Made by a program: the position numbers and the translations under genes. Below, in pieces: positions 1 through 64,000 of a stretch of 64,000 nucleotides of DNA; position 1 is the stretch's first letter; every line of letters starts with the position of its first letter. The notes beneath the pieces are model-generated. The model made no database searches. It saw only the letters and a list, made by a program, of their open reading frames with translations, and was not told where the DNA came from. Location of the stretch: NCBI GenBank assembly GCA_013215805.1, contig JABSQM010000005.1, forward strand, positions 248,001 through 312,000. The letters are read 5' to 3'. This DNA is from Piscirickettsiaceae bacterium (GTDB lineage: Bacteria > Pseudomonadota > Gammaproteobacteria > Nitrosococcales > Methylophagaceae).

Positions 1-478
1 CAAGTACCTGATTTTTTAAATTAATAGTAAGTTGATAGCCATGCGTCAGTTTAACATCCACAAATAATTTATTTACTACACCTTCGGCTAACGTAATGGC
101 TAGGATACCGTTCTTAACAGTGTTATTAAAAAAGATATCTGCGAAACTTGGAGCAATTACAACTTTAATGCCAAAATCATTCAACGCCCAAACAGCATGC
201 TCACGACTTGAACCACACCCAAAATTTTCTCTGGCTAACAAAATAGTGCCACCACGATAACGAGATTTATTTAATATGAATTCTGGGTTTAAAGGTCTAT
301 TTGAGCAATCCTTACCAGGTTCACCATGGTCAAGATAACGCCATGCGTCAAATAAATTAGGCCCCAAGCCATTGCGTGTAACTGATTTGAGAAACTGCTT
401 AGGAATGATAGAATCGGTATCCACATTCAGTCTATCCAATGGAATAACGATGCCCATTTCCAATATGAATGTTTGCAT
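1..478 (-). CDS. leuD: 3-isopropylmalate dehydratase small subunit, C-terminus cut by window edge
   Basis: LeuD pairs with LeuC to isomerise 2- to 3-isopropylmalate in cytosolic leucine biosynthesis. The reverse strand reads from ATG at 478 through 159 codons without a stop. The start [20 protein letters not shown], the segment [12 protein letters not shown] (residues 21-32) and the swivel-domain signature [10 protein letters not shown] (near residue 94) are diagnostic. The family is about 200-215 residues, so some 50 residues lie outside the window. A promoter sits directly upstream and no leuC lies on that side, although leuC commonly precedes leuD. The gene looks intact as far as it is visible. 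Confidence 0.93.
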
Positions 479-521
479 TACGTGTAATTTTACCCTTATT
501 TAATTTTAATAAACTTTGAAT

Positions 522-550
522 ATTATAGTAAATTAAAATATTAAGAGCAA
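522..550 (-). promoter_or_regulatory. Predicted sigma70 promoter for leuD
   Basis: On the reverse strand TTGCTC (550-545) and a perfect TATAAT (527-522) are separated by 17 bp. Transcription would start near 515 and give a leader of about 37 nt before the leuD ATG. This suggests leuD is expressed on its own. Prediction by consensus only. Confidence 0.5.
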
Positions 551-1791
551 ATCAACAGCCAACATAGGCTATTTATAATAGCTCAAAATATATTTCTTTT
601 TAATGAAGCAAGTCATTAATCATGCTTGTGCATCCTACATATTAAACTTAGATAGATTACACACACTAAAGTCAATTAAATACTTAAGGTAATGACTAAC
701 ATCTGCTGTAAATTTAAAACCCTAACTTGATATAAAATATTTATCATCATAAATGATGACCTATAGCTACTTCAGAGGGGGGGGGCAACAAAACCTAGAG
801 ATTCTACTATTTCCTTTAACCTACTTTAGTTGGTTTAATCCTGACAATCATTATTAAATAATAAAAGTGGTTCCAGAATACACAAAGATATCCGATCAAT
901 TTAGTCTACAACTAGAATATCCAAATCTTTATAATATTATATTCACACTACTCATTATTTTTCCCCAAATATAAAATGCGCTCATATACCTTATTTTTAC
1001 CAATGGAAATCTACACCGCATTAAATCAGCAAATTGACCTACACATCTTATGTAAAAATATCATTTAGCACTAAGATATATAATACAACAAATATATAGA
1101 AAGAGTAGTAAATTTTATTCCTTAAAACATGATTGATTTCCACTGCTTTACTATTTATATTATTATCGATTAGAAGTAAGAAGGCTAATTTAGCATTGAT
1201 ACAAAAATAGCAAATTTATTCTATCAGCTATCAGTCAAAAACCAGTCCTTTATTCATAATACATTATTCAACCAAAAATAATCTCGTAAGAACTTATAGG
1301 AAATTATATTAATTAAGGTCATATTTCCCATTTTATAAAATCATAGAAAATTATTTCGATAACATTATTATAGACACTATAATTATTTAGCAAATAATCA
1401 AGATTACTGATATAGTGTACGCTATGTAATATTAAGACTTATATTGCTGGTCTCTTTTTTGTTACATTGATAGTGAATAACTGTATGAAATGCCGGACAA
1501 TCAATATAAATATTGAGATATATATCCTTACTATCACATGTCGTGAGATAATTTATTGACTAGATATCCATCTACAATATTACTATTACCACCTATATTT
1601 ATCACGCTATTGCTTAAAACCAGATAGCATATTCACGAATTAATTTTTGCAAATATAATACATACGAATTCACCGAAAATATAATGTACATCCAATACCT
1701 AATTAACAATTAAGACATTGAGAATGTGAATAGTTAACTGAGATAAGTTATTAATATAGGTATACGTCCATAATTAATGACCCTTCCAATG
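551..1791. other. Long intergenic region, no recognisable gene
   Basis: About 1.3 kb between the divergent leuD and fabI genes. All six frames are broken by stops every few dozen codons, and base composition is more AT-rich than the flanking genes. I looked for leuC on the minus strand, where synteny would put it and where the length would fit, and saw none of its motifs. A run of nine G (777-785) stands out in the AT-rich background. It could be a fully eroded gene; I cannot name one. Confidence 0.5.
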
Positions 1792-1820
1792 TTAACTGAA
1801 ATCAGGTATCTTGCTATTAT
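1792..1820 (+). promoter_or_regulatory. Predicted sigma70 promoter for fabI
   Basis: TTAACT (1792-1797) and TATTAT (1815-1820) are spaced by 17 bp and lie 28 bp upstream of the fabI start. These are 4/6 and 5/6 matches to consensus. In such AT-rich DNA chance matches are common, so this is tentative. Confidence 0.35.
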
Positions 1821-1847
1821 TAAAATTATTTTTTTATGGAGATATTA

Positions 1848-2636
1848 ATGGGTTTCTTACAAAATAAACGTGTTTTAATTGTTGGTGTTGCTAGCTCTCG
1901 TTCTATTGCTGCAGGCATCGCCTCATCAATGGCACGCGAAGGCGCTAAAATTGCATTTACTTACCAAACAGAAAAATTAAAATCTCGCGTAGAAAAAATT
2001 GCCAATGAATGCCATTCGGATCCTAAATTATTATTTCCCTGTGATGTAGGAAGGGATGAACAAATAGATAATGTTTTCGACAAATTATCTAAATATTGGG
2101 ACGGCCTGGACACCATTGTACATTCAGTTGCTTTTGCTCCCCGTGAACAACTACAAGGTAGTTATATTGATGCCGTCACTCGGAAGGGTTTCTCTGTTGC
2201 ACATGATATCAGCGCTTATAGTTTTGCAGCTTTAGCTAAGGCAGGTAAGGATATGATGGTCAACCGCAACGGCTCATTAATAACGTTAAGTTATTTAGGA
2301 GCTGAACGTGCAATTGATAACTATAATGTTATGGGCGTAGCAAAAGCTAGCTTAGAAGCCAATGTCCGCTATATGGCACATTCTTTAGGCAAACAGGGCA
2401 TACGTGTTAATGCCATTTCCGCTGGTCCTATCAAAACACTTTCTTCAGCTGGCATTGGTGACTTTGGTAAAATGCTTGCTTACGGTGAATGCAATTCTCC
2501 ATTACGTCGCAACGTCACCATTGAAGAAATTGGAAATGTAGCAGCATTTATGTGCTCAGATCTAGCCTCAGGTATCACAGGTGAAATTACTTATGTTGAT
2601 GCAGGTTATAACATTGTGGGTATTGGCAATCAATGA
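1848..2636 (+). CDS. fabI: Enoyl-[acyl-carrier-protein] reductase (NADH), FabI
   Basis: Catalyses the last reduction of each cycle of type II fatty-acid elongation in the cytosol. The 262-residue protein has the same length as E. coli FabI. It carries the short-chain dehydrogenase nucleotide site ([13 protein letters not shown], residues 13-25) and the FabI catalytic region SYLGAERAI...[11 protein letters not shown] with the Tyr-x6-Lys pair. I place the start at ATG 1848 (MGFLQNKR), the usual FabI N-terminus, with a GGAG ribosome site 7 nt upstream; an in-frame ATG at 1836 would add four atypical residues. It converges on ppiD, a gene it often follows co-directionally in other gammaproteobacteria. 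Confidence 0.97.
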
Positions 2637-2858
2637 GAGAAAAATCTGCAAAAAATAAATATAACTATATATTATATGTCCCATAAATATCTTAATATTA
2701 GATATGCCAATAATTGTCACAACGATTCCCCCCAATATATGAATGGCAAACTATCTTCTCATTGCCCCCTTATATCTATTCCACATTCCTATCATGTAGG
2801 AGGGGATGGGAGCAAAAATACATATATTATTAAAGTACGATATAAATATCAAGGTTTA

Positions 2859-4760
2859 TTAATGCATATTCTGGCTAAATATATCAATTGTAGCCGTTGT
2901 CTTAAGACTATCTATAAAAGCCTCCACCTCACTTCTACCAGATACCCTAGATAAATTAGATCTCAAATCTTCAAATTCCTTATCCGTAACATAATTAGGG
3001 TTGCCATGATGCACAGCAGTTAATTTGATAATAATATAGTTGCCATTAGTAGCCTTAAATCCGTAGTATTCTGGCTCATTAGCCCCGGTTGGCTTAGAAA
3101 TAGAAAAAGCACGATCCAAAATTTGAGAACTAATTTCCTTATTGCCTCTACTATACACCCGAGTGGTATGCCAATTATTCGTAGCAAAAAAAGGCTCTAT
3201 CATTACACCCAATTTTGATTGAATTATGATATTCTTACCCACTGCACTTGCTCTGTTACTTGCTTTCTCAAAAATAAGTAATTCCTTAATCTCCGGTGCG
3301 ATCACTTCATAAGACATAGGGCTAGCAGGAAAATATTGATTTTTACGAATGACAATCAAATGTGATTTTGATATCTCCATCACAGAACTATTTAGATTAT
3401 CGACCAAAACATCATCACTAAAGGCAATCTTTACAAGATTTTCATTATTCATGATCCCAATATCAAAACCATCACGAGTAAAAGCATCTGTAGTCTTTAT
3501 TTCTATTTCTAACTCTTCAGAAGGAATGCTCAGACTTTCGGGATGCTCATAGCTTAGATCAGTAAGTTGATCCACCTTTTCATAAAATGATTTCTCCGCC
3601 TCTTGATAACGGTACAATGATTCAACCTTTGCTCGTACATCATAAAATGATTGCCATTCCCCAGCTCCTATTTCCGTTAATTGAATTAAATGATAGCCAA
3701 ATTTGGTATGAACTAGATCACTGATATCACCTATACCTTGTAGCATAAATAATGCATCTTCAAATACAGGATCAAACTGACCATGTTTGATAACTCCCAA
3801 ATCACCACCTTTATAAGAAGACTCATTATCCTCAGAGAATTCTTTCGCTAAATTTGTAAAATATTCTCCATCATTTAATCGTTGTGTAATGATATTTATA
3901 GTTGCTAAAGCCCTAGGATCATTATTTGATTCCTTAATCAGAATATGACTTACACGGCGTTGTACGGATCCTGTGAATCGTTCCTGATTATCTACATAAA
4001 ATCTCCCCAACACTTCTTCATCAATAGTCACTGCCTTCTTAAGTTGATCCATAGACAATTCTATATAGTCAACTGCTACACGTTCTGGTAATAAATAGTT
4101 TTTCCGATACTTATTAAAATATTTTTTCATATCCTCGTCAGAAATGTCAATAGATTCCAGTTGCTCTTGCACAGAAATTACACCGTAGGCAATGTCACGT
4201 GACTGCATTTTTAATTTCAATACCGTGTTCACATTTGATTTAGTTATTATCGCTGTTTGCTGAATATTATCAATTAATTCTTGGTTTAACATATTATTGC
4301 GTAACTGTCTCTCAAAGCTAGCACGGCTTAATTCCATCCGTGCCAAGACCGAACCATAATATTCATAATCAAAATTACCATCTTTTTGAAATTCTGGAGT
4401 TGATTGTATTATTTTGGATAATGCGGTATCACTGATTGTTTGACCTAATAGGTTACTTGAAGATAACAATAATTTTTGTTCTATTAAACCATTAAGGACA
4501 CTACGTTTAATTTTTATATTATCGAAAAGTTTGAAATCAAAATTTTTACCGAGCATAGACCGCATTCGCTCACGGTATTGTTGCATCGCTTGTTGAAATT
4601 CGGTCTGTGTAATCTCCTCATCATTGACAAAAGCAACAGCTAATTCTCCCGAACCACCCATATATGAATTAATGCCCCATAAAGCAAAAGGAATGCTAAT
4701 CAATGACACGATAATCCAAGCTAGCCAACCTTGAGAGTGCTCACGAATGAAATGCAACAT
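2859..4760 (-). CDS. ppiD: Periplasmic folding chaperone PpiD (SurA-like, one parvulin domain)
   Basis: Inner-membrane-anchored chaperone that meets proteins leaving the Sec translocon and assists folding in the periplasm. At 633 residues it matches family length. A single membrane segment (about 12-33) follows a short cytosolic tail. A SurA_N-like chaperone region covers roughly 36-200 and one PpiC-type parvulin domain about 268-364 (RRVSHILIK, then KGGDLGVIKHGQFDPVFEDA and FGYHLIQL). The C-terminal part is divergent. It lies downstream of hupB and two tRNAs in the arrangement seen in Pseudomonas-type genomes. PpiD parvulin domains are often catalytically weak, so isomerase activity is not implied. 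Confidence 0.93.
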   Translation of the reverse strand: MLHFIREHSQGWLAWIIVSLISIPFALWGINSYMGGSGELAVAFVNDEEITQTEFQQAMQQYRERMRSMLGKNFDFKLFDNIKIKRSVLNGLIEQKLLLSSSNLLGQTISDTALSKIIQSTPEFQKDGNFDYEYYGSVLARMELSRASFERQLRNNMLNQELIDNIQQTAIITKSNVNTVLKLKMQSRDIAYGVISVQEQLESIDISDEDMKKYFNKYRKNYLLPERVAVDYIELSMDQLKKAVTIDEEVLGRFYVDNQERFTGSVQRRVSHILIKESNNDPRALATINIITQRLNDGEYFTNLAKEFSEDNESSYKGGDLGVIKHGQFDPVFEDALFMLQGIGDISDLVHTKFGYHLIQLTEIGAGEWQSFYDVRAKVESLYRYQEAEKSFYEKVDQLTDLSYEHPESLSIPSEELEIEIKTTDAFTRDGFDIGIMNNENLVKIAFSDDVLVDNLNSSVMEISKSHLIVIRKNQYFPASPMSYEVIAPEIKELLIFEKASNRASAVGKNIIIQSKLGVMIEPFFATNNWHTTRVYSRGNKEISSQILDRAFSISKPTGANEPEYYGFKATNGNYIIIKLTAVHHGNPNYVTDKEFEDLRSNLSRVSGRSEVEAFIDSLKTTATIDIFSQNMH

Positions 4761-4842
4761 GAAATGAAACCCTCAAGAGAAATGATTAATTAAATATATA
4801 AAAAGAAAAGGCGCGCATATAATACACCTTATTTTAAGTCTA

Positions 4843-4919
4843 TGGCGGAGCGGACGGGACTCGAACCCGCGACCTCCGGCGTGACAGGCCAGCATTCTAA
4901 CCAGCTGAACTACCGCTCC
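4843..4919 (-). tRNA. tRNA-Asp (anticodon GTC), CCA encoded
   Basis: The reverse strand folds as a 77-nt cloverleaf starting GGAGCGG and ending CCGCTCCG plus CCA. The anticodon loop CTGTCAC gives GTC. The sequence is close to E. coli tRNA-Asp. It lies 12 nt from tRNA-Val and is probably processed from a hupB-tRNA transcript. Confidence 0.97.
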
Positions 4920-4931
4920 TAATATTTCTCT

Positions 4932-5007
4932 TGGTGGGTGCTGAGGGGATCGAACCCCCGACCCTTGCCTTGTAAGGGCAATGCTCTCCCAGCTGAGCTA
5001 AGCACCC
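4932..5007 (-). tRNA. tRNA-Val (anticodon TAC), CCA encoded
   Basis: A 76-nt cloverleaf on the reverse strand, beginning GGGTGCT and ending AGCACCCACCA. The anticodon loop CTTACAA gives TAC. It begins only 5 nt after the hupB stop codon, so co-transcription with hupB is likely. Confidence 0.97.
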
Positions 5008-5012
5008 AACAT

Positions 5013-5291
5013 TTAAAGTAAGTTTACAGCATCTTTTAAAGCCTTACCAGGTTTAAATGAAGGTATTTTAGCCTCCGCAATTTTAATCTCTTCGCCTGTA
5101 CGAGGATTTCGACCTATGCGTGCAGAACGGTTACGCACAGAAAATGTACCAAAACCCACTATGGAAACCTGGTCTCCACCACTCAGAGCTTCAGTTACAG
5201 CTGAGGTGACACCGTTGACAGCTAAAGCTGCCTTTACTCTCGAAATATCTGCAGATTTTGCTACAGCATCAATTAGTTCAAATTTATTCAT
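5013..5291 (-). CDS. hupB: DNA-binding protein HU
   Basis: Small histone-like nucleoid protein that bends and compacts DNA as a dimer. The 92-residue protein starts [11 protein letters not shown], has the DNA-binding arm signature [18 protein letters not shown] (residues 46-63) and ends in the usual [10 protein letters not shown] helix. I use ATG 5291 because HU proteins begin MNK and GAGGA sits 8 nt upstream; an upstream in-frame start would add five residues. In many gammaproteobacteria lon lies just upstream of hupB; here there is only about 200 bp of non-coding DNA before rsmA, so lon is absent from this locus. Confidence 0.96.
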
Positions 5292-5502
5292 AGACAAATT
5301 CCTCATACTAAGTTTATAAGATTATATTCAATAGCCATACTCTAATTTAGACTTAAAATCTATTTATTATGTGTATATCTACAGCAAAATAGCATATCAA
5401 GCCAGATATTTTTTATAATTTAGAATAGATCAATCTTTCATATTCTCCATCATTTAACTTGCAAATCATCAAACATTTAACTAAATTAAAAATTATTTAT
5501 AT

Positions 5503-6315
5503 TTATCTATAATAATCAACATTTTTCAACCAAGTGCGAGTAAGAGCAACAAATTGCTCTACACTCACAGTCTCAGGTCGCTGCCCAGGCTCCAATCCAA
5601 TTGACTCTAAAACATCTATAGGGATCATATTTTTAAAAGTATTAGCTATCGTTTTTCTTCTTTGAGAAAAAGCTTGCCCCACAACTAAACTTAATGCCTC
5701 TAAACTAACATTTCCACCAATAGGATTTCTTAATGGTTGCAAATAAACGACGGCTGATTCCACTTTTGGTATAGGATAAAATGCCTCGGGAGGAACAGCA
5801 AGTAAGGATGCAGCATGATATTTATATTGCAACATAATGCTCAGCCTTCCATAATTTTTACTGCCAGGTTGCGCACATATTCGCTCCACAACTTCTCGTT
5901 GCAACATAAAGAGCATGTCATCAATATGTTTTGATTGCTTTAATAAATGGAACAATAATGGTGTCCCAATATTATATGGCAGGTTGCCTATCACCCTAAG
6001 TTTTTCCTGCCCTTTGACTAATTTTTGATAATTAAAATGTAAAGCATCAGCCTCATGTATATTTAAATTACTAAATGGTTGTATATCAACCTGTAATAGC
6101 AGTATTAGATTTCGATCGATCTCAATTACATCTAAATATTTGCATGAATGTAGCAATGGTAAAGTTAATGCTCCTTGTCCAGGGCCTATCTCCACTATAT
6201 GCTGAGTTGGCTGTACATCAAACAATGAAATGATATTATCAATTACGATCTGATCTCTTAAAAAATTTTGGCCAAATCGTTTGCGAACCTTAAAATAGCA
6301 TTTATTTTCACTCAT
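5503..6315 (-). CDS. rsmA: 16S rRNA dimethyladenosine transferase RsmA (KsgA)
   Basis: Uses S-adenosylmethionine to dimethylate two adjacent adenosines in helix 45 of 16S rRNA during late 30S assembly. The 270-residue protein is family length. It has GQNFLRDQ (15-22), the SAM-binding motif VEIGPGQGAL (41-50) and the catalytic motif IV NLPYNIG (111-117). The usual order is surA-pdxA-rsmA; here surA and rsmA are kept but pdxA is missing between them. Confidence 0.96.
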   Translation of the reverse strand: MSENKCYFKVRKRFGQNFLRDQIVIDNIISLFDVQPTQHIVEIGPGQGALTLPLLHSCKYLDVIEIDRNLILLLQVDIQPFSNLNIHEADALHFNYQKLVKGQEKLRVIGNLPYNIGTPLLFHLLKQSKHIDDMLFMLQREVVERICAQPGSKNYGRLSIMLQYKYHAASLLAVPPEAFYPIPKVESAVVYLQPLRNPIGGNVSLEALSLVVGQAFSQRRKTIANTFKNMIPIDVLESIGLEPGQRPETVSVEQFVALTRTWLKNVDYYR

Positions 6316-6681
6316 TAATTTTTAATCCATTGTTTATATATATGATGCACATCTGTATTGAAATATTGATAATGAAAATTATGGAAAAGCACTTTTCATA
6401 TATGTACTACGATCTAAGATTACATTATGGCATGCAATAAAGTTGATATATCTTAAATATATGTAAAAATATACCTTCAAATATCAACTAAATGTTATAT
6501 ACCGTGGATAACATAAATAGCAATGCAAAAATAATTTTAATAGGCACAAGCTAATGCACTTTCAAAAATAATCACTATAATTTAATAAATTAATATTTAC
6601 TAATTATAGTTTTAGACGATGTATGGTTTCCCATATTCACTGATATTATCTATAAATTTTAAGGCTAGATAATGAGCATGA
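6316..6681. other. Intergenic gap where pdxA usually lies
   Basis: A stretch of 366 bp between surA and rsmA without an open frame of note. Conserved synteny would put pdxA (about 1 kb) here on the reverse strand. I searched the reverse translation for PdxA metal-site and glycine-rich motifs and found none, so the gene has been removed rather than left as a readable pseudogene. A single DnaA-box-like TTATCCACG occurs near 6505 on the reverse strand. Confidence 0.5.
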
Positions 6682-7947
6682 CTACTCAGGAGCTGTATTT
6701 GCAACATGGGCTTCATCTCGAGTTAGAAGTGACTGAATTTTTTCACTTGCCATTTCCTTACTTCCTCGAATGTTATCTAGAGCCTCATGTCTCCTATACC
6801 CCTCACCTATATTTCGCTCCATTGTCTTGAACAATTTCACTATATACCCACCAAGGGGGCTTTCAAATATTTCACCAACCCCACCCTCATCCAAGATATC
6901 AACTTCTTCACCTAATACGGATACAATAGTGACATCAGTCATCCAGCCAAGGTGACTATTTTTCATAGATAAATCCATATCATTAGAATTTCTTTGAGCT
7001 AATATCACAAAATCCCCGCCATCCATCACTCTTTTACGTAATTCCTGCAAACGTACTGCAATATTTTTATCTGTGATTAATTTATTGGCTCCCATTACAA
7101 CATGACTAGCTAGAATATTCTTCGTATGCCATTTTTCCATTTTATGCTCTTTTAATTTTACCAAATTAAGACTGTTGCCCTCACGAACAGTATCACTTAT
7201 CTGACCAATTATTAGCTTCGGGACAATTTTGGCAAATATAGAGGGTGAGTTGCCATGCTTACGCCAGCCTATATCGCCACCATCAAATGCATTGCTACTA
7301 TCGGAATAGGCCGCAGATATTTCTATAAAACTTACATCAGCATGTAATAGCCCATTAATCTTATCAGTCTTTTTCTGTAGTACCTCAATGATCTTAGGAG
7401 GTATAAATTCAGACATATTCATTGATATATGCAATAAATGATGCAATCTCCTAAGACAATTACGGGTGGACTGCGTTGCTAATGAATAGTTAATTTCAAG
7501 TCCAGAAATAATGATAGGAGGATCATCCTTAATTGCAAGATAGCGTTTTATAATCATTTCTTCACGAATCCATTCAAAAAAATCATAAAAATTATATTTA
7601 CCCTTCTCTACGAAATGAATAAATTTCGGTAAGGACAATTTGTTATGATCAGCCATCTGGCGCATAATCAAAAGCACTTCGTTATCAGTGATATTAATAC
7701 CGGATTCTATTGCTTTCTGTAAAACAGTTTTACGCAGGATAAGTCGTTCAACTGGCATTTTATGAATGAAAATAGCAGATAATTTAGCAATATGTCTAAA
7801 ATATGTATGACCACCCATGGTACCTTCTAACAGAGATGAGTCACTTTCTAAAACCACCCCGCCATCAACTACAGCCACAATTATATCTGAAGGTATAGCT
7901 AAAGACGAGGTACATATTAACAGGATATAAAATAGATGATGGAACAT
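6682..7947 (-). CDS. surA: Periplasmic chaperone and peptidyl-prolyl isomerase SurA
   Basis: Escorts unfolded outer-membrane proteins across the periplasm to the BAM complex. The 421-residue protein starts with a hydrophobic signal peptide (about 1-18, cleavage after LAIP or similar), then the SurA N-terminal chaperone region beginning IIVAVVDGGVVLESD. Two parvulin repeats follow, at about 169-266 (LLHIS...DGGDIGWRKHG) and 279-375 (ILASHVVM...SHLGWM). Repeat 1 keeps GGDIGW; repeat 2 is more divergent. It lies next to lptD, whose product is a major SurA client, as in most gammaproteobacteria. Confidence 0.92.
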   Translation of the reverse strand: MFHHLFYILLICTSSLAIPSDIIVAVVDGGVVLESDSSLLEGTMGGHTYFRHIAKLSAIFIHKMPVERLILRKTVLQKAIESGINITDNEVLLIMRQMADHNKLSLPKFIHFVEKGKYNFYDFFEWIREEMIIKRYLAIKDDPPIIISGLEINYSLATQSTRNCLRRLHHLLHISMNMSEFIPPKIIEVLQKKTDKINGLLHADVSFIEISAAYSDSSNAFDGGDIGWRKHGNSPSIFAKIVPKLIIGQISDTVREGNSLNLVKLKEHKMEKWHTKNILASHVVMGANKLITDKNIAVRLQELRKRVMDGGDFVILAQRNSNDMDLSMKNSHLGWMTDVTIVSVLGEEVDILDEGGVGEIFESPLGGYIVKLFKTMERNIGEGYRRHEALDNIRGSKEMASEKIQSLLTRDEAHVANTAPE

Positions 7948-8007
7948 GACGAATCAATTATATATTCTATAATAATCCACCATCAAGTAATAGGTATGAT
8001 ATTTAAA

Positions 8008-10212
8008 TTATAATTTAAATGCGTCCTGGCCAAATATACCGCGCTCTAATTTTAATTGAGCAGTTGCTTTTCGGCTAGAGTTGCCTAGACCTCCTAATTT
8101 TATTTGAAAGAAAATAGCTAAGCTATGATTATCATTATTGACATAATCCTTAATAACTATACCTGTCGCCCAACAGCATCCTTCATATGTAACTCCAGCT
8201 AGAGATTCTAGGGTTCTAAAACTATCCAAAGATCGATGCCAACTCCCCACCACACTCCATTCTTTATTAAACGGCATTCGAGCAGAAACGTTTATTTGCT
8301 GTGAACTTTGTATCTTATCCCTACGGTGACGATGTACTATATTTAGCAATCTACCATTATTGCCGTCATATCGCAGTATAATGGCCGAGATATTAGAGGA
8401 GTAATTAACATGAGGATTCCACTGAATTTCACTAAACAACTTCCACTTTTTGGCAATAGAAGCTGTAATTTTAAAAGCCATATCAGAATCAAGACGAGCT
8501 GTATTATCAGTATATTGCAAAGTAACCTTACGATCACTAAAATAAATAATGCTGCCTAAAGTTGCCCGCAAATTTTCATAACCTGTTTGTTGGTTAACTA
8601 ATCGTGATTTAATAGATAATGACAATTGGTTAGCATCCCCAATTCTATCAGAACCTAAAAATCGGTTATAAAAAAATGAATGCTCCATATTAAAAGTGCG
8701 TATACTAGCATCAAAATTTGGAAGAGCATCTTGATCATTATGTCGTATATGTAGGTAAAATATACGCGGCTCTAATGTTTGCATAAATTTGATCTTGCCA
8801 ATTGATAAAACCCTTTCAAAAAATAAACCACTATCTACACTAGCGATTGACAATGCTCTTGCGGGTGTATTGTCTATATCAGAAACAATATCTCCTTGTA
8901 TATTATAACTGGTATGATTAAATTCCACTCTAGGGGTTATAAAAGCGATGGATGAACGCCATGGCAGATTAACAAAAAATCTTAGCTCAATACGTTGACC
9001 AAAAATCTGATACCTATGATCGAAATTAATATATTCGGCGGAAAAACCATAAATCATACCCAGCACTTTATACGGCAAAGAGCCGATCAATTTTAATTCC
9101 GGCAAAAGTCGGTAAGGTTCATTGCTATCCATAAAGGTCTGGAAGACTTTCAGAGCACCCGTGAAATTCCAATGATCCCCCCTATAATTCACATCAATAT
9201 TTCTATTTGGATAAGTGCTAATACCGTCAATACCTAGATATGAATCAAAACTTTCCGAATACTCATTATCAAAAATATATTTATAGTCAAAATTAACGAT
9301 CCATCGTGATGACAAATTAGTATGATTATGCCAAAAAAAATATTTACGGTCTTTATAGTAATATTTGTCAATTAAATCCCCTTCTTTTTTCAAATCATCT
9401 CTATCAAAAAAAGCGATATCTACTTGACCTTTGCTGCTTGTGGATAAATATCTAAATTCACTTACAAGCATTAACCCTCTATTAGACATATAACCAGGTG
9501 TAAAAGTTACATCTATTCCTGATGCGATATTCCAATAATATGGTATTCTGACATTCAAACCCATTTTATTACCATATCCCATCAGTGGTGCTAACAATCC
9601 TGATTTACGTTTATTGTTAAGAGAAAAGCTAAGAAAAGGAAAATAAAAGATTGGGATACTACCAATCCATGCTAAAGTATCTATCGCATGTCCAATTGCT
9701 GCCTCATGATATAAAATAATTTTAGATGCCTGCAACAACCACGAGACATTTCTTGAAGCACAAGTCGTATATGTTGCCTCCACTAATTCTGTTCGTATTT
9801 TATCTTCATGATGAACATGTAAGGCCTCACCGCGGACATAAGTTTCTTTCAACCAGTATATGACATTGATCATACTGCCTTTATTGCCAATTAAGGACCA
9901 TTCACTCTGATCAGCACTCAATATGATGTCACTATTTTGTACAATAACATCACCTTGTGCCAATATATTATTGGAATTTCGGTCATAAATTGTACGTCTA
10001 GACTCAATTTGTTGACCGGTGTGTCTCATTCCTATATCACTGGGGGAAACAGAGACACCATCTTTAATATTTTCTAAATTTCTCATATAAGGTAAAAAAT
10101 TTACAATATCATACGGTTCGTCACAATGTTGAAATTCCGATTGGGCTAAAGCCATTATGCCAAAGCACGATAGCAAAGCAGCGGAAGATACCATTGGTTT
10201 ATACATGCGCAT
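8008..10212 (-). CDS. lptD: LPS-assembly protein LptD
   Basis: Outer-membrane beta-barrel that, with LptE, inserts lipopolysaccharide into the outer leaflet. The protein is 734 residues, shorter than E. coli LptD (784). A signal peptide (about 1-23) is followed by the periplasmic OstA-type jellyroll (RRTIYDRNSNNILAQGDV, 72-89) and a barrel domain. The four conserved cysteines needed for the two inter-domain disulfides are present: C30, C151 and the pair C679-C680 in TYEGCCW. Presence of LptD together with LptF/LptG in this window argues for a real LPS-bearing outer membrane. The start could be the first or third codon (both ATG). Confidence 0.95.
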   Translation of the reverse strand: MRMYKPMVSSAALLSCFGIMALAQSEFQHCDEPYDIVNFLPYMRNLENIKDGVSVSPSDIGMRHTGQQIESRRTIYDRNSNNILAQGDVIVQNSDIILSADQSEWSLIGNKGSMINVIYWLKETYVRGEALHVHHEDKIRTELVEATYTTCASRNVSWLLQASKIILYHEAAIGHAIDTLAWIGSIPIFYFPFLSFSLNNKRKSGLLAPLMGYGNKMGLNVRIPYYWNIASGIDVTFTPGYMSNRGLMLVSEFRYLSTSSKGQVDIAFFDRDDLKKEGDLIDKYYYKDRKYFFWHNHTNLSSRWIVNFDYKYIFDNEYSESFDSYLGIDGISTYPNRNIDVNYRGDHWNFTGALKVFQTFMDSNEPYRLLPELKLIGSLPYKVLGMIYGFSAEYINFDHRYQIFGQRIELRFFVNLPWRSSIAFITPRVEFNHTSYNIQGDIVSDIDNTPARALSIASVDSGLFFERVLSIGKIKFMQTLEPRIFYLHIRHNDQDALPNFDASIRTFNMEHSFFYNRFLGSDRIGDANQLSLSIKSRLVNQQTGYENLRATLGSIIYFSDRKVTLQYTDNTARLDSDMAFKITASIAKKWKLFSEIQWNPHVNYSSNISAIILRYDGNNGRLLNIVHRHRRDKIQSSQQINVSARMPFNKEWSVVGSWHRSLDSFRTLESLAGVTYEGCCWATGIVIKDYVNNDNHSLAIFFQIKLGGLGNSSRKATAQLKLERGIFGQDAFKL

Positions 10213-10454
10213 ACTCTACTATAATATTTTTACATCCTAAAAAACTAAATCCTTTTAATTATCAATGCCTTCCCACGAAAATTATTGCGAAATAATTTAA
10301 GGCTCCATCACTTATGGATATAAAAGATATGGAAAATTTATGGTAATCAATCTTCATTTATTATTTGATTTTACCCTATCATACATCGACATAGTTAAAA
10401 ATTAAATTCAAGTACGTTATTTTTTATCTATCTAAAATATTTTCTAATATTTCA

Positions 10455-10483
10455 TTGACATGCAAAATCTGAAACCCTACAAT
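10455..10483 (+). promoter_or_regulatory. Strong predicted promoter for the tRNA-Ala/tRNA-Glu unit
   Basis: A perfect TTGACA (10455-10460) and TACAAT (10478-10483) are separated by exactly 17 bp. Transcription would begin near 10490, just before the tRNA-Ala at 10502. One of the best promoters in the window, as expected for a stable RNA gene. Confidence 0.75.
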
Positions 10484-10501
10484 TATAAAATAATCATTGC
10501 A

Positions 10502-10574
10502 GGGGCTATAGCTCAGCTGGGAGAGCACTTGCATGGCATGCAAGAGGTCGGCGGTTCAACTCCGCCTAGCTCCA
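10502..10574 (+). tRNA. tRNA-Ala (anticodon GGC), CCA not encoded
   Basis: A 73-nt cloverleaf with acceptor stem GGGGCTA/TAGCTCC and discriminator A. The anticodon loop ATGGCAT gives GGC. Following bases read CAG, so the encoded 3' end is ACAG instead of ACCA. The other three tRNAs in the window encode CCA. This tRNA must be matured by a CCA-adding enzyme. Confidence 0.95.
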
Positions 10575-10599
10575 CAGGTATCCAACAGAATAGCTTTAG

Positions 10600-10675
10600 G
10601 TCCCCATCGTCTAGAGGCCTAGGACACCGCCCTTTCACGGCGGTAACGGGGGTTCGACTCCCCCTGGGGACGCCA
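10600..10675 (+). tRNA. tRNA-Glu (anticodon TTC), CCA encoded
   Basis: A 76-nt cloverleaf starting GTCCCCA and ending GGGGACGCCA. The anticodon loop CTTTCAC gives TTC. It is 25 nt downstream of tRNA-Ala and shares its promoter. Confidence 0.97.
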
Positions 10676-10714
10676 TATAAAAACTAATGACGAAGGATAT
10701 TGTCCAGATAATTG

Positions 10715-10750
10715 ATGGCTAGAATAGGCCTAGGACTACGTTCTAGCCAT
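10715..10750. terminator. Hairpin downstream of tRNA-Glu, possible terminator
   Basis: ATGGCTAGAA (10715-10724) pairs perfectly with TTCTAGCCAT (10741-10750) around a 16-nt loop. It lies between the end of the tRNA pair and the 3' end of convergent nadC, so it could stop either transcript. There is no good T-tract on either side, so it may instead be a processing or decay barrier. Confidence 0.4.
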
Positions 10751-10891
10751 GAAATATTTATGGATCAAATATTATTCATATAATTAAGATTATAGGCATA
10801 TTTATGACATGATATAAGATCATCATAAAGCAATAGTTATGACATAAAGTTTATAGCTGGAGCAAAAATTATCATTCAGCCCAGAAACCCC

Positions 10892-11737
10892 TTAATTAAT
10901 AAATATCATAGATAAATCTATAGATTGAATATCTTTTGTTAAAGCACCCACGGATATACGATCAACTCCTGTCTCTGCCACCCTGCGAACATTACTAAGT
11001 GTTATACCGCCAGAGGCTTCCAACTCAGACTTTCCTTTATTTATTTTAACAGCCCTTATTAAATCCTTCATGTCAAAATTATCTAGCATAATAATGTCAG
11101 CATTAGAAGCCATAGCTTCCTTTAATTCATCAAGACTTTCAACCTCAACTTCAATCTCTGTAGATGGATAGAGACGTCTAGATTGCGCTACTGCTGCGGA
11201 TATGGATCCTATTGCATTAATATGGTTCTCTTTAATAAGGATGCCATCATATAAACCTACTCGATGAGTATAACAACCTCCACAATATACCGCATATTTC
11301 TGCGCAATTCTGAAACCAGGTATTGTTTTACGAGTATCTAAAATTTTTACATTTAAGCCTTCGATTTCACCGGCATAATATTGTGCATTGGTAGCAGTTG
11401 CCGATAATATTTGTAAAAAATTCATGGCAACACGTTCTCCTGTTAATAATATTCTCGCCGATCCTTCAAGTTGGCAGATTTCACCACCAGCATGAATAGG
11501 ATCGCCGTCAGAAAAATACCAATTTATAATAGTTGATGGATCAAGTTGATTGAATACTTCATTTAGCCAATTTTTTCCACATAAGATAGTATCCTCACGT
11601 GTAATCACTCTTGCGATAGCCTGGGCATCTATGGAGATTAAATCTGCGGTCAAATCATGTTGACCAATATCTTCATGTAGAGCTAACATAACATGAGATG
11701 TAACTATTTTGGATGGTACGGCACATTTAATTTCCAT
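10892..11737 (-). CDS. nadC: Nicotinate-nucleotide pyrophosphorylase (quinolinate phosphoribosyltransferase)
   Basis: Converts quinolinate and PRPP to nicotinate mononucleotide, the entry to the common NAD pathway. The 281-residue protein shows ILDTRKTIPGFR (PRPP/quinolinate site), the lysine motif LIKENHI, VEVESLDE, and the C-terminal ASGGI...GVDRISVGALTK barrel segment. It is the same length as bacterial homologues and appears intact. The region upstream holds a divergent ampD relic, the usual neighbour of nadC. With nadE at 31.7-33.4 kb, NAD synthesis is retained. Confidence 0.95.
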   Translation of the reverse strand: MEIKCAVPSKIVTSHVMLALHEDIGQHDLTADLISIDAQAIARVITREDTILCGKNWLNEVFNQLDPSTIINWYFSDGDPIHAGGEICQLEGSARILLTGERVAMNFLQILSATATNAQYYAGEIEGLNVKILDTRKTIPGFRIAQKYAVYCGGCYTHRVGLYDGILIKENHINAIGSISAAVAQSRRLYPSTEIEVEVESLDELKEAMASNADIIMLDNFDMKDLIRAVKINKGKSELEASGGITLSNVRRVAETGVDRISVGALTKDIQSIDLSMIFIN

Positions 11738-11782
11738 ATTATAATCTAAATACTATAATTTAGGGGGGGGTGATATCAGGTT

Positions 11783-12215
11783 GATATTGACTGGCAAAAG
11801 ACCAACTCGGCTGTCTTTAAATAGTACTATAACCACATTAATCAAACACTTGGTGACCTAGCCTCAATCATATGAAAGATAAATATCTCAAATATATAAA
11901 AATCTTATCAAAAAATATTTTATAATTAATATTGATCCTCACTATTTTTATTCAAGGTCCAGGGATATCACTACCATTAATACCAATATAAAATTAAGAT
12001 ATGTATCTACATATGGTAAGCGGTTAACTCATAATATACAATATCTTTTAAAATTTATTGCTACAAATTTTAGTACTCATAAATTATGACAGCTACTTAA
12101 GTTGAGCAATTAGAATATTAGATTTGGTGAATGAAAGTATCATCATAGTACTATCAAGTAATATTATTATCTGGAGTTGCAGATTTTTAGAATAGGCTAA
12201 GATGATGTCAGATCA
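11783..12215 (+). pseudogene. ampD: Eroded ampD (1,6-anhydro-N-acetylmuramyl-L-alanine amidase)
   Basis: No intact frame, but in-order matches to AmpD can be read on the plus strand. YNHINQTLG (11828-11854) resembles the zinc-site segment IHNISLPPG. One open frame from 11931 to 12089 reads IDPHYF, later YVSTYGKRLTH and then ATNFSTHKL, in the order of AmpD's DP..HPYF, QFV...RAWHAG and CNDFSIGIEL. A weak SGVADF near 12170 may be the GHSDI motif. Spacing roughly fits AmpD. Position and divergent orientation beside nadC are the conserved ones. The zinc histidine and surrounding residues are destroyed, so no function remains. The family assignment is from memory of motifs. Confidence 0.62.
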
Positions 12216-13191
12216 TTGTAATGTCCTAAGTTGACGTAAATTAATGTTGTCATTTTCTATTGAGGCCATCTCAAAAAGTTATACCATTATAAATAATAGT
12301 ACTGATTCAATCGCTACATTTAACTAAATATCAAATAATAACATCTCCGTTGGAGATAAAATTGGAGAATATGATCCATATATCCCATATTATAAAATCA
12401 GAAAGCATAATTATTCACGATTTCAATCCTCCTTCATTATTCATAAATATTTTCAAACATAAATGACACAGCAATAATTAAACTTCAATATTTGCATTAT
12501 CATTCAATGAATAAAAGAAATGTCATCGAATAATACACTTATTAAGATACAATACCTTGCCTTAAATTTTAATTGCAATGTACCATTATATTCGATCAGC
12601 ACCTTGGTATCATAAACCGAATGATGCAGCAATAAAAGACTCCTGTTTATAATTTTTATTTCATATAAATTTGGAAGGCTTCTATTTCATACAATGACAA
12701 CAGTCATCTCCTAATCTTTTCCATACCTAGAATTTAGTAAAAATGTACTTGACAACAGATTAATAACTATTTAAAACTCATTGCTTGTAACATCAACTAT
12801 AAATGGCAAGTAAATGCGTCAATGATAGACTCCACTCACTAAGATAGTGCACTTCAACTACAGAGAAATACAAAATATAAATTACATTTAGTCTCTTGTC
12901 ATCCATGATCATAGTGACAATATTTAAATATTTTGATTTTCCTAAATTTTGAAGATAGGATATAAAATTACAAAACATTTTTTATATTTTTGGATAAAAG
13001 CTAAGACAACATTCTCTAAAGGACCGATAATATTGGATGGCGATAACACGAATCATTCTTTATACTTTTGCTCAATATAATCTGTAAAAATTTAATTGGT
13101 ACATTTTTAATTGCCACCATGAGATATAAGTCAATTGTCACTTTATCAATCCAAGTTATAGATATCAAGGTAACAATCTCAGATCACAGGC
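12216..13191. other. Intergenic region, unrecognised, possibly eroded genes
   Basis: Nearly 1 kb with no convincing gene. A 61-codon reverse frame (12793-12978) begins MFCNFISYLQNLGKSKYL and has no ribosome-binding site or family I recognise. It may be a remnant. Composition is very AT-rich. The region ends in the suf promoter. Confidence 0.45.
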
Positions 13192-13220
13192 TTGGTTATT
13201 ATTTCAATTGATACTATAAT
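13192..13220 (+). promoter_or_regulatory. Predicted promoter of the suf operon
   Basis: TTGGTT (13192-13197) and a perfect TATAAT (13215-13220) are spaced by 17 bp. Transcription would start near 13227, followed by AGGAGG and the regulator ATG at 13243. This supports the downstream start for the regulator. A SufR operator probably overlaps but I cannot define it. Confidence 0.6.
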
Positions 13221-13242
13221 ATACCGATTAGGAGGATATAAC

Positions 13243-13737
13243 ATGTCACATATGGGTAAGTTAATTAATTATATTATCGTTTTAATGAGTTATCTGGTAA
13301 CAGAAATCGCACTAATATATAGTGTAAATTCCCTTTCCAATGCCATTAAGATGCCATTACCTGCGGTCAAAAAGGTACTAAAAATATTATCAAGCAGTGG
13401 TTTATTAAAATCTGAGAGAGGTACACAAGGCAGTTACAAACTAAATCTTAATTCGACCAAAATTTATATGACTGCCATTATAACAACAGCCAAAGATCCA
13501 ATGTTACTAACAGTATATGATAGCAGTGACAACCATTGTGAACAGAAATATTATTATTTAATTAAAAGCAATTTCACACGCATTAATACTGCAATTCTTC
13601 TTGTCCTTGATGAGGTCAAATTATCAGACATGATGCTACCTAAAGGTAATATCAAAACTACCTATTCAATAAAATTTTATCCATCTGCACAGCAGATGAG
13701 ATTATCAACAGCACAGGATGGTAAGCACCATGTCTGA
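13243..13737 (+). CDS. sufR: Rrf2/IscR-type SUF operon regulator with degenerate cluster site
   Basis: A 164-residue winged-helix protein of the Rrf2 family, like the SUF-system regulators that head sufBCDSU operons in Xanthomonas-type gammaproteobacteria. The helix-turn-helix (about 28-65: [19 protein letters not shown] then RGTQGSYKL) and the C-terminal NFTRINTAI...LSDM segment are recognisable. Such regulators normally carry three cysteines that bind an Fe-S cluster; here only C99 remains, with Y92 and Y105 at the positions I align with the others. It probably cannot sense cluster status normally. The start follows AGGAGG; the frame remains open upstream to 13192 but that part overlaps the promoter. 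It overlaps sufB by 8 nt. Confidence 0.85.
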
Positions 13738-15178
13738 ACAAATGCAACAAATTAAAAATTTAATCTCTAACGAATACTCCGCGGGTTTCATCACGGATAT
13801 TGAGACGGAAAGTATCCCTCCTGGTTTGAATGAAGGTGTAATTCGTGAAATTTCTAAAATCAAGGACGAACCAAGATTTATGCTAAAATGGCGACTGCAA
13901 GCCTATAAATATTGGCTAACACTCGAAACACCCAAATGGGCACATGTTCATCATCCACCCATAAATTATCAAGATATTAGCTATTATTCTGCCCCAAAAA
14001 GAAAATCGAACGGACCACAAAGTATAGATGAAGTTGATCCAGAGTTATTGAGAACCTATGAAAAATTGGGAGTTCCGCTAGCAGAACGCGCCCGCCTTGC
14101 TGGTGTGGCAGTAGATGCAGTTTTCGATAGTGTTTCAGTTGCAAATACCTTTCAGGATAAATTAGGGGAGGAGGGCATTATTTTCATGCCGTTTTCACAA
14201 GCACTAAAAGAATACCCGATATTAATTGAAAAATATTTAGGTACCGTAGTCTCCTATAAAGATAACTTTTATGCCGCACTAAATTCTGCCGTATTTAGTG
14301 ATGGTTCATTTATCTACATACCTAAAGGTGTACGTTGCCCAATGGAATTATCAACCTATTTCCGCATCAACGCAGCCAATACCGGCCAATTTGAACGAAC
14401 CTTGATTATCGCAGATGATGATTCATATGTAAGTTATCTTGAGGGATGTACCGCTCCAATGCGTGACGAAAATCAATTGCATGCTGCAGTAGTTGAATTA
14501 ATCATCATGAATCGAGCGCAAATTAAATACTCAACTGTACAAAACTGGTATCCTGGCGACAAGAATGGTATCGGAGGCATTTTTAATTTTGTCACCAAAC
14601 GCGCAATATGTCGTGGAGAAAATTCTAAGGTATCTTGGACACAAGTTGAAACAGGTTCTGCAATTACTTGGAAATATCCCAGTGTCATTTTACGAGGTGA
14701 TAATTCCATCGGAGAATTCTATTCGGTGGCAGTAACAAACAATATGCAGCAAGCTGATACCGGCTCAAAAATGATTCATTTAGGTAAAAACACCAGATCA
14801 ACCATCATCTCAAAGGGCATTGCTGCTGGTTCTTCTCAAAATTCTTATCGTGGATTAGTTCGTGTCGGGCCAAATGCCGGAAATGCACGTAACCACACTG
14901 AATGTGATTCTCTATTAATGGGTGACAAATGCGGTGCTCATACCTTCCCATACATCGAAGTAAGTAATCCGATGGCTCAAGTTGAGCATGAAGCTTCAAC
15001 ATCAAAGATCAGTGAAGATCAGCTATTTTACTGTAAGCAACGTGGCTTGGATATAGAAGATGCCATATCAATGATTGTAAATGGTTTTTGTAAAAAAGTA
15101 ATACGCGAATTACCAATGGAATTCGCTGTCGAAGCACAAAACCTACTTAGCCTATCTCTAGAAGGCTCTATTGGTTAA
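13730..15178 (+). CDS. sufB: Fe-S cluster scaffold complex subunit SufB
   Basis: Core of the SufBC2D scaffold on which Fe-S clusters are built before transfer to apoproteins. The 482-residue protein matches SufB length and shows typical blocks including [25 protein letters not shown], the [20 protein letters not shown] block and the C-terminal [20 protein letters not shown], where the conserved cysteine lies. I choose ATG 13730 (MSEQMQQ), overlapping the regulator stop; ATG 13718 in frame is less likely. First structural gene of a tightly packed operon with sufC, D, S, U and T. Confidence 0.97.
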
Positions 15179-15197
15179 ATAACTAAAGAGATTAGAC

Positions 15198-15959
15198 ATG
15201 TTAAAAATTAAGAATCTTCATGCAAGTATTGATAGCAAAGAAATTTTGCGCGGAATAAATTTGACCATTAACGCTAATGAAGTACATGCCATTATGGGGC
15301 CTAACGGTGGGGGTAAAAGTACCCTATCAAATATATTAACGGGTCGTGATGGATATACAATTACCCAAGGTGAAGTAATCTATAAAAATAAGAACTTATT
15401 AGCTTTAAAAGCAGAGGAAATAGCTCGACAAGGTATTTTTCTAGCCTTTCAATATCCAACAGAAATTCCAGGTGTAAGTAATATCTATTTGCTTAAGGCA
15501 GCCTTAAATGCCATACGCAAACACAGAGGATTGGATGAATTGGACGCTATGGATTTCCTGAACCTAGTTCGTAGTAAATTAAATCTTGTCAAAATGGATG
15601 AGGCTTTCTTGAATCGCGGTGTCAACGAAGGTTTTTCAGGTGGAGAAAAAAAGCGTAATGAAATCTTGCAAATGATCTTATTAGAACCATCATTAGCAAT
15701 ATTGGATGAAACCGATTCAGGTTTAGATATAGATTCTTTGCGTATCATATCAGATGGAGTAAAAACCATACGTTCAACCGATCGATCAATATTGCTCATT
15801 ACGCATTATCAAAGATTGCTAGACTACATCGTACCTGATTTTGTTCATGTCCTCTCTCATGGGCAGATAGTTAGATCTGGGGATAAGGAGTTGGCGAAAG
15901 AATTGGAAAAAACTGGATACAGCTGGATTGATAGAGAAAATAGGAACGTAACATTATGA
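15198..15959 (+). CDS. sufC: SUF system ABC-type ATPase SufC
   Basis: Soluble ATPase whose ATP-driven dimerisation reshapes SufBD during cluster assembly. The 253 residues include Walker A GPNGGGKST (34-42), the ABC signature SGGEKK (147-152), Walker B LAILDETD (167-174) and the switch histidine in LITHYQR. No membrane partner is encoded nearby, as expected for SufC. Overlaps sufD by 4 nt (ATGA), indicating translational coupling. Confidence 0.97.
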   Translation: MLKIKNLHASIDSKEILRGINLTINANEVHAIMGPNGGGKSTLSNILTGRDGYTITQGEVIYKNKNLLALKAEEIARQGIFLAFQYPTEIPGVSNIYLLKAALNAIRKHRGLDELDAMDFLNLVRSKLNLVKMDEAFLNRGVNEGFSGGEKKRNEILQMILLEPSLAILDETDSGLDIDSLRIISDGVKTIRSTDRSILLITHYQRLLDYIVPDFVHVLSHGQIVRSGDKELAKELEKTGYSWIDRENRNVTL

Positions 15960-17284
15960 AATTCAGTATAAATCAATTATCAGAACTTAAAACACCATTT
16001 TCCAGTATCGCTAAAAATCTTAATCTATTAGGACAGAATATACCTTGGTTAAATACACTGCGTAAACAAGCATCAGAGCAATTCAAGAACCAAGGACTGC
16101 CTATACCTAATAAAAAAATAGAAAATTGGAAGTACACCAGTCTATGGAATCTAGCTAGGCAGTCATTTAGACATATCTCCAAGAAAAATTCAGTTACTAT
16201 AGCGCAAAGTGATCGCGTTGCTTTATTGACTAATGCCTATCGTGTGGTCATAGTGGACGGTATATTTTCGAAAGAGTTATCTCAGTTGGAAAATATCCAA
16301 GACGGTTTAACTCTTTACTCATTATCAGAGGGTGTAAAACAGGTTCAACAGCAACTTGGTCAACAGGTTAATATTAACAAAGAAGGATTGACCGCATTAA
16401 ATACAATGTTGATGAATGATGGCGTAGTGATGACGGTATCCATTGGTCAAGAAATCGACAAACCAATAGAACTACTAGTAATAAATTCAGGTCAAACAAA
16501 GAATCTTGCTGTACACCTACGTAATATCATTATAATGGAAAAGCATAGTAAAGCAACTTTTATCGAACATTATATTGGTCTAACTAGGCAAGTATCAATG
16601 ACAAATGTGGTTACCGAAGTAGTTTTAAATGATTTTGCAAAACTAAATCATCATAAACTACAGCAAGAGTCCATAAATAGCTTTCATATTGCGACCTTGG
16701 CTGCTAAACAAGCAGCTAGCAGTCAGTGGTATACAAATAATATCTCATTAGGTGCACAATTGACACGCAATGATATTCACAGCCAATTAGCAGGAGCTCA
16801 GGCCAAAACAATAATGAATGGGCTATATTTAGTTGACAAAGACCAGCATGTGGATAATCATACTCACATTGACCATTTAGTTCCAGATACCGCTAGTGAT
16901 GAACTGTATAAGGGCGTATTGGATGGCAACAGTCGTGCTATATTTAATGGAAAAATTATGGTACACAAGGACGCACAAAGAACCAATGCAAAGCAAAGCA
17001 ATCATAACTTGTTATTATCTCCTGGCTGTGAAATCGATACTAAGCCAGAAATGGAGATTTATGCCGATGATGTTAGATGTAGTCATGGTAGCGCTGTAGG
17101 GCATCTTGATGAAGGCCAACTCTTCTATCTACGTGCTCGTGGATTAGATGAAATCAGCGCTCGTAGTTTGCTAACTTGCGCTTTTGCTATTGATGTTCTA
17201 GAACGCATTTCATCATCTAATATTAAGCAGGCCTTAACCAATATCATTGAGGAACGATTACCTAAAAGTGGAATATCAGAATGA
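15956..17284 (+). CDS. sufD: Fe-S cluster assembly protein SufD
   Basis: SufB paralogue that completes the SufBC2D complex and supplies a histidine ligand at the SufB-SufD interface. The 442-residue protein has the SufD N-terminal region with KKIENWKYTS and the C-terminal SufBD block (DNHTHIDHL, NGKIMVHKDAQRTNAKQSN, SHGSAVGHLDEGQLFYLRARG). Overlaps sufC upstream and sufS downstream by 4 nt each. Confidence 0.96.
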   Translation: MKFSINQLSELKTPFSSIAKNLNLLGQNIPWLNTLRKQASEQFKNQGLPIPNKKIENWKYTSLWNLARQSFRHISKKNSVTIAQSDRVALLTNAYRVVIVDGIFSKELSQLENIQDGLTLYSLSEGVKQVQQQLGQQVNINKEGLTALNTMLMNDGVVMTVSIGQEIDKPIELLVINSGQTKNLAVHLRNIIIMEKHSKATFIEHYIGLTRQVSMTNVVTEVVLNDFAKLNHHKLQQESINSFHIATLAAKQAASSQWYTNNISLGAQLTRNDIHSQLAGAQAKTIMNGLYLVDKDQHVDNHTHIDHLVPDTASDELYKGVLDGNSRAIFNGKIMVHKDAQRTNAKQSNHNLLLSPGCEIDTKPEMEIYADDVRCSHGSAVGHLDEGQLFYLRARGLDEISARSLLTCAFAIDVLERISSSNIKQALTNIIEERLPKSGISE

Positions 17285-18504
17285 ACTCCTTAGATGTCCT
17301 AGCTATTAGGAAAGATTTTCCTATTCTCAATCAACAGGTAAATGGTATCCAGTTAGCTTATCTTGATAATGCTGCTAGCAGCCAAAAATCAGTACAGGTA
17401 ATTGATGCTATCACCGAATACTACAGACGAGATAATGCTAATGTTCATCGTGGTGTCCATCAATTAAGTCAACGTTCTACAGATGCCTATGAGGCTTCAC
17501 GTGAAAAAGTACGTAATTTTATTAATGCGAAATTTGACAAAGAAATAATATTCGTTCGAGGTGCCACGGAAGCAATTAATCTAGTTGCTCATAGTTTCGT
17601 TAAACCACAATTAAATCCCAGTGATGAAATATTGATTAGTCATATGGAACATCACGCTAATATCGTACCATGGCAAATGATTTGCGAGCAAACTGGCGCT
17701 CAACTTAAGGTTATTCCGATGACGCTACAGGGAGAGCTCGACCTATCAAACCTTGATGACTTGCTTAATAACAAAACAAAATTTTTATCTATCTGCCATG
17801 TATCAAATGCATTAGGTACAGTAAATCCCATAAAAAATATAATAACCAAAGCCCATGCTAAAAACATCTCGGTATTAATTGACGGTGCTCAAGCCGTGCC
17901 ACATATGACAGTAAACGTACAAGATTTAAACTGTGATTTCTATGTATTCTCCGGCCATAAAATGTTTGCACCCACAGGAATTGGTGCCTTGTATGGCAAA
18001 CAATCATTGCTAGAAGATATGGCACCATGGCAGGGTGGAGGAGATATGATTCTGTCAGTCAGTTTTGAATGTACTGAATATAACGAGATACCATATAAAT
18101 TTGAAGCTGGCACTCCTAATATCTCTGGGTCCATTGGTCTAGGTGCCGCAATTGATTATATTAATAAAGTAGGAATATATAGATTATCGAAGCATGAACA
18201 GAATTTATTAGTGTCTGCAACCGCTAAACTTCAAGCAATAGAGGGAATTAAAATTATTGGTGAAGCCAAGGAGAAAGTCGGTGTGTTATCATTTACACTT
18301 AAAGGTGTACATTCTCATGATATTGGTACCATTCTTGATCAACATGGGATAGCGATACGTACGGGTCATCATTGCGCCCAGCCAGTGATGAAATTTTTTG
18401 GTATCTCAGATGCGGCTAGAGCTTCATTTGCATTTTATAATACAATGGATGAGGTTGATGCCTTGATTCAAGCAATCAAAAAAGTACGGGAGCTATTTGC
18501 CTAA
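17281..18504 (+). CDS. sufS: Cysteine desulfurase SufS (group II)
   Basis: PLP enzyme that releases sulfur from cysteine as a persulfide for cluster assembly. In 407 residues it has the N-terminal YLDNAASSQKS, the PLP lysine K227 in FSGHKMFAPTG, and the persulfide-forming C365 in RTGHHCAQPVM typical of group II enzymes. It acts with the SufU-type partner encoded immediately downstream; its stop overlaps the sufU ATG by one base. Confidence 0.97.
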   Translation: MNSLDVLAIRKDFPILNQQVNGIQLAYLDNAASSQKSVQVIDAITEYYRRDNANVHRGVHQLSQRSTDAYEASREKVRNFINAKFDKEIIFVRGATEAINLVAHSFVKPQLNPSDEILISHMEHHANIVPWQMICEQTGAQLKVIPMTLQGELDLSNLDDLLNNKTKFLSICHVSNALGTVNPIKNIITKAHAKNISVLIDGAQAVPHMTVNVQDLNCDFYVFSGHKMFAPTGIGALYGKQSLLEDMAPWQGGGDMILSVSFECTEYNEIPYKFEAGTPNISGSIGLGAAIDYINKVGIYRLSKHEQNLLVSATAKLQAIEGIKIIGEAKEKVGVLSFTLKGVHSHDIGTILDQHGIAIRTGHHCAQPVMKFFGISDAARASFAFYNTMDEVDALIQAIKKVRELFA

Positions 18505-18959
18505 TGAATAATAGCCATTTAAGAGATCTTTATCAACAAATGATCATGGATCATAACAAAAAGCCACGAAATTTTCGTAATATGGTTGATGCTAGTCACT
18601 TAGCACATGGAAATAATCCCTTATGTGGTGATGCTTTAATTGTTTATTTAAAGCTCAATGATGATGTAATTGAAGATGTAAGTTTCCAGGGTAGTGGTTG
18701 TGCCATTTCAGTAGCATCTGCATCATTAATGACCGAAGCACTTAAAGGGAAGACCTTAGCTAAGGCAGGAGATATTTATGATGAAGTCCATAGACAAATG
18801 ACAGGTAAAGGGACAGACCAACACCTATCTTTAGGTAAACTAAAGGTATTAGGTGGTGTCAAAGGATTTCCAGCGAGAGTTAAATGCGCAACACTATCTT
18901 GGCATACAGTACATGCAGCTATAGATAGTGAATGTGATGTTTCAGTGACAACCGAATAG
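18504..18959 (+). CDS. sufU: SufU-type sulfur-transfer protein (NifU N-terminal fold)
   Basis: Takes the persulfide sulfur from SufS for delivery to SufBC2D. The 151-residue protein keeps the zinc/active-site set C41, D43 (PLCGD), C66 (QGSGCAIS) and C128 (VKCATL). The insertion between C66 and C128 fits SufU more than IscU. This SufU arrangement is typical of Gram-positive bacteria but also occurs in several gammaproteobacterial suf operons; no sufE or sufA is present here. Confidence 0.93.
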   Translation: MNNSHLRDLYQQMIMDHNKKPRNFRNMVDASHLAHGNNPLCGDALIVYLKLNDDVIEDVSFQGSGCAISVASASLMTEALKGKTLAKAGDIYDEVHRQMTGKGTDQHLSLGKLKVLGGVKGFPARVKCATLSWHTVHAAIDSECDVSVTTE

Positions 18960-18970
18960 GACATATTAAT

Positions 18971-19303
18971 ATGACCGAACAATTAGCACAAATTAGTCCT
19001 GAAGAAATTAAAGATAATATTATTAAAATGCTCAGAACCATATACGATCCAGAGATTCCAGTGAATATATATGAATTAGGCTTAATATACAAAATAGATG
19101 TTGACAAGTTGGGTAAAGTTATGATTAATATGACATTAACAGCACCAGGTTGTCCTGTAGCGCAAACGTTTCCCGGCGATGTGGAGACTAAGATAAGTAC
19201 AGTGACCGGAGTCAATCAGGTAAATGTAGAATTAGTATGGGAACCAGCTTGGAACAAAGAACGAATGAGTGAAGCAGCACAATTACAACTAGGAATGTTT
19301 TAA
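18971..19303 (+). CDS. sufT: SUF system assembly factor SufT (MIP18/DUF59 family)
   Basis: Small DUF59 protein linked to maturation of Fe-S proteins, thought to help in cluster transfer. The 110 residues show DPEIPVNIYELGLIY (residues 31-45) and the cysteine motif LTAPGCPVA. A short N-terminal extension precedes the domain, and the C-terminal WEPAWNKERMSE is characteristic. Last gene of the suf operon, 11 nt after sufU and convergent with valS. Confidence 0.93.
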   Translation: MTEQLAQISPEEIKDNIIKMLRTIYDPEIPVNIYELGLIYKIDVDKLGKVMINMTLTAPGCPVAQTFPGDVETKISTVTGVNQVNVELVWEPAWNKERMSEAAQLQLGMF

Positions 19304-19389
19304 TGGAATTGTTAAATATGCTTACTGATAAGTATCCATACATCATGACATGATATTCTCAACAACCTATTTTTTAAAAATTACTAATA

Positions 19390-22155
19390 TCATACATCCA
19401 TATCAACCAACTTCAAGTGCTGTTGCCGCAACTGGGAGAAAGCTAGCTCCATTTCGGTCAACCTATCACGTTCTTTTCGAACAATCAGTTCTGGTGCCTT
19501 TAACATATAATTCTCATTATTTAATTTTTTAAACGATTTCTTTATTGCTCCTTCTAATTTAGTAATTTCTCTATTTAGGCGTTGAATTTCAGTTTTCCTA
19601 TCGAGAAGGCCCTCTAATGGAATAAGAATCTCCATTTTCCCAACTAGGGCGGTCGCTGAAATTGGAGCCTCACTTGTGAGTACCCTAATACTACCTAGAT
19701 TAGCTAAATAAATTAAGAATTTATAATTGGTTTCGATAGAGTCAATATCTTTCTGATGCCCATTTCTCACTATCACCGATAATTGTTTTTTTGGCGAGAT
19801 ATTAATCTGTGAGCGAATAGAACGGACACCCATAATAAAAGCCATTATCCATTCCATCTCAGATATAACTAGTTTATTAATCTCACTTTCATTGACAATT
19901 GGATATGACTGATACATGATACTGCCACCCGTCTTTCCTGCTAAAGGAGCAATATTTTGCCAGATTTCTTCAGTAATAAATGGCATAAAAGGATGAGTGA
20001 GACGTAATATTGATTCTAATACATATACCAAGGTATGCCGTGTGCCTCTTTTGACAGTCTCGGTCTCATTTTTATTTGTTAAAACAACCTTAGATAATTC
20101 TAGGTACCAACTGCAATAGTTATCCCAAATGAACTCATAAAGATATTGTGCCGCATGATCGAAACGATAACCGTCAATTGCTGCAGTTACATTCTGCTTA
20201 GTTTCTTGTAACCTAGAAATAATCCAACGATCAGCTAAGCCCAATGAAATCCCACCACCATCAATGGTAATATCTCGCCTTTCTATATTTATTAATACAT
20301 AGCGAGCGGCATTCCACAACTTGTTGCAAAAATTACGATAACCACCGATACGCCTCAAATCAAAATTTATATCACGACCAGTAGTCGCTAAAGATGCAAA
20401 GGTAAAACGCAATGCGTCCGTACCATATGCCTGGATACCTTCGGGAAATTCTTTGCGTGTATGTCGCTGAATCTTAGGAGAATCTTTGGGACTCATAAGT
20501 CCTGTAGTACGTTTCTTGACCAATGATTCCAGATCAATGCCATCAATAATATCAATAGGATCCAATCCATTACCTTTGGATTTAGACATTTTATGACCGT
20601 GAGAATCACGAACTAAGCCATGAATATACACTTCTCTGAATGGTACGTCGCCCATAAAATGGAGTCCCATCATTATCATTCTCGCTACCCAAAAAAATAT
20701 TATGTCAAAACCTGTAACTAAAACACTGCTAGGGTACCAGGTATGTAAAGCATCTGTATTATTAGGCCAACCTAAAGTTGAAAATGGCCATAGAGCAGAA
20801 GAAAACCAAGTATCTAATACATCTTCATCTTGTCTAAGATGTACATCTTCAGAGATATTATTTTCTTGCCGAACAGCTGCCTCATTATAAGCTACATAAA
20901 CATTGCCTTCTTCGTCATACCAAGCAGGAATACGATGCCCCCACCAAATTTGACGAGATACACACCAATCTTGAATGTCATCCATCCAGTTATAAAAAGT
21001 TTTGTTCCAGTTGTTAGGAATAAATTTTATTCTACCTTCCTGTACAGCCTTAATGGCAGGTTCAGCCAGAAGATCAACTCTCACATACCATTGGTTAGTC
21101 AAGAAAGGCTCGATAACTACACCACTACGATCGCCACGTGGTACCATTAATTTATGAGCTTTAATGCCTGCAAGGAGTCCGAGTTTTTTAAAGTCATTCA
21201 CTATAATATTACGCGCTTCATAGCGATCCAATCCACGATATTTAGCCGGAGCATTATTATTAATAGCAGCATCTATGTTGAAGATATTGATTTGCTCTAA
21301 GTTGTGAATACGTCCTATTTTGGCATCATTAAAATCATGAGCCGGAGTAATTTTTAGACAACCAGTACCAAATTTTTGATCCACATGACTATCAGCAATA
21401 ATAGGAATTTCACGTCCTACTAAAGGTAAAGTAACGGTTTCACCTATTAGGTTCTGGTAACGTTTGTCTTCTGGGTGAACGGCTACTCCAGTATCACCGA
21501 GAATAGTCTCAGGGCGCGTTGTGGAAACTACTAAATGACCCGATTTATTGCTTAATGGATAACGAAAGTACCATAAATGACCGGATTCTAATTCTGACAA
21601 TACCTCAAGATCAGATAAAGCAGTATGGAGAACTGGATCCCAATTAACAAGACGCTTGTCACGATAAATTAAACCTTCTTTGTGTAACTGAACAAAAATA
21701 TGTTTAACCGCTTCGGATAATCCTTCATCCATAGTGAAACTATCACGTGACCAATCTAAAGAAGAACCTAAACGGCGTAATTGACGCATGATATTATCAC
21801 CTGATGCTTTTTTCCAATCCCATATTCGATCTATAAATTTATTACGACCTAAATCATGACGTGTCTTGCCTTCTATATTAAGCTGACGCTCAACCACCAT
21901 CTGAGTAGCTATACCGGCATGGTCAGTCCCTGGTTGCCACAAGGTGTTATACCCTTTCATACGATGATAACGAGTGAGCGTATCCATAATCGTATGATTA
22001 AAGGCATGCCCCATATGAAGACTTCCAGTAACGTTAGGAGGGGGTAACATAATTGCATAAGGACTGCCTGAACCAGATGGTTTAAATTGACCATTATTTT
22101 CCCAAATCTGATACCAGTGTTGTTCAATCTGATGATGATTATATTTTTTGTCCAT
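19390..22155 (-). CDS. valS: Valyl-tRNA synthetase
   Basis: Class I synthetase that charges tRNA-Val, with an editing domain for mischarged threonine. The 921 residues have the HIGH-type motif [15 protein letters not shown] (38-52), a CP1 editing domain, [12 protein letters not shown], the anticodon-binding domain and the C-terminal coiled coil ([18 protein letters not shown]) typical of ValRS. It follows holC and pepA in the conserved pepA-holC-valS order and is convergent with sufT. Confidence 0.97.
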
Positions 22156-22244
22156 ATTTTTCTATAATTATATTTAAGTGTATTATCACCTTGCATTTAT
22201 AAAAGATGATAACAATAATACTAGCCCTACCAATATTTTAATGG

Positions 22245-22670
22245 CTAGATATAAAAAATTTCTAAATTATAGGCATGTTGCCTATAAAATTGGTAGCGTT
22301 TACGACCTGTAATCTTAATATTATTATCATCATTAATGAGCTCAGCCATACGTTTAAATTGGTCAATAAATAAAGGTCGAGAATCATTCAAATTAATTAA
22401 CAAATCCATTAATCGTTGTGGATTTCCTTCATGACCAATTAAAATCGGGCAATGATCCACATGAGTTTCAGTATCAAGTTGGTGAGGCACAAAGCTTTCG
22501 GCACGAAATGCCCATAAATCCTTATTAATCTGCTCACTTTGATGCACATCCTTCGTATGTATGTAAATGAGATTTCCCAATTTATAGGCTTTTTCAGCTA
22601 AACGACAAGCGAACATCTGACGCTCAAACTCTGATTTGCCTTTCAAAACATAAAAACTAATTTGTGTCAT
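22245..22670 (-). CDS. holC: DNA polymerase III chi subunit HolC
   Basis: Links the clamp loader to single-stranded DNA-binding protein at the replication fork. The 141-residue protein begins MTQISFYVLKG, the usual chi start, and contains ACRLAEKAYKLGNLIYIHT and the LWAFRAESFVPHQL block found in HolC. I place the start 4 nt after the pepA stop; an upstream in-frame start inside pepA is unlikely. Order pepA-holC-valS is conserved in gammaproteobacteria. No clear ribosome-binding site, suggesting coupling to pepA. Confidence 0.9.
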   Translation of the reverse strand: MTQISFYVLKGKSEFERQMFACRLAEKAYKLGNLIYIHTKDVHQSEQINKDLWAFRAESFVPHQLDTETHVDHCPILIGHEGNPQRLMDLLINLNDSRPLFIDQFKRMAELINDDNNIKITGRKRYQFYRQHAYNLEIFYI

Positions 22671-22674
22671 AAAA

Positions 22675-24171
22675 TTATACTTTGGCATCAACACGATTTA
22701 ATAGAAACTGAACGAGCATAGGTACTGGACGTCCAGTCGCACCTTTATTAGTACCGCTATTCCATGCTGTCCCTGCGATATCTAGATGTGCCCAGTCAAA
22801 TTTATTTGTAAAATAGGATAAAAAATAAGCAGCAGTAATACTGCCAGCTTCCTTACCACCAACATTAGCAATATCAGCAAAATTGCTATCTAGTTGTTTC
22901 TGATAATCGTTCCACAATGGCAATTGCCAAGCTCGATCATGGATGTCCGTGCCAGCCTGTAAGAGATCATTAGCCAAGTTTTGATTATTAGATAACAGAC
23001 CGGTAGCATGGCTGCCTAAAGCCACAATTATGGCACCAGTTAAGGTTGCAATATCTATAACCACAGCTGGATTAAAACGTTCACTATATGTTAAGGCATC
23101 ACATAAGATCAAACGACCTTCAGCATCAGTATTTAGAATTTCAATAGTTCTTCCTGACATGCTAGTAATGACATCGCCTGGCTTATTAGCATTACCATCA
23201 GGCATATTCTCCGAGCTGGGTATAATACCAACTACATTAATCGGCAAATTCAACTCTGCAATGGCTAAAATAGTACCGAAAATACTGGCGGAGCCACACA
23301 TATCATACTTCATTTCATCCATACCTTGACATGATTTCAATGAGATACCACCTGAATCAAAGGTCAATCCTTTGCCAACCAATACCACTGGTCGTTCATC
23401 ATTACCTAAACCTTTATACCTCATGGTGATCAATTTTGCCGGTTGATAACTACCACGCGATACTGAAAGCAGGGAGCCCATACCTAATTTTTCCATATCT
23501 ATTTCTTCAAGTATAGAGGTTGTAACCGTATTAAATAATCTATCCATTTCTACTGCTTTATCCGCAAGGTAACTCGGTGTACAGATATTGCCCGGCAAAT
23601 CACCCAATTCACGCGCTAAATTCATGCCATTGCCAATAGATTGTCCCATTGTTGCAGCTAATTCGAAATCATCATGATTCTTAGTATTGGCAATAAATCC
23701 AAGATGCTCCATTGGTTTTTTATGATATTTAGGGTCCTTCTTAGTTAGCGAATATTTATAAAGTGCTACTTCCGTGGAGATCACCGACTGACGTACATTC
23801 CAGATATTAGTTTTACCATTGACAATCATTTCGGTTAGACAACTAGTAGCTTTTGTGGCTCCAGATTCATTGATAATATTGGCCATCAAGGTAACTGCAG
23901 AATTAAAATTATTTTCAGTAATTTCATCTTTCTTTCCGCAACCGACTAATAGAATGCGTACACTCCTAATGCCATGAATATTATACAGCATCATGGTTTG
24001 ACCTAATGTACCTGTTATATCACTTGTTTTAAAAAGATTACTAATGACATCACCTGATATTTCATTAATAATTTGTGCACTTACGCTAAGCTCAGCTTCT
24101 TCAAAAACAGCAATAGCAAGACAATCGGTTTTATGTGTTTCCAAAGCATCAGTTGTAACAAAATATTGCAT
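22675..24171 (-). CDS. pepA: Cytosol leucyl aminopeptidase PepA
   Basis: Two-metal M17 aminopeptidase that removes N-terminal residues from peptides; in E. coli it also binds DNA in dimer resolution and repression. The 498 residues contain the metal/catalytic region VGKGLTFDSGGISLK (K267, D272, K279) and the family signature NTDAEGRL (347-354). The protein looks complete. It is divergent from lptF across an 89-bp intergenic region that must contain both promoters. Confidence 0.97.
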   Translation of the reverse strand: MQYFVTTDALETHKTDCLAIAVFEEAELSVSAQIINEISGDVISNLFKTSDITGTLGQTMMLYNIHGIRSVRILLVGCGKKDEITENNFNSAVTLMANIINESGATKATSCLTEMIVNGKTNIWNVRQSVISTEVALYKYSLTKKDPKYHKKPMEHLGFIANTKNHDDFELAATMGQSIGNGMNLARELGDLPGNICTPSYLADKAVEMDRLFNTVTTSILEEIDMEKLGMGSLLSVSRGSYQPAKLITMRYKGLGNDERPVVLVGKGLTFDSGGISLKSCQGMDEMKYDMCGSASIFGTILAIAELNLPINVVGIIPSSENMPDGNANKPGDVITSMSGRTIEILNTDAEGRLILCDALTYSERFNPAVVIDIATLTGAIIVALGSHATGLLSNNQNLANDLLQAGTDIHDRAWQLPLWNDYQKQLDSNFADIANVGGKEAGSITAAYFLSYFTNKFDWAHLDIAGTAWNSGTNKGATGRPVPMLVQFLLNRVDAKV

Positions 24172-24260
24172 AAATTTCTCCTATGTAAAAGATACGATTT
24201 AGACCTCAAATTTTAGCTATCATGAATTAACTTTCATATTTTAACCAAGGCCAATAGATA

Positions 24261-25352
24261 ATGCCCGTTCTTTCTAAATTTTTTCGTTCTTATTTATCGA
24301 TTATAGATCAATATGTGTTGCGTGAATTCTCATTAAATTTGCTCTCAATAGTTAGCGTTTTTTGGCTAATTTTTATGGCTACTAGACTTACCCGCTATTT
24401 ATCCCAGGTCGCAATAGGTAGTATTTCAGGAAAAGAGCTCTATGCTCTAGTAGCCTACAGCTCATTAGGAGCATTGTCATTATTATTACCTATATCTGCT
24501 TTTTTTGCAGTCATGCTCACTTTGGGACAAATGAGATCTGATAATGAGCTCACTATAATTGCTACCTGTGGTATTTCTTCCGGCCAAATAATAAAAGATG
24601 TAGGAATCTTCTCTGGTGTCATTGCACTTATTATCGCAATGTTATCTCTACTGATAGTGCCGAATATATTACATAAACGCTATAAATTAGAAAAACAGTT
24701 AGAGTTAACTACAGACATCGCCAGTCTAGTGGTAGAGAATTTTAGGAGTAGTAGCGATAATAATTGGACCATTTACTCGGCAAATTTAGGCGAAGATAAT
24801 AAAGGTATGGAAGATGTATTTATTAAAATTAATGATGAAAGACTAATATCAATATTTAAAGCAGCACAAGGACACTTCGAAATTGATATTGATACAGGAA
24901 ATAAATATTTGATACTTAAGGATGGCTTCCATTATAAGGGTCAGGCAGGTACATTAAATTTCCATATTGCTAAATATGCTTCACATAGTATTTTAATTAA
25001 AACAAATGAACGAAAAAAAAAATATGAAAAATATAAGATTTTAACAACAATAGAATTATGGCAGAGAGGTAATGATGAGGATTTAGCCGAGCTACAATGG
25101 CGTATCTCATTGGCAATAATGACTATTATTCTATGCCTGATTGCCATTGGCCTAGCTGATTTAAATTCTAGGAAAGGACGATATGATGGCTTTTTCCAAG
25201 CTATTTTGATATACATCATTTATAGTAATTTATTAGGCATAACTCGATCCTGGGTCGCAGAAGGGATAGTCATTCCATGGTTTGGTGCCATATGGGTACA
25301 TGTACTTATGGCTAGTATATTATTAATAGCCATAAGTAGACATAAGTTCTAG
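24261..25352 (+). CDS. lptF: LPS export permease LptF
   Basis: One of two inner-membrane permease subunits of the LptB2FG transporter that extracts LPS from the inner membrane. The 363 residues have the usual YjgP/YjgQ layout: three N-terminal membrane helices, a periplasmic beta-jellyroll (about 150-250), and three C-terminal helices. RSDNELTIIATCGIS near residue 93 is the cytosolic coupling helix that contacts LptB. Followed by lptG after 44 nt. Confidence 0.94.
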   Translation: MPVLSKFFRSYLSIIDQYVLREFSLNLLSIVSVFWLIFMATRLTRYLSQVAIGSISGKELYALVAYSSLGALSLLLPISAFFAVMLTLGQMRSDNELTIIATCGISSGQIIKDVGIFSGVIALIIAMLSLLIVPNILHKRYKLEKQLELTTDIASLVVENFRSSSDNNWTIYSANLGEDNKGMEDVFIKINDERLISIFKAAQGHFEIDIDTGNKYLILKDGFHYKGQAGTLNFHIAKYASHSILIKTNERKKKYEKYKILTTIELWQRGNDEDLAELQWRISLAIMTIILCLIAIGLADLNSRKGRYDGFFQAILIYIIYSNLLGITRSWVAEGIVIPWFGAIWVHVLMASILLIAISRHKF

Positions 25353-25396
25353 TTATTACAAGTCCAAATATCGACAGAATATAAAGGCTACATCTA

Positions 25397-26461
25397 ATGT
25401 TTATCTTACAACGTTATATAGCAAAAACAATTTTGACCAGTACCATTCTTGTATTATCAGTTTTACTGGGATTGTATACCTTTATGGATGTCATCAATGA
25501 ATTAAATGACTTAGATAAGGAAAAATATAAAATTTTTAATATTATATCATATATATCATTGTCCACACCTCGGCGCATCTATGAATTGCTACCCATAGCA
25601 GCCTTAGTTGGCAGTATTTTAGGATTAGGTAATCTTGCTTCACAAAGTGAACTATTAGTCATACAGGCTGCAGGAATATCAATAGTACAAATTATCAAAA
25701 AGGTGATGGTTGTGGCGATTATCTTGATAGTTATTGCCATATTAATCGGTGAAGTGTTGAGACCATTGGCAGAGCAAAAAGCATATGCCATTAAATTAAT
25801 AGCACAAAAAGGTATAGGCAGCCTAAAATCGAATAGCAGTTTCTGGACTCGTGATAGTCTAAGTTTTAATCATATAGAACGCATACTCTCAGGTGATAAA
25901 TTTTGGGGTATCTCGATTTATGAGTTTAATATTAATAATAGATTACGGATCATTACCAAGGCCAAGACCGCCGAATACGAAGGAGATAGTTGGATATTGT
26001 CCGAAGTAAAACAAAGCATAATTAACGAACAAGGCATTATAGCCCGATCATTAGAATATGCTCGATGGAAATCACAGCTGAATCCCAAAATGGTTAATAT
26101 TATTCTTGTACCACCTGAATTTTTATCAGCCTGGAGGTTGATAGGATATATTGAATTTTTAAGCAGAAATAGCCAAAAGGTAGAACAATATCGAGTTGCC
26201 TTTTGGATGAAAATTATGATGCCAATCAGCGCGGCAGTGATGATTATCTTGTCCGCATCATTTATCTTTGGCCCGTTAAGATCTTCGTCAATCGGTGGAA
26301 GAATGCTAGTTGGAGTTATAGTCGGCATTTGTTTTAATCTGTTCAACCAAAGCTTTCAAAGCTTAGGTCTAGTATTTGGATTTGTACCGTGGCTAACGGC
26401 AGTATTCCCATCTTTATCTTTCACCGGCATTGCCTATTATTTCATCAAGCGAGCACGATAG
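25397..26461 (+). CDS. lptG: LPS export permease LptG
   Basis: Partner of LptF in the LPS extraction complex. The 354 residues start MFILQRYIAKTILTS, then three membrane helices with the coupling helix SELLVIQAAGISIVQ, a jellyroll domain (about 135-245) and three C-terminal helices. Length and layout are normal. The Lpt bridge is represented in this window by LptF, LptG and LptD. Confidence 0.94.
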   Translation: MFILQRYIAKTILTSTILVLSVLLGLYTFMDVINELNDLDKEKYKIFNIISYISLSTPRRIYELLPIAALVGSILGLGNLASQSELLVIQAAGISIVQIIKKVMVVAIILIVIAILIGEVLRPLAEQKAYAIKLIAQKGIGSLKSNSSFWTRDSLSFNHIERILSGDKFWGISIYEFNINNRLRIITKAKTAEYEGDSWILSEVKQSIINEQGIIARSLEYARWKSQLNPKMVNIILVPPEFLSAWRLIGYIEFLSRNSQKVEQYRVAFWMKIMMPISAAVMIILSASFIFGPLRSSSIGGRMLVGVIVGICFNLFNQSFQSLGLVFGFVPWLTAVFPSLSFTGIAYYFIKRAR

Positions 26462-27426
26462 ATCATGTAGATATGTTAATTTACCCAATTACCCAAATCA
26501 TAATTAACGATGTGTTTAGCTGCTAATTTATAATTAGGCATGCCGATATTTGAATGAAGGTGGATATTAGTCTGTAATTTTCATCGAAAATTAATTGGCA
26601 TTAGCTTATGATTAACTACCCTGCTATATTTATAAAATATATGCCACAAATGCTTCACATAAGGTATTAAAGATTCAGGTTGCTATTTATAAAATAACAA
26701 TATTTAGATAGACAAAGTATCTACATACATATAAATAATCCATAAAATTATGACGACTACTGCAACCATCATTCATCTGAAGACACATGTAGATGTAAAC
26801 GCTCTACCCAAAATTTAATTAACAATTAAAGATAGTTGCTGTGAAGAATGGCATTATACCTATTAGTATAATTTTTATATCACTGCAAGGTGGAGGAATA
26901 AGCAAAGTTATCACAAAACTATAATTATCAGAAGTTATCTTAATCCAACGTCACACTTGGAAATATTGATAAAGTGACATTTTAGAAGAAAACACATCAA
27001 TGCATAAACAAGATGACTGGGTTGTGAATTATAGATGTTAATAGCTATCCATTTAGCAGATTATGTCTATGAATGCATTCTAATATTTTCCAGACATTAC
27101 ATCTCATCCAATTCAACAAAATCATCAATAATGCGTGAAACTGATTCAGTTTCTAGAAATATCTTCATCTCCTTCCCTCATAACTCGCCAAATGAAATGA
27201 AAAATATATATTTAATTTCTTATTAGATGCATATTGTGATTTATATATAGTTGTAGGATCAAAAATAGACATCTGCGCCATTTGGTCACCATATAATTAG
27301 TACAACAGATTACCAAAATACTTTATCTCAAAATATTTTAATAATTTATGAAGGAATCACTCTGCCCTAAAAATAAGCAGACTTAGCATCTATGACGTGC
27401 TTTAACTCAAAATTTAAAAAATATTA
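26462..27426. other. Intergenic region between convergent genes, unrecognised
   Basis: About 965 bp between lptG and the reverse-strand zinc-ribbon gene. Frames are short on both strands. Two reverse-strand fragments, MAQMSIFDPTTIYK (near 27275) and MKIFLETESVSRIIDD (near 27165, with an adjacent GGAG), are open for 38 and 23 codons and could be gene remnants. I cannot assign a family. Confidence 0.45.
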
Positions 27427-27642
27427 TCAGTTTACTTTATGATGCTCATCAAAGTGCGCTTGTGAACAATAGAAATTTTCTTCTGAACGAACTGATTTAT
27501 TCTCAGGAATATGCATACCACAATGACTGCACCTAACCATTTCTACTGTTGCCATAGTTAGCAATGCTCCATCCTTAAAGAGCAAGTTAGCAATAATTAT
27601 ATACAGCAATAATCCGATAGATATTAAAATTAAAATTCTCAT
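27427..27642 (-). CDS. PP0621-family small membrane-anchored zinc-ribbon-like protein
   Basis: A 71-residue protein with an N-terminal membrane segment (MRILILISIGLLLYIIIANL) and a C-terminal ribbon containing MVRCSHCGMHIPENKSV and FYCSQAHFDEHH. The CxxC plus C/H pattern suggests zinc binding. Relatives in Pseudomonas are of unknown function and, as I recall, lie near bamD and pil regulators; bamD is 3 kb away here. The start follows a GGAG 8 nt upstream; a TTG-type upstream start is not needed. Function unknown. Confidence 0.8.
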   Translation of the reverse strand: MRILILISIGLLLYIIIANLLFKDGALLTMATVEMVRCSHCGMHIPENKSVRSEENFYCSQAHFDEHHKVN

Positions 27643-27784
27643 GTTAAACTCCAAAAATGATATATATAATTTATACTATTATCTTTATCCATATTTATAT
27701 TTGGATAATCACGGTTAAATTCTTCTCCCAATAGCTATCCACAAAGCCTGTGATTTCTACAATTAGTAGTAATATATGCAGACT

Positions 27785-28582
27785 TCATATTTTTAATTTT
27801 TCTGTTAAATGAGGCTTAATTACATCAAGAATATATCTCTGTACATGAAAATTACCAACAACAACATTACCACTATTAATATAATTATCTCCACCAACAA
27901 AATCACTAATAACGCCTCCTGATTCCTCAATCATCAGAACACCTGCTGCTAGATTCCATTTATCTAAGCCAATTTCCCAATACCCATCTAATCGTCCAGT
28001 GGCTACATAAGCTAAATCTAATGCTATCGAACCTGTATGGCGTATACCAGCAGCTTGGATGAATAGGTTGTTAAGCATTTCCAAAAAGGCATGTAGATGT
28101 TGTTGATTCTTACATGGAAATCCTGTTGCTAACAGAGCATCTGTTAGATTCTTACGCTTATTAACACGTAGTCGACGATTATTCAGACGTGCTCCATCAC
28201 CACGACTAGCTGTAAACAGCTCCTCACGCAAAGGGTCATAAATTACACCGTGCTCAATTTTATTGTGAACCATGACTCCAATTGATGCACAATAATGGGG
28301 CAATCCATGCGAAAAATTAGTTATACCATCAAGTGGATCAATGATCCATACAGTATTGCCTTCACCATGATTTCCAGAAATTTTTGCCATAATAGCATGC
28401 TCAGGATAGGCCTTTGCAATAACGCTAATAATTTCACGCTCTACTAAATGGTTCATATCTGAAATTAAATTATTATATCCTTTCATATTTATATCTAGAT
28501 ATTCCACATGTTGTATGTACCTGATAATAACGTTACCAGCACTGCGGACTGCACGAATAGCAATATTTAACAATGGATGCAT
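27785..28582 (-). CDS. suhB: SuhB-like inositol monophosphatase family protein, probable pseudoenzyme
   Basis: Homologue of E. coli SuhB (265 versus 267 residues, alignable end to end from MHPLLNIAIRA). SuhB hydrolyses inositol-1-phosphate but its important role in E. coli is as part of the Nus complex in rRNA transcription. The motif IDPLDGITNF (81-90) keeps D82 and D85. However the other metal ligands are changed: position 44 is N (D in E. coli), 67 is K (E in the EES motif) and 210 is N (D in WDxAAG). Magnesium binding and catalysis should be lost, whereas the fold and surface are conserved. I infer retention for a non-catalytic, antitermination-type role. Confidence 0.9.
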   Translation of the reverse strand: MHPLLNIAIRAVRSAGNVIIRYIQHVEYLDINMKGYNNLISDMNHLVEREIISVIAKAYPEHAIMAKISGNHGEGNTVWIIDPLDGITNFSHGLPHYCASIGVMVHNKIEHGVIYDPLREELFTASRGDGARLNNRRLRVNKRKNLTDALLATGFPCKNQQHLHAFLEMLNNLFIQAAGIRHTGSIALDLAYVATGRLDGYWEIGLDKWNLAAGVLMIEESGGVISDFVGGDNYINSGNVVVGNFHVQRYILDVIKPHLTEKLKI

Positions 28583-28805
28583 GGATAAAATTTTCCAAAT
28601 GTAAGTAGGAGATGATTGCTTTTACTATTAATTTAATAATAAACTGATCCTGAAAGGGTGTTAATAATTATAATATCTAAATAAACTATTTATCAATTCA
28701 ATTTTTCAGGGTTGGACAGATTAATTATTTCCTGATAGCCTCGTTCAATATATTGCCTTGAGCAATGTAGTAAATACGCTGAATATAATTACCCAGGAGA
28801 ATTTA

Positions 28806-29105
28806 ATGAAATCATTAACTAAGATAGGAGTTGCAATTTTCCCCCTATATTTATTAACAGCTTGTGCTAACACGGTAGAGATTGATGCACTGAAAGTCTC
28901 ACTGCAAGAGGTACAATCTCTAGTAAATACAGCTTTATCAACTGCCCGCAATGCTCAAAGGTCTGCTGATATAGCAACAGATACAGCTAATGAAGCTAAA
29001 ATAATTGCCTATACGGCTCAAAAAGCTGCAAATAGCTCACTGAACTCAGTCGATAAATGCTGCACAAAAATTGATAGTATGTTTAGAAAATCGATAAATA
29101 AGTAG
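28806..29105 (+). CDS. Lpp/OprI-like alanine-zipper outer-membrane lipoprotein
   Basis: A 99-residue precursor with signal peptide and lipobox LLTAC (lipidated Cys near residue 19). The mature part is an alanine-rich coiled coil (ALSTARNAQRSADIATDTAN, then AKIIAYTAQKAANSS) like Pseudomonas OprI. It ends in lysine (FRKSINK), the residue by which Braun-type lipoproteins are linked to peptidoglycan. Two adjacent cysteines (DKCCTK) near the C-terminus are unusual. AGGAG lies 6 nt before ATG 28806 and TATAAT at 28784-28789. The L,D-transpeptidase gene that could attach it lies tail to tail downstream. Confidence 0.82.
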   Translation: MKSLTKIGVAIFPLYLLTACANTVEIDALKVSLQEVQSLVNTALSTARNAQRSADIATDTANEAKIIAYTAQKAANSSLNSVDKCCTKIDSMFRKSINK

Positions 29106-29111
29106 AGATTA

Positions 29112-29177
29112 CCACCATACAACACATACAAAGACTTATTATCTATAAATATTACTAGTATGTGTTGTATGAGGTGG
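29112..29177. repeat. Long inverted repeat between convergent lpp-like and transpeptidase genes
   Basis: ATACAACACATAC (29117-29129) is exactly complementary to GTATGTGTTGTAT (29158-29170), and CCACC (29112-29116) pairs with GGTGG (29173-29177) past a 2-nt bulge, giving an 18-bp stem around a 28-nt loop. It starts 6 nt after one stop codon and ends 7 nt before the other. A bidirectional terminator is the simplest reading, but there is no T-tract. Confidence 0.7.
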
Positions 29178-29184
29178 CATTAAA

Positions 29185-30345
29185 TTATAACACATCGCTA
29201 GATACCTTTATCACCCAAATGGGCATATCCAATAATTTACCAATTTTTAAAGCCATATGCTTCGCCTCTTTCTGGTTATTAAATGGTCCAACTAATACCT
29301 CGCCCATTGCGCCATATCGTATAGGAAAAAAATACTCTCCATAATCTAAAATGGATAATGCCGTAACCATTCTACCCGCCGCATTTATTTTCATACCACC
29401 ATGAATAAACCATACATTCTCAATAACATCAATATCTCTCTGATTAACTATCTTCACTATACCTTGATGTCTATGTCCTAAATCCTCTATAAACTGCCAT
29501 TCATTATCAAATAAAACATAATTTTGTATATTTATAATCTCTGCAACCATGGGTGTCATATTACCTCCGTCTCTAAAATCTACATCCTCCTGTATTTCAT
29601 GAGCTTCTACATAAAGAACATCATCTTGTAGAGCCGCTTTATATGGCTGATATAAGATCTCAACAGGAGTATTGATCGGCACAATACTAAATAAATGCTC
29701 AATATCTTCAGGAAATAGGCGTATGCAACCGTGACTTACTCTTAAACCAACTCCATAAGGCTTATTGGTTCCATGAAGCAAATAACCAGTCATCGATAAT
29801 CGCATTGCGTAGGCACCTAATGGGTTACCAGGTCCAGATGCCACCACTGTTGGTAAAGGCTCACCTTTTTTAATATACTCCTGATGTATCGACAAAGACG
29901 GTGTCCATGTCGGGTCTCTTTTTTTTTGTATAATACGTGCTTTCCCCAAAGGTGTGGCCCAACCTCTACGACCTACCCCTATTGGATGAGTAATAACCAT
30001 TTGACGTTGATCTTCTTTCCGACTTGGAAAGTAATATAATCTCATTTCTGCTAAATTAATCACAATTCCCTTCCTTGCTGAATTCGGCAAGATAAAACGA
30101 TTTGGTACTAGAATCTCCTGTTCATCACCTAGTAACCAAGGATCCAAATCAGGATTAGCATTAACAATCTCTCTATATCCTATATTAAATTCGCGAGAAA
30201 TATCTAATAGCGTATCTCCCTCATAACTATAGACAATGATATTATGACCAAGAACACGGCCATTGTCATCGGGTAGACTAAAGGTTGTTGCACATAACGA
30301 TGGTGCTATTAACGTTATAATGACTAAATATAAAGGGAGCAGCAT
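29185..30345 (-). CDS. L,D-transpeptidase (LysM-YkuD, ErfK/YbiS type) with SPOR-like C-terminus
   Basis: Periplasmic enzyme of the group that links lipoprotein or peptidoglycan stems through L,D bonds. The 386 residues show a signal peptide (1-18), a LysM-like segment (YEGDTLLDISREFNIGYREI, about 41-60), and a YkuD catalytic domain (about 95-240) with HGTNKPYGVG and the active-site SHGCIRL. The last 40 residues (EVLVGPFNNQKEAKHMALKI) resemble part of a SPOR peptidoglycan-binding domain, which is not usual for ErfK-type enzymes. Its tail-to-tail neighbour is an Lpp-like lipoprotein, the natural substrate of this class. Confidence 0.9.
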   Translation of the reverse strand: MLLPLYLVIITLIAPSLCATTFSLPDDNGRVLGHNIIVYSYEGDTLLDISREFNIGYREIVNANPDLDPWLLGDEQEILVPNRFILPNSARKGIVINLAEMRLYYFPSRKEDQRQMVITHPIGVGRRGWATPLGKARIIQKKRDPTWTPSLSIHQEYIKKGEPLPTVVASGPGNPLGAYAMRLSMTGYLLHGTNKPYGVGLRVSHGCIRLFPEDIEHLFSIVPINTPVEILYQPYKAALQDDVLYVEAHEIQEDVDFRDGGNMTPMVAEIINIQNYVLFDNEWQFIEDLGHRHQGIVKIVNQRDIDVIENVWFIHGGMKINAAGRMVTALSILDYGEYFFPIRYGAMGEVLVGPFNNQKEAKHMALKIGKLLDMPIWVIKVSSDVL

Positions 30346-30478
30346 GCTTTAAGTTTGCCTTAACACGATATTGTACATACGTTATCACTTAATGAGAACG
30401 TTATGGTACATAATAAGCAGTAATAACTAACTATTATACTCAATAAAATTAATAGACTAGGTGTGCCTCAATCTTAAC

Positions 30479-31327
30479 ATGCAAAAATATTACCTAACTT
30501 TAACTGCCTTAAGTCTTATTATAATGTCCGGCTGCTCCTATTCTACAACTACAACACATACAATAGACAATTCATTGCATAAAAAACAGATATATAATGA
30601 AGCTACAAAGGCACTGAATTCTGGTGACTACAGCACCGCCTTAAAAAATTACGACACATTGAAAAAAAAATTTCCATTTACTAGTTACTTAAGGCCATCT
30701 TTGCTGAGAATAGTATACATGAGTTATAGAAAACATGATTTAAAAAATGCATTAGTGAATATCAATAGCTATATTTTAAAATATCCACGTAGCAAAAATA
30801 TGGATTATGTACTTTACTTACGAGGATTGATTAACCTCAATATGGTAAGGATGGCGATGAACTACCATGCTACTGATATAGTAGAAGATATAAAGAATCG
30901 TAATGTGAAAAGTAAACACATTAAAAGATATATCTTTCAAGAAGATGCATCACAGCGCGATATCATCCATGCACATTCCGCCCTAAAAGATTTCATAACA
31001 CTTGTTGATACTAAACATTCGAGTGAATATAGAAAAGATTCGATAATGCAAATCATTTATATTCATAAAATCTTAGCGAAGCACGAATTGAACGTTGCTA
31101 ATTATTATATGCGTCATAAAAAATATACGTCAGCTTCCGAACGATCTAAAAATATAATTAAAGACTATCCACATACCTCTGACGTGCCAGCAGCCTTATC
31201 CATCACAGCCAAAGTATATAAAATAACAAAACATAATAAAGAGTCTGATGATATACTCCAAATATTAACATTAAACTATCCAAGTCATCATGTAATAAAG
31301 GAAATTATAGATACGAAATTAAAATAA
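30479..31327 (+). CDS. bamD: Outer membrane assembly lipoprotein BamD
   Basis: Essential BAM-complex lipoprotein that, with BamA, inserts beta-barrel proteins. The 282-residue precursor has a signal peptide with lipobox IIMSGC (Cys near 19) and tetratricopeptide-type repeats, including YNEATKALNSGDYSTALKNY and the block PHTSDVPAALSITAKVY. RGLINLNM and NYYMRHKKY match BamD consensus positions. I start at ATG 30479; a GTG at 30461 would add six residues ahead of the signal peptide. Length is slightly above E. coli BamD (245). Confidence 0.9.
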   Translation: MQKYYLTLTALSLIIMSGCSYSTTTTHTIDNSLHKKQIYNEATKALNSGDYSTALKNYDTLKKKFPFTSYLRPSLLRIVYMSYRKHDLKNALVNINSYILKYPRSKNMDYVLYLRGLINLNMVRMAMNYHATDIVEDIKNRNVKSKHIKRYIFQEDASQRDIIHAHSALKDFITLVDTKHSSEYRKDSIMQIIYIHKILAKHELNVANYYMRHKKYTSASERSKNIIKDYPHTSDVPAALSITAKVYKITKHNKESDDILQILTLNYPSHHVIKEIIDTKLK

Positions 31328-31354
31328 CATGATACATGCTTACGCTACAGATAT

Positions 31355-31702
<348 letters not shown>

Positions 31703-31715
31703 CTACTCTAATTTG

Positions 31716-33353
31716 TTACGCCTCAGTTATATTGTAGCCAGAAGTAATAGGATAACGCCGATCGCGCCCAAATGCACGACTGGTTATACAAATTCCTGGT
31801 GGTGCCTGCCGACGCTTATACTCATTACGATCAACCATACCTATCACACGCGCGACTATTTCAGCATCATTTCCTGCAAACACAATATCTTCATAACACC
31901 AGTCATTTGCAATATAATATTCTAATATTCGATCCAATACTTCGTAATCAGGGAGGCTGTCTTGATCGCATTGCCCTGAAGATAGCTCCGCAGATGGTGG
32001 ACGATTCAAGATACACTCAGGAATAATATTGGAGATGGAATTTCGATAACGGCATAATTTGTAAACTAGAGTCTTATAAACATCTTTTAACGGCGCATAA
32101 CCACCTGCCATATCACCATACAGAGTTGAATATCCTACAGCCATTTCGCTTTTATTACCGGTAGATAGTAACATAGCACCAGTATTATTTGATATTGCCA
32201 TCAACAATACTCCCCTGCAACGAGCTTGAATATTTTCCGCCATAGCACCGATAGTTGAGTCGGCATAAGTCTGCACTAAAGTTTCCAAAAATTGATTAAA
32301 CATTGGTTCTATTGATAATACATCATGCGAAACACGAACTCGTTTGGCCATTTCTTCAGCATCATCAAGACTCATTTGGGAAGTGTGGCGAGATGGCATC
32401 ATCACTGTTTTAACACGTTTAGCACCTATCGCATCAACAGCAAGTATTAAAGTTAACGCAGAATCAATGCCACCAGATAAACCCATAACTACACTAGGAA
32501 ATTTATTTTTTTCAATATAATCCTGCAAACCTTGGACTAGAGCTTGATATACCATCACAACATCATCCTCCTTTTTAGCTAGGTTGCCTTTAATCTCAAT
32601 TTGACCAAATACGTCACGATTTAATAATAACGGAAATAATACTTGTTGGAAGGCAGGTGCTCGGGCAACCGGCAGCCCCTGCGAAGATAAAGCAAATGAA
32701 TGTCCATCAAATACCAAATCATCCTGCCCACCAACAAGATTAATATAAATAATTGGCAAACCGGTTTCTAAGGTTCGCTGCTTCACCTCCGCCTCTCGCA
32801 ATTCGGATTTACCCTGTCGAAATGGAGAAGCATTTAAATTAAGTATAACTTCCGCTCCTGAATCAGCCGCATAGACAGCTGGTTCAGAAAACCAAATATC
32901 CTCACAAATAGTAATTCCAAATTTAATGCCCTTAAACTTAATCACACTTGGTACATTGCCCTCTATAAAATAACGCCTTTCATCAAACACACTATAATTG
33001 GGCAACCGATGCTTAAAATACCTTGCCAAACATTTACCATTAAAAATTAAGGAGGCTGCATTATACAACTTTCCTCTAACCTCGCCTTCAGGATGTCCAA
33101 TAAGAATACCGACACCAACTATATACTTTTTCAGGGCATTCAAACCTTGGTTTACACGGATCATAATATCTGGACGTAATAGCAAATCTTCTGGTGGATA
33201 ACCAGTTAAGGTCAATTCGGGAAATACTATAAGATCGGCCTGTAGAATATCTCGAGCCTCCTCTGAGGCAGCAATAATTCTTCTTACATTGCCACTTATA
33301 TCACCTACAACCAGGTTAATTTGCCCTATTACCAGGCAAAAATTATTCATCAT
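31716..33353 (-). CDS. nadE: Glutamine-dependent NAD+ synthetase
   Basis: Amidates nicotinate adenine dinucleotide to NAD using ammonia made by its own glutaminase domain. The 545 residues comprise an N-terminal nitrilase-type glutaminase (VFPELTLTGYPPEDLL with catalytic Glu near 45; RLPNYSVFDERRYF with the Lys just before it; ITICEDIWF with catalytic Cys) and a C-terminal synthetase (MGLSGGIDSAL; STGNKSEMAVGYSTLYGD). The start overlaps the sucD stop as TAATG, indicating coupling. A tandem ATG follows at codon 2. Confidence 0.96.
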   Translation of the reverse strand: MMNNFCLVIGQINLVVGDISGNVRRIIAASEEARDILQADLIVFPELTLTGYPPEDLLLRPDIMIRVNQGLNALKKYIVGVGILIGHPEGEVRGKLYNAASLIFNGKCLARYFKHRLPNYSVFDERRYFIEGNVPSVIKFKGIKFGITICEDIWFSEPAVYAADSGAEVILNLNASPFRQGKSELREAEVKQRTLETGLPIIYINLVGGQDDLVFDGHSFALSSQGLPVARAPAFQQVLFPLLLNRDVFGQIEIKGNLAKKEDDVVMVYQALVQGLQDYIEKNKFPSVVMGLSGGIDSALTLILAVDAIGAKRVKTVMMPSRHTSQMSLDDAEEMAKRVRVSHDVLSIEPMFNQFLETLVQTYADSTIGAMAENIQARCRGVLLMAISNNTGAMLLSTGNKSEMAVGYSTLYGDMAGGYAPLKDVYKTLVYKLCRYRNSISNIIPECILNRPPSAELSSGQCDQDSLPDYEVLDRILEYYIANDWCYEDIVFAGNDAEIVARVIGMVDRNEYKRRQAPPGICITSRAFGRDRRYPITSGYNITEA

Positions 33354-34231
33354 TAATTACTACTTCCCAATATATCTAACAGTCTTTTCCCCATCTCAGC
33401 TGGAGAGCATGTAATATGGACTCCAGCATCTTTCAACGCTGCCAATTTTGCTTCGGCAGCCCCCTTCCCTCTGCTAATAATAGCTCCAGCATGACCCATA
33501 CGTCTCCCTATAGGAGCCGTTAATCCTGCAATATAAGCGACTACAGGCTTAGTGATATGGTGTTGAATATACTTTGCCGCATCCTCTTCAGCCTGACCAC
33601 CAATTTCACCTACCATAATAATACTTTCAGTTTTAGGATCATCTTCAAATAAAGATAAGCAATTAATAAAATTTATACCATGAATAGGATCACCTCCTAT
33701 CCCTACACAAGTGCTTTGACCCAAACCATTATGAGTGGTTTGATCAATAGCCTCATAAGTCAAAGTACCTGAACGAGACATTATTCCTACCTTACCGGAC
33801 AGATGAATATGACCAGGCATAATACCCATCTTACATTCACCAGGCGTAATCACACCTGGGCAATTAGGACCAATTAGCACCGTATTTCTACGATTTAGAG
33901 CATGTTTAACCCTTAACATATCCTGGATAGGCACACCTTCAGTAATGCAAACAATAATTTTGATACCAGCATCTGCTGCCTCCAAAATCGCATCTGCCGC
34001 AAATGGTGCCGGTACATAGATCATACTGGCATCCGCACCCGTACACTCAACCGCTTCATGCACAGTATTGAATACTTGGCGCTTTAAATGTATTTGTCCG
34101 CCTTTGCCCGGTGTAACCCCCCCAACAAAATTAGTACCATAGGCCATTGCTTGTTCCGAATGGAAAGTTCCCTCTTTACCGGTAAATCCTTGGCAAATAA
34201 CCTTCGTATATCTATTCACTAAGATGCTCAT
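33353..34231 (-). CDS. sucD: Succinyl-CoA synthetase alpha subunit
   Basis: Alpha subunit of the TCA-cycle enzyme converting succinyl-CoA to succinate with nucleotide triphosphate formation. The 292 residues include the N-terminal CoA-binding fold ([19 protein letters not shown]), [18 protein letters not shown] and the phosphohistidine motif GHAGAII near residue 246. Located 5 nt after sucC and overlapping nadE by one base. The usual oxoglutarate dehydrogenase neighbours (sucAB) are not seen on either side. Confidence 0.97.
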
Positions 34232-34236
34232 TCCCT

Positions 34237-35400
34237 TTATTCCTTTGATGCTTTTACTGCCTGTTTTACAGCACTTGTCAAATCTTGCGATATGTATATA
34301 CTCATATTACTATCAGACAATAATTTCCTACCCAGATTAGAGTGTGTGCCCTCAAGACGTACGATTAACGGTATCAAAATATCGATATCTCTCACTGCTT
34401 GAATAATGCCTTCAGCGATTAGGTCGCAATGTATAATTCCACCAAAAATGTTAACCAAGATGGAGGTTGCCTTTCTATCTAATAGAATAAGTTTAAAGGC
34501 TTCAGCGATACGATCTGGGGTAGTCCTGCCACCTACATCAAGGAAATTTGCTGGTTCTCCACCCTCTCTTTGGATTAAATCCATGGTTGCCATTGCCAAA
34601 CCAGCGCCATTAACCATACAGGCCACCCTTCCATCCAAGGAAATATAGTTTAGACCAAATTTTTTAGCAACGACCTCAGATTCGGCCTCCTGTGTAGGAT
34701 CAAACATAGTTCCCAATTCCGCATGTCTGAATATACTATTATCATCAAGATCCAACTTAGCATCGACCGCAAGTAAACTATTTCGCTCAGTAACAACCAA
34801 AGGATTAATCTCCACTAAACTAGCATCATTTTCGGTAAAGAGTTGGTATAAGCTGTGCATTAATACCTGTAACTGCTCAAAGGCCATGCCAATTAAGCCC
34901 AGGAAAGATCCCGCGCGACGGCATTGATAGCTTTGCAGCCCAACAATAGGGTCTACATATAAATTTAATATCTCATTCGAATCTTTTGTAGCCACAGCCT
35001 CAATATCCATTCCACCTTGAGGCGAAACCATAAATACAATGGATTCACTCACACGATCTACCAGAACAGAGATGTATAATTCCCGTCTAATATCTGATAG
35101 CTTTTCAATTAAGACATAATTAACTGGCAAACCTTCTGTGATCGTCTGATGTGTAAATAATCGTTGACTTAACATTTTACAAGAAAAATTAGTAACATGG
35201 TCTAAAGAATTTACAATGACAACTCCACCAGCCTTCCCTCGACCTCCAGTGTGTACTTGAGCCTTAATAACCCAGCACTTACCACCAAGCTGTTTTGCCG
35301 CTTGGCGCGCCTGAGAACCACTTGTCACCAAATATCCTTCCGGTGTTAAAATACCATAACGATTAAACAATTGTTTAGCCTGAAATTCATGAAGATTCAT
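34237..35400 (-). CDS. sucC: Succinyl-CoA synthetase beta subunit
   Basis: Beta subunit with the ATP-grasp domain that sets nucleotide specificity. The 387 residues match E. coli SucC (388). Visible blocks are [12 protein letters not shown], the nucleotide-binding [15 protein letters not shown] (46-60), [10 protein letters not shown], and [14 protein letters not shown] in the C-terminal ligase domain. First gene of the sucCD-nadE-glnB cluster. Confidence 0.97.
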
Positions 35401-35571
35401 TTCATCTATTCGCCTTCATTATTAATTTAACCATAATTTTAAAAAATTTATACGAATGATTATCATGGTAATGCGTGGAGTGAGAGTATATTTTAATTGT
35501 TGAAAAGCTTTGCAGATATTTTAATTCTGCCATTATTATAGTTTAGTACCATTAACAAAAAAGAAATTGCC

Positions 35572-36552
35572 ATGCCACCACCTTATATTAATATTGAACC
35601 ATATAAAACTCACAATTTTACAATGGAACCATTGAAAAATGGTAAATGCCATAATATTTATGTAGAGGAGTGTGGCAACCCAATAGGTATTCCAGTCATA
35701 TTCTTACACGGTGGTCCTGGCTCGGGATGTAAGCCTCAACATCGTTGTTATTTCGATCCCAAGATATATCGTATCATTCCATTCGATCAACGTGGGTGTG
35801 GTCGCTCCACACCTAGCGGTGAATTAGAAAATAATACCAGCTACTATCTAGTTCAGGATATAAAAACCATTCGAGAAAAATTGGGCATCCACCAATGGCT
35901 TGTTGTTGGCAGTTCCTGGGGCTCTACCCTAACATTAATATATGCACAACATTATCCCGAACATGTGATCGCAATGATCTTACGTAGTGTTTTCCTTGGC
36001 AGAACACAAGATATTAACCGGTCATACACCGAAGGCGGCGCTTCTAAATTATTCCCTGGAGCTTGGCATAGACTAGTTAAAAATCTACCCTTAACTGAAC
36101 GAAAATTTCCCTTACCAGCCTATTTTAAATTGTTGACTAACAATAATACAGCCGGTCAAACAGCCGCCGCAATAGCCCTACAGACTTGGGAAAACACTAT
36201 CTTAAAGCTCCGTGATCATGAATATCAACACAATCCCACGGCAAATCCTAGTCCATTAGCTCATTCCCGTATTCAACTGCATTATGCACTAAATATTTGT
36301 TTTATTGAAGATACACCCCTACTTGATAATATTGATGTTATTCGAGGTATACCCACAAAGATTATTCATGGCCGTTATGATATCGTGTGTCCTATACAAC
36401 AGTCATGGGAACTACATCAAAAATGGCCAGAAGAAAAATTAGAAATTATTCATATGGCTGGTCATGCGTCTGAATCTTTATTAATTGATGTATTGATTAA
36501 TGCTACTCGTGAATTTAGGACCAAACCATTACACACTACGATAACAATATAA
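35572..36552 (+). CDS. pip: Proline iminopeptidase (S33 alpha/beta hydrolase)
   Basis: Cytosolic serine peptidase that releases N-terminal proline from peptides. The 326 residues show the oxyanion motif HGGPGSG, the PIP-specific DQRGCGRSTPSG, the nucleophile elbow GSSWGSTL, the acid in GRYDIVCP and the histidine in MAGHASE. Length and motifs are normal. Divergent from sucC; no strong ribosome site precedes the ATG. Confidence 0.94.
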   Translation: MPPPYINIEPYKTHNFTMEPLKNGKCHNIYVEECGNPIGIPVIFLHGGPGSGCKPQHRCYFDPKIYRIIPFDQRGCGRSTPSGELENNTSYYLVQDIKTIREKLGIHQWLVVGSSWGSTLTLIYAQHYPEHVIAMILRSVFLGRTQDINRSYTEGGASKLFPGAWHRLVKNLPLTERKFPLPAYFKLLTNNNTAGQTAAAIALQTWENTILKLRDHEYQHNPTANPSPLAHSRIQLHYALNICFIEDTPLLDNIDVIRGIPTKIIHGRYDIVCPIQQSWELHQKWPEEKLEIIHMAGHASESLLIDVLINATREFRTKPLHTTITI

Positions 36553-36708
36553 CTAATGAAAAAAGATCTAAATTATTAAGACTCCTAAATCTAAAAAAAC
36601 ATCATACGAATGCTACCACTACCAAGGTAATCTAGATAATAAACAAATGTCCTATGACAATTAAAGTATTCTTTAGTTTACCGACTATCTGTAAAATATA
36701 TTTGAGGC

Positions 36709-37350
36709 ATGAGAATGCAAAAATTTTTTATTAGTTCTATTATTTTCATTATAGGTATAAGCGCTTTATTAATTATCTCTTCCACACAAAAATCGGACCC
36801 TATTATGAATATGCCATGGGAAACAACTATTATGGATGATGGTAATATCCGGGTTTTTGGCATTCACTTGGGCAAGACAACTCTTAAACAAGCACAACAC
36901 ATTTTCAATCTATATGGCAAAACGGCTATTTTCAGCCAGCCTGATCATGAACTAACAGTAGAATCATATTTTGACAGTGTTAAACTAGGCGGGTTATCCG
37001 CCAAAATCATACTTAATTTAATAGTTCCCAAGCAGCAAATCCAGAACATATTAACTCATGCCACTAAGAATATTTTGCAACCTAGCGGAGCACGTCGTTA
37101 TCAACTGCATAACAACAACACGTCCTTGTTGCTAAATTTACCGATCGTATCTATCACTTATATTCCCTCAGTAACATTGGATGAAAACATGATTCTAAAT
37201 CGATTTGGCAAGGCCAAAAATATTCAACAAATATCAACAAATAAACCTAGCTACCTTATTTGGCATTACCCAAAAATTGGATTGTCAATCACCTTTAACC
37301 ATCGAGAAAAAACTGTATTGCAATACAGTATGCAAAAATTAAATGTTTAA
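36709..37350 (+). CDS. Conserved hypothetical membrane-anchored protein
   Basis: A 213-residue protein that I cannot assign to a named family with certainty. It has a short basic N-terminus and one membrane segment (about 7-25, FFISSIIFIIGISALLIIS), then a soluble, probably periplasmic region. Recurrent features such as IRVFGIHLGKTTLKQA (47-62), TYIPSVTLDENMILNRFGKA and WHYPKIGLSITF remind me of an uncharacterised protein found in several free-living gammaproteobacteria. The retained intact frame amid decay suggests a useful function. Not in an obvious operon. Confidence 0.75.
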   Translation: MRMQKFFISSIIFIIGISALLIISSTQKSDPIMNMPWETTIMDDGNIRVFGIHLGKTTLKQAQHIFNLYGKTAIFSQPDHELTVESYFDSVKLGGLSAKIILNLIVPKQQIQNILTHATKNILQPSGARRYQLHNNNTSLLLNLPIVSITYIPSVTLDENMILNRFGKAKNIQQISTNKPSYLIWHYPKIGLSITFNHREKTVLQYSMQKLNV

Positions 37351-37865
37351 AAAAATGGTAGATATCAATAGATGATCTATACTTCATGGTAATTAGATGG
37401 CCCTACTATTGTTAGTCAACCATAAAAACTAATGTAGATGATAAGTCAATCGTCGTACCTGATTATTTTCATCTAAAGCGATAATCATTATTAATTTACT
37501 CTCATAGATCAACATTTAAAATGGAAACTATATTAATAGTGCAGATTACAACTTCATGATATATTATCATAAATAATATACTAAATAATTTGTATTACTA
37601 TGAATCCTTTATTAGAAAAGGAAGACTAAAATTACATATTATTATAAATATATCATCTACATATGCTTAATATTTAGAGCTGCAATATACTAATATTTAT
37701 AAACAAAATAGCAATGAAATGCATAACCCAGCAGTATTACAGCTCATAGTAAAGTTAGCTCCAACCCATCGCAATCATCCTTATTGAATTTAGTGAGATT
37801 ATACCCCATATTAAATTGGAGGACATATTGGTGAAATTAAAATTGATTATATAACTACTATAAAT
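37351..37865. other. Intergenic region between convergent transcription units
   Basis: About 515 bp between the hypothetical gene and the end of the cco assembly operon. No gene is recognisable. A reverse-strand frame of about 20 codons (MIIALDENNQVRRLTYHLH, near 37475) and a plus-strand GGAGG followed by an abortive GTG frame near 37819 may be relics. No terminator hairpin with a T-tract was seen. Confidence 0.45.
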
Positions 37866-38039
37866 TCAAGGCGTATTTTTTGATTTAACATCCACTATTG
37901 ATTCATCATCCATCAAAATTCTATTTGCAGCACCATCCATGTCATCATATTGACCACTACGTACAGCCCACAAAAATACTCCTATCCCTAAAATACCTAA
38001 AAGTAACACCCCTGGTAATAGACCATAGATAACCTCCAC
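37866..38039 (-). CDS. ccoS: cbb3 oxidase maturation protein CcoS (FixS)
   Basis: A 57-residue single-span membrane protein needed for assembly of cofactors into cbb3 oxidase. It reads from GTG 38039, 3 nt after the ccoI stop, as VEVIYGLLPGVLLLGILGIG, with a membrane helix and then the CcoS hallmark FLWAVRSGQYDDMDGAANRI ending shortly after. GGAG lies within the ccoI end region and coupling to ccoI is likely. Short length and the GTG start make it easy to miss. Confidence 0.93.
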   Translation of the reverse strand: MEVIYGLLPGVLLLGILGIGVFLWAVRSGQYDDMDGAANRILMDDESIVDVKSKNTP

Positions 38040-38042
38040 GAC

Positions 38043-40475
38043 TTACCTCTTAAATAGTTTTCCTATTCTGGCAGAATTGCCAATTACCAACAAAGAACTC
38101 AATGGCATAGTTAATGCTGCTACTATTGGGCTAACTAATGCCATCATTGCTAATGGTACCATAACAATGTTATAAGAAATTGATAATACAATATTTTGCT
38201 TAATTATGTATAGAGTTTTATCTGATAAATGCTTAGCTTCCGCAACTTGTCGTAAATTATTATGTGATAACACAATATCTGCACTCTCTATTGAGACGTC
38301 TGTACCATAGGCTAAGGCAATGCCGACATCAGCTTGAATCAAAGCTGGAGCATCATTAATACCATCCCCTACCATAGCTACAATTTCACCTTTTAATTGC
38401 AACTGTCGAATAATATTAGATTTATCTTTTGGAGATACTTCTGCCAAACGATTGATATTTCCTAAATTAGCAGTAACAGCCGTTACCACAGATTTTTTGT
38501 CACCACTCAACACCGTGATGTCAATATCACGCTCCCGCAATACGGAAATAATAGTTTTTACCTCAGGACGCAGCTCATCAACCAAGCCTAAAAAACCAGA
38601 AAATGCACCTTCAATAGCGATGAATACACAACTTATACCTTTCTGTTCCAAATTACAAATTTGAGCGTACAACTCTGGACTTACTGTTATTTCATGCTTT
38701 AATAACCATTCCTGAGTACCTATTAATACCTGTTTATTATTAACCATGCCCCCAACACCTTCTCCAGGTGATGAAATAAATCCAGATAATGGTAATAACG
38801 ATAACTGTTTATCCATTAAAGCTTGATGAAGTGATAAAGCAACACTATGTTCAGAATATTGCTCAACAGATGCTGCGAAGATTAATAGGACATCAACGGT
38901 AAAATTACCACACACTTCAATTTTCACTATCTTCAATTTACCATCAGTTAAGGTACCAGTTTTATCAAAAAAAACGTGAGTAATTTGAGATAATGCTTCC
39001 AAAGCAGAGCCCTGCTTTACTAAGATTCCTCGACTAGCGCCAACACCACTGGCAACTGCCACCGACATGGGGGTCGCCAAACCAAAAGCACAAGGACAAG
39101 TAATAATTAACACCGATGTTGATGCCAATAATGCAATTTCAAAACTATAGTGGCTCCAATAAATGAAGGTGATCATTGCTAAAAGCAGAGTAATTAGAAC
39201 AAACCAAGGGACAATTCTGTCGGCAACGGATTGTATTCGAGCTTTTGAGGCTTGAGCATCCTCCATTAATGCAACAATTTTTGACAAGGCTGTATCCCCC
39301 AATATACGTTCAACCATAATGATAAAAGCACCATCACCATTCATACTACCAGCAACTACCTTATCATCCACCACCTTAACTATCGAAACGGATTCGCCAG
39401 TAAGAATTGATTCATCAACAGCACTTTGGCCTTCTACTATCCTTCCATCCACTGGAATTTTTTCACCAGGTTTAACTAATACTTTATCACCAATGATGAC
39501 TGAACGTATCGGCATAACCTCATTTTTACCATTAACTATCACGGTAGCTAATTTAGGTTGTAACTCTAATAATCGGCTAGTTGCCGATAAAGCTCTCCTC
39601 CTTGAAATCGACTCAAGATATCGTCCAACTAATATAACAAACAAAAGGTTAATAACGGTATCAAAATAGACATCACCAATCATCCTATTCATAACAGTGA
39701 TATATGCTGAATAAATATAGGTGGTTATTGTACCTATTGCTATAGGTAGATCCATGGTTAGATAACCCCGCCGCAAGCCCCAAACTGCATTTTTCAGGAA
39801 AGGATAGCCAGCATAAAATAAAGTAGGAGTTGCAATAATAAGACCTACCCATTGAAACCAGTTACGAAATTCTCCTTGATCAGCCCCAGCATATAGAGCA
39901 ATTGAGATCCACATTAAATTCATCATCGCGAAACCAGCAACGCCCATTCTATACAACAGGCTACGGTGACGATGTGCCAATTCCTCATCTGCAGTATCGG
40001 AATCAAAGGGTATAGCTAAATAACCAACTTGAGTTAATGTTTGCAAAATTAAGGATAATGATACATTTTCATTATTCCAACGCAATAATAACCGCTTTGT
40101 GGTTAAATTAACTTCGGCAGATAATATCCCTGGTAGTTTTGCTACTGAATGTTCAATTAACCATACACAGGCAGCACAATGAATGCCCTCTATCAACAAA
40201 TTAATCCTTCTTTCATTGCCATGCTTTTCTACATAATCTAACTGTAACTCATCTGAATCATAGGAAATAAACTTTTCATTCATATCATGGGATGGAGCCA
40301 ATCCCCTGCCTTCAGGTGCTTTTTTATAAAAACTTTGTAAACCTGCATCATATATTGTTTGGCAAACAGTCACACATCCAAAGCAACAAAATTCTTGTTC
40401 AACACCCGCCACAAAAGAATTAAATATTCCTATTGATTCTATCAATAACCCACAGTGATAACAATTCTTTGACAA
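38043..40475 (-). CDS. ccoI: Copper-transporting P1B-type ATPase CcoI (FixI)
   Basis: Inner-membrane pump that exports Cu(I) for insertion in cbb3 oxidase. The 810 residues begin with a metal-binding-like CYHCGLL...CCFGC region, then a heavy-metal-associated domain with [12 protein letters not shown] (about 94-105), eight membrane helices, TGES in ILTGESVSI, the ion-channel motif [11 protein letters not shown], the phosphorylation motif DKTGTLT and [10 protein letters not shown]. The N-terminal cysteine cluster distinguishes FixI-type pumps from CopA. Lies between ccoH and ccoS. Confidence 0.95.
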
Positions 40476-40542
40476 AAGATCTACAACTTAATATCAATAA
40501 TTATTGAATATTTTACGAATGAGTAATCAAACAAGATAGATG

Positions 40543-41046
40543 CTATGGAGAAATTGTTATTCTTTTGGTCACTAGAAAAGCTTGTTCTCCTAATCTAGCC
40601 TCCGCTATCAAATCCCAAATGCCTGGCAACTTGAAACTAAACGATGCTCTATAAACTCCTATTCTTTCCTTGGTCATCTCTACAGAAAAATCATCCTTAG
40701 AATTTGATGGTCTATATGCATGAATGGTAACTAAGTCTAAATCTAAGCCTGCAGAATTTCTTCCGTGCAACAAGACTTCATATATTTGGGCACGATGAAC
40801 ACGAGCCATTGACGGAGTCATGATTGTTCCCGACCAACCTAGTTCTTGTTCTTCATTAATTTGTTTTTGAGTTTGCTCATATGTTTCTCCACGCTCATAA
40901 AAATCTTTTACCACTAAATTAGGTGGCAATGAAAATGCTAAATAAATAAAAATACCATTCGCTGTTAAAAATATCGCTAAAAATAATAGCAATCCTAATA
41001 CCCACGGATTTTTCAATGCTTCTGAGTTGCCTTGTGAAATATTCAT
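40543..41046 (-). CDS. ccoH: cbb3 oxidase assembly protein CcoH (FixH)
   Basis: A 167-residue protein with one N-terminal membrane helix (about 15-38, LGLLLFLAIFLTANGIFIYL) and a periplasmic FixH domain (PPNLVVKDFYERGETYEQ, then WDLIAEARLGEQAFLVTKRI). FixH/CcoH interacts with CcoN and helps insert subunits and copper. ccoG normally lies between ccoP and ccoH, but here a 330-bp gap and a tiny ORF separate them. Confidence 0.92.
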   Translation of the reverse strand: MNISQGNSEALKNPWVLGLLLFLAIFLTANGIFIYLAFSLPPNLVVKDFYERGETYEQTQKQINEEQELGWSGTIMTPSMARVHRAQIYEVLLHGRNSAGLDLDLVTIHAYRPSNSKDDFSVEMTKERIGVYRASFSFKLPGIWDLIAEARLGEQAFLVTKRITISP

Positions 41047-41331
41047 ATTTCATTAACCATAAATTTAGTACCCATAAACTCGCTATCTATACAGCAATAA
41101 CGAATTAAATAGGTATTGTCCATCGGATATTTAGTCTCATTCAACAAAGTATTGGATATCAAAAGCGATAGAGGGAAACTTCATCGAGTATAGTTTAGAA
41201 CTTTGGTATATTTATGCTAAGAAGAATCGTTAGCCTGTCGTCATTTGCGACATTAATTATAGAACCAACTTAATGCCTATCAAGGATAGTAATTATATTA
41301 TTTCTTGATATCAATATATCAAATAATTAAA
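41047..41331. other. Gap between ccoH and the ccoNOQP operon, where ccoG is expected
   Basis: Non-coding stretch between the ccoH start and the terminator hairpin. I looked for the polyferredoxin motifs (CxxCxxCxxxC) of CcoG on the reverse strand and saw none. The promoter for ccoHIS must be here but no convincing -35/-10 pair stands out. An imperfect TTGAT/ATCAA arrangement near 41306 lacks the FNR spacing. Confidence 0.45.
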
Positions 41332-41351
41332 AGCCGACATAAATGTCGGCT
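41332..41351 (-). terminator. Rho-independent terminator of the ccoNOQP operon
   Basis: AGCCGACA and TGTCGGCT form an 8-bp perfect stem around TAAA. On the reverse strand the stem is followed by TTTTAATTATTT. It sits 25 bp downstream of the small CcoM-like ORF and so ends the ccoN-O-Q-P-ORF transcript. The clearest intrinsic terminator in the window. Confidence 0.85.
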
Positions 41352-41376
41352 GTTTAGTTAATCGAAGTCCACTAAA

Positions 41377-41496
41377 TCAATCATCATCAGACTTCTTAGA
41401 CATATTTTTGATAATATTATAACCAAGAAATGCCCCAATAACAATTGTAATAACCACGCTTGCAATAGTAAAAATTACAACTATATCAATTTGCAT
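41377..41496 (-). CDS. Small single-span membrane protein, candidate cbb3 subunit CcoM
   Basis: A 39-codon ORF (MQIDIVVIFTIASVVITIVI then GAFLGYNIIKNMSKKSDDD) with AGGAG 8 nt before the ATG at 41496. It consists of one membrane helix (about 4-26) and a short basic, then acidic tail. It is the last gene of the ccoNOQP operon, 62 bp after ccoP and just before a strong terminator. Size and topology match CcoM, the 36-37 residue subunit seen in the Pseudomonas stutzeri cbb3 structure, including a glycine-aromatic turn before a lysine-rich end. Homology cannot be shown by eye for such a short protein; operon position, ribosome site and terminator make it a real gene. Confidence 0.68.
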   Translation of the reverse strand: MQIDIVVIFTIASVVITIVIGAFLGYNIIKNMSKKSDDD

Positions 41497-41558
41497 ATTT
41501 ATAACTCCTAGCCAGACCACTAATCAGCTACAAAAAGCTGAAAATAGTTCAATAATTA

Positions 41559-42515
41559 TTATTGGCCACCACCAAATTGGTGAACATAAACAGCTAATTT
41601 CTTAATTTCCGTCTCTGTTAACCGCTCGGCCTCATCTCCTTCTAACTCATCACTCCAGTCAATATCATTAGGATCCTCGCCTTCTTCAATGGCATATGCT
41701 TTGGCTTCCATCATAACTGCAAGCTTTTCGCTCCACTGAGGCATGACCGCAACACGTGTCTGAGAATCATTTGTAGAATTGACACCATGAAGAATAGTAT
41801 ATCTAATCTCATCTTCAGAGCCTGCAAAACGCCAAACTCTATCTGCTAAGTTGGCAGACCCCACTAATTTAATGCCTGTTGCGTCGGAACCATGACAAGC
41901 GACACAACCTTTGGTGTTATATAAATTCATCCCAGACTCATTAGAAACACCATTTGAGGTATCAATAACGAATTGTACTAGCTGATCAACTTCCTCATCA
42001 TTTAACATCGCAGCATGTGCTGGCATCATACCCATACGACCATTAGCAATGCTCATCATAATCTCATTAATAGCCCCCCCATACAACCAATCATCATCGG
42101 CCAATATGGGATAACCAGAACCCGCGGTGGGATTACCGCCCGTTCCATGACAGGCGGCGCAATTATCACCAAAAAGCACCTTGCTAGAACCTGTAACATA
42201 GTTAAGCATATCTTGATCAGCCAAAATTTCCTCCGCTGACATTACCATCAACTTATCTTCAAAAGGTGCTCGCTTTAACTCAACCTTCGCTAACTCTTCT
42301 TTGTACTTTGTAATTTGAGTCCAGCCCCGCAAACCCTCTGTACTGCCATTGACTAATGGTAGAGATGGAAACAAAATATAATATACAATAGTGAATAAGC
42401 CACTTAAATATAGAGCATTTAACCACCAACGTGGGCAAGGGTTATCAAACTCCTTGATACCATCCCACTCATGCCCCGTATCTAATACCTGATTAGAATT
42501 GTTTTTATCTGCCAT
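41559..42515 (-). CDS. ccoP: cbb3-type cytochrome c oxidase subunit III (CcoP, diheme)
   Basis: Membrane-anchored diheme cytochrome c that passes electrons to CcoO. The 318 residues have an N-terminal helix (about 31-52, WWLNALYLSGLFTIVYYIL), then two c-type domains with heme sites CAACH (near 139) and CVACH (near 208) and Met ligands such as MMPAHAAML. The CcoP N-terminus (HEWDGIKEFDNPCPRWW) is diagnostic. The gene contains a run of seven C at 42074-42080, a potential slippage site. It overlaps ccoQ by 11 nt. Confidence 0.96.
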   Translation of the reverse strand: MADKNNSNQVLDTGHEWDGIKEFDNPCPRWWLNALYLSGLFTIVYYILFPSLPLVNGSTEGLRGWTQITKYKEELAKVELKRAPFEDKLMVMSAEEILADQDMLNYVTGSSKVLFGDNCAACHGTGGNPTAGSGYPILADDDWLYGGAINEIMMSIANGRMGMMPAHAAMLNDEEVDQLVQFVIDTSNGVSNESGMNLYNTKGCVACHGSDATGIKLVGSANLADRVWRFAGSEDEIRYTILHGVNSTNDSQTRVAVMPQWSEKLAVMMEAKAYAIEEGEDPNDIDWSDELEGDEAERLTETEIKKLAVYVHQFGGGQ

Positions 42516-42717
42516 CTTCTATCTCCACATTTTTCTTGTCGTCATTCAAAGGCATGTTGCGATGTGATTCAAAACTTTCCTTATTTTTAGGATGCAATAC
42601 CCAAGAATAAAGTACAACCATTAACATAAAGATGACAACTGTCATCACCATCCCTAACCAATCGGTTCCAGTCATTGCACTCCAGTCTGTATGAAAATAC
42701 TCCTGAATTCTAGTCAC
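42505..42717 (-). CDS. ccoQ: cbb3-type oxidase small subunit CcoQ
   Basis: A 70-residue single-helix protein that stabilises the oxidase. The membrane helix is about 21-42 ([20 protein letters not shown]), followed by the typical [11 protein letters not shown]. It overlaps ccoO by 8 nt and ccoP by 11 nt, so the four subunits are translationally coupled. Confidence 0.9.
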
Positions 42718-43390
42718 GGTAGTCTCTTCCCGGTTCGAATTTAATCATGGTGCCTAATACCTGAAGAAAAGAAACTACAGCCTGCATCTCTGTCTGTCCC
42801 TCAACGGATTTTGCAGCTAAATTAATATCTTCATCTGAATATGGAACACCTAAAACCCTCATGGCTCTTAACCGTGTCTCCATACCTGCTCCATCAATCG
42901 TAGCCTTATCTAGCCATGGATATCTTGGCATCACTGACTCAGGAACAACACTGCGTGGATCACGTAAATGTTGAATATGCCAAGCATCGGAATACTTGCC
43001 CCCCAAGCGAGCAAGATCGGGCCCAGTGCGCTTAGAGCCCCACAAAAATGGATGATCATATTTTGATTCAACGGCTAGGGAATAATGTCCATAGCGATCC
43101 TTCTCATCCCTAAAAGGACGGATCATCTGTGAGTGGCACAAAAAACAACCCTCACGTTGATATATATCACGTCCAGCCAGCTCTAAAGCTGTATATGGAC
43201 GCACACCGGATAACTCTTCATATTCCGGATGATTAACATCCTCAAAGGTTGAATCTAAATAAAATAGAGGTACAATTTCGACAATTCCGCCTACTGACAC
43301 GACTATTGCTGTCGTGAGCACCAAAGCCCAAATATTTTTCTCCAGCTTTTCCTGAAAGGATATTGGTTTATTAGAATCATTATTAGACAT
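42710..43390 (-). CDS. ccoO: cbb3-type oxidase monoheme subunit II (CcoO)
   Basis: Membrane-anchored monoheme cytochrome c. The 226 residues show one N-terminal helix (about 17-42), [19 protein letters not shown], the heme site [12 protein letters not shown] (near 78-89) and the C-terminal block [11 protein letters not shown]. Located 11 nt after ccoN. Length is slightly above the usual 200-210. Confidence 0.96.
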
Positions 43391-43401
43391 TCTAGTTTTC
43401 C

Positions 43402-44832
43402 TTAAATATTAGCTGCAATAGCTATCTTTTCGGATGCAGATTTATCAGCCATAGATTTGCGAAGAGTCGCAGTAATATTAAATAGCATCACACATGCCCC
43501 CAAAAAGAAGGTGAGCCCGCCCATAGCTCGCATTGCATAATAAGGATGCATTTGCTCAACCGATTCAACGAAAGTATAGGCCAAATTGCCATAATCATCG
43601 TAAGCACGCCACATTAAACCTTGCATAATACCAGATACCCACATCGCTGTAATATAAGTAGCTGTACCGATTGTTGCCATCCAAAAATGTAAGTTAACTA
43701 ATTTAATGGAATAGATAGTGGTACCCCACAGACGCTCTACCATGTGATAGATTGCACCAATAGAAACCATGGCTACCCAACCCAACGCACCCGCATGAAC
43801 ATGACCAATAGTCCAATCAGTATAATGAGATAAAGCATTTACCGTCCTTGCAGCCATAACTGGACCTTCAAACGTGGACATCGCATAGAATGCTAGAGAG
43901 ACAATCAGAAATCGCAAAATATAATCAGTACGCAATTTATCCCAAGCACCACTCAAAGTGAACATCCCATTGATCACGCCTCCCCATGATGGAATAATCA
44001 TTGATAATGAAATACCAGCTGCAAGTGTTCCGGTCCAATCTGGTAATGCCGTGTAGTGCAAATGATGTCCCCCTAACCAAACATAGCCAAAAGTTAGCGC
44101 CCAAAAATGAATAACTGATAAGCGATATGAATACATGGGACGATTTGCTTGTTTGGGGACGAAATAATACATTATACCTAAAAAACCAGCAGTTAAGTAA
44201 AATCCTACTGAATTATGACCCCACCACCACTGAATCATTGCATCTTGTACACCAGCAAAAATTGAATATGATTTCCACAAACTCACGGGAATGACGAGGC
44301 TATTAACCACATGTAAAAAAGTAACCATAATCATCATTGCAAGGAAAAACCAGTTCGCTACATAGATGTGTGACACCTTACGAATAGACAAGGTCATAAT
44401 GAAATTAAAGGTATAAGCTATCCACACGGCTGCAATCAGGATATCAAGAGGCCATTCTAGCTCCGCATACTCTTTGGACTGAGTCAATCCTAAGGGTAAG
44501 GTACATATGGCACCTATGATGACCAAATTCCAACCCCAAAAGGTGAACCAAGCCATCTTGTCACTCCACAAACGTACTCCAGAAGTACGTTGCACAATAT
44601 AATATGCCGTAGCCATCAACGTAGATCCACCAAAGGCAAAAAGAACCATATTTGTATGTAAAGGACGTAAACGACCAAAACTAATATAAGGATTATCAAA
44701 ATTTAGAACTGGCCATGCCAGCTCCGAAGCTATCCATACGCCAAGTCCAGTTCCCACGACTAAATAGACAGCTGCCATATAGACAAACCACCTAACTATT
44801 TCAAAATTATATTGCTGCTGTTCCGCTTGCAT
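43402..44832 (-). CDS. ccoN: cbb3-type cytochrome c oxidase catalytic subunit I (CcoN)
   Basis: Proton-pumping heme-copper oxidase subunit that reduces oxygen with very high affinity. The 476 residues have twelve membrane helices, the low-spin heme histidine in [10 protein letters not shown], CuB ligands in [10 protein letters not shown] and [13 protein letters not shown], and heme ligands in [15 protein letters not shown] start at ATG 44832 (MQAEQQQY), preceded by AAGGTG at normal spacing; a TTG at 44853 extends the frame by seven residues. First gene of ccoNOQP. With no other terminal oxidase visible, microaerobic respiration is implied. Confidence 0.97.
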
Positions 44833-44853
44833 AGCGATCACACCTTCTGTCAA

Positions 44854-45206
44854 CGAAAAATACTTAGCATTCAGACTAAACTTGGAGAATGCCCCATCTT
44901 AATTACGCTTGAATAGCGTACCAACCTGAATTATACAGTAAATAATTTTTAAGCACTTTAGATAAAAATATTAGATTTATAGATCAAAAATTATAAATAA
45001 TATCGATATTTATTGAAAATATATACTCTTCATGAAATTAGATATCCAAATTCCTTCGCATATACTTATAACTTATGTGGCCTATAATAATAGTCAGAAT
45101 AACTCAACATAAATTTTATAATAACATAGCATAGCATAGCTTTAAATACACGTCTTACCAATATTATGTTATTATCATCGAATAAATTTTTAATATTCTG
45201 ATAGAA
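44854..45206. other. Upstream region of ccoN
   Basis: 353 bp that must hold the ccoNOQP promoter and the 3' end of the upstream unit. A perfect TATAAT lies on the reverse strand near 44932-44937 without a good -35. A small hairpin (TACGCT/AGCGTA, near 44904-44920) lies in the leader, and CATAG is repeated three times near 45127-45141. No canonical FNR box (TTGAT-N4-ATCAA) was seen. Confidence 0.45.
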
Positions 45207-45596
45207 CTATAAAAAATTTACTATTAATGCAACAAGTCTACCTTCAGTTACCAATAAATTATAGGTTCTACATGCAGATCCCAATACCATATATTCAATC
45301 CCCATAGCACCAGAACTTAGTGCAAACTCTAATTTAGGAAGAATAGGTCTATCTGAAAATCTAGTTTCAAATATCAAGATCTCAACCCCTAGACTTTTCA
45401 ATATAAAGAGATTGCCATCATCAAAATTTCGACCTGAGCCAGTTAACTTATCAAAGATAATTCTACATGGACTTAAAATAAAATTTGTTATTAATTCAAA
45501 TGATTCCAAGTTATCATTCAATTTGACGACGATAAAATCGGAGCTATATGTTTGTATGTAATTTCTATTAGATACGGTTTCCAGGCTAAATTTCAT
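45207..45596 (-). CDS. Mth938-like domain protein (DUF498/NDUFAF3-like)
   Basis: A 129-residue protein whose C-terminus IEYMVLGSACRTYNLLVTEG is the family's conserved block (usually M-T-x-A-A-C-R-T-Y-N-x-L). The domain starts near residue 16 (TYSSDFIVVKLN). Bacterial functions are unknown; the mitochondrial relative NDUFAF3 assists complex I assembly. It follows ihfB closely and is separated from the ccoN start by 350 bp, so it is likely the last gene of the aroA-rpsA-ihfB cluster rather than part of the oxidase operon. Confidence 0.82.
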   Translation of the reverse strand: MKFSLETVSNRNYIQTYSSDFIVVKLNDNLESFELITNFILSPCRIIFDKLTGSGRNFDDGNLFILKSLGVEILIFETRFSDRPILPKLEFALSSGAMGIEYMVLGSACRTYNLLVTEGRLVALIVNFL

Positions 45597-45620
45597 AAGA
45601 TAAGCTCAATCATAGTGCAT

Positions 45621-45917
45621 TTATTTCAATAATCTGGCTGCATGATTAACACGATCACGCAGCCCCTTACCCGGCTTAAAGTAAGGTACAAATTTTTCAT
45701 CTAAATGCACTGATTCACCACTCTTGGGATTACGTCCAACTCGTGGTGGACGATGATGTAAAGTAAAGCTTCCAAAATCACGAATTTCAATACGCATTCC
45801 AATGGACAGACTTTCACTTATTTGCTTAATAATTTGCCTAACTGCAAGTTCAACATCTCTATCATTTAACAAAGGTTGTTTTGCAGACAATATTTCAATT
45901 AAATTCGATTTTGTCAT
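45621..45917 (-). CDS. ihfB: Integration host factor beta subunit
   Basis: Sequence-preferring DNA-bending protein that forms a heterodimer with IhfA. The 98 residues start MTKSNLIE and contain the beta-arm signature [22 protein letters not shown], with the IhfB-type C-terminus [14 protein letters not shown] choose ATG 45917 by homology, although AAGGA lies very close; an upstream ATG at 45935 adds six residues. Position after rpsA is conserved. Confidence 0.95.
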
Positions 45918-46007
45918 ATCCTTAAAAGCCCCCATTCATAGATTTCACTTATGGTAAAACCTCCATAAAAATATGTTAGATATTATTATACATTTAATTG
46001 CTGCTCT

Positions 46008-47681
46008 TTAACTACCTTGCTGATCCATTTGCTCTTTCAATAAGTCACCCAATGTTGTTCTATTGCTTGAAATATTTGAATACTCTTTCAACGCTTCAGA
46101 TTCCTCTTGGTCATCCTTAGCTTTAATTGATAAACTCAAGCTGCGATCCTTGCGAGACATACCTGTGAACTTAGCCTCCACTTTTTCACCTACTGATAAT
46201 ACCTTACTTGCATCCTCAATACGCTTACGTGATATATCAGCAACACGAATATAGCCATCCACACCTTCAGCTAATTTAACAATAGCACCACGAACATCAA
46301 CCTCAGTCACTATTCCAGTAACGATAGCTCCACGAGGGTGCTTGACTAAATATGATGACAATGGGTCATCCTGTAATTGCTTGATACCCAAAGAGATGCG
46401 CTCACGTTCAGGATCAATAGCCAATACCACAGCCTCCAATTCATATCCTTTTTTATAATTACGAATCAACTCTTCATTATCTTCTTCCCATGAAAGATCA
46501 GATAGGTGGATAAGTCCATCTATACCGCCATCAAGACCGATAAATACCCCAAAATCAGTGATAGATTTAATTACACCAGATACCTTATCACCCTTATTAT
46601 GAGTCATTGAGAATTCTTCCCAAGGATTAGCTGTACATTGCTTGATGCCTAATGAAATACGACGGCGTTCAGCATCAATATCCAAAACCATCACCTCAAC
46701 TTCATCACCTAATTGAAGTATTTTGGATGGGTGTGCATTTTTGTTAGTCCAATCCATTTCGGACATGTGAACTAAACCTTCAACACCGTCTTCAATTTCA
46801 ACGAAACAGCCATAGTCAGCGATATTAGTCACTTTACCTTGAAGACGACTACTATTCGGATAACGGCGTGCAATATCCTTCCAAGGATCATCTCCCATTT
46901 GCTTTAACCCTAGTGATACACGTTTGCGCTCCTTATCAAATTTAAGAATTTGAACCAATATTTCATCGCCAATAGTAACAATCTCTGATGGGTGTTTAAC
47001 CCGTTTCCATGCCATATCGGTTATATGAAGAAGACCATCGATACCACCAAGGTCAACGAACGCACCATAATCAGTAAGATTTTTGACAATACCTTTAACA
47101 GTCTTGCTCTCCTCTAATGTTTCCAATAATGCTTCACGCTCGACACTATTTTCTGCCTCCATAATAGCTCGACGAGAAACTACAATATTGTTACGCGGAC
47201 GATCAAGCTTAATTAATTTTAACTCTAATTTCTTACCTTCCAAGTGAGATGTATCACGAATCGGTCTTACATCCACTAAAGAGCCTGGTAAAAAAGCGCG
47301 AATATTCTCCAATTCAACGGTGAAGCCACCTTTGACCTTACCTGATATAGTACCAAGAACTATTTCATCAGCTTCGAATGCATGTTCCAATGTGGTCCAT
47401 GCTTCAGCAGCCTTGGCTTTCTCGCGTGATAGCTGAGTTGCACCAAAGCCATCTTCTAGTTTCTCCAGTGATACATCTACCAAATCACCTACTTTAACAG
47501 TGATCTTACCCTTTTCATTATGAAATTCAACTACTGGAATCGCACCTTCCGATTTGAGACCAGCATTAACCATAATCACATCAGAACTTATATCTACTAC
47601 AGTTCCAATTATAATTTTTCCAGGTTGCATCGGTGTTAAAGTCAGACTCTCTTCAAAGAGTTCAGCAAAGCTTTCACTCAT
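46008..47681 (-). CDS. rpsA: 30S ribosomal protein S1
   Basis: Large mRNA-binding protein of the 30S subunit. The 557 residues (same as E. coli) contain six S1 domains, with domains 3-6 recognisable by repeats such as [20 protein letters not shown] and [20 protein letters not shown]. The first two bind the ribosome and the others bind mRNA. Lies between cmk and ihfB as usual; an upstream leader with two hairpins probably controls its translation. Confidence 0.97.
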
Positions 47682-47695
47682 TATTAATTACCCTT

Positions 47696-47746
47696 GACTC
47701 TGTGCTAAAATTACAGAATCGCCCAAAATATCTGCCCGAAGGCGGA
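47696..47746 (-). promoter_or_regulatory. Structured rpsA leader, possible S1 autoregulatory element or cmk terminator
   Basis: On the reverse strand, TCCGCC-TTCG-GGCAGA (47746-47731) forms a stem with one C-A mismatch capped by a UUCG tetraloop, and GATTCTGT/ACAGAGTC (47720-47713 with 47703-47696) forms an 8-bp stem with a 9-nt loop. They lie just before the rpsA start, whose ribosome site is weak. In gammaproteobacteria the rpsA leader folds in hairpins and is repressed by S1; this looks comparable. The first stem, followed by TATTTT, might instead end cmk transcription. Confidence 0.5.
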
Positions 47747-47790
47747 AACTCCAATAAAATTCATCACCCCAAATACAGCATAATGAACAC

Positions 47791-48459
47791 CTACATACCA
47801 GAACAATATGCTCTAATACGCTCAAAAACAGCATCAACTCCCATATCAGTGGAATCGATAATCAACGCATCAATCGCTGATTGTAACGGTGCTACAATAC
47901 GTTTACTATCTCTAATATCTCGCTCAAAAATTTTTGCAGCAATCTCCAAAAGATTACTCTTGATCCCTTTCTTCATAAACTGCATATATCTTCTTTGCGC
48001 ACGTTTTTTTACACTCGCTGTAAGAAAAACTTTATAGGTAGCATATGGAAATACAACTGTACCCATATCTCTGCCATCGGTCACCAAACCCGGCAACCGA
48101 TAATAATTCTGCTGTCGCCTCAATAATGCAGCACGAACAGTATGATGAACAGCCACCTCAGAAGCTGCGTTACCAGTATATTCAGATCTAATCAAAGTAC
48201 TAACGTCCTTACCCTCTAACAAAACAACTAACTGATTGTCAAGAAAAGAAAATACTATATCTAATTCGGCAGCCAAACCAGATAAGGCCTGCGCATCATT
48301 AAGTTCAATTTTATGTGATATAGCTGCTTGTGCCAAAGCTCGATAAATACAGCCACTATCTAAATAATGCCAACCTAAATACTTAGCCATCAATTGAGCA
48401 ATCGTGCCTTTTCCAGAGCCGCTAGGTCCATCGATTGTTAATAATAAAGCATCAGCCAT
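47791..48459 (-). CDS. cmk: Cytidylate kinase
   Basis: Phosphorylates CMP and dCMP with ATP. The 222 residues have the P-loop IDGPSGSGKGT (9-19), LDSGCIYRALA and the CMP-binding TDGRDMGTVVFP. It overlaps aroA by 8 nt in the conserved aroA-cmk-rpsA order. Confidence 0.96.
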   Translation of the reverse strand: MADALLLTIDGPSGSGKGTIAQLMAKYLGWHYLDSGCIYRALAQAAISHKIELNDAQALSGLAAELDIVFSFLDNQLVVLLEGKDVSTLIRSEYTGNAASEVAVHHTVRAALLRRQQNYYRLPGLVTDGRDMGTVVFPYATYKVFLTASVKKRAQRRYMQFMKKGIKSNLLEIAAKIFERDIRDSKRIVAPLQSAIDALIIDSTDMGVDAVFERIRAYCSGM

Positions 48460-49795
48460 CTATTTCATGGATATCTAAACCAACCTTACTTGCCATACTA
48501 ACAAAATTAGGAAATGAAGTTGAAACATTAGCACAATTATTTACCCTAATAATGCCACGTGACCGTAACCCCGCTATCGCAAATGACATAGCAATACGAT
48601 GATCTCCGTAACTTTCTACTTCACCGCAGCCAATTGAGCCTCCATAAATTACAACCCCACTGGGTATTGGCAATACGTCAATGTCTAATATATTAAGACC
48701 CTCAACCATTGCTTGTATACGATCACTTTCCTTAACGCGCAATTCTCCCGCACCCGTTAATACAGTTCTCCCATTAGCACAGGCCGCCGCTATAAATATG
48801 GCAGGGAACTCATCGATAGCTGATGGCACCTGATCTTCAGGGATGTCTATACCTTTTAATGATGCATATCTTACTCTGATATCCGCAACTAGCTCCTCGC
48901 CAATTAAAAGCTCATTGAACAACAAAATATTTGCGCCCATTAATCGAAGAATATTAATCACGCCTGTACGTCTCGGATTAATACCTACATGTTGCAAGGT
49001 GATGTCCGAACCCTCTGCTATTGCTGCTCCCACTATGAAGAATGTCGCCGATGAAATATCAGCCGGTATATCTATATTTGCTGATACCAATCCTCCCCCA
49101 CCTTCGATCGAAACCATATTGCCATTGATATGAACATTATATCCCATACTTTGAAGCATAAGTTCAGTATGATCACGCGTAGGTGTGGGTTCGATAATAG
49201 TTGTTATACCCTTTGCGTATATTCCTGCCAGTAATATACAAGACTTTACTTGAGCGCTGGCTACAGGCAATGTATAACTGATACCAGTAAGTCTATTTCC
49301 AAAATTAAGTTTTAACGGTGGACAGCCCCCGCTACTATCAATCGATGCCCCCATATTAACTAATGGCTCGATTATTCTGCCCATAGGACGGCGAGATAAA
49401 GATAGATCTCCAATTAGAACACTTTCAAAATTATGACCTACAAGTAAGCCACTTAATAGACGAATTGCTGTACCAGAATTCCCTAAATAAATATATTGAC
49501 CTGTACATTTAAAACCATTTATACCCACACCATGGACACTTACTTTACCATCAATTGGTCCTTCGATTTTAACACCTAGAGATCTAAATGCCGCCAAGGT
49601 AAATAATGTATCTTCACATTCCAGAAAACCACTAACATTTGTAATGCCCTCAGCTATTGATCCTAATATAATTGAACGATGTGAAATAGATTTATCGCCA
49701 GATACAAGTAATTGGCCAAATAATTTTCCACCAGGATTAACAATATATGTTTTATCAGAATCCTTATTCAATCTTACAACCCACACCCTGATCAA
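48452..49795 (-). CDS. aroA: 3-phosphoshikimate 1-carboxyvinyltransferase (EPSP synthase)
   Basis: Joins shikimate-3-phosphate and PEP in the sixth step of the shikimate pathway. The 447 residues include SGDKSISHRS (near 32-41, where most relatives have PGDKSISHR), LGNSGTAIRLLSG, KESDRI and YGDHRIAMSF. Two inverted domains of this fold are complete. The true start may be a few residues downstream of ATG 49795. Located 9 nt after tyrA. Confidence 0.96.
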   Translation of the reverse strand: MIRVWVVRLNKDSDKTYIVNPGGKLFGQLLVSGDKSISHRSIILGSIAEGITNVSGFLECEDTLFTLAAFRSLGVKIEGPIDGKVSVHGVGINGFKCTGQYIYLGNSGTAIRLLSGLLVGHNFESVLIGDLSLSRRPMGRIIEPLVNMGASIDSSGGCPPLKLNFGNRLTGISYTLPVASAQVKSCILLAGIYAKGITTIIEPTPTRDHTELMLQSMGYNVHINGNMVSIEGGGGLVSANIDIPADISSATFFIVGAAIAEGSDITLQHVGINPRRTGVINILRLMGANILLFNELLIGEELVADIRVRYASLKGIDIPEDQVPSAIDEFPAIFIAAACANGRTVLTGAGELRVKESDRIQAMVEGLNILDIDVLPIPSGVVIYGGSIGCGEVESYGDHRIAMSFAIAGLRSRGIIRVNNCANVSTSFPNFVSMASKVGLDIHEIDG

Positions 49796-49804
49796 GCTGC
49801 ATCA

Positions 49805-50674
49805 TTAATTAATGTTTCCATTAAATCTAACATCACGAGCCTGTTTAGCACGCCCAAATACGTCAATTAAGAAATCACCATCCTCTTCCTTGATAGCCTC
49901 TTCTATTTTCCTCAGATCCTGATGATATTGGCGTAATAATCCCAAAATTGCATCCTTATTAGATAAACAAATATCTCTCCACATCACCGCATCACTAGAA
50001 ACGATGCGGGAGAAATCTCTAAAACCGCCAGCAGCATATTGCAATATATCATCACAATTATCACACTCAGCCAACATACCTACTAAATTAAACGCCAACA
50101 CATGAGGTAAATGGCTAGTTGCCGCTAAAACTATATCATGATATTCAGCCTCCATATCAGACACCTCGGCACCGGTCGCCTGCCACATAGACCTAACTAT
50201 AGACAAAGCTCTGGAATTAGTCTGTTTAACCGGTGTTAATATCACACGATGGTTTTGATATAAACTTGCATAAGCTGCCTTAGTACCACTATGTTCAGTA
50301 CCGGCAATAGGATGCCCAGGAATAAACCTGCTAAAATTGTTTCCTAATGCGTGCTTAGCTGCTGTTACTACATGTACCTTCACACTACAACCATCCGTAA
50401 TAATTGTCCCATCTCTCACAGACTCCGCAATCTCCACTAATATTGAAGACATTGAGGCTATTGGTACAGCAATAAATATAATGTCCGCATCCCGCACTGC
50501 TTCGGCAATGCTAGCAGCGGATTTATCAATTACACCCAAATTGACAGCTTGCTGGTGAATTTGTTCAGTCCGTGAATAACCAATCACTTCTTTGACCATG
50601 CCAGCTTTCTTTAACGCTAATGACAGAGAGCCTCCTATTAATCCCACACCAATAATTGCTAATCGACCAATCAT
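49805..50674 (-). CDS. tyrA: Prephenate/arogenate dehydrogenase TyrA
   Basis: NAD-dependent oxidative decarboxylation of prephenate in tyrosine synthesis. The 289 residues have the Rossmann motif IGVGLIGGSLS (8-18), the catalytic HPIAGTEHSG and TSHLPHVLAF. It is a monofunctional enzyme with no chorismate mutase or aroA fusion. Directly upstream is the relic of hisC, its usual partner gene, so the final transamination to tyrosine must be done by an enzyme encoded elsewhere. Confidence 0.95.
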   Translation of the reverse strand: MIGRLAIIGVGLIGGSLSLALKKAGMVKEVIGYSRTEQIHQQAVNLGVIDKSAASIAEAVRDADIIFIAVPIASMSSILVEIAESVRDGTIITDGCSVKVHVVTAAKHALGNNFSRFIPGHPIAGTEHSGTKAAYASLYQNHRVILTPVKQTNSRALSIVRSMWQATGAEVSDMEAEYHDIVLAATSHLPHVLAFNLVGMLAECDNCDDILQYAAGGFRDFSRIVSSDAVMWRDICLSNKDAILGLLRQYHQDLRKIEEAIKEEDGDFLIDVFGRAKQARDVRFNGNIN

Positions 50675-50690
50675 ATACTGTGTAACTTTG

Positions 50691-51710
50691 TTAATTACGT
50701 AAGAAAGTGTTGATTTTGGACTTCATACCCATACCCACTCGGATACCTTGTAGAAAACTATAATTAATAATAAACCGGACAATCACACTTCTGAATGATA
50801 AAGCGTTAAATACTCCATCACCATTACTTTTCGCCTTCATCATAATAAAATAAACTTTAAAGGTTATTGATGTTAGTACTACTTCCTCAAAACCCAACAG
50901 TAATCGAAAAATATCAGCATCATTAATTCTAACTTGAATCAAATGGTCATAGTAATTTAGTGTAATTATAGCTGCTGCTAAAGATAGACTGTTTGAGTCT
51001 AGATTCTAACGTATCCGGTGTAAAAATCATAGATTTCAGAATTTTATGAAGCGCAAATTACATAAACCATAAAATTTGAGAACGTGCACTCAATAATAAC
51101 ATTCTCATATTCACTCAGCAAATTAATAGCATTATTAATTCGCTCTTTATATTAAACATAGGCATCATCGATGATGACTATGGCCTTCATAGGAATTAAG
51201 ATTAAATTTTCCTAAATTGATTCATAAGCGTTATAGATACTGTTAAATTACTTGAATCGCAATAAAAATTAAATGTGTATTCTGAATAACAAAATCTGAC
51301 ACAGGGTCTAAGGGCATGACCATAGACCTTTGCTTACACCACTACTGCCCGTATCACCAAAGGTGTAACATTAAAGATCATATCGTAAATATATATACCT
51401 CATTTACAGGGGATAAAAAAGGAGTTTAGCCACAATTCATAATACTATATTAAGATTATAAAACTAATATCATTCGATTTTTATTCTAACGATATTTATT
51501 AGCTAAGGCAGTGTTAGACTGAAGACATTACTATCAATATGACAAGATGCTTTTTACCCATCTCATTAACTACTTATATCATAGCTGGGACAGTAGCAGA
51601 TGAGCTTCCATCTAAGGGTCACTCTTACTATATCAATCAGAACAAAGTCAAATCGTAATATTTCAATTCATTTTCTGAATATACAGGACCAAAGTTTAGT
51701 CAGACATTCT
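50691..51710 (-). pseudogene. hisC: Degraded hisC (histidinol-phosphate/aromatic aminotransferase)
   Basis: A readable pseudogene on the reverse strand, upstream of tyrA as in the conserved hisC-tyrA-aroA order. In order, with frameshifts and stops: PLDGSSSATVPAM (51618-51580) matching the NPLG...P motif; SEYTFNFY (51285-51262) like FSEYAFAVY; VIDDAYV (51178-51158) like the DEAY motif; LLLSEYENVIIECTFSN (51121-51074; the PLP-lysine motif TFSKA has become TFSNF); NSLSLAAAI (50993-50967); and VIVRFIINYSFLQGIRV (50786-50736). The last 100 codons are open (50993-50691). The NPNNPTG segment appears deleted. Total length is close to an intact hisC. N-terminal limit is approximate. Confidence 0.88.
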
Positions 51711-51734
51711 AAAGATAAACTACAAAAAATAATG

Positions 51735-52202
51735 CTATCTCCTATTGCACTTAAAATTATCTATTAACAATATAGTTACACCAAAACAGATTGAAGAATC
51801 AGCAATATTAAAGGCAGGGAAATGATAGCTACCAAAATAATTATAAAGATCCAAAAAATCAATAACATAACCTAAAATTATTCTATCAACCAAGTTCCCA
51901 ACTGTACCACCTAAAATCAAGCTAATAGAGATGGATTCTAATTTATCTGAGAACCTCAAACGTTTAAGCCAAATTAGTAAGATAGTACTTACTATCACAG
52001 AAATAATAGTAAAGAACCAGAGCTTCCACCCCCCTGCCTGTAATAGGAAACCAAAGGCCGCTCCAGAATTATATGCCATGATTAAATTAAAAAATGGTAC
52101 CACCTTAACAATATCATACAGGGACAACCACGAAGTCATTGCCCACTTAGAGGATTGATCTAAGACTAGCACTAAACTGCTTAACCACAGCCACTTCAAC
52201 AT
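51735..52202 (-). CDS. lspA: Lipoprotein signal peptidase (signal peptidase II)
   Basis: Aspartic protease in the inner membrane that cleaves prolipoprotein signal peptides before the lipidated cysteine. The 155 residues have four membrane helices and both catalytic aspartates, in GNLVDRI and FNIADSSI. Lipoproteins in this window (BamD, the Lpp-like protein) are its substrates. Follows ileS by 9 nt in the usual order. Confidence 0.95.
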
Positions 52203-52211
52203 AGTGATTTA

Positions 52212-55013
52212 TTATGCGAATAGACGACATTCACCATTACCATAAATATTATTGATACAGCGACCACAAAGTTCAGGATACGCATTATTTTGGCCTACCT
52301 CAGCATTCTGATACCAACAGCGAGTACAACGATTATGTATCGATGCGGATAATACAAATGATAAACCAGGTACTGCAGTCATGATTACATTAGCAGTTCT
52401 ATCAACTACAGACAGCACATTTGCGCTCGAAGTGATCAGAATAAATTTTAGTTCATCACCCAATTTATGTAGTTGCCTGAAAAGTTCTGGCTCAGCGTAA
52501 ATATCCACTTCAGCAGTTAAGCTGCCCTTAACCATTCCATCACTCCGTAATATTTCCAGCTCCTTCAATACAGCATCACGAACTTCAAATATCTGATTCC
52601 AAAAAGTTAAATCTAAAATTTCATTTCCAGATAACGGAGTTAACTTTTCATACCAAATATTTAACAATACAGATTCATTGCGGTCACCTGGTAGGTACCC
52701 CCATAATTCATCCGCAGTGAATGACAAGATTGGTGATATCCATCGAGTTAATGCCTCCAAGATGTGGTACATAGCAGTTTGCGTGGAACGTCGCCCTACG
52801 CTATTTTTCTGCATAGTATATTGACGATCTTTAGTGATATCTAAATATAGACTTCCCATTTCTTGAGAACAAAAATTATAAATTTGCTGAAAAACGGTAT
52901 GAAAATGATATTTATCATATGCCGAAATAATATTCTGCTGACATGCATAGGCACGATCAACAGCCCATTTATCCAAAGCCAACATATTCTCATTATTTAC
53001 CAAATTAATTGCTGGATTAAAGTCTGATAGATTCGATAATAAATAGCGTGCAGTATTTCGAATACGGCGGTATGAATCAGCCGCACGTTTTAAAGTTTCT
53101 TCCGATACGCTCATATCAGTACTATAATCGGAAGATGATACCCATAAACGAATAATATCAGCGCCTAAGTTATCAACTACCACTTGTGGGGTAACAACAT
53201 TACCCAATGATTTAGACATCTTTTTACCAACAGAATCCACCACAAAACCGTGAGCCATCACCGATTTATAAGGTGCTCTACCGGTTGATCCTATCGACGT
53301 CAATAAAGATGATTGAAACCAACCTCGATATTGATCAATCCCCTCAAAATAAAGATCAGCAGTACTATCCAAATAATTGCGTCGATCTAAAACACAAGCA
53401 TGAGAAACACCCGAATCAAACCACACATCCAAAGTGTCGCTAACCATCTCATATTCAATTGCTTCTTCCCCTATCCAATCGGCAGTTTTAGATTCGAACC
53501 AGGCATCAATGCCATACTGTTCTACCTGTTGAGCAATGGCATCTATTAACAGTAGGCTATTTGGATGCAAACTACCTGTTCGTCGATGCACAAATAATGG
53601 GATAGGAACTCCCCAAGTACGTTGGCGAGAGATACACCAATCAGAACGTCCTTCTACCATATTTTCAATTCTTTTCTGCCCCCAATCAGAAATCCACTTA
53701 ATCTTTGCAATAGTTTTCATTGCATCCTGGCGCAAACCATTTTGATCCATACCAACAAACCACTGTGGTGTCGCCCTGAATATAATCGGACTTTTATGAC
53801 GCCAACAATGCGGATAGCTATGCTGAATATCAGCATAATTTAATAATACTGATCTTTCTCTTAATAAAGAAATCACACACGAATTTGACTCAAAGACTAA
53901 TTGACCAGCAAAAAATTCCGTATCAGGCAAAAAACGGCCATTAGAAGCCACCAGGTTGTCTACCTGAAGTTGATATTTTAGACCAATTAAAAAATCATCT
54001 TGACCATGACCAGGGGCCGTATGTACTGCGCCAGTACCAGATTCCACAGTAACATTATTATTTAATATTATCGGTACTTGACGATTATAAAATGGATGTT
54101 GCAATAACAAGCCTTCCAACATATCACCTGTACAACGTGCCACAACCTCACCGGCAAAATCGTAACGTTTTAATGCAGATTCATATAATGAAGCAGCTAA
54201 CAATAAACGTTCATCACTACATTGAACCAAGACGTAATCATAGATAGGGTTCAAGGAAACAGCCCGGTTGGCAGACAAAGTCCATGGTGTAGTTGTCCAA
54301 ATAGGCACACTGATAGCGCCATGACCAGAGCCGTTACAAGCCTTAATGAATGAATCATCGTCAATAACTACAAATCGTACATCAATTGACGGTGAAATTA
54401 TATTCTCATATTCCACCTCTGCTTCAGCTAATGATGAACTACAATCAATACACCAATGAACAGGTTTCACCCCTTTATACAGATGGCCGCATTCTATTAT
54501 CTTACCCAATGTACGAATAATATCTGCTTCACAACTGAAATCCATTGTCAAGTAAGGATTGTCCCACTCTGCAAGCACACCCAAACGTTTAAAATCATCA
54601 CGCTGCCTATCAACATATTTCTGAGCATAAATTCTACAGGCTTTTCTAAATTCGACAGCCGACATACCCGCGCCAGGCTTACCTAATTTTTTTTCAACGT
54701 TAAGTTCGATGGGCAAGCCATGACAGTCCCAGCCAGGTACATAAGGTGTATCAAAGCCACTCAACGTTTTTGATTTGAGAATAATATCCTTGATAATTTT
54801 GTTAACTGCATGACCAATATGAATATCACCATTAGCATAAATAGGACCATCATGTAAAATAAAAGATGGACGATCTTCGGCATTATTGCGCATCTTCTGA
54901 TATAAATTGATATCCTGCCAACGTTTTAAGATCGAGGGCTCAAGATTAGGCAATCCTGCCTTCATTGGAAAATTGGTTGTAGGTAAGTTAAGGGTATGTC
55001 TATAATCTATCAC
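52212..55013 (-). CDS. ileS: Isoleucyl-tRNA synthetase
   Basis: Class I synthetase with editing activity. The 933 residues show the HIGH motif ANGDIHIGHAVNK (about 60-72), the CP1 editing domain with TTPWTLSANRA, KKMSKSLGN and the C-terminal zinc finger (CTRCW...CGRCINN) of the bacterial type. Complete. Upstream should lie ribF, of which only uncertain fragments remain. Confidence 0.97.
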   Translation of the reverse strand: MIDYRHTLNLPTTNFPMKAGLPNLEPSILKRWQDINLYQKMRNNAEDRPSFILHDGPIYANGDIHIGHAVNKIIKDIILKSKTLSGFDTPYVPGWDCHGLPIELNVEKKLGKPGAGMSAVEFRKACRIYAQKYVDRQRDDFKRLGVLAEWDNPYLTMDFSCEADIIRTLGKIIECGHLYKGVKPVHWCIDCSSSLAEAEVEYENIISPSIDVRFVVIDDDSFIKACNGSGHGAISVPIWTTTPWTLSANRAVSLNPIYDYVLVQCSDERLLLAASLYESALKRYDFAGEVVARCTGDMLEGLLLQHPFYNRQVPIILNNNVTVESGTGAVHTAPGHGQDDFLIGLKYQLQVDNLVASNGRFLPDTEFFAGQLVFESNSCVISLLRERSVLLNYADIQHSYPHCWRHKSPIIFRATPQWFVGMDQNGLRQDAMKTIAKIKWISDWGQKRIENMVEGRSDWCISRQRTWGVPIPLFVHRRTGSLHPNSLLLIDAIAQQVEQYGIDAWFESKTADWIGEEAIEYEMVSDTLDVWFDSGVSHACVLDRRNYLDSTADLYFEGIDQYRGWFQSSLLTSIGSTGRAPYKSVMAHGFVVDSVGKKMSKSLGNVVTPQVVVDNLGADIIRLWVSSSDYSTDMSVSEETLKRAADSYRRIRNTARYLLSNLSDFNPAINLVNNENMLALDKWAVDRAYACQQNIISAYDKYHFHTVFQQIYNFCSQEMGSLYLDITKDRQYTMQKNSVGRRSTQTAMYHILEALTRWISPILSFTADELWGYLPGDRNESVLLNIWYEKLTPLSGNEILDLTFWNQIFEVRDAVLKELEILRSDGMVKGSLTAEVDIYAEPELFRQLHKLGDELKFILITSSANVLSVVDRTANVIMTAVPGLSFVLSASIHNRCTRCWYQNAEVGQNNAYPELCGRCINNIYGNGECRLFA

Positions 55014-55471
55014 TAGTACTCTCGTAGGAAATCAATTGAATTTATTTATTATACTCAGTTTTAGTGAATACCTAAATTATAAAATAACCTTAATTTTGTC
55101 ATATACCATTGATATTGATTTTACATCCATTAAAATATACCCTAAATATTAATCCATAAAATATCAATAATGATGAAATTGATTATTAAAATCTCAAATA
55201 TACGTAGACATATTCGTATGCTTCCCATTTAAATCTTCATAACCTCAGGCGTTATCTCTTCCTCATATCACAAGCAATAGGCATTGGATTCAACAAATAT
55301 ACTTCTAAAATATATATATATTAATGTTGCTAAACGACTAAGTCATAATAAGTTTTACTATCTAATCAAAGCATACTAATGGCTTAGTTATCTGATATCC
55401 AAATTAAGAACAGTCTACCAAGACTGAACATTTTATCAAAATTAAAGTTAAATGAGAATCAATATTACTTG
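55014..55471 (-). pseudogene. Gap upstream of ileS with a possible ribF relic
   Basis: 458 bp without an intact gene. ribF (riboflavin kinase/FAD synthetase) normally precedes ileS on this strand. One reverse frame contains SLGRLFLIWIS (about 55425-55390), LEVYLLN (55308-55288) and RLRLxRFKWEA (about 55260-55220), which resemble in order the RibF motifs LLGRPYxIxG, LEVHLLD and xLRxExKFxS. Several stops and a large deletion are needed. This is suggestive only; the region may be unrelated. Confidence 0.3.
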
Positions 55472-57046
55472 TCATGAATGCTCTCTCGTTGAGCTAAATT
55501 CTATACTCGGCCAGCGTTCAATTATTAGATCCAAGTTCACCCTGGTGGGCACAAGGTAGGATAAGCCACCTAAGCCATCTATTGCCAAATTAGACCTGAC
55601 CTTTATTTTAAATTCTTCCAATTTTTTAGCATCTCTACAATGCACCCAACGCACAGTATGCACCTTCATAGGTTCATAGGCGCAATCAACACCATATTCG
55701 CTCCTTAAGCGATGTGTTACAATATCAAACTGTAATACACCAACTGCCCCAAGAATTAAATCATTGCTTTCTATAGGTCTGAACAGCTGAGTCGCACCCT
55801 CCTCGCATAATTGTTTCAAACCCTTTAACAAGGATTTTATTCTAAGAGAATCTTTCAGATAAATACGACGAAACAATTCTGGAGCAAAATATGGGATACC
55901 CGTAAATTTAATATCCTCACCTTGGGTAAACGTATCGCCAATTTGAATTGTACCATGGTTGTGAAAACCTAAAATATCTCCAGGCCATGCCACCTCTGCC
56001 TGCACTCTCTCCGCAGCCATAAATGTTACTGCATTGGCCACAATGATATCTTTGTTTATTCGTACATGGCGTAATTTCATACCCCTATAATACTGCCCTG
56101 AGCACACTCGTAGAAATGCCATACGATCACGGTGTTTGGGATTCATATTAGCCTGAATTTTAAATATAAAGCCACTAAATGATGACTCATTGGCAAAAAC
56201 TACCCGTGTCTTTGTTTTCCGTTTTTGTGGTGCTGGGGCAATATTAACAAATGAATCCATTAATTCAAAAATACCAAAATTATTCATCGCACTACCAAAA
56301 AACACTGGCGACAATTTACCAGACAAAAAAGCATCATGATCAAATTTATGACTAGCACCCCGTATCAATTCGATATCGTCACGTAACACTTCCACCGAGT
56401 CATTGAGGATCTCATCTAAACGTGGGTTATCTAACCCTTCCACAACTTCACTAGGTTGATCACTGTGAGGCTCAAATAGATGAACACTATCCTTTTCAAG
56501 ATGAAAAATACCTTCAAAAGATTTACCCATACCTATAGGCCAAGTAATAGGGGAACAACTAATTTTAATGATAGATTCAATCTCATCCAATATCTCTATT
56601 GGTTCGCGACCTTCACGATCCATTTTATTAACAAAGGTTATAATAGGAGTATTGCGCAATCGACAAATCTCCATTAATTTAATAGTACGTTGCTCGACAC
56701 CCTTGACAACATCAATCACCATTAAGGCTGAATCCACCGCAGTTAACGTTCTATAAGTATCCTCAGAAAAATCTGCATGTCCCGGCGTATCTAAAAGATT
56801 GAAAATACAATTATTATACTCAAACTGCATAACCGATGAGGTGACCGAAATGCCACGTTCTTTTTCTATCTCCATCCAATCGGATGACGCATAACGATCC
56901 GTTTTGCGAGACTTAATGCTTCCTGCTATCTTGATGGCACCACTAAATAATAATAATTTTTCAGTTAGAGTAGTTTTACCTGCATCAGGATGAGAAATGA
57001 TCGCAAAGGTGCGCCTTTTATTTAATTCTGTGAATAATTCAGACAT
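55472..57046 (-). CDS. prfC: Peptide chain release factor 3
   Basis: Translational GTPase that recycles RF1 and RF2 from the ribosome. The 524 residues have the P-loop [13 protein letters not shown] (18-30), [26 protein letters not shown] and the RF3-type C-terminal domain. Length as in E. coli (529). Isolated by gaps of about 460 bp and 1 kb. Confidence 0.96.
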
Positions 57047-58089
57047 AAAATTAAGTATATGTCTCCAGGAGAGATACCTTAAATTATAACGATTACACCC
57101 TGTATAGTTATAAAAAAGTAATTGATGATTAGACTAGATCAATAAGGTAAATCACACCATCATACCTTTATGATCACCCATGATATTAAAGTATATTACC
57201 AGATAAATTACAACATTTATTGTGATTAATTCCAACTGCATAACGTCCTAATAGATATCAATTCGCATCCACTTATCACTTATATATTTGACGGCATGAC
57301 AATTATTATCGCTCAAAATAGCATAATAATTATTATGTAATGGCATCTATCCAATTTTTTGTTATATACCGACAGGCCATTAATATTTGATCAAGAGAAG
57401 ATCTTCAATATTAAATTCTTTAATATACCGTTTATGACATACTTGATTAATAATTATCTCACCTAACATCAAATTTATCCTAAATAAAATACACATAACT
57501 AAAATCATCATGGAATATCTAAAGATTGCCAATACGATTGTGTCAAATAACATTCGATAAAACCACAAGGTAAGATCATAGATATCTAAAAATACTACTA
57601 GTCATGGCAATATCTCGCTATATCGAATATATGGTTCAAACAACTATAATATAAGACATTGAAACACATAGAAATAAATGGACTAGATGCCTCCTAATTC
57701 AGGCAGGTTAGAAATCATAGATAGAGCGCACACATTAAATTCTCACATATTTTGTGATATGACTGAAAAGATATAATTATAATAATAGTCACAGTATTAT
57801 TACATCACATAAATTACGAAATGCCAAAAATTAAGATAAAATTATAATGAAAAAATTATGTTGTGTTAATCTATCTCTGGTATCTATAACCACTTCTTAG
57901 ATAAAATATAGTACCGTAATATATACCATTAATTTCATTAATATTACAAATATGTACATGATCTGGACTTCAATATTCTTGCTTAGATCCCTATCACAGG
58001 GATGCCCTGATTATGATAATTTTGCAAAGTTAAAAATTATTATAAAACCGGACTGACAACCTCATCCACATCATATAAACACATTTATA
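57047..58089. other. Intergenic region between pnp and prfC, unrecognised
   Basis: About 1 kb with dense stops in all frames. A 62-codon reverse frame (57380-57568, starting MWFYRMLFDTIVLAIF) is hydrophobic at its start but lacks a ribosome site and a family I know. A short ATCCCT/AGGGAT hairpin (57987-58003) lies 87 bp downstream of the pnp stop but has no T-tract. Likely an eroded gene. Confidence 0.45.
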
Positions 58090-60183
58090 TTAGCATTTAT
58101 TATCCTCATTAACTGCTTTCATACTAAGACGGATGCGACCCTGACGATCTACTTCAAGAACTTTAACTTTAATAATATCACCTTCAGATAGTCTGTCACT
58201 TACATTCTCTACTCTCTCATCGGATATCTGTGATATGTGCACCAAGCCATCCTTGCCTGGTAAAATGGTAACAAAAGCACCAAAATCCATTAATTTAGCG
58301 ACATGACCCTCATATATTTTACCAACTTTAACATCAGCAGTAATATCCTCAATACGACGCTGAGCATCTTTACCAGAATTAAAGCTTGATGAGAAAATCA
58401 TTACCGTACCATCATCCTGAATATCAATTGTTGCACCAGTTTCCTCTGTCAACGCACGAATAGTTGCCCCACCTTTGCCAATTACATCACGAATCTTATC
58501 CTTACTGACCCGCATAGTAATAATTCGTGGAGCAAATTCAGACATCTCTTCACGATGCGATAGAAGGTTTTTGTTCATAGTTTCAAGAATCTTTAAACGG
58601 CCATCGCGAGCCTGCGCTAGTGCAGTACGCATAATCTCTTCATTAATACCTTCGATTTTGATATCCATCTGTAAAGCCGTTATACCTTTATTAGTACCAG
58701 CTACCTTGAAATCCATATCACCCAGGTGATCTTCATCGCCTAAAATATCAGTTAACACCGCATAACTATCATCTTCCTTAATCAAGCCCATAGCGATACC
58801 AGCAACAGGCGTCTTAATTGGCACACCAGCATCCATTAATGCCAAGCTAGTGCCACAAACTGAGGCCATAGAGCTTGAACCATTGGACTCAGTAATTTCT
58901 GATACCACCCGAACCACATATGGAAACTCTTCCGAAGATGGCATCACAGCAGCAATGCCGCGTTTTGCCAATTTTCCATGGCCAATTTCACGACGCTTAG
59001 GTGAGCCAATAAATCCGATCTCGCCAACGCAGAATGGCAAAAAGTTGTAATGCAACATGAAACGATCACGATATTCACCTTCAACCGCATCGATCATCTG
59101 TGCATCACGTTCGGCACCTAATGTAACAATCACCATCGCTTGCGTTTCACCGCGTGTAAATAAGGCAGAACCATGCACACGTGGCAATATAGAAGTCTCA
59201 ACAAGAACCTCACGAACGGCGGTATTGTCACGACCATCAATACGCGGCTTTCCTGACATGATATTCTCACGAACCAATTCTTTCTCTAAATTATAACAGA
59301 CACTTTTAATATCATCGGCTGATAATTCTAGACCTTTACCGGCCAATGATTTTAATACGATATCACGGATACGTGACAGCTCATTCTGACGAATAATTTT
59401 GTCCTTAATCAAATAAGCTTTCTCAATATCTGCGAAAGCATTTTCCTTCACTGCATCATAGACAGCAGTATCATTTTTTCGTGCCATCCAATTCCATGGC
59501 TCTTTATTCACCTCTGATTTTAGGTCATCCACTAATTTAATTGCGGTTTGTATCTGTTCGTGACCGAACATCACAGAACCAAGCATGACCTCTTCTGGTA
59601 ACTCCGAAGCTTCAGATTCAACCATCAATATAGCACATTCTGTGCCCGCAATCACTAGATCCAAAGCACTTACTTGCAATTGCTCTTTACCTGGATTCAG
59701 AACGTAATTACCATTAATATAACCAATACGCACTCCAGCAATTGGACTATTAAATGGAATACCTGAAATAGCTAATGCTGCTGAAGCACCAATCATTGCA
59801 GGAATGTCGGGATCTATTTCTGGATCTAAGGCAACAACTGTCGCGATTACCTGCACTTCATTAAAAAAACTTTTCGGAAATGAGGGGCGCAATGAGCGAT
59901 CGATAAGACGCGATATCAATATCTCCTTCTCCGAAGGACGACCTTCCCTTTTAAAGAATCCTCCAGGAACCTTACCTGCAGAATAAGCACGCTCTTGATA
60001 GTTAACCGTTAAAGGAAAAAAGTCCTGTCCTGGTTGAACAGATTTTTTTCCTACGACAGTTACCATCACTGATGTTTCACCTAAGCAGACGATAACTGCT
60101 CCATCTGCTTGACGAGCAACTCTGCCAGTTTCAAGACTTAGAATATGCTCGCCATATTGAACCGTCTTTTTTATTAAGTTCAC
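58090..60183 (-). CDS. pnp: Polyribonucleotide nucleotidyltransferase (PNPase)
   Basis: Phosphorolytic 3'-5' exoribonuclease and degradosome component. The 697 residues contain two RNase PH-like domains, a KH domain ([20 protein letters not shown]) and a C-terminal S1 domain ([20 protein letters not shown]). I start at GTG 60183 ([11 protein letters not shown]), with AAGGA 5 nt upstream and the family N-terminus; the frame is open for 17 more residues upstream. Follows rpsO as usual. Confidence 0.96.
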
Positions 60184-60309
60184 TAGTTCCTTTCCCTTCC
60201 TCAGACTAAAAATTGTATGAGCCTTAAATCTCATTACCAGAATAAAATGAACATAACTCTAAATCAATCAAAGTCATATCTAAACGTACAGTCTATATCC
60301 ACCAAAACA

Positions 60310-60579
60310 TCAACGACGTAAACCTAAATCTGCAATTAAATCTCGGTAACGGGTAATATCTGACTTTTTTAGGTAAGAGAGCATTTTGCGGCGACTATTA
60401 ACTATACTTAATAGACCTTGACGTGAATGATGGTCATGTATATTCATTTTAAAATGATCGGATAGACTCGCGATACGCGCCGTCGATAAAGCGATTTGTA
60501 CCTCCGCAGAGCCAGTGTCACCTTCGCTGCGACCATATTTTGCAATAATACTATATTTTTGTTTAAGCGGTAAAGACAT
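60310..60579 (-). CDS. rpsO: 30S ribosomal protein S15
   Basis: Primary 16S rRNA-binding protein. The 89 residues match E. coli length and show [20 protein letters not shown] and [24 protein letters not shown] precedes the ATG by 7 nt. In E. coli S15 represses itself via a leader pseudoknot; I could not confirm one here. Confidence 0.97.
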
Positions 60580-60687
60580 TTAAAACTCCAACCTTTTGCG
60601 TATAAACTTATTTTAAATCTTAATTTATATATTATCCTAAAATGTTAGAAACAATACACATATTTTTCCATATACACAATAATTTTA

Positions 60688-61617
60688 CTATCCTATTGGA
60701 AGGCTAAATATACGCTTTGGTGCTACAAAGCCACTTTCGGACATTTTACCTAAACCTAAAAATCGTTTATATTGATCAAATAAACATACATTTGCGCGTT
60801 CAAATTCATGCTGAACTTGTACAATTTGACCAAATCGTAAAGACTCTACCATATCATCGGATACATCTATCTTAGGCCAATCAGGTAATACATCTTCCAC
60901 AGACAATAAACAAATATCTAATCCTGCAATACCATATCTTTGAGCGATTAAGTATAATTGCTCAATTGATAACGATTGCTTTGCAGAATAACCATTAATT
61001 TCTACACGACGCAACATTATAACATGGCCCCCACAACCTAAATCATTACTAATGTCCTCAATTAAAGTTCTAATGTATGTACCCTTGCTGCATATTACAT
61101 CTAAGGTAAACATATCAGCAGTACACTCCAACAATGTTATATTATATATCGTTATTTTACGAGACTTACGTCTAACTCTTATACCTCGTCTAGCTAACCT
61201 ATACAATGGCTGCCCTTGATGTTTTAAAGCCGAATACATAGGTGGCACTTGATTTAAATTGCCAATAAATTTAGTAAGTACAGATAACAAATTTGTTTCA
61301 TTAAATTTATAATTATAATTAATTTTAATAATTTTACCATCTGAGTCACCACTATCGGTAATTACACCAAGTTGGCAGGTGACATAATATCGTTTATCAG
61401 CACCTAATAAATACGAAGAAATTTTTGTTGCTTCACCAAGGCATATGGGCAATAGACCAGTCGCAAGAGGATCCAAACTACCAGTGTGCCCAGCCTTACT
61501 AGCGCAAAATATACGCTTTACTTGTTGTAATACGCAATTTGAGCTTTGGCCTGTTGACTTATCTACAATAACAATTCCAGCAATATCCCTGCTTTTTTCA
61601 TTAAACTCCTTAGTCAT
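60688..61617 (-). CDS. truB: tRNA pseudouridine-55 synthase TruB
   Basis: Makes pseudouridine at position 55 in the T-loop of tRNAs. The 309 residues have the catalytic motif GHTGSLDPLATGLLP with D49, the tRNA-binding GTYIRTL and a C-terminal PUA-like segment. It overlaps rbfA by 8 nt in the conserved infB-rbfA-truB-rpsO-pnp cluster. Confidence 0.96.
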   Translation of the reverse strand: MTKEFNEKSRDIAGIVIVDKSTGQSSNCVLQQVKRIFCASKAGHTGSLDPLATGLLPICLGEATKISSYLLGADKRYYVTCQLGVITDSGDSDGKIIKINYNYKFNETNLLSVLTKFIGNLNQVPPMYSALKHQGQPLYRLARRGIRVRRKSRKITIYNITLLECTADMFTLDVICSKGTYIRTLIEDISNDLGCGGHVIMLRRVEINGYSAKQSLSIEQLYLIAQRYGIAGLDICLLSVEDVLPDWPKIDVSDDMVESLRFGQIVQVQHEFERANVCLFDQYKRFLGLGKMSESGFVAPKRIFSLPIG

Positions 61618-61978
61618 CCGTAATATTGTTAGCCTTGAAGATTAAATTATCTATATAAAACCCATGTTCCAGAGAATAATCATAAAGAAAAAGTAACTCA
61701 GGTATTATACGTAATTCCGTACGCTTAGCCAAATTTCGGCGCAAAAATCCCTCTGCATTCGCCATACACTTTAGACACTCCTGAATATTATGATCTGCAT
61801 TAAAATCATTTAGCCTCGTTATAAATACCTTTGCACATTTTAGATCGGATGTGACGTCAACATGAGAAACCGTTATCATGCCTATTCGAGGATCAGACAT
61901 CTTAAATTGAATTATCCGCGCAATTTCTCTCATGAGAATTTCACTAATGCGCTTGACTCTACTAAATTCTATAGACAT
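61610..61978 (-). CDS. rbfA: Ribosome-binding factor A
   Basis: KH-type cold-shock protein needed for 16S rRNA 5'-end maturation and 30S assembly. The 122 residues show RVKRISEILMREIARII (7-23), MSDPRIGMITVSHVDVT and the C-terminal RRNLAKRTELRIIPEL. Normal length, between infB and truB. Confidence 0.95.
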   Translation of the reverse strand: MSIEFSRVKRISEILMREIARIIQFKMSDPRIGMITVSHVDVTSDLKCAKVFITRLNDFNADHNIQECLKCMANAEGFLRRNLAKRTELRIIPELLFLYDYSLEHGFYIDNLIFKANNITDD

Positions 61979-61985
61979 ATTAAGA

Positions 61986-64000
61986 TTACAAAGTTTGTTT
62001 CATTAATACACGTTCGTACACCTCTATATGATCGCCAGCTTGTACATCTATATAATTTTTCACACCGATCCCACATTCAACGCCGGACTTAACTTCATTG
62101 ACATCATCTTTAAAACGACGCAAGGACTCCAACTCACCCTCATAGATAACGACATTATCACGTAAAACCCGAATAGGATCATTGCATCTAATGGCACCTT
62201 CAGTGACCAAACAACCCGCAATAGCGCCAAATTTAGGCGAACTAAAAACATCATTCACACGCGCCAAGCCAATAATTCTTTCTTTATATACCGGTTCCAG
62301 CATACCTGTGATCGCATTAGTAACCACATCTAGTAAGTTATAAATAATACTAAAGTATTGAACTTCCAAACCTTTTTCGGCAATAATTTTACGAGCGGCA
62401 TTATCCGCTCTTACATTAAAGCCAATTAAGATTGCATTCGATGCTGCAGCCTGCGAAGCATCAGTTTCATTAATGCCACCAACACCAGATGTAATTACCA
62501 TAACCTTCACCTGATCAGTAGAAAGTTTTACCAAACCTTGACTAACAGCCTCTGCAGAACCATGAACATCTGCCTTAACAACAATGTTAAGTGCCTTAAC
62601 TTCACTGCTTGACATTTTTATAAACATATCATCCAATTTAACAGATTGCTGTTGAGCCATTTTAAGTTCGCGTGCCTTAGTTAGGCGAAAATTAGCGATC
62701 TCACGTGCCTTGCGTTCATCTGGTGCGACCTGTAATTCATCGCCAGCACTTGGTGTACCAGATAATCCAAGTACTTCTACAGGTGTTGATGGACCAGCTT
62801 CCATCATTGCCTCACCCTGCTCATTAAACAAAGCACGTACGCGTCCATATTCTTTGCCAACCACGACAATATTGGATTTCCTCAATGTTCCACTTTGTAC
62901 AAGCACTGTAATCACCGTGCCGCGACCTCTATCAAGACGAGCCTCAATGACTGCACCCTTAGCAGGCCCCTCAACTGGCGCCGACAATTCCATTATCTCA
63001 GCTTGTAGTAATATTGCATCTAACAAATCATCAATACCTTGACCTGTTAATGCGGAAACTTGGACAAACTGAACATCTCCACCCCAGTCATCTGATATAA
63101 CATCATGATTAGCTAACTCCTGTTTAATGCGATTAGGATTTGCATTATCCTTATCGATTTTATTCACTACCACAATTAATGCGGAATTAACAGCCTTGGA
63201 ATGTTGCACCGCCTCAATAGTCTGTGGCATCACACCATCATCTGCAGCAACAACTAAAACAACAATATCCGTCACCTTAGCACCACGTAAACGCATCTCC
63301 GTAAAAGCAGAATGGCCTGGAGTGTCTAAAAAAGTAATGTCTCCCCGACTTGTCCCGACCTTATAGGCACCAATATGCTGAGTGATACCTCCAGCTTCAA
63401 GGCTAGTAACTTTAGTACGACGGATATAATCAAGCAGAGAAGTTTTGCCATGATCCACATGCCCCATCACCGTAACAACAGGTGCTCTGGTACTTGATTC
63501 ACTAATCTTGGATGGAGATTCTCCTAAAGATAACTCTATTTCATCATCTTGTATTGATTTTGCGATATGACCCATTTCCTCAACTAAAATTATCGCGGTA
63601 TCTTGATCAAGTACTTGGTTGATGGTAGCCATCGTACCTAGTCCCATCAAAACCTTAATTACCTCAGCTGCTTTGATAGACATACGAAGTGCTAAATCAG
63701 ATACACTGATAGTTTTCGGTACATCTACTTCATGTATTACTGGTGTTGTCGGCATAGAAAAAGCGTGTTCTGTAGACGTCGAAATTTGTGCTATAGCATG
63801 TCGAAGCGCACCTTTCTTCTTCTTACGTCTACCTGATTTGCCCTTAGAAACGTGAAGCTCTCTTCGTTCAAATTTATCATCACGACGACCGATACTACGA
63901 CGAGAAAGTTTGTCATTTAAAATAGAAGGCGATAAGGACGCAACATCATCCTTAGACTTATGTACTATTTCTTTCTTTTTGGTATGTTTATCTATCAAAG
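61986..64000 (-). CDS. infB: Translation initiation factor IF-2, N-terminus cut by window edge
   Basis: GTPase that places initiator tRNA on the 30S subunit. The visible 670 residues contain the G domain ([34 protein letters not shown]) and the C-terminal domains ending [11 protein letters not shown]. The basic, low-complexity linker ([12 protein letters not shown]) precedes the IF2_N-type segment [19 protein letters not shown]. The frame runs to the window end; a TTG at 63998 is probably an internal leucine codon, since bacterial IF-2 usually has 100-200 more N-terminal residues. Confidence 0.96.

Follow-up and report, generated by a model that had tools for sequence, protein, structure and literature searches.

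Gene organization at the cco locus

The window, that is, the whole stretch of 64,000 nucleotides analyzed, contains an ordinary cco cluster, in which ccoN, ccoO, ccoQ, ccoP, a ccoM-like ORF, a terminator, ccoH, ccoI, and ccoS follow one another on the minus strand. The gene of the catalytic subunit, ccoN (43402..44853, minus strand), was recognized as an ORF whose orthologues are 75–89% identical and collinear in the fetched loci, and ccoO (42710..43390, minus strand) as an ORF with collinear orthologues in relatives. The ordinary small subunit is encoded by a separate ccoQ (42505..42717, minus strand). ccoP (41559..42515, minus strand) encodes cbb3 subunit III, a dihaem cytochrome c; it reaches 252.7 bits with TIGR00782 (cut-off 179.95) and matches FixP_N and Cytochrome_CBB3.

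Behind ccoP lies an ORF of 39 codons with one predicted transmembrane helix (41377..41496, minus strand). A spacer of 62 nt separates it from the ccoP stop, and 25 nt lie between its end and a strong intrinsic terminator (41332..41351, minus strand; AGCCGACATTTATGTCGGCT-TTTAATTATT), which closes the ccoNOQP-M unit. The sequence-only reading had placed the ORF between ccoP and a strong intrinsic terminator, and this position (ccoP ending at 41559, terminator at 41351–41332) was confirmed. A GC-rich hairpin with a T-run of the same kind is found directly 3′ of the ORF in five relatives. Past the terminator, the next gene is ccoH/fixH (40543..41046, minus strand; Pfam FixH, 85.6 bits), preceded by a sigma-70-like site (41283–41256) with 11 of 12 positions matching. 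It is followed by ccoI, for a copper-transporting P-type ATPase of oxidase assembly (38043..40475, minus strand; an ORF collinear with ccoH in relatives), and by ccoS (37866..38039, minus strand; TIGR00847, 62.1 bits, cut-off 28.35). Our scan for FNR boxes gave matches at chance level only.

In relatives, the small gene and ccoH are far enough apart to hold one further gene, apparently ccoG. In the window, ccoG is absent from this expected place (41047–41331), where the terminator and the sigma-70-like site are left before ccoH. Loss of ccoG by this organism was ruled out, as the gene is present on the same contig about 55 kb away (G000:C23:233111-234406). The source genome (G000) measures 1.15 Mb at an estimated completeness of 100%, its congeners, at 2.1 and 2.4 Mb, being about twice as large, and the G+C content of the window is 36% versus 41–42% in the ccoP loci of the congeners. 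By size and G+C relative to these congeners, the source genome is a reduced genome.

The 39-residue ORF is a gene conserved in Methylophagaceae

Translation of the ORF from 41496 to 41377 on the minus strand gives MQIDIVVIFTIASVVITIVIGAFLGYNIIKNMSKKSDDD. A Shine–Dalgarno sequence, AGGAG (41505..41509, minus strand), was read 8 nt upstream of its ATG, and an SD-like motif precedes 46 of 46 Methylophagaceae copies, which bears out the ribosome site proposed from the sequence. A longer in-frame version starting at GTG (41520, 47 aa) has no backing from the ribosome site or from conservation. The single membrane helix proposed earlier is likewise predicted here: hydropathy peaks at 2.87 over residues 5–23, and an AlphaFold2 model consists of a single helix from residue 5 to 37 with a mean pLDDT of 88. 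From its Lys-rich C-terminal side, the protein is probably oriented with the N-terminus outside and the C-terminus inside. The FixQ profile (PF05545) finds no match in this ORF, and at ccoQ it gives 25.9 bits, slightly below the Pfam cut-off of 29. Since a separate ccoQ exists in the cluster, the ORF would encode an extra small protein.

The first matches behind ccoP, from the same genus and family, came from a protein search. ccoP was found in 52 of 57 Methylophagaceae genomes, 50 of which have readable DNA downstream of ccoP and were thus assessable. The small ORF stands behind ccoP in 46 of these 50, so that the conservation expected by the sequence-only reading was indeed found. These 46 copies begin 27–76 nt from ccoP and are 35–42 aa long. 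In GTDB contigs, alignment A3, narrower than A1, found 17 loci. Several of these are from named Methylophaga, including Methylophaga aminisulfidivorans, M. sulfidovorans, M. lonarensis, and M. thiooxydans, and these names point to an organism of Methylophagaceae type as the source of the window. Two sequence types, DAVVIG (for example, L037, L048, and L055) and DWVS[IV]S (L035, L046, and L047), occur behind closely related ccoP genes, and both are present within genus g4.

Codon comparison within Methylophagaceae indicates strong purifying selection on the ORF, with a pooled pN of 0.071 and a pS of 0.487; dN/dS values mostly lie between 0.02 and 0.3. A length of only 39 codons would be compatible with an ORF that arose by chance in the trailer of ccoP, but the frame, the start, the SD sequence, and residues are conserved across families, and with dN/dS in this range a chance origin is extremely improbable. 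Judged by its conservation and selection, the ORF is a real gene.

Four genomes with ccoP lack the ORF (G005, G006, G027, and G063), and their ccoP is directly followed by a ccoG-like gene. No copy was detected elsewhere in these four genomes at the search sensitivity used. As they form one clade, a single loss is probable, and because they keep the oxidase genes, the ORF appears dispensable in some lineages. G014, G025, G033, and G064, four members of the family that were searched and yielded no ccoP, are likewise without the ORF.

The encoded protein resembles CcoM

With 39 residues and one helix starting near the N-terminus, the protein falls within the size range of CcoM (about 36–43 aa) and has its topology. 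In NCBIfam, the sole match of the single ORF is NF041600, CcoM, aligned over its full length (1–34 of 34) with 16.7 bits and an E-value of 0.0073. The comparison with a CcoM HMM suggested earlier holds for the full-length alignment and not for the score, which stays far below the equivalog cut-off of 40 bits. Pfam gave no significant match for the ORF; scattered Pfam matches of its relatives (Syndecan and similar) were dismissed as generic transmembrane noise. Frames just upstream of ccoP, probably CcoQ, also match NF041600 weakly.

We then compared profiles. Against 177,635 PDB sequences, the profile of alignment A2 ranks CcoM of Pseudomonas stutzeri first (5djq_N, E 0.011; next match 0.39). 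It is the profile alone that finds CcoM, phmmer with the single ORF giving no match in PDB. Genuine CcoMs (n = 22) were gathered from two groups of genomes, and hhalign matched A2 to them with 95% over 40 columns, end to end (94.8% with A1), versus 0.1–27% for control pieces from CcoQ, CcoO, CcoP, FixH, and CcoN; the end-to-end similarity is clearly above that of other one-helix oxidase pieces. The A2 profile scores 18 of the 22 genuine CcoMs above all 572 control transmembrane pieces, and 11 of the 37 A2 members score above all control pieces when the test is run in reverse. Single scores should not be over-read, because with an earlier set of controls, some of them taken from loci obtained through profile matches, a few transmembrane pieces reached up to 27 bits.

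The aligned genuine CcoMs share seven invariant residues (M1, D4, G10, V14, F20, F27, and D31), of which the ORF keeps three (M1, D4, and V14). It shares with P. stutzeri CcoM (PDB 5djq chain N; NF041600) a length of 36–39 aa, one helix, a short M-x-x-D motif at the N-terminus with a Val after it, positive charge on the C-terminal side of the helix, and occurrence in cbb3-bearing genomes. It differs in lacking G10, F20, F27, and D31 and in having an acidic tail. The place of the gene differs as well: here it is the last gene of ccoNOQP, whereas in pseudomonads genuine ccoM is unlinked from cco genes. No cco gene was found within about 1.5 kb on either side of the genuine ccoM loci, nor within 3.5 kb for G207, and the ccoP of genomes with genuine CcoM belongs to another CcoP clade.

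The protein could instead be a genuine small subunit or assembly factor of the cbb3 oxidase whose resemblance to Pseudomonas CcoM arose by convergence and not by descent. Single-helix peptides easily reach similar scores, and the missed NF041600 cut-off, the four absent invariants, and the different gene place would fit such an origin. Against it, the collinear end-to-end profile match and the common N-terminal motif are features that the CcoQ, CcoO, CcoP, FixH, and CcoN controls fail to reproduce, and CcoM is the top match in both NCBIfam and PDB. We therefore regard convergence as rather unlikely. On these sequence comparisons, the 39-residue protein is very probably a distant relative of CcoM. 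The label CcoM-like given by the sequence-only reading agrees with the remote similarity and is kept in preference to CcoM, because the score is below the NF041600 cut-off and only three of seven invariants are retained.

Distribution beyond Methylophagaceae

A search for ccoP covered 276 gammaproteobacterial genomes, and the DNA downstream of the gene was read at about ninety places. Small ORFs of the same pattern occur behind ccoP throughout one CcoP group, with sequences such as MDAVVIGSI, DWVAIGSY, and NDWVLWGSI. In a CcoP tree from a quick search, one clade (support 99) has the ORF in 43 of 51 rows, and the other clades are without it, save for one weak call of 16.8 bits (L156) that we regard as false. 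The 37 members of A2 have only one Asp and one Val as invariant residues. Searching whole genomes with A2 gave 31 matches below 1e-4, nearly all adjoining ccoP. Plasmid records, in which an annotated copy was sought, held only more distant CcoP types (<60% identity, mostly from rhizobia and their relatives).

Two genomes, G171 and G183, each have a second, unlinked CcoM-like gene (L226:4308-4421 and L227:3669-3788), encoding MDATAIGAVLSVVGSIIVFVFLGVRITRLMKTCNSQD and MLDATAILAIFGVIGSVMVFGVLGFRITRLMKSCNSEEL. These share a C-terminal R-I-T-R-L-M-K-x-C-N-S motif that includes a cysteine, and may possibly form a paralogous subfamily. A 36-aa weak CcoM match, MWTDPTFIASMIVIGGTLAFLGGVYYVMYQGIANSK, was found in G545 (L305:2547-2657), flanked by one ORF that by its appearance may be a regulator of the CRP/FNR type and another that may be a CzcA-like pump.

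Proposed role at the cbb3 oxidase

Other small oxidase proteins offer comparisons. CcoM, a subunit of the cbb3 oxidase of P. stutzeri, has 36 aa (PMC10433244) and, as papers citing the original work describe it, is required for stability and not for activity. Like CcoQ/FixQ, the ORF product is a small one-helix protein encoded in the cbb3 operon, but ccoQ is present separately (42505–42717), the ORF has no FixQ match, and the profile comparison with CcoQ fails. In Campylobacter jejuni, activity depends on a number of small genes that lie between ccoP and ccoH, and CcoY (Cj1485, 33 aa) is needed for normal oxidase activity (PMC8267372). CcoY is also a tiny one-helix protein with a gene downstream of ccoP, although it comes from another phylum, is located behind CcoX (DUF4006), and is likened here by description. 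CydX and CioY, the latter a tiny one-helix protein of a bd-type oxidase (PMC11955535), are analogous in working as tiny oxidase-binding proteins but belong to another oxidase superfamily; no CydX family appeared among the Pfam and NCBIfam matches of the ORF.

The best explanation, which we consider likely, is that the ORF is the real last gene of a ccoN-ccoO-ccoQ-ccoP-ccoM unit and encodes a remote CcoM homologue that stabilizes or assembles the cbb3 oxidase. A 39-residue single-pass inner-membrane protein would be made from this last gene, and its helix would insert so that the N-terminus faces outward and the Lys-rich end inward. This one helix would most likely pack against the membrane core of the oxidase and, without a cofactor, help the CcoNO and CcoP parts to assemble or hold together. 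A stabilizing role, taken by analogy from P. stutzeri CcoM, is most likely; expression of the ORF and binding of its product to the oxidase are what we infer. The direct link to the oxidase proposed from the operon position stands as far as gene order is concerned, the ORF lying behind ccoP in the family and before the terminator, and would extend to presence in the complex.

The protein could also be an assembly or regulatory peptide, acting with CcoG/CcoH/CcoI in copper delivery or in the formation of a supercomplex with bc1, and not a stoichiometric subunit. The ccoG gene directly behind ccoP in genomes without the ORF, the ccoH, ccoI, and ccoS genes that come next in the window, and the requirement for the small C. 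jejuni genes between ccoP and ccoH (PMC8267372) are consistent with such a function. However, because the terminator separates the ORF from the next gene, the ORF belongs by position with the structural genes, and its similarity is to a structural subunit. We consider an assembly or regulatory function unlikely and favor a subunit related to CcoM.

The literature found describes no such gene behind ccoP in gammaproteobacteria, subscription papers being mostly outside this search, and it describes CcoM for some Pseudomonas only. Tentatively, and with slightly less than even confidence, we propose that the ORF stands for a widespread family of cbb3 subunits, apparently not yet catalogued, whose genes lie in the operon and whose occurrence follows one CcoP clade through many families of Gammaproteobacteria. 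Its members might be CcoMs encoded in the operon, in which case ccoM either left or entered the operon somewhere between this clade and the pseudomonads; or they might be a separate, fifth subunit that docks at a site of its own on this oxidase type. If this is true, an additional one-helix subunit would be widely shared among the cbb3 oxidases of Gammaproteobacteria. Asp-x-Val near the start of a one-helix ORF of about 40 aa directly behind ccoP would serve as a handle for annotation. The clade without the ORF would provide a natural comparison, and the role of the subunit would be accessible through one small gene in cultured methylotrophs.
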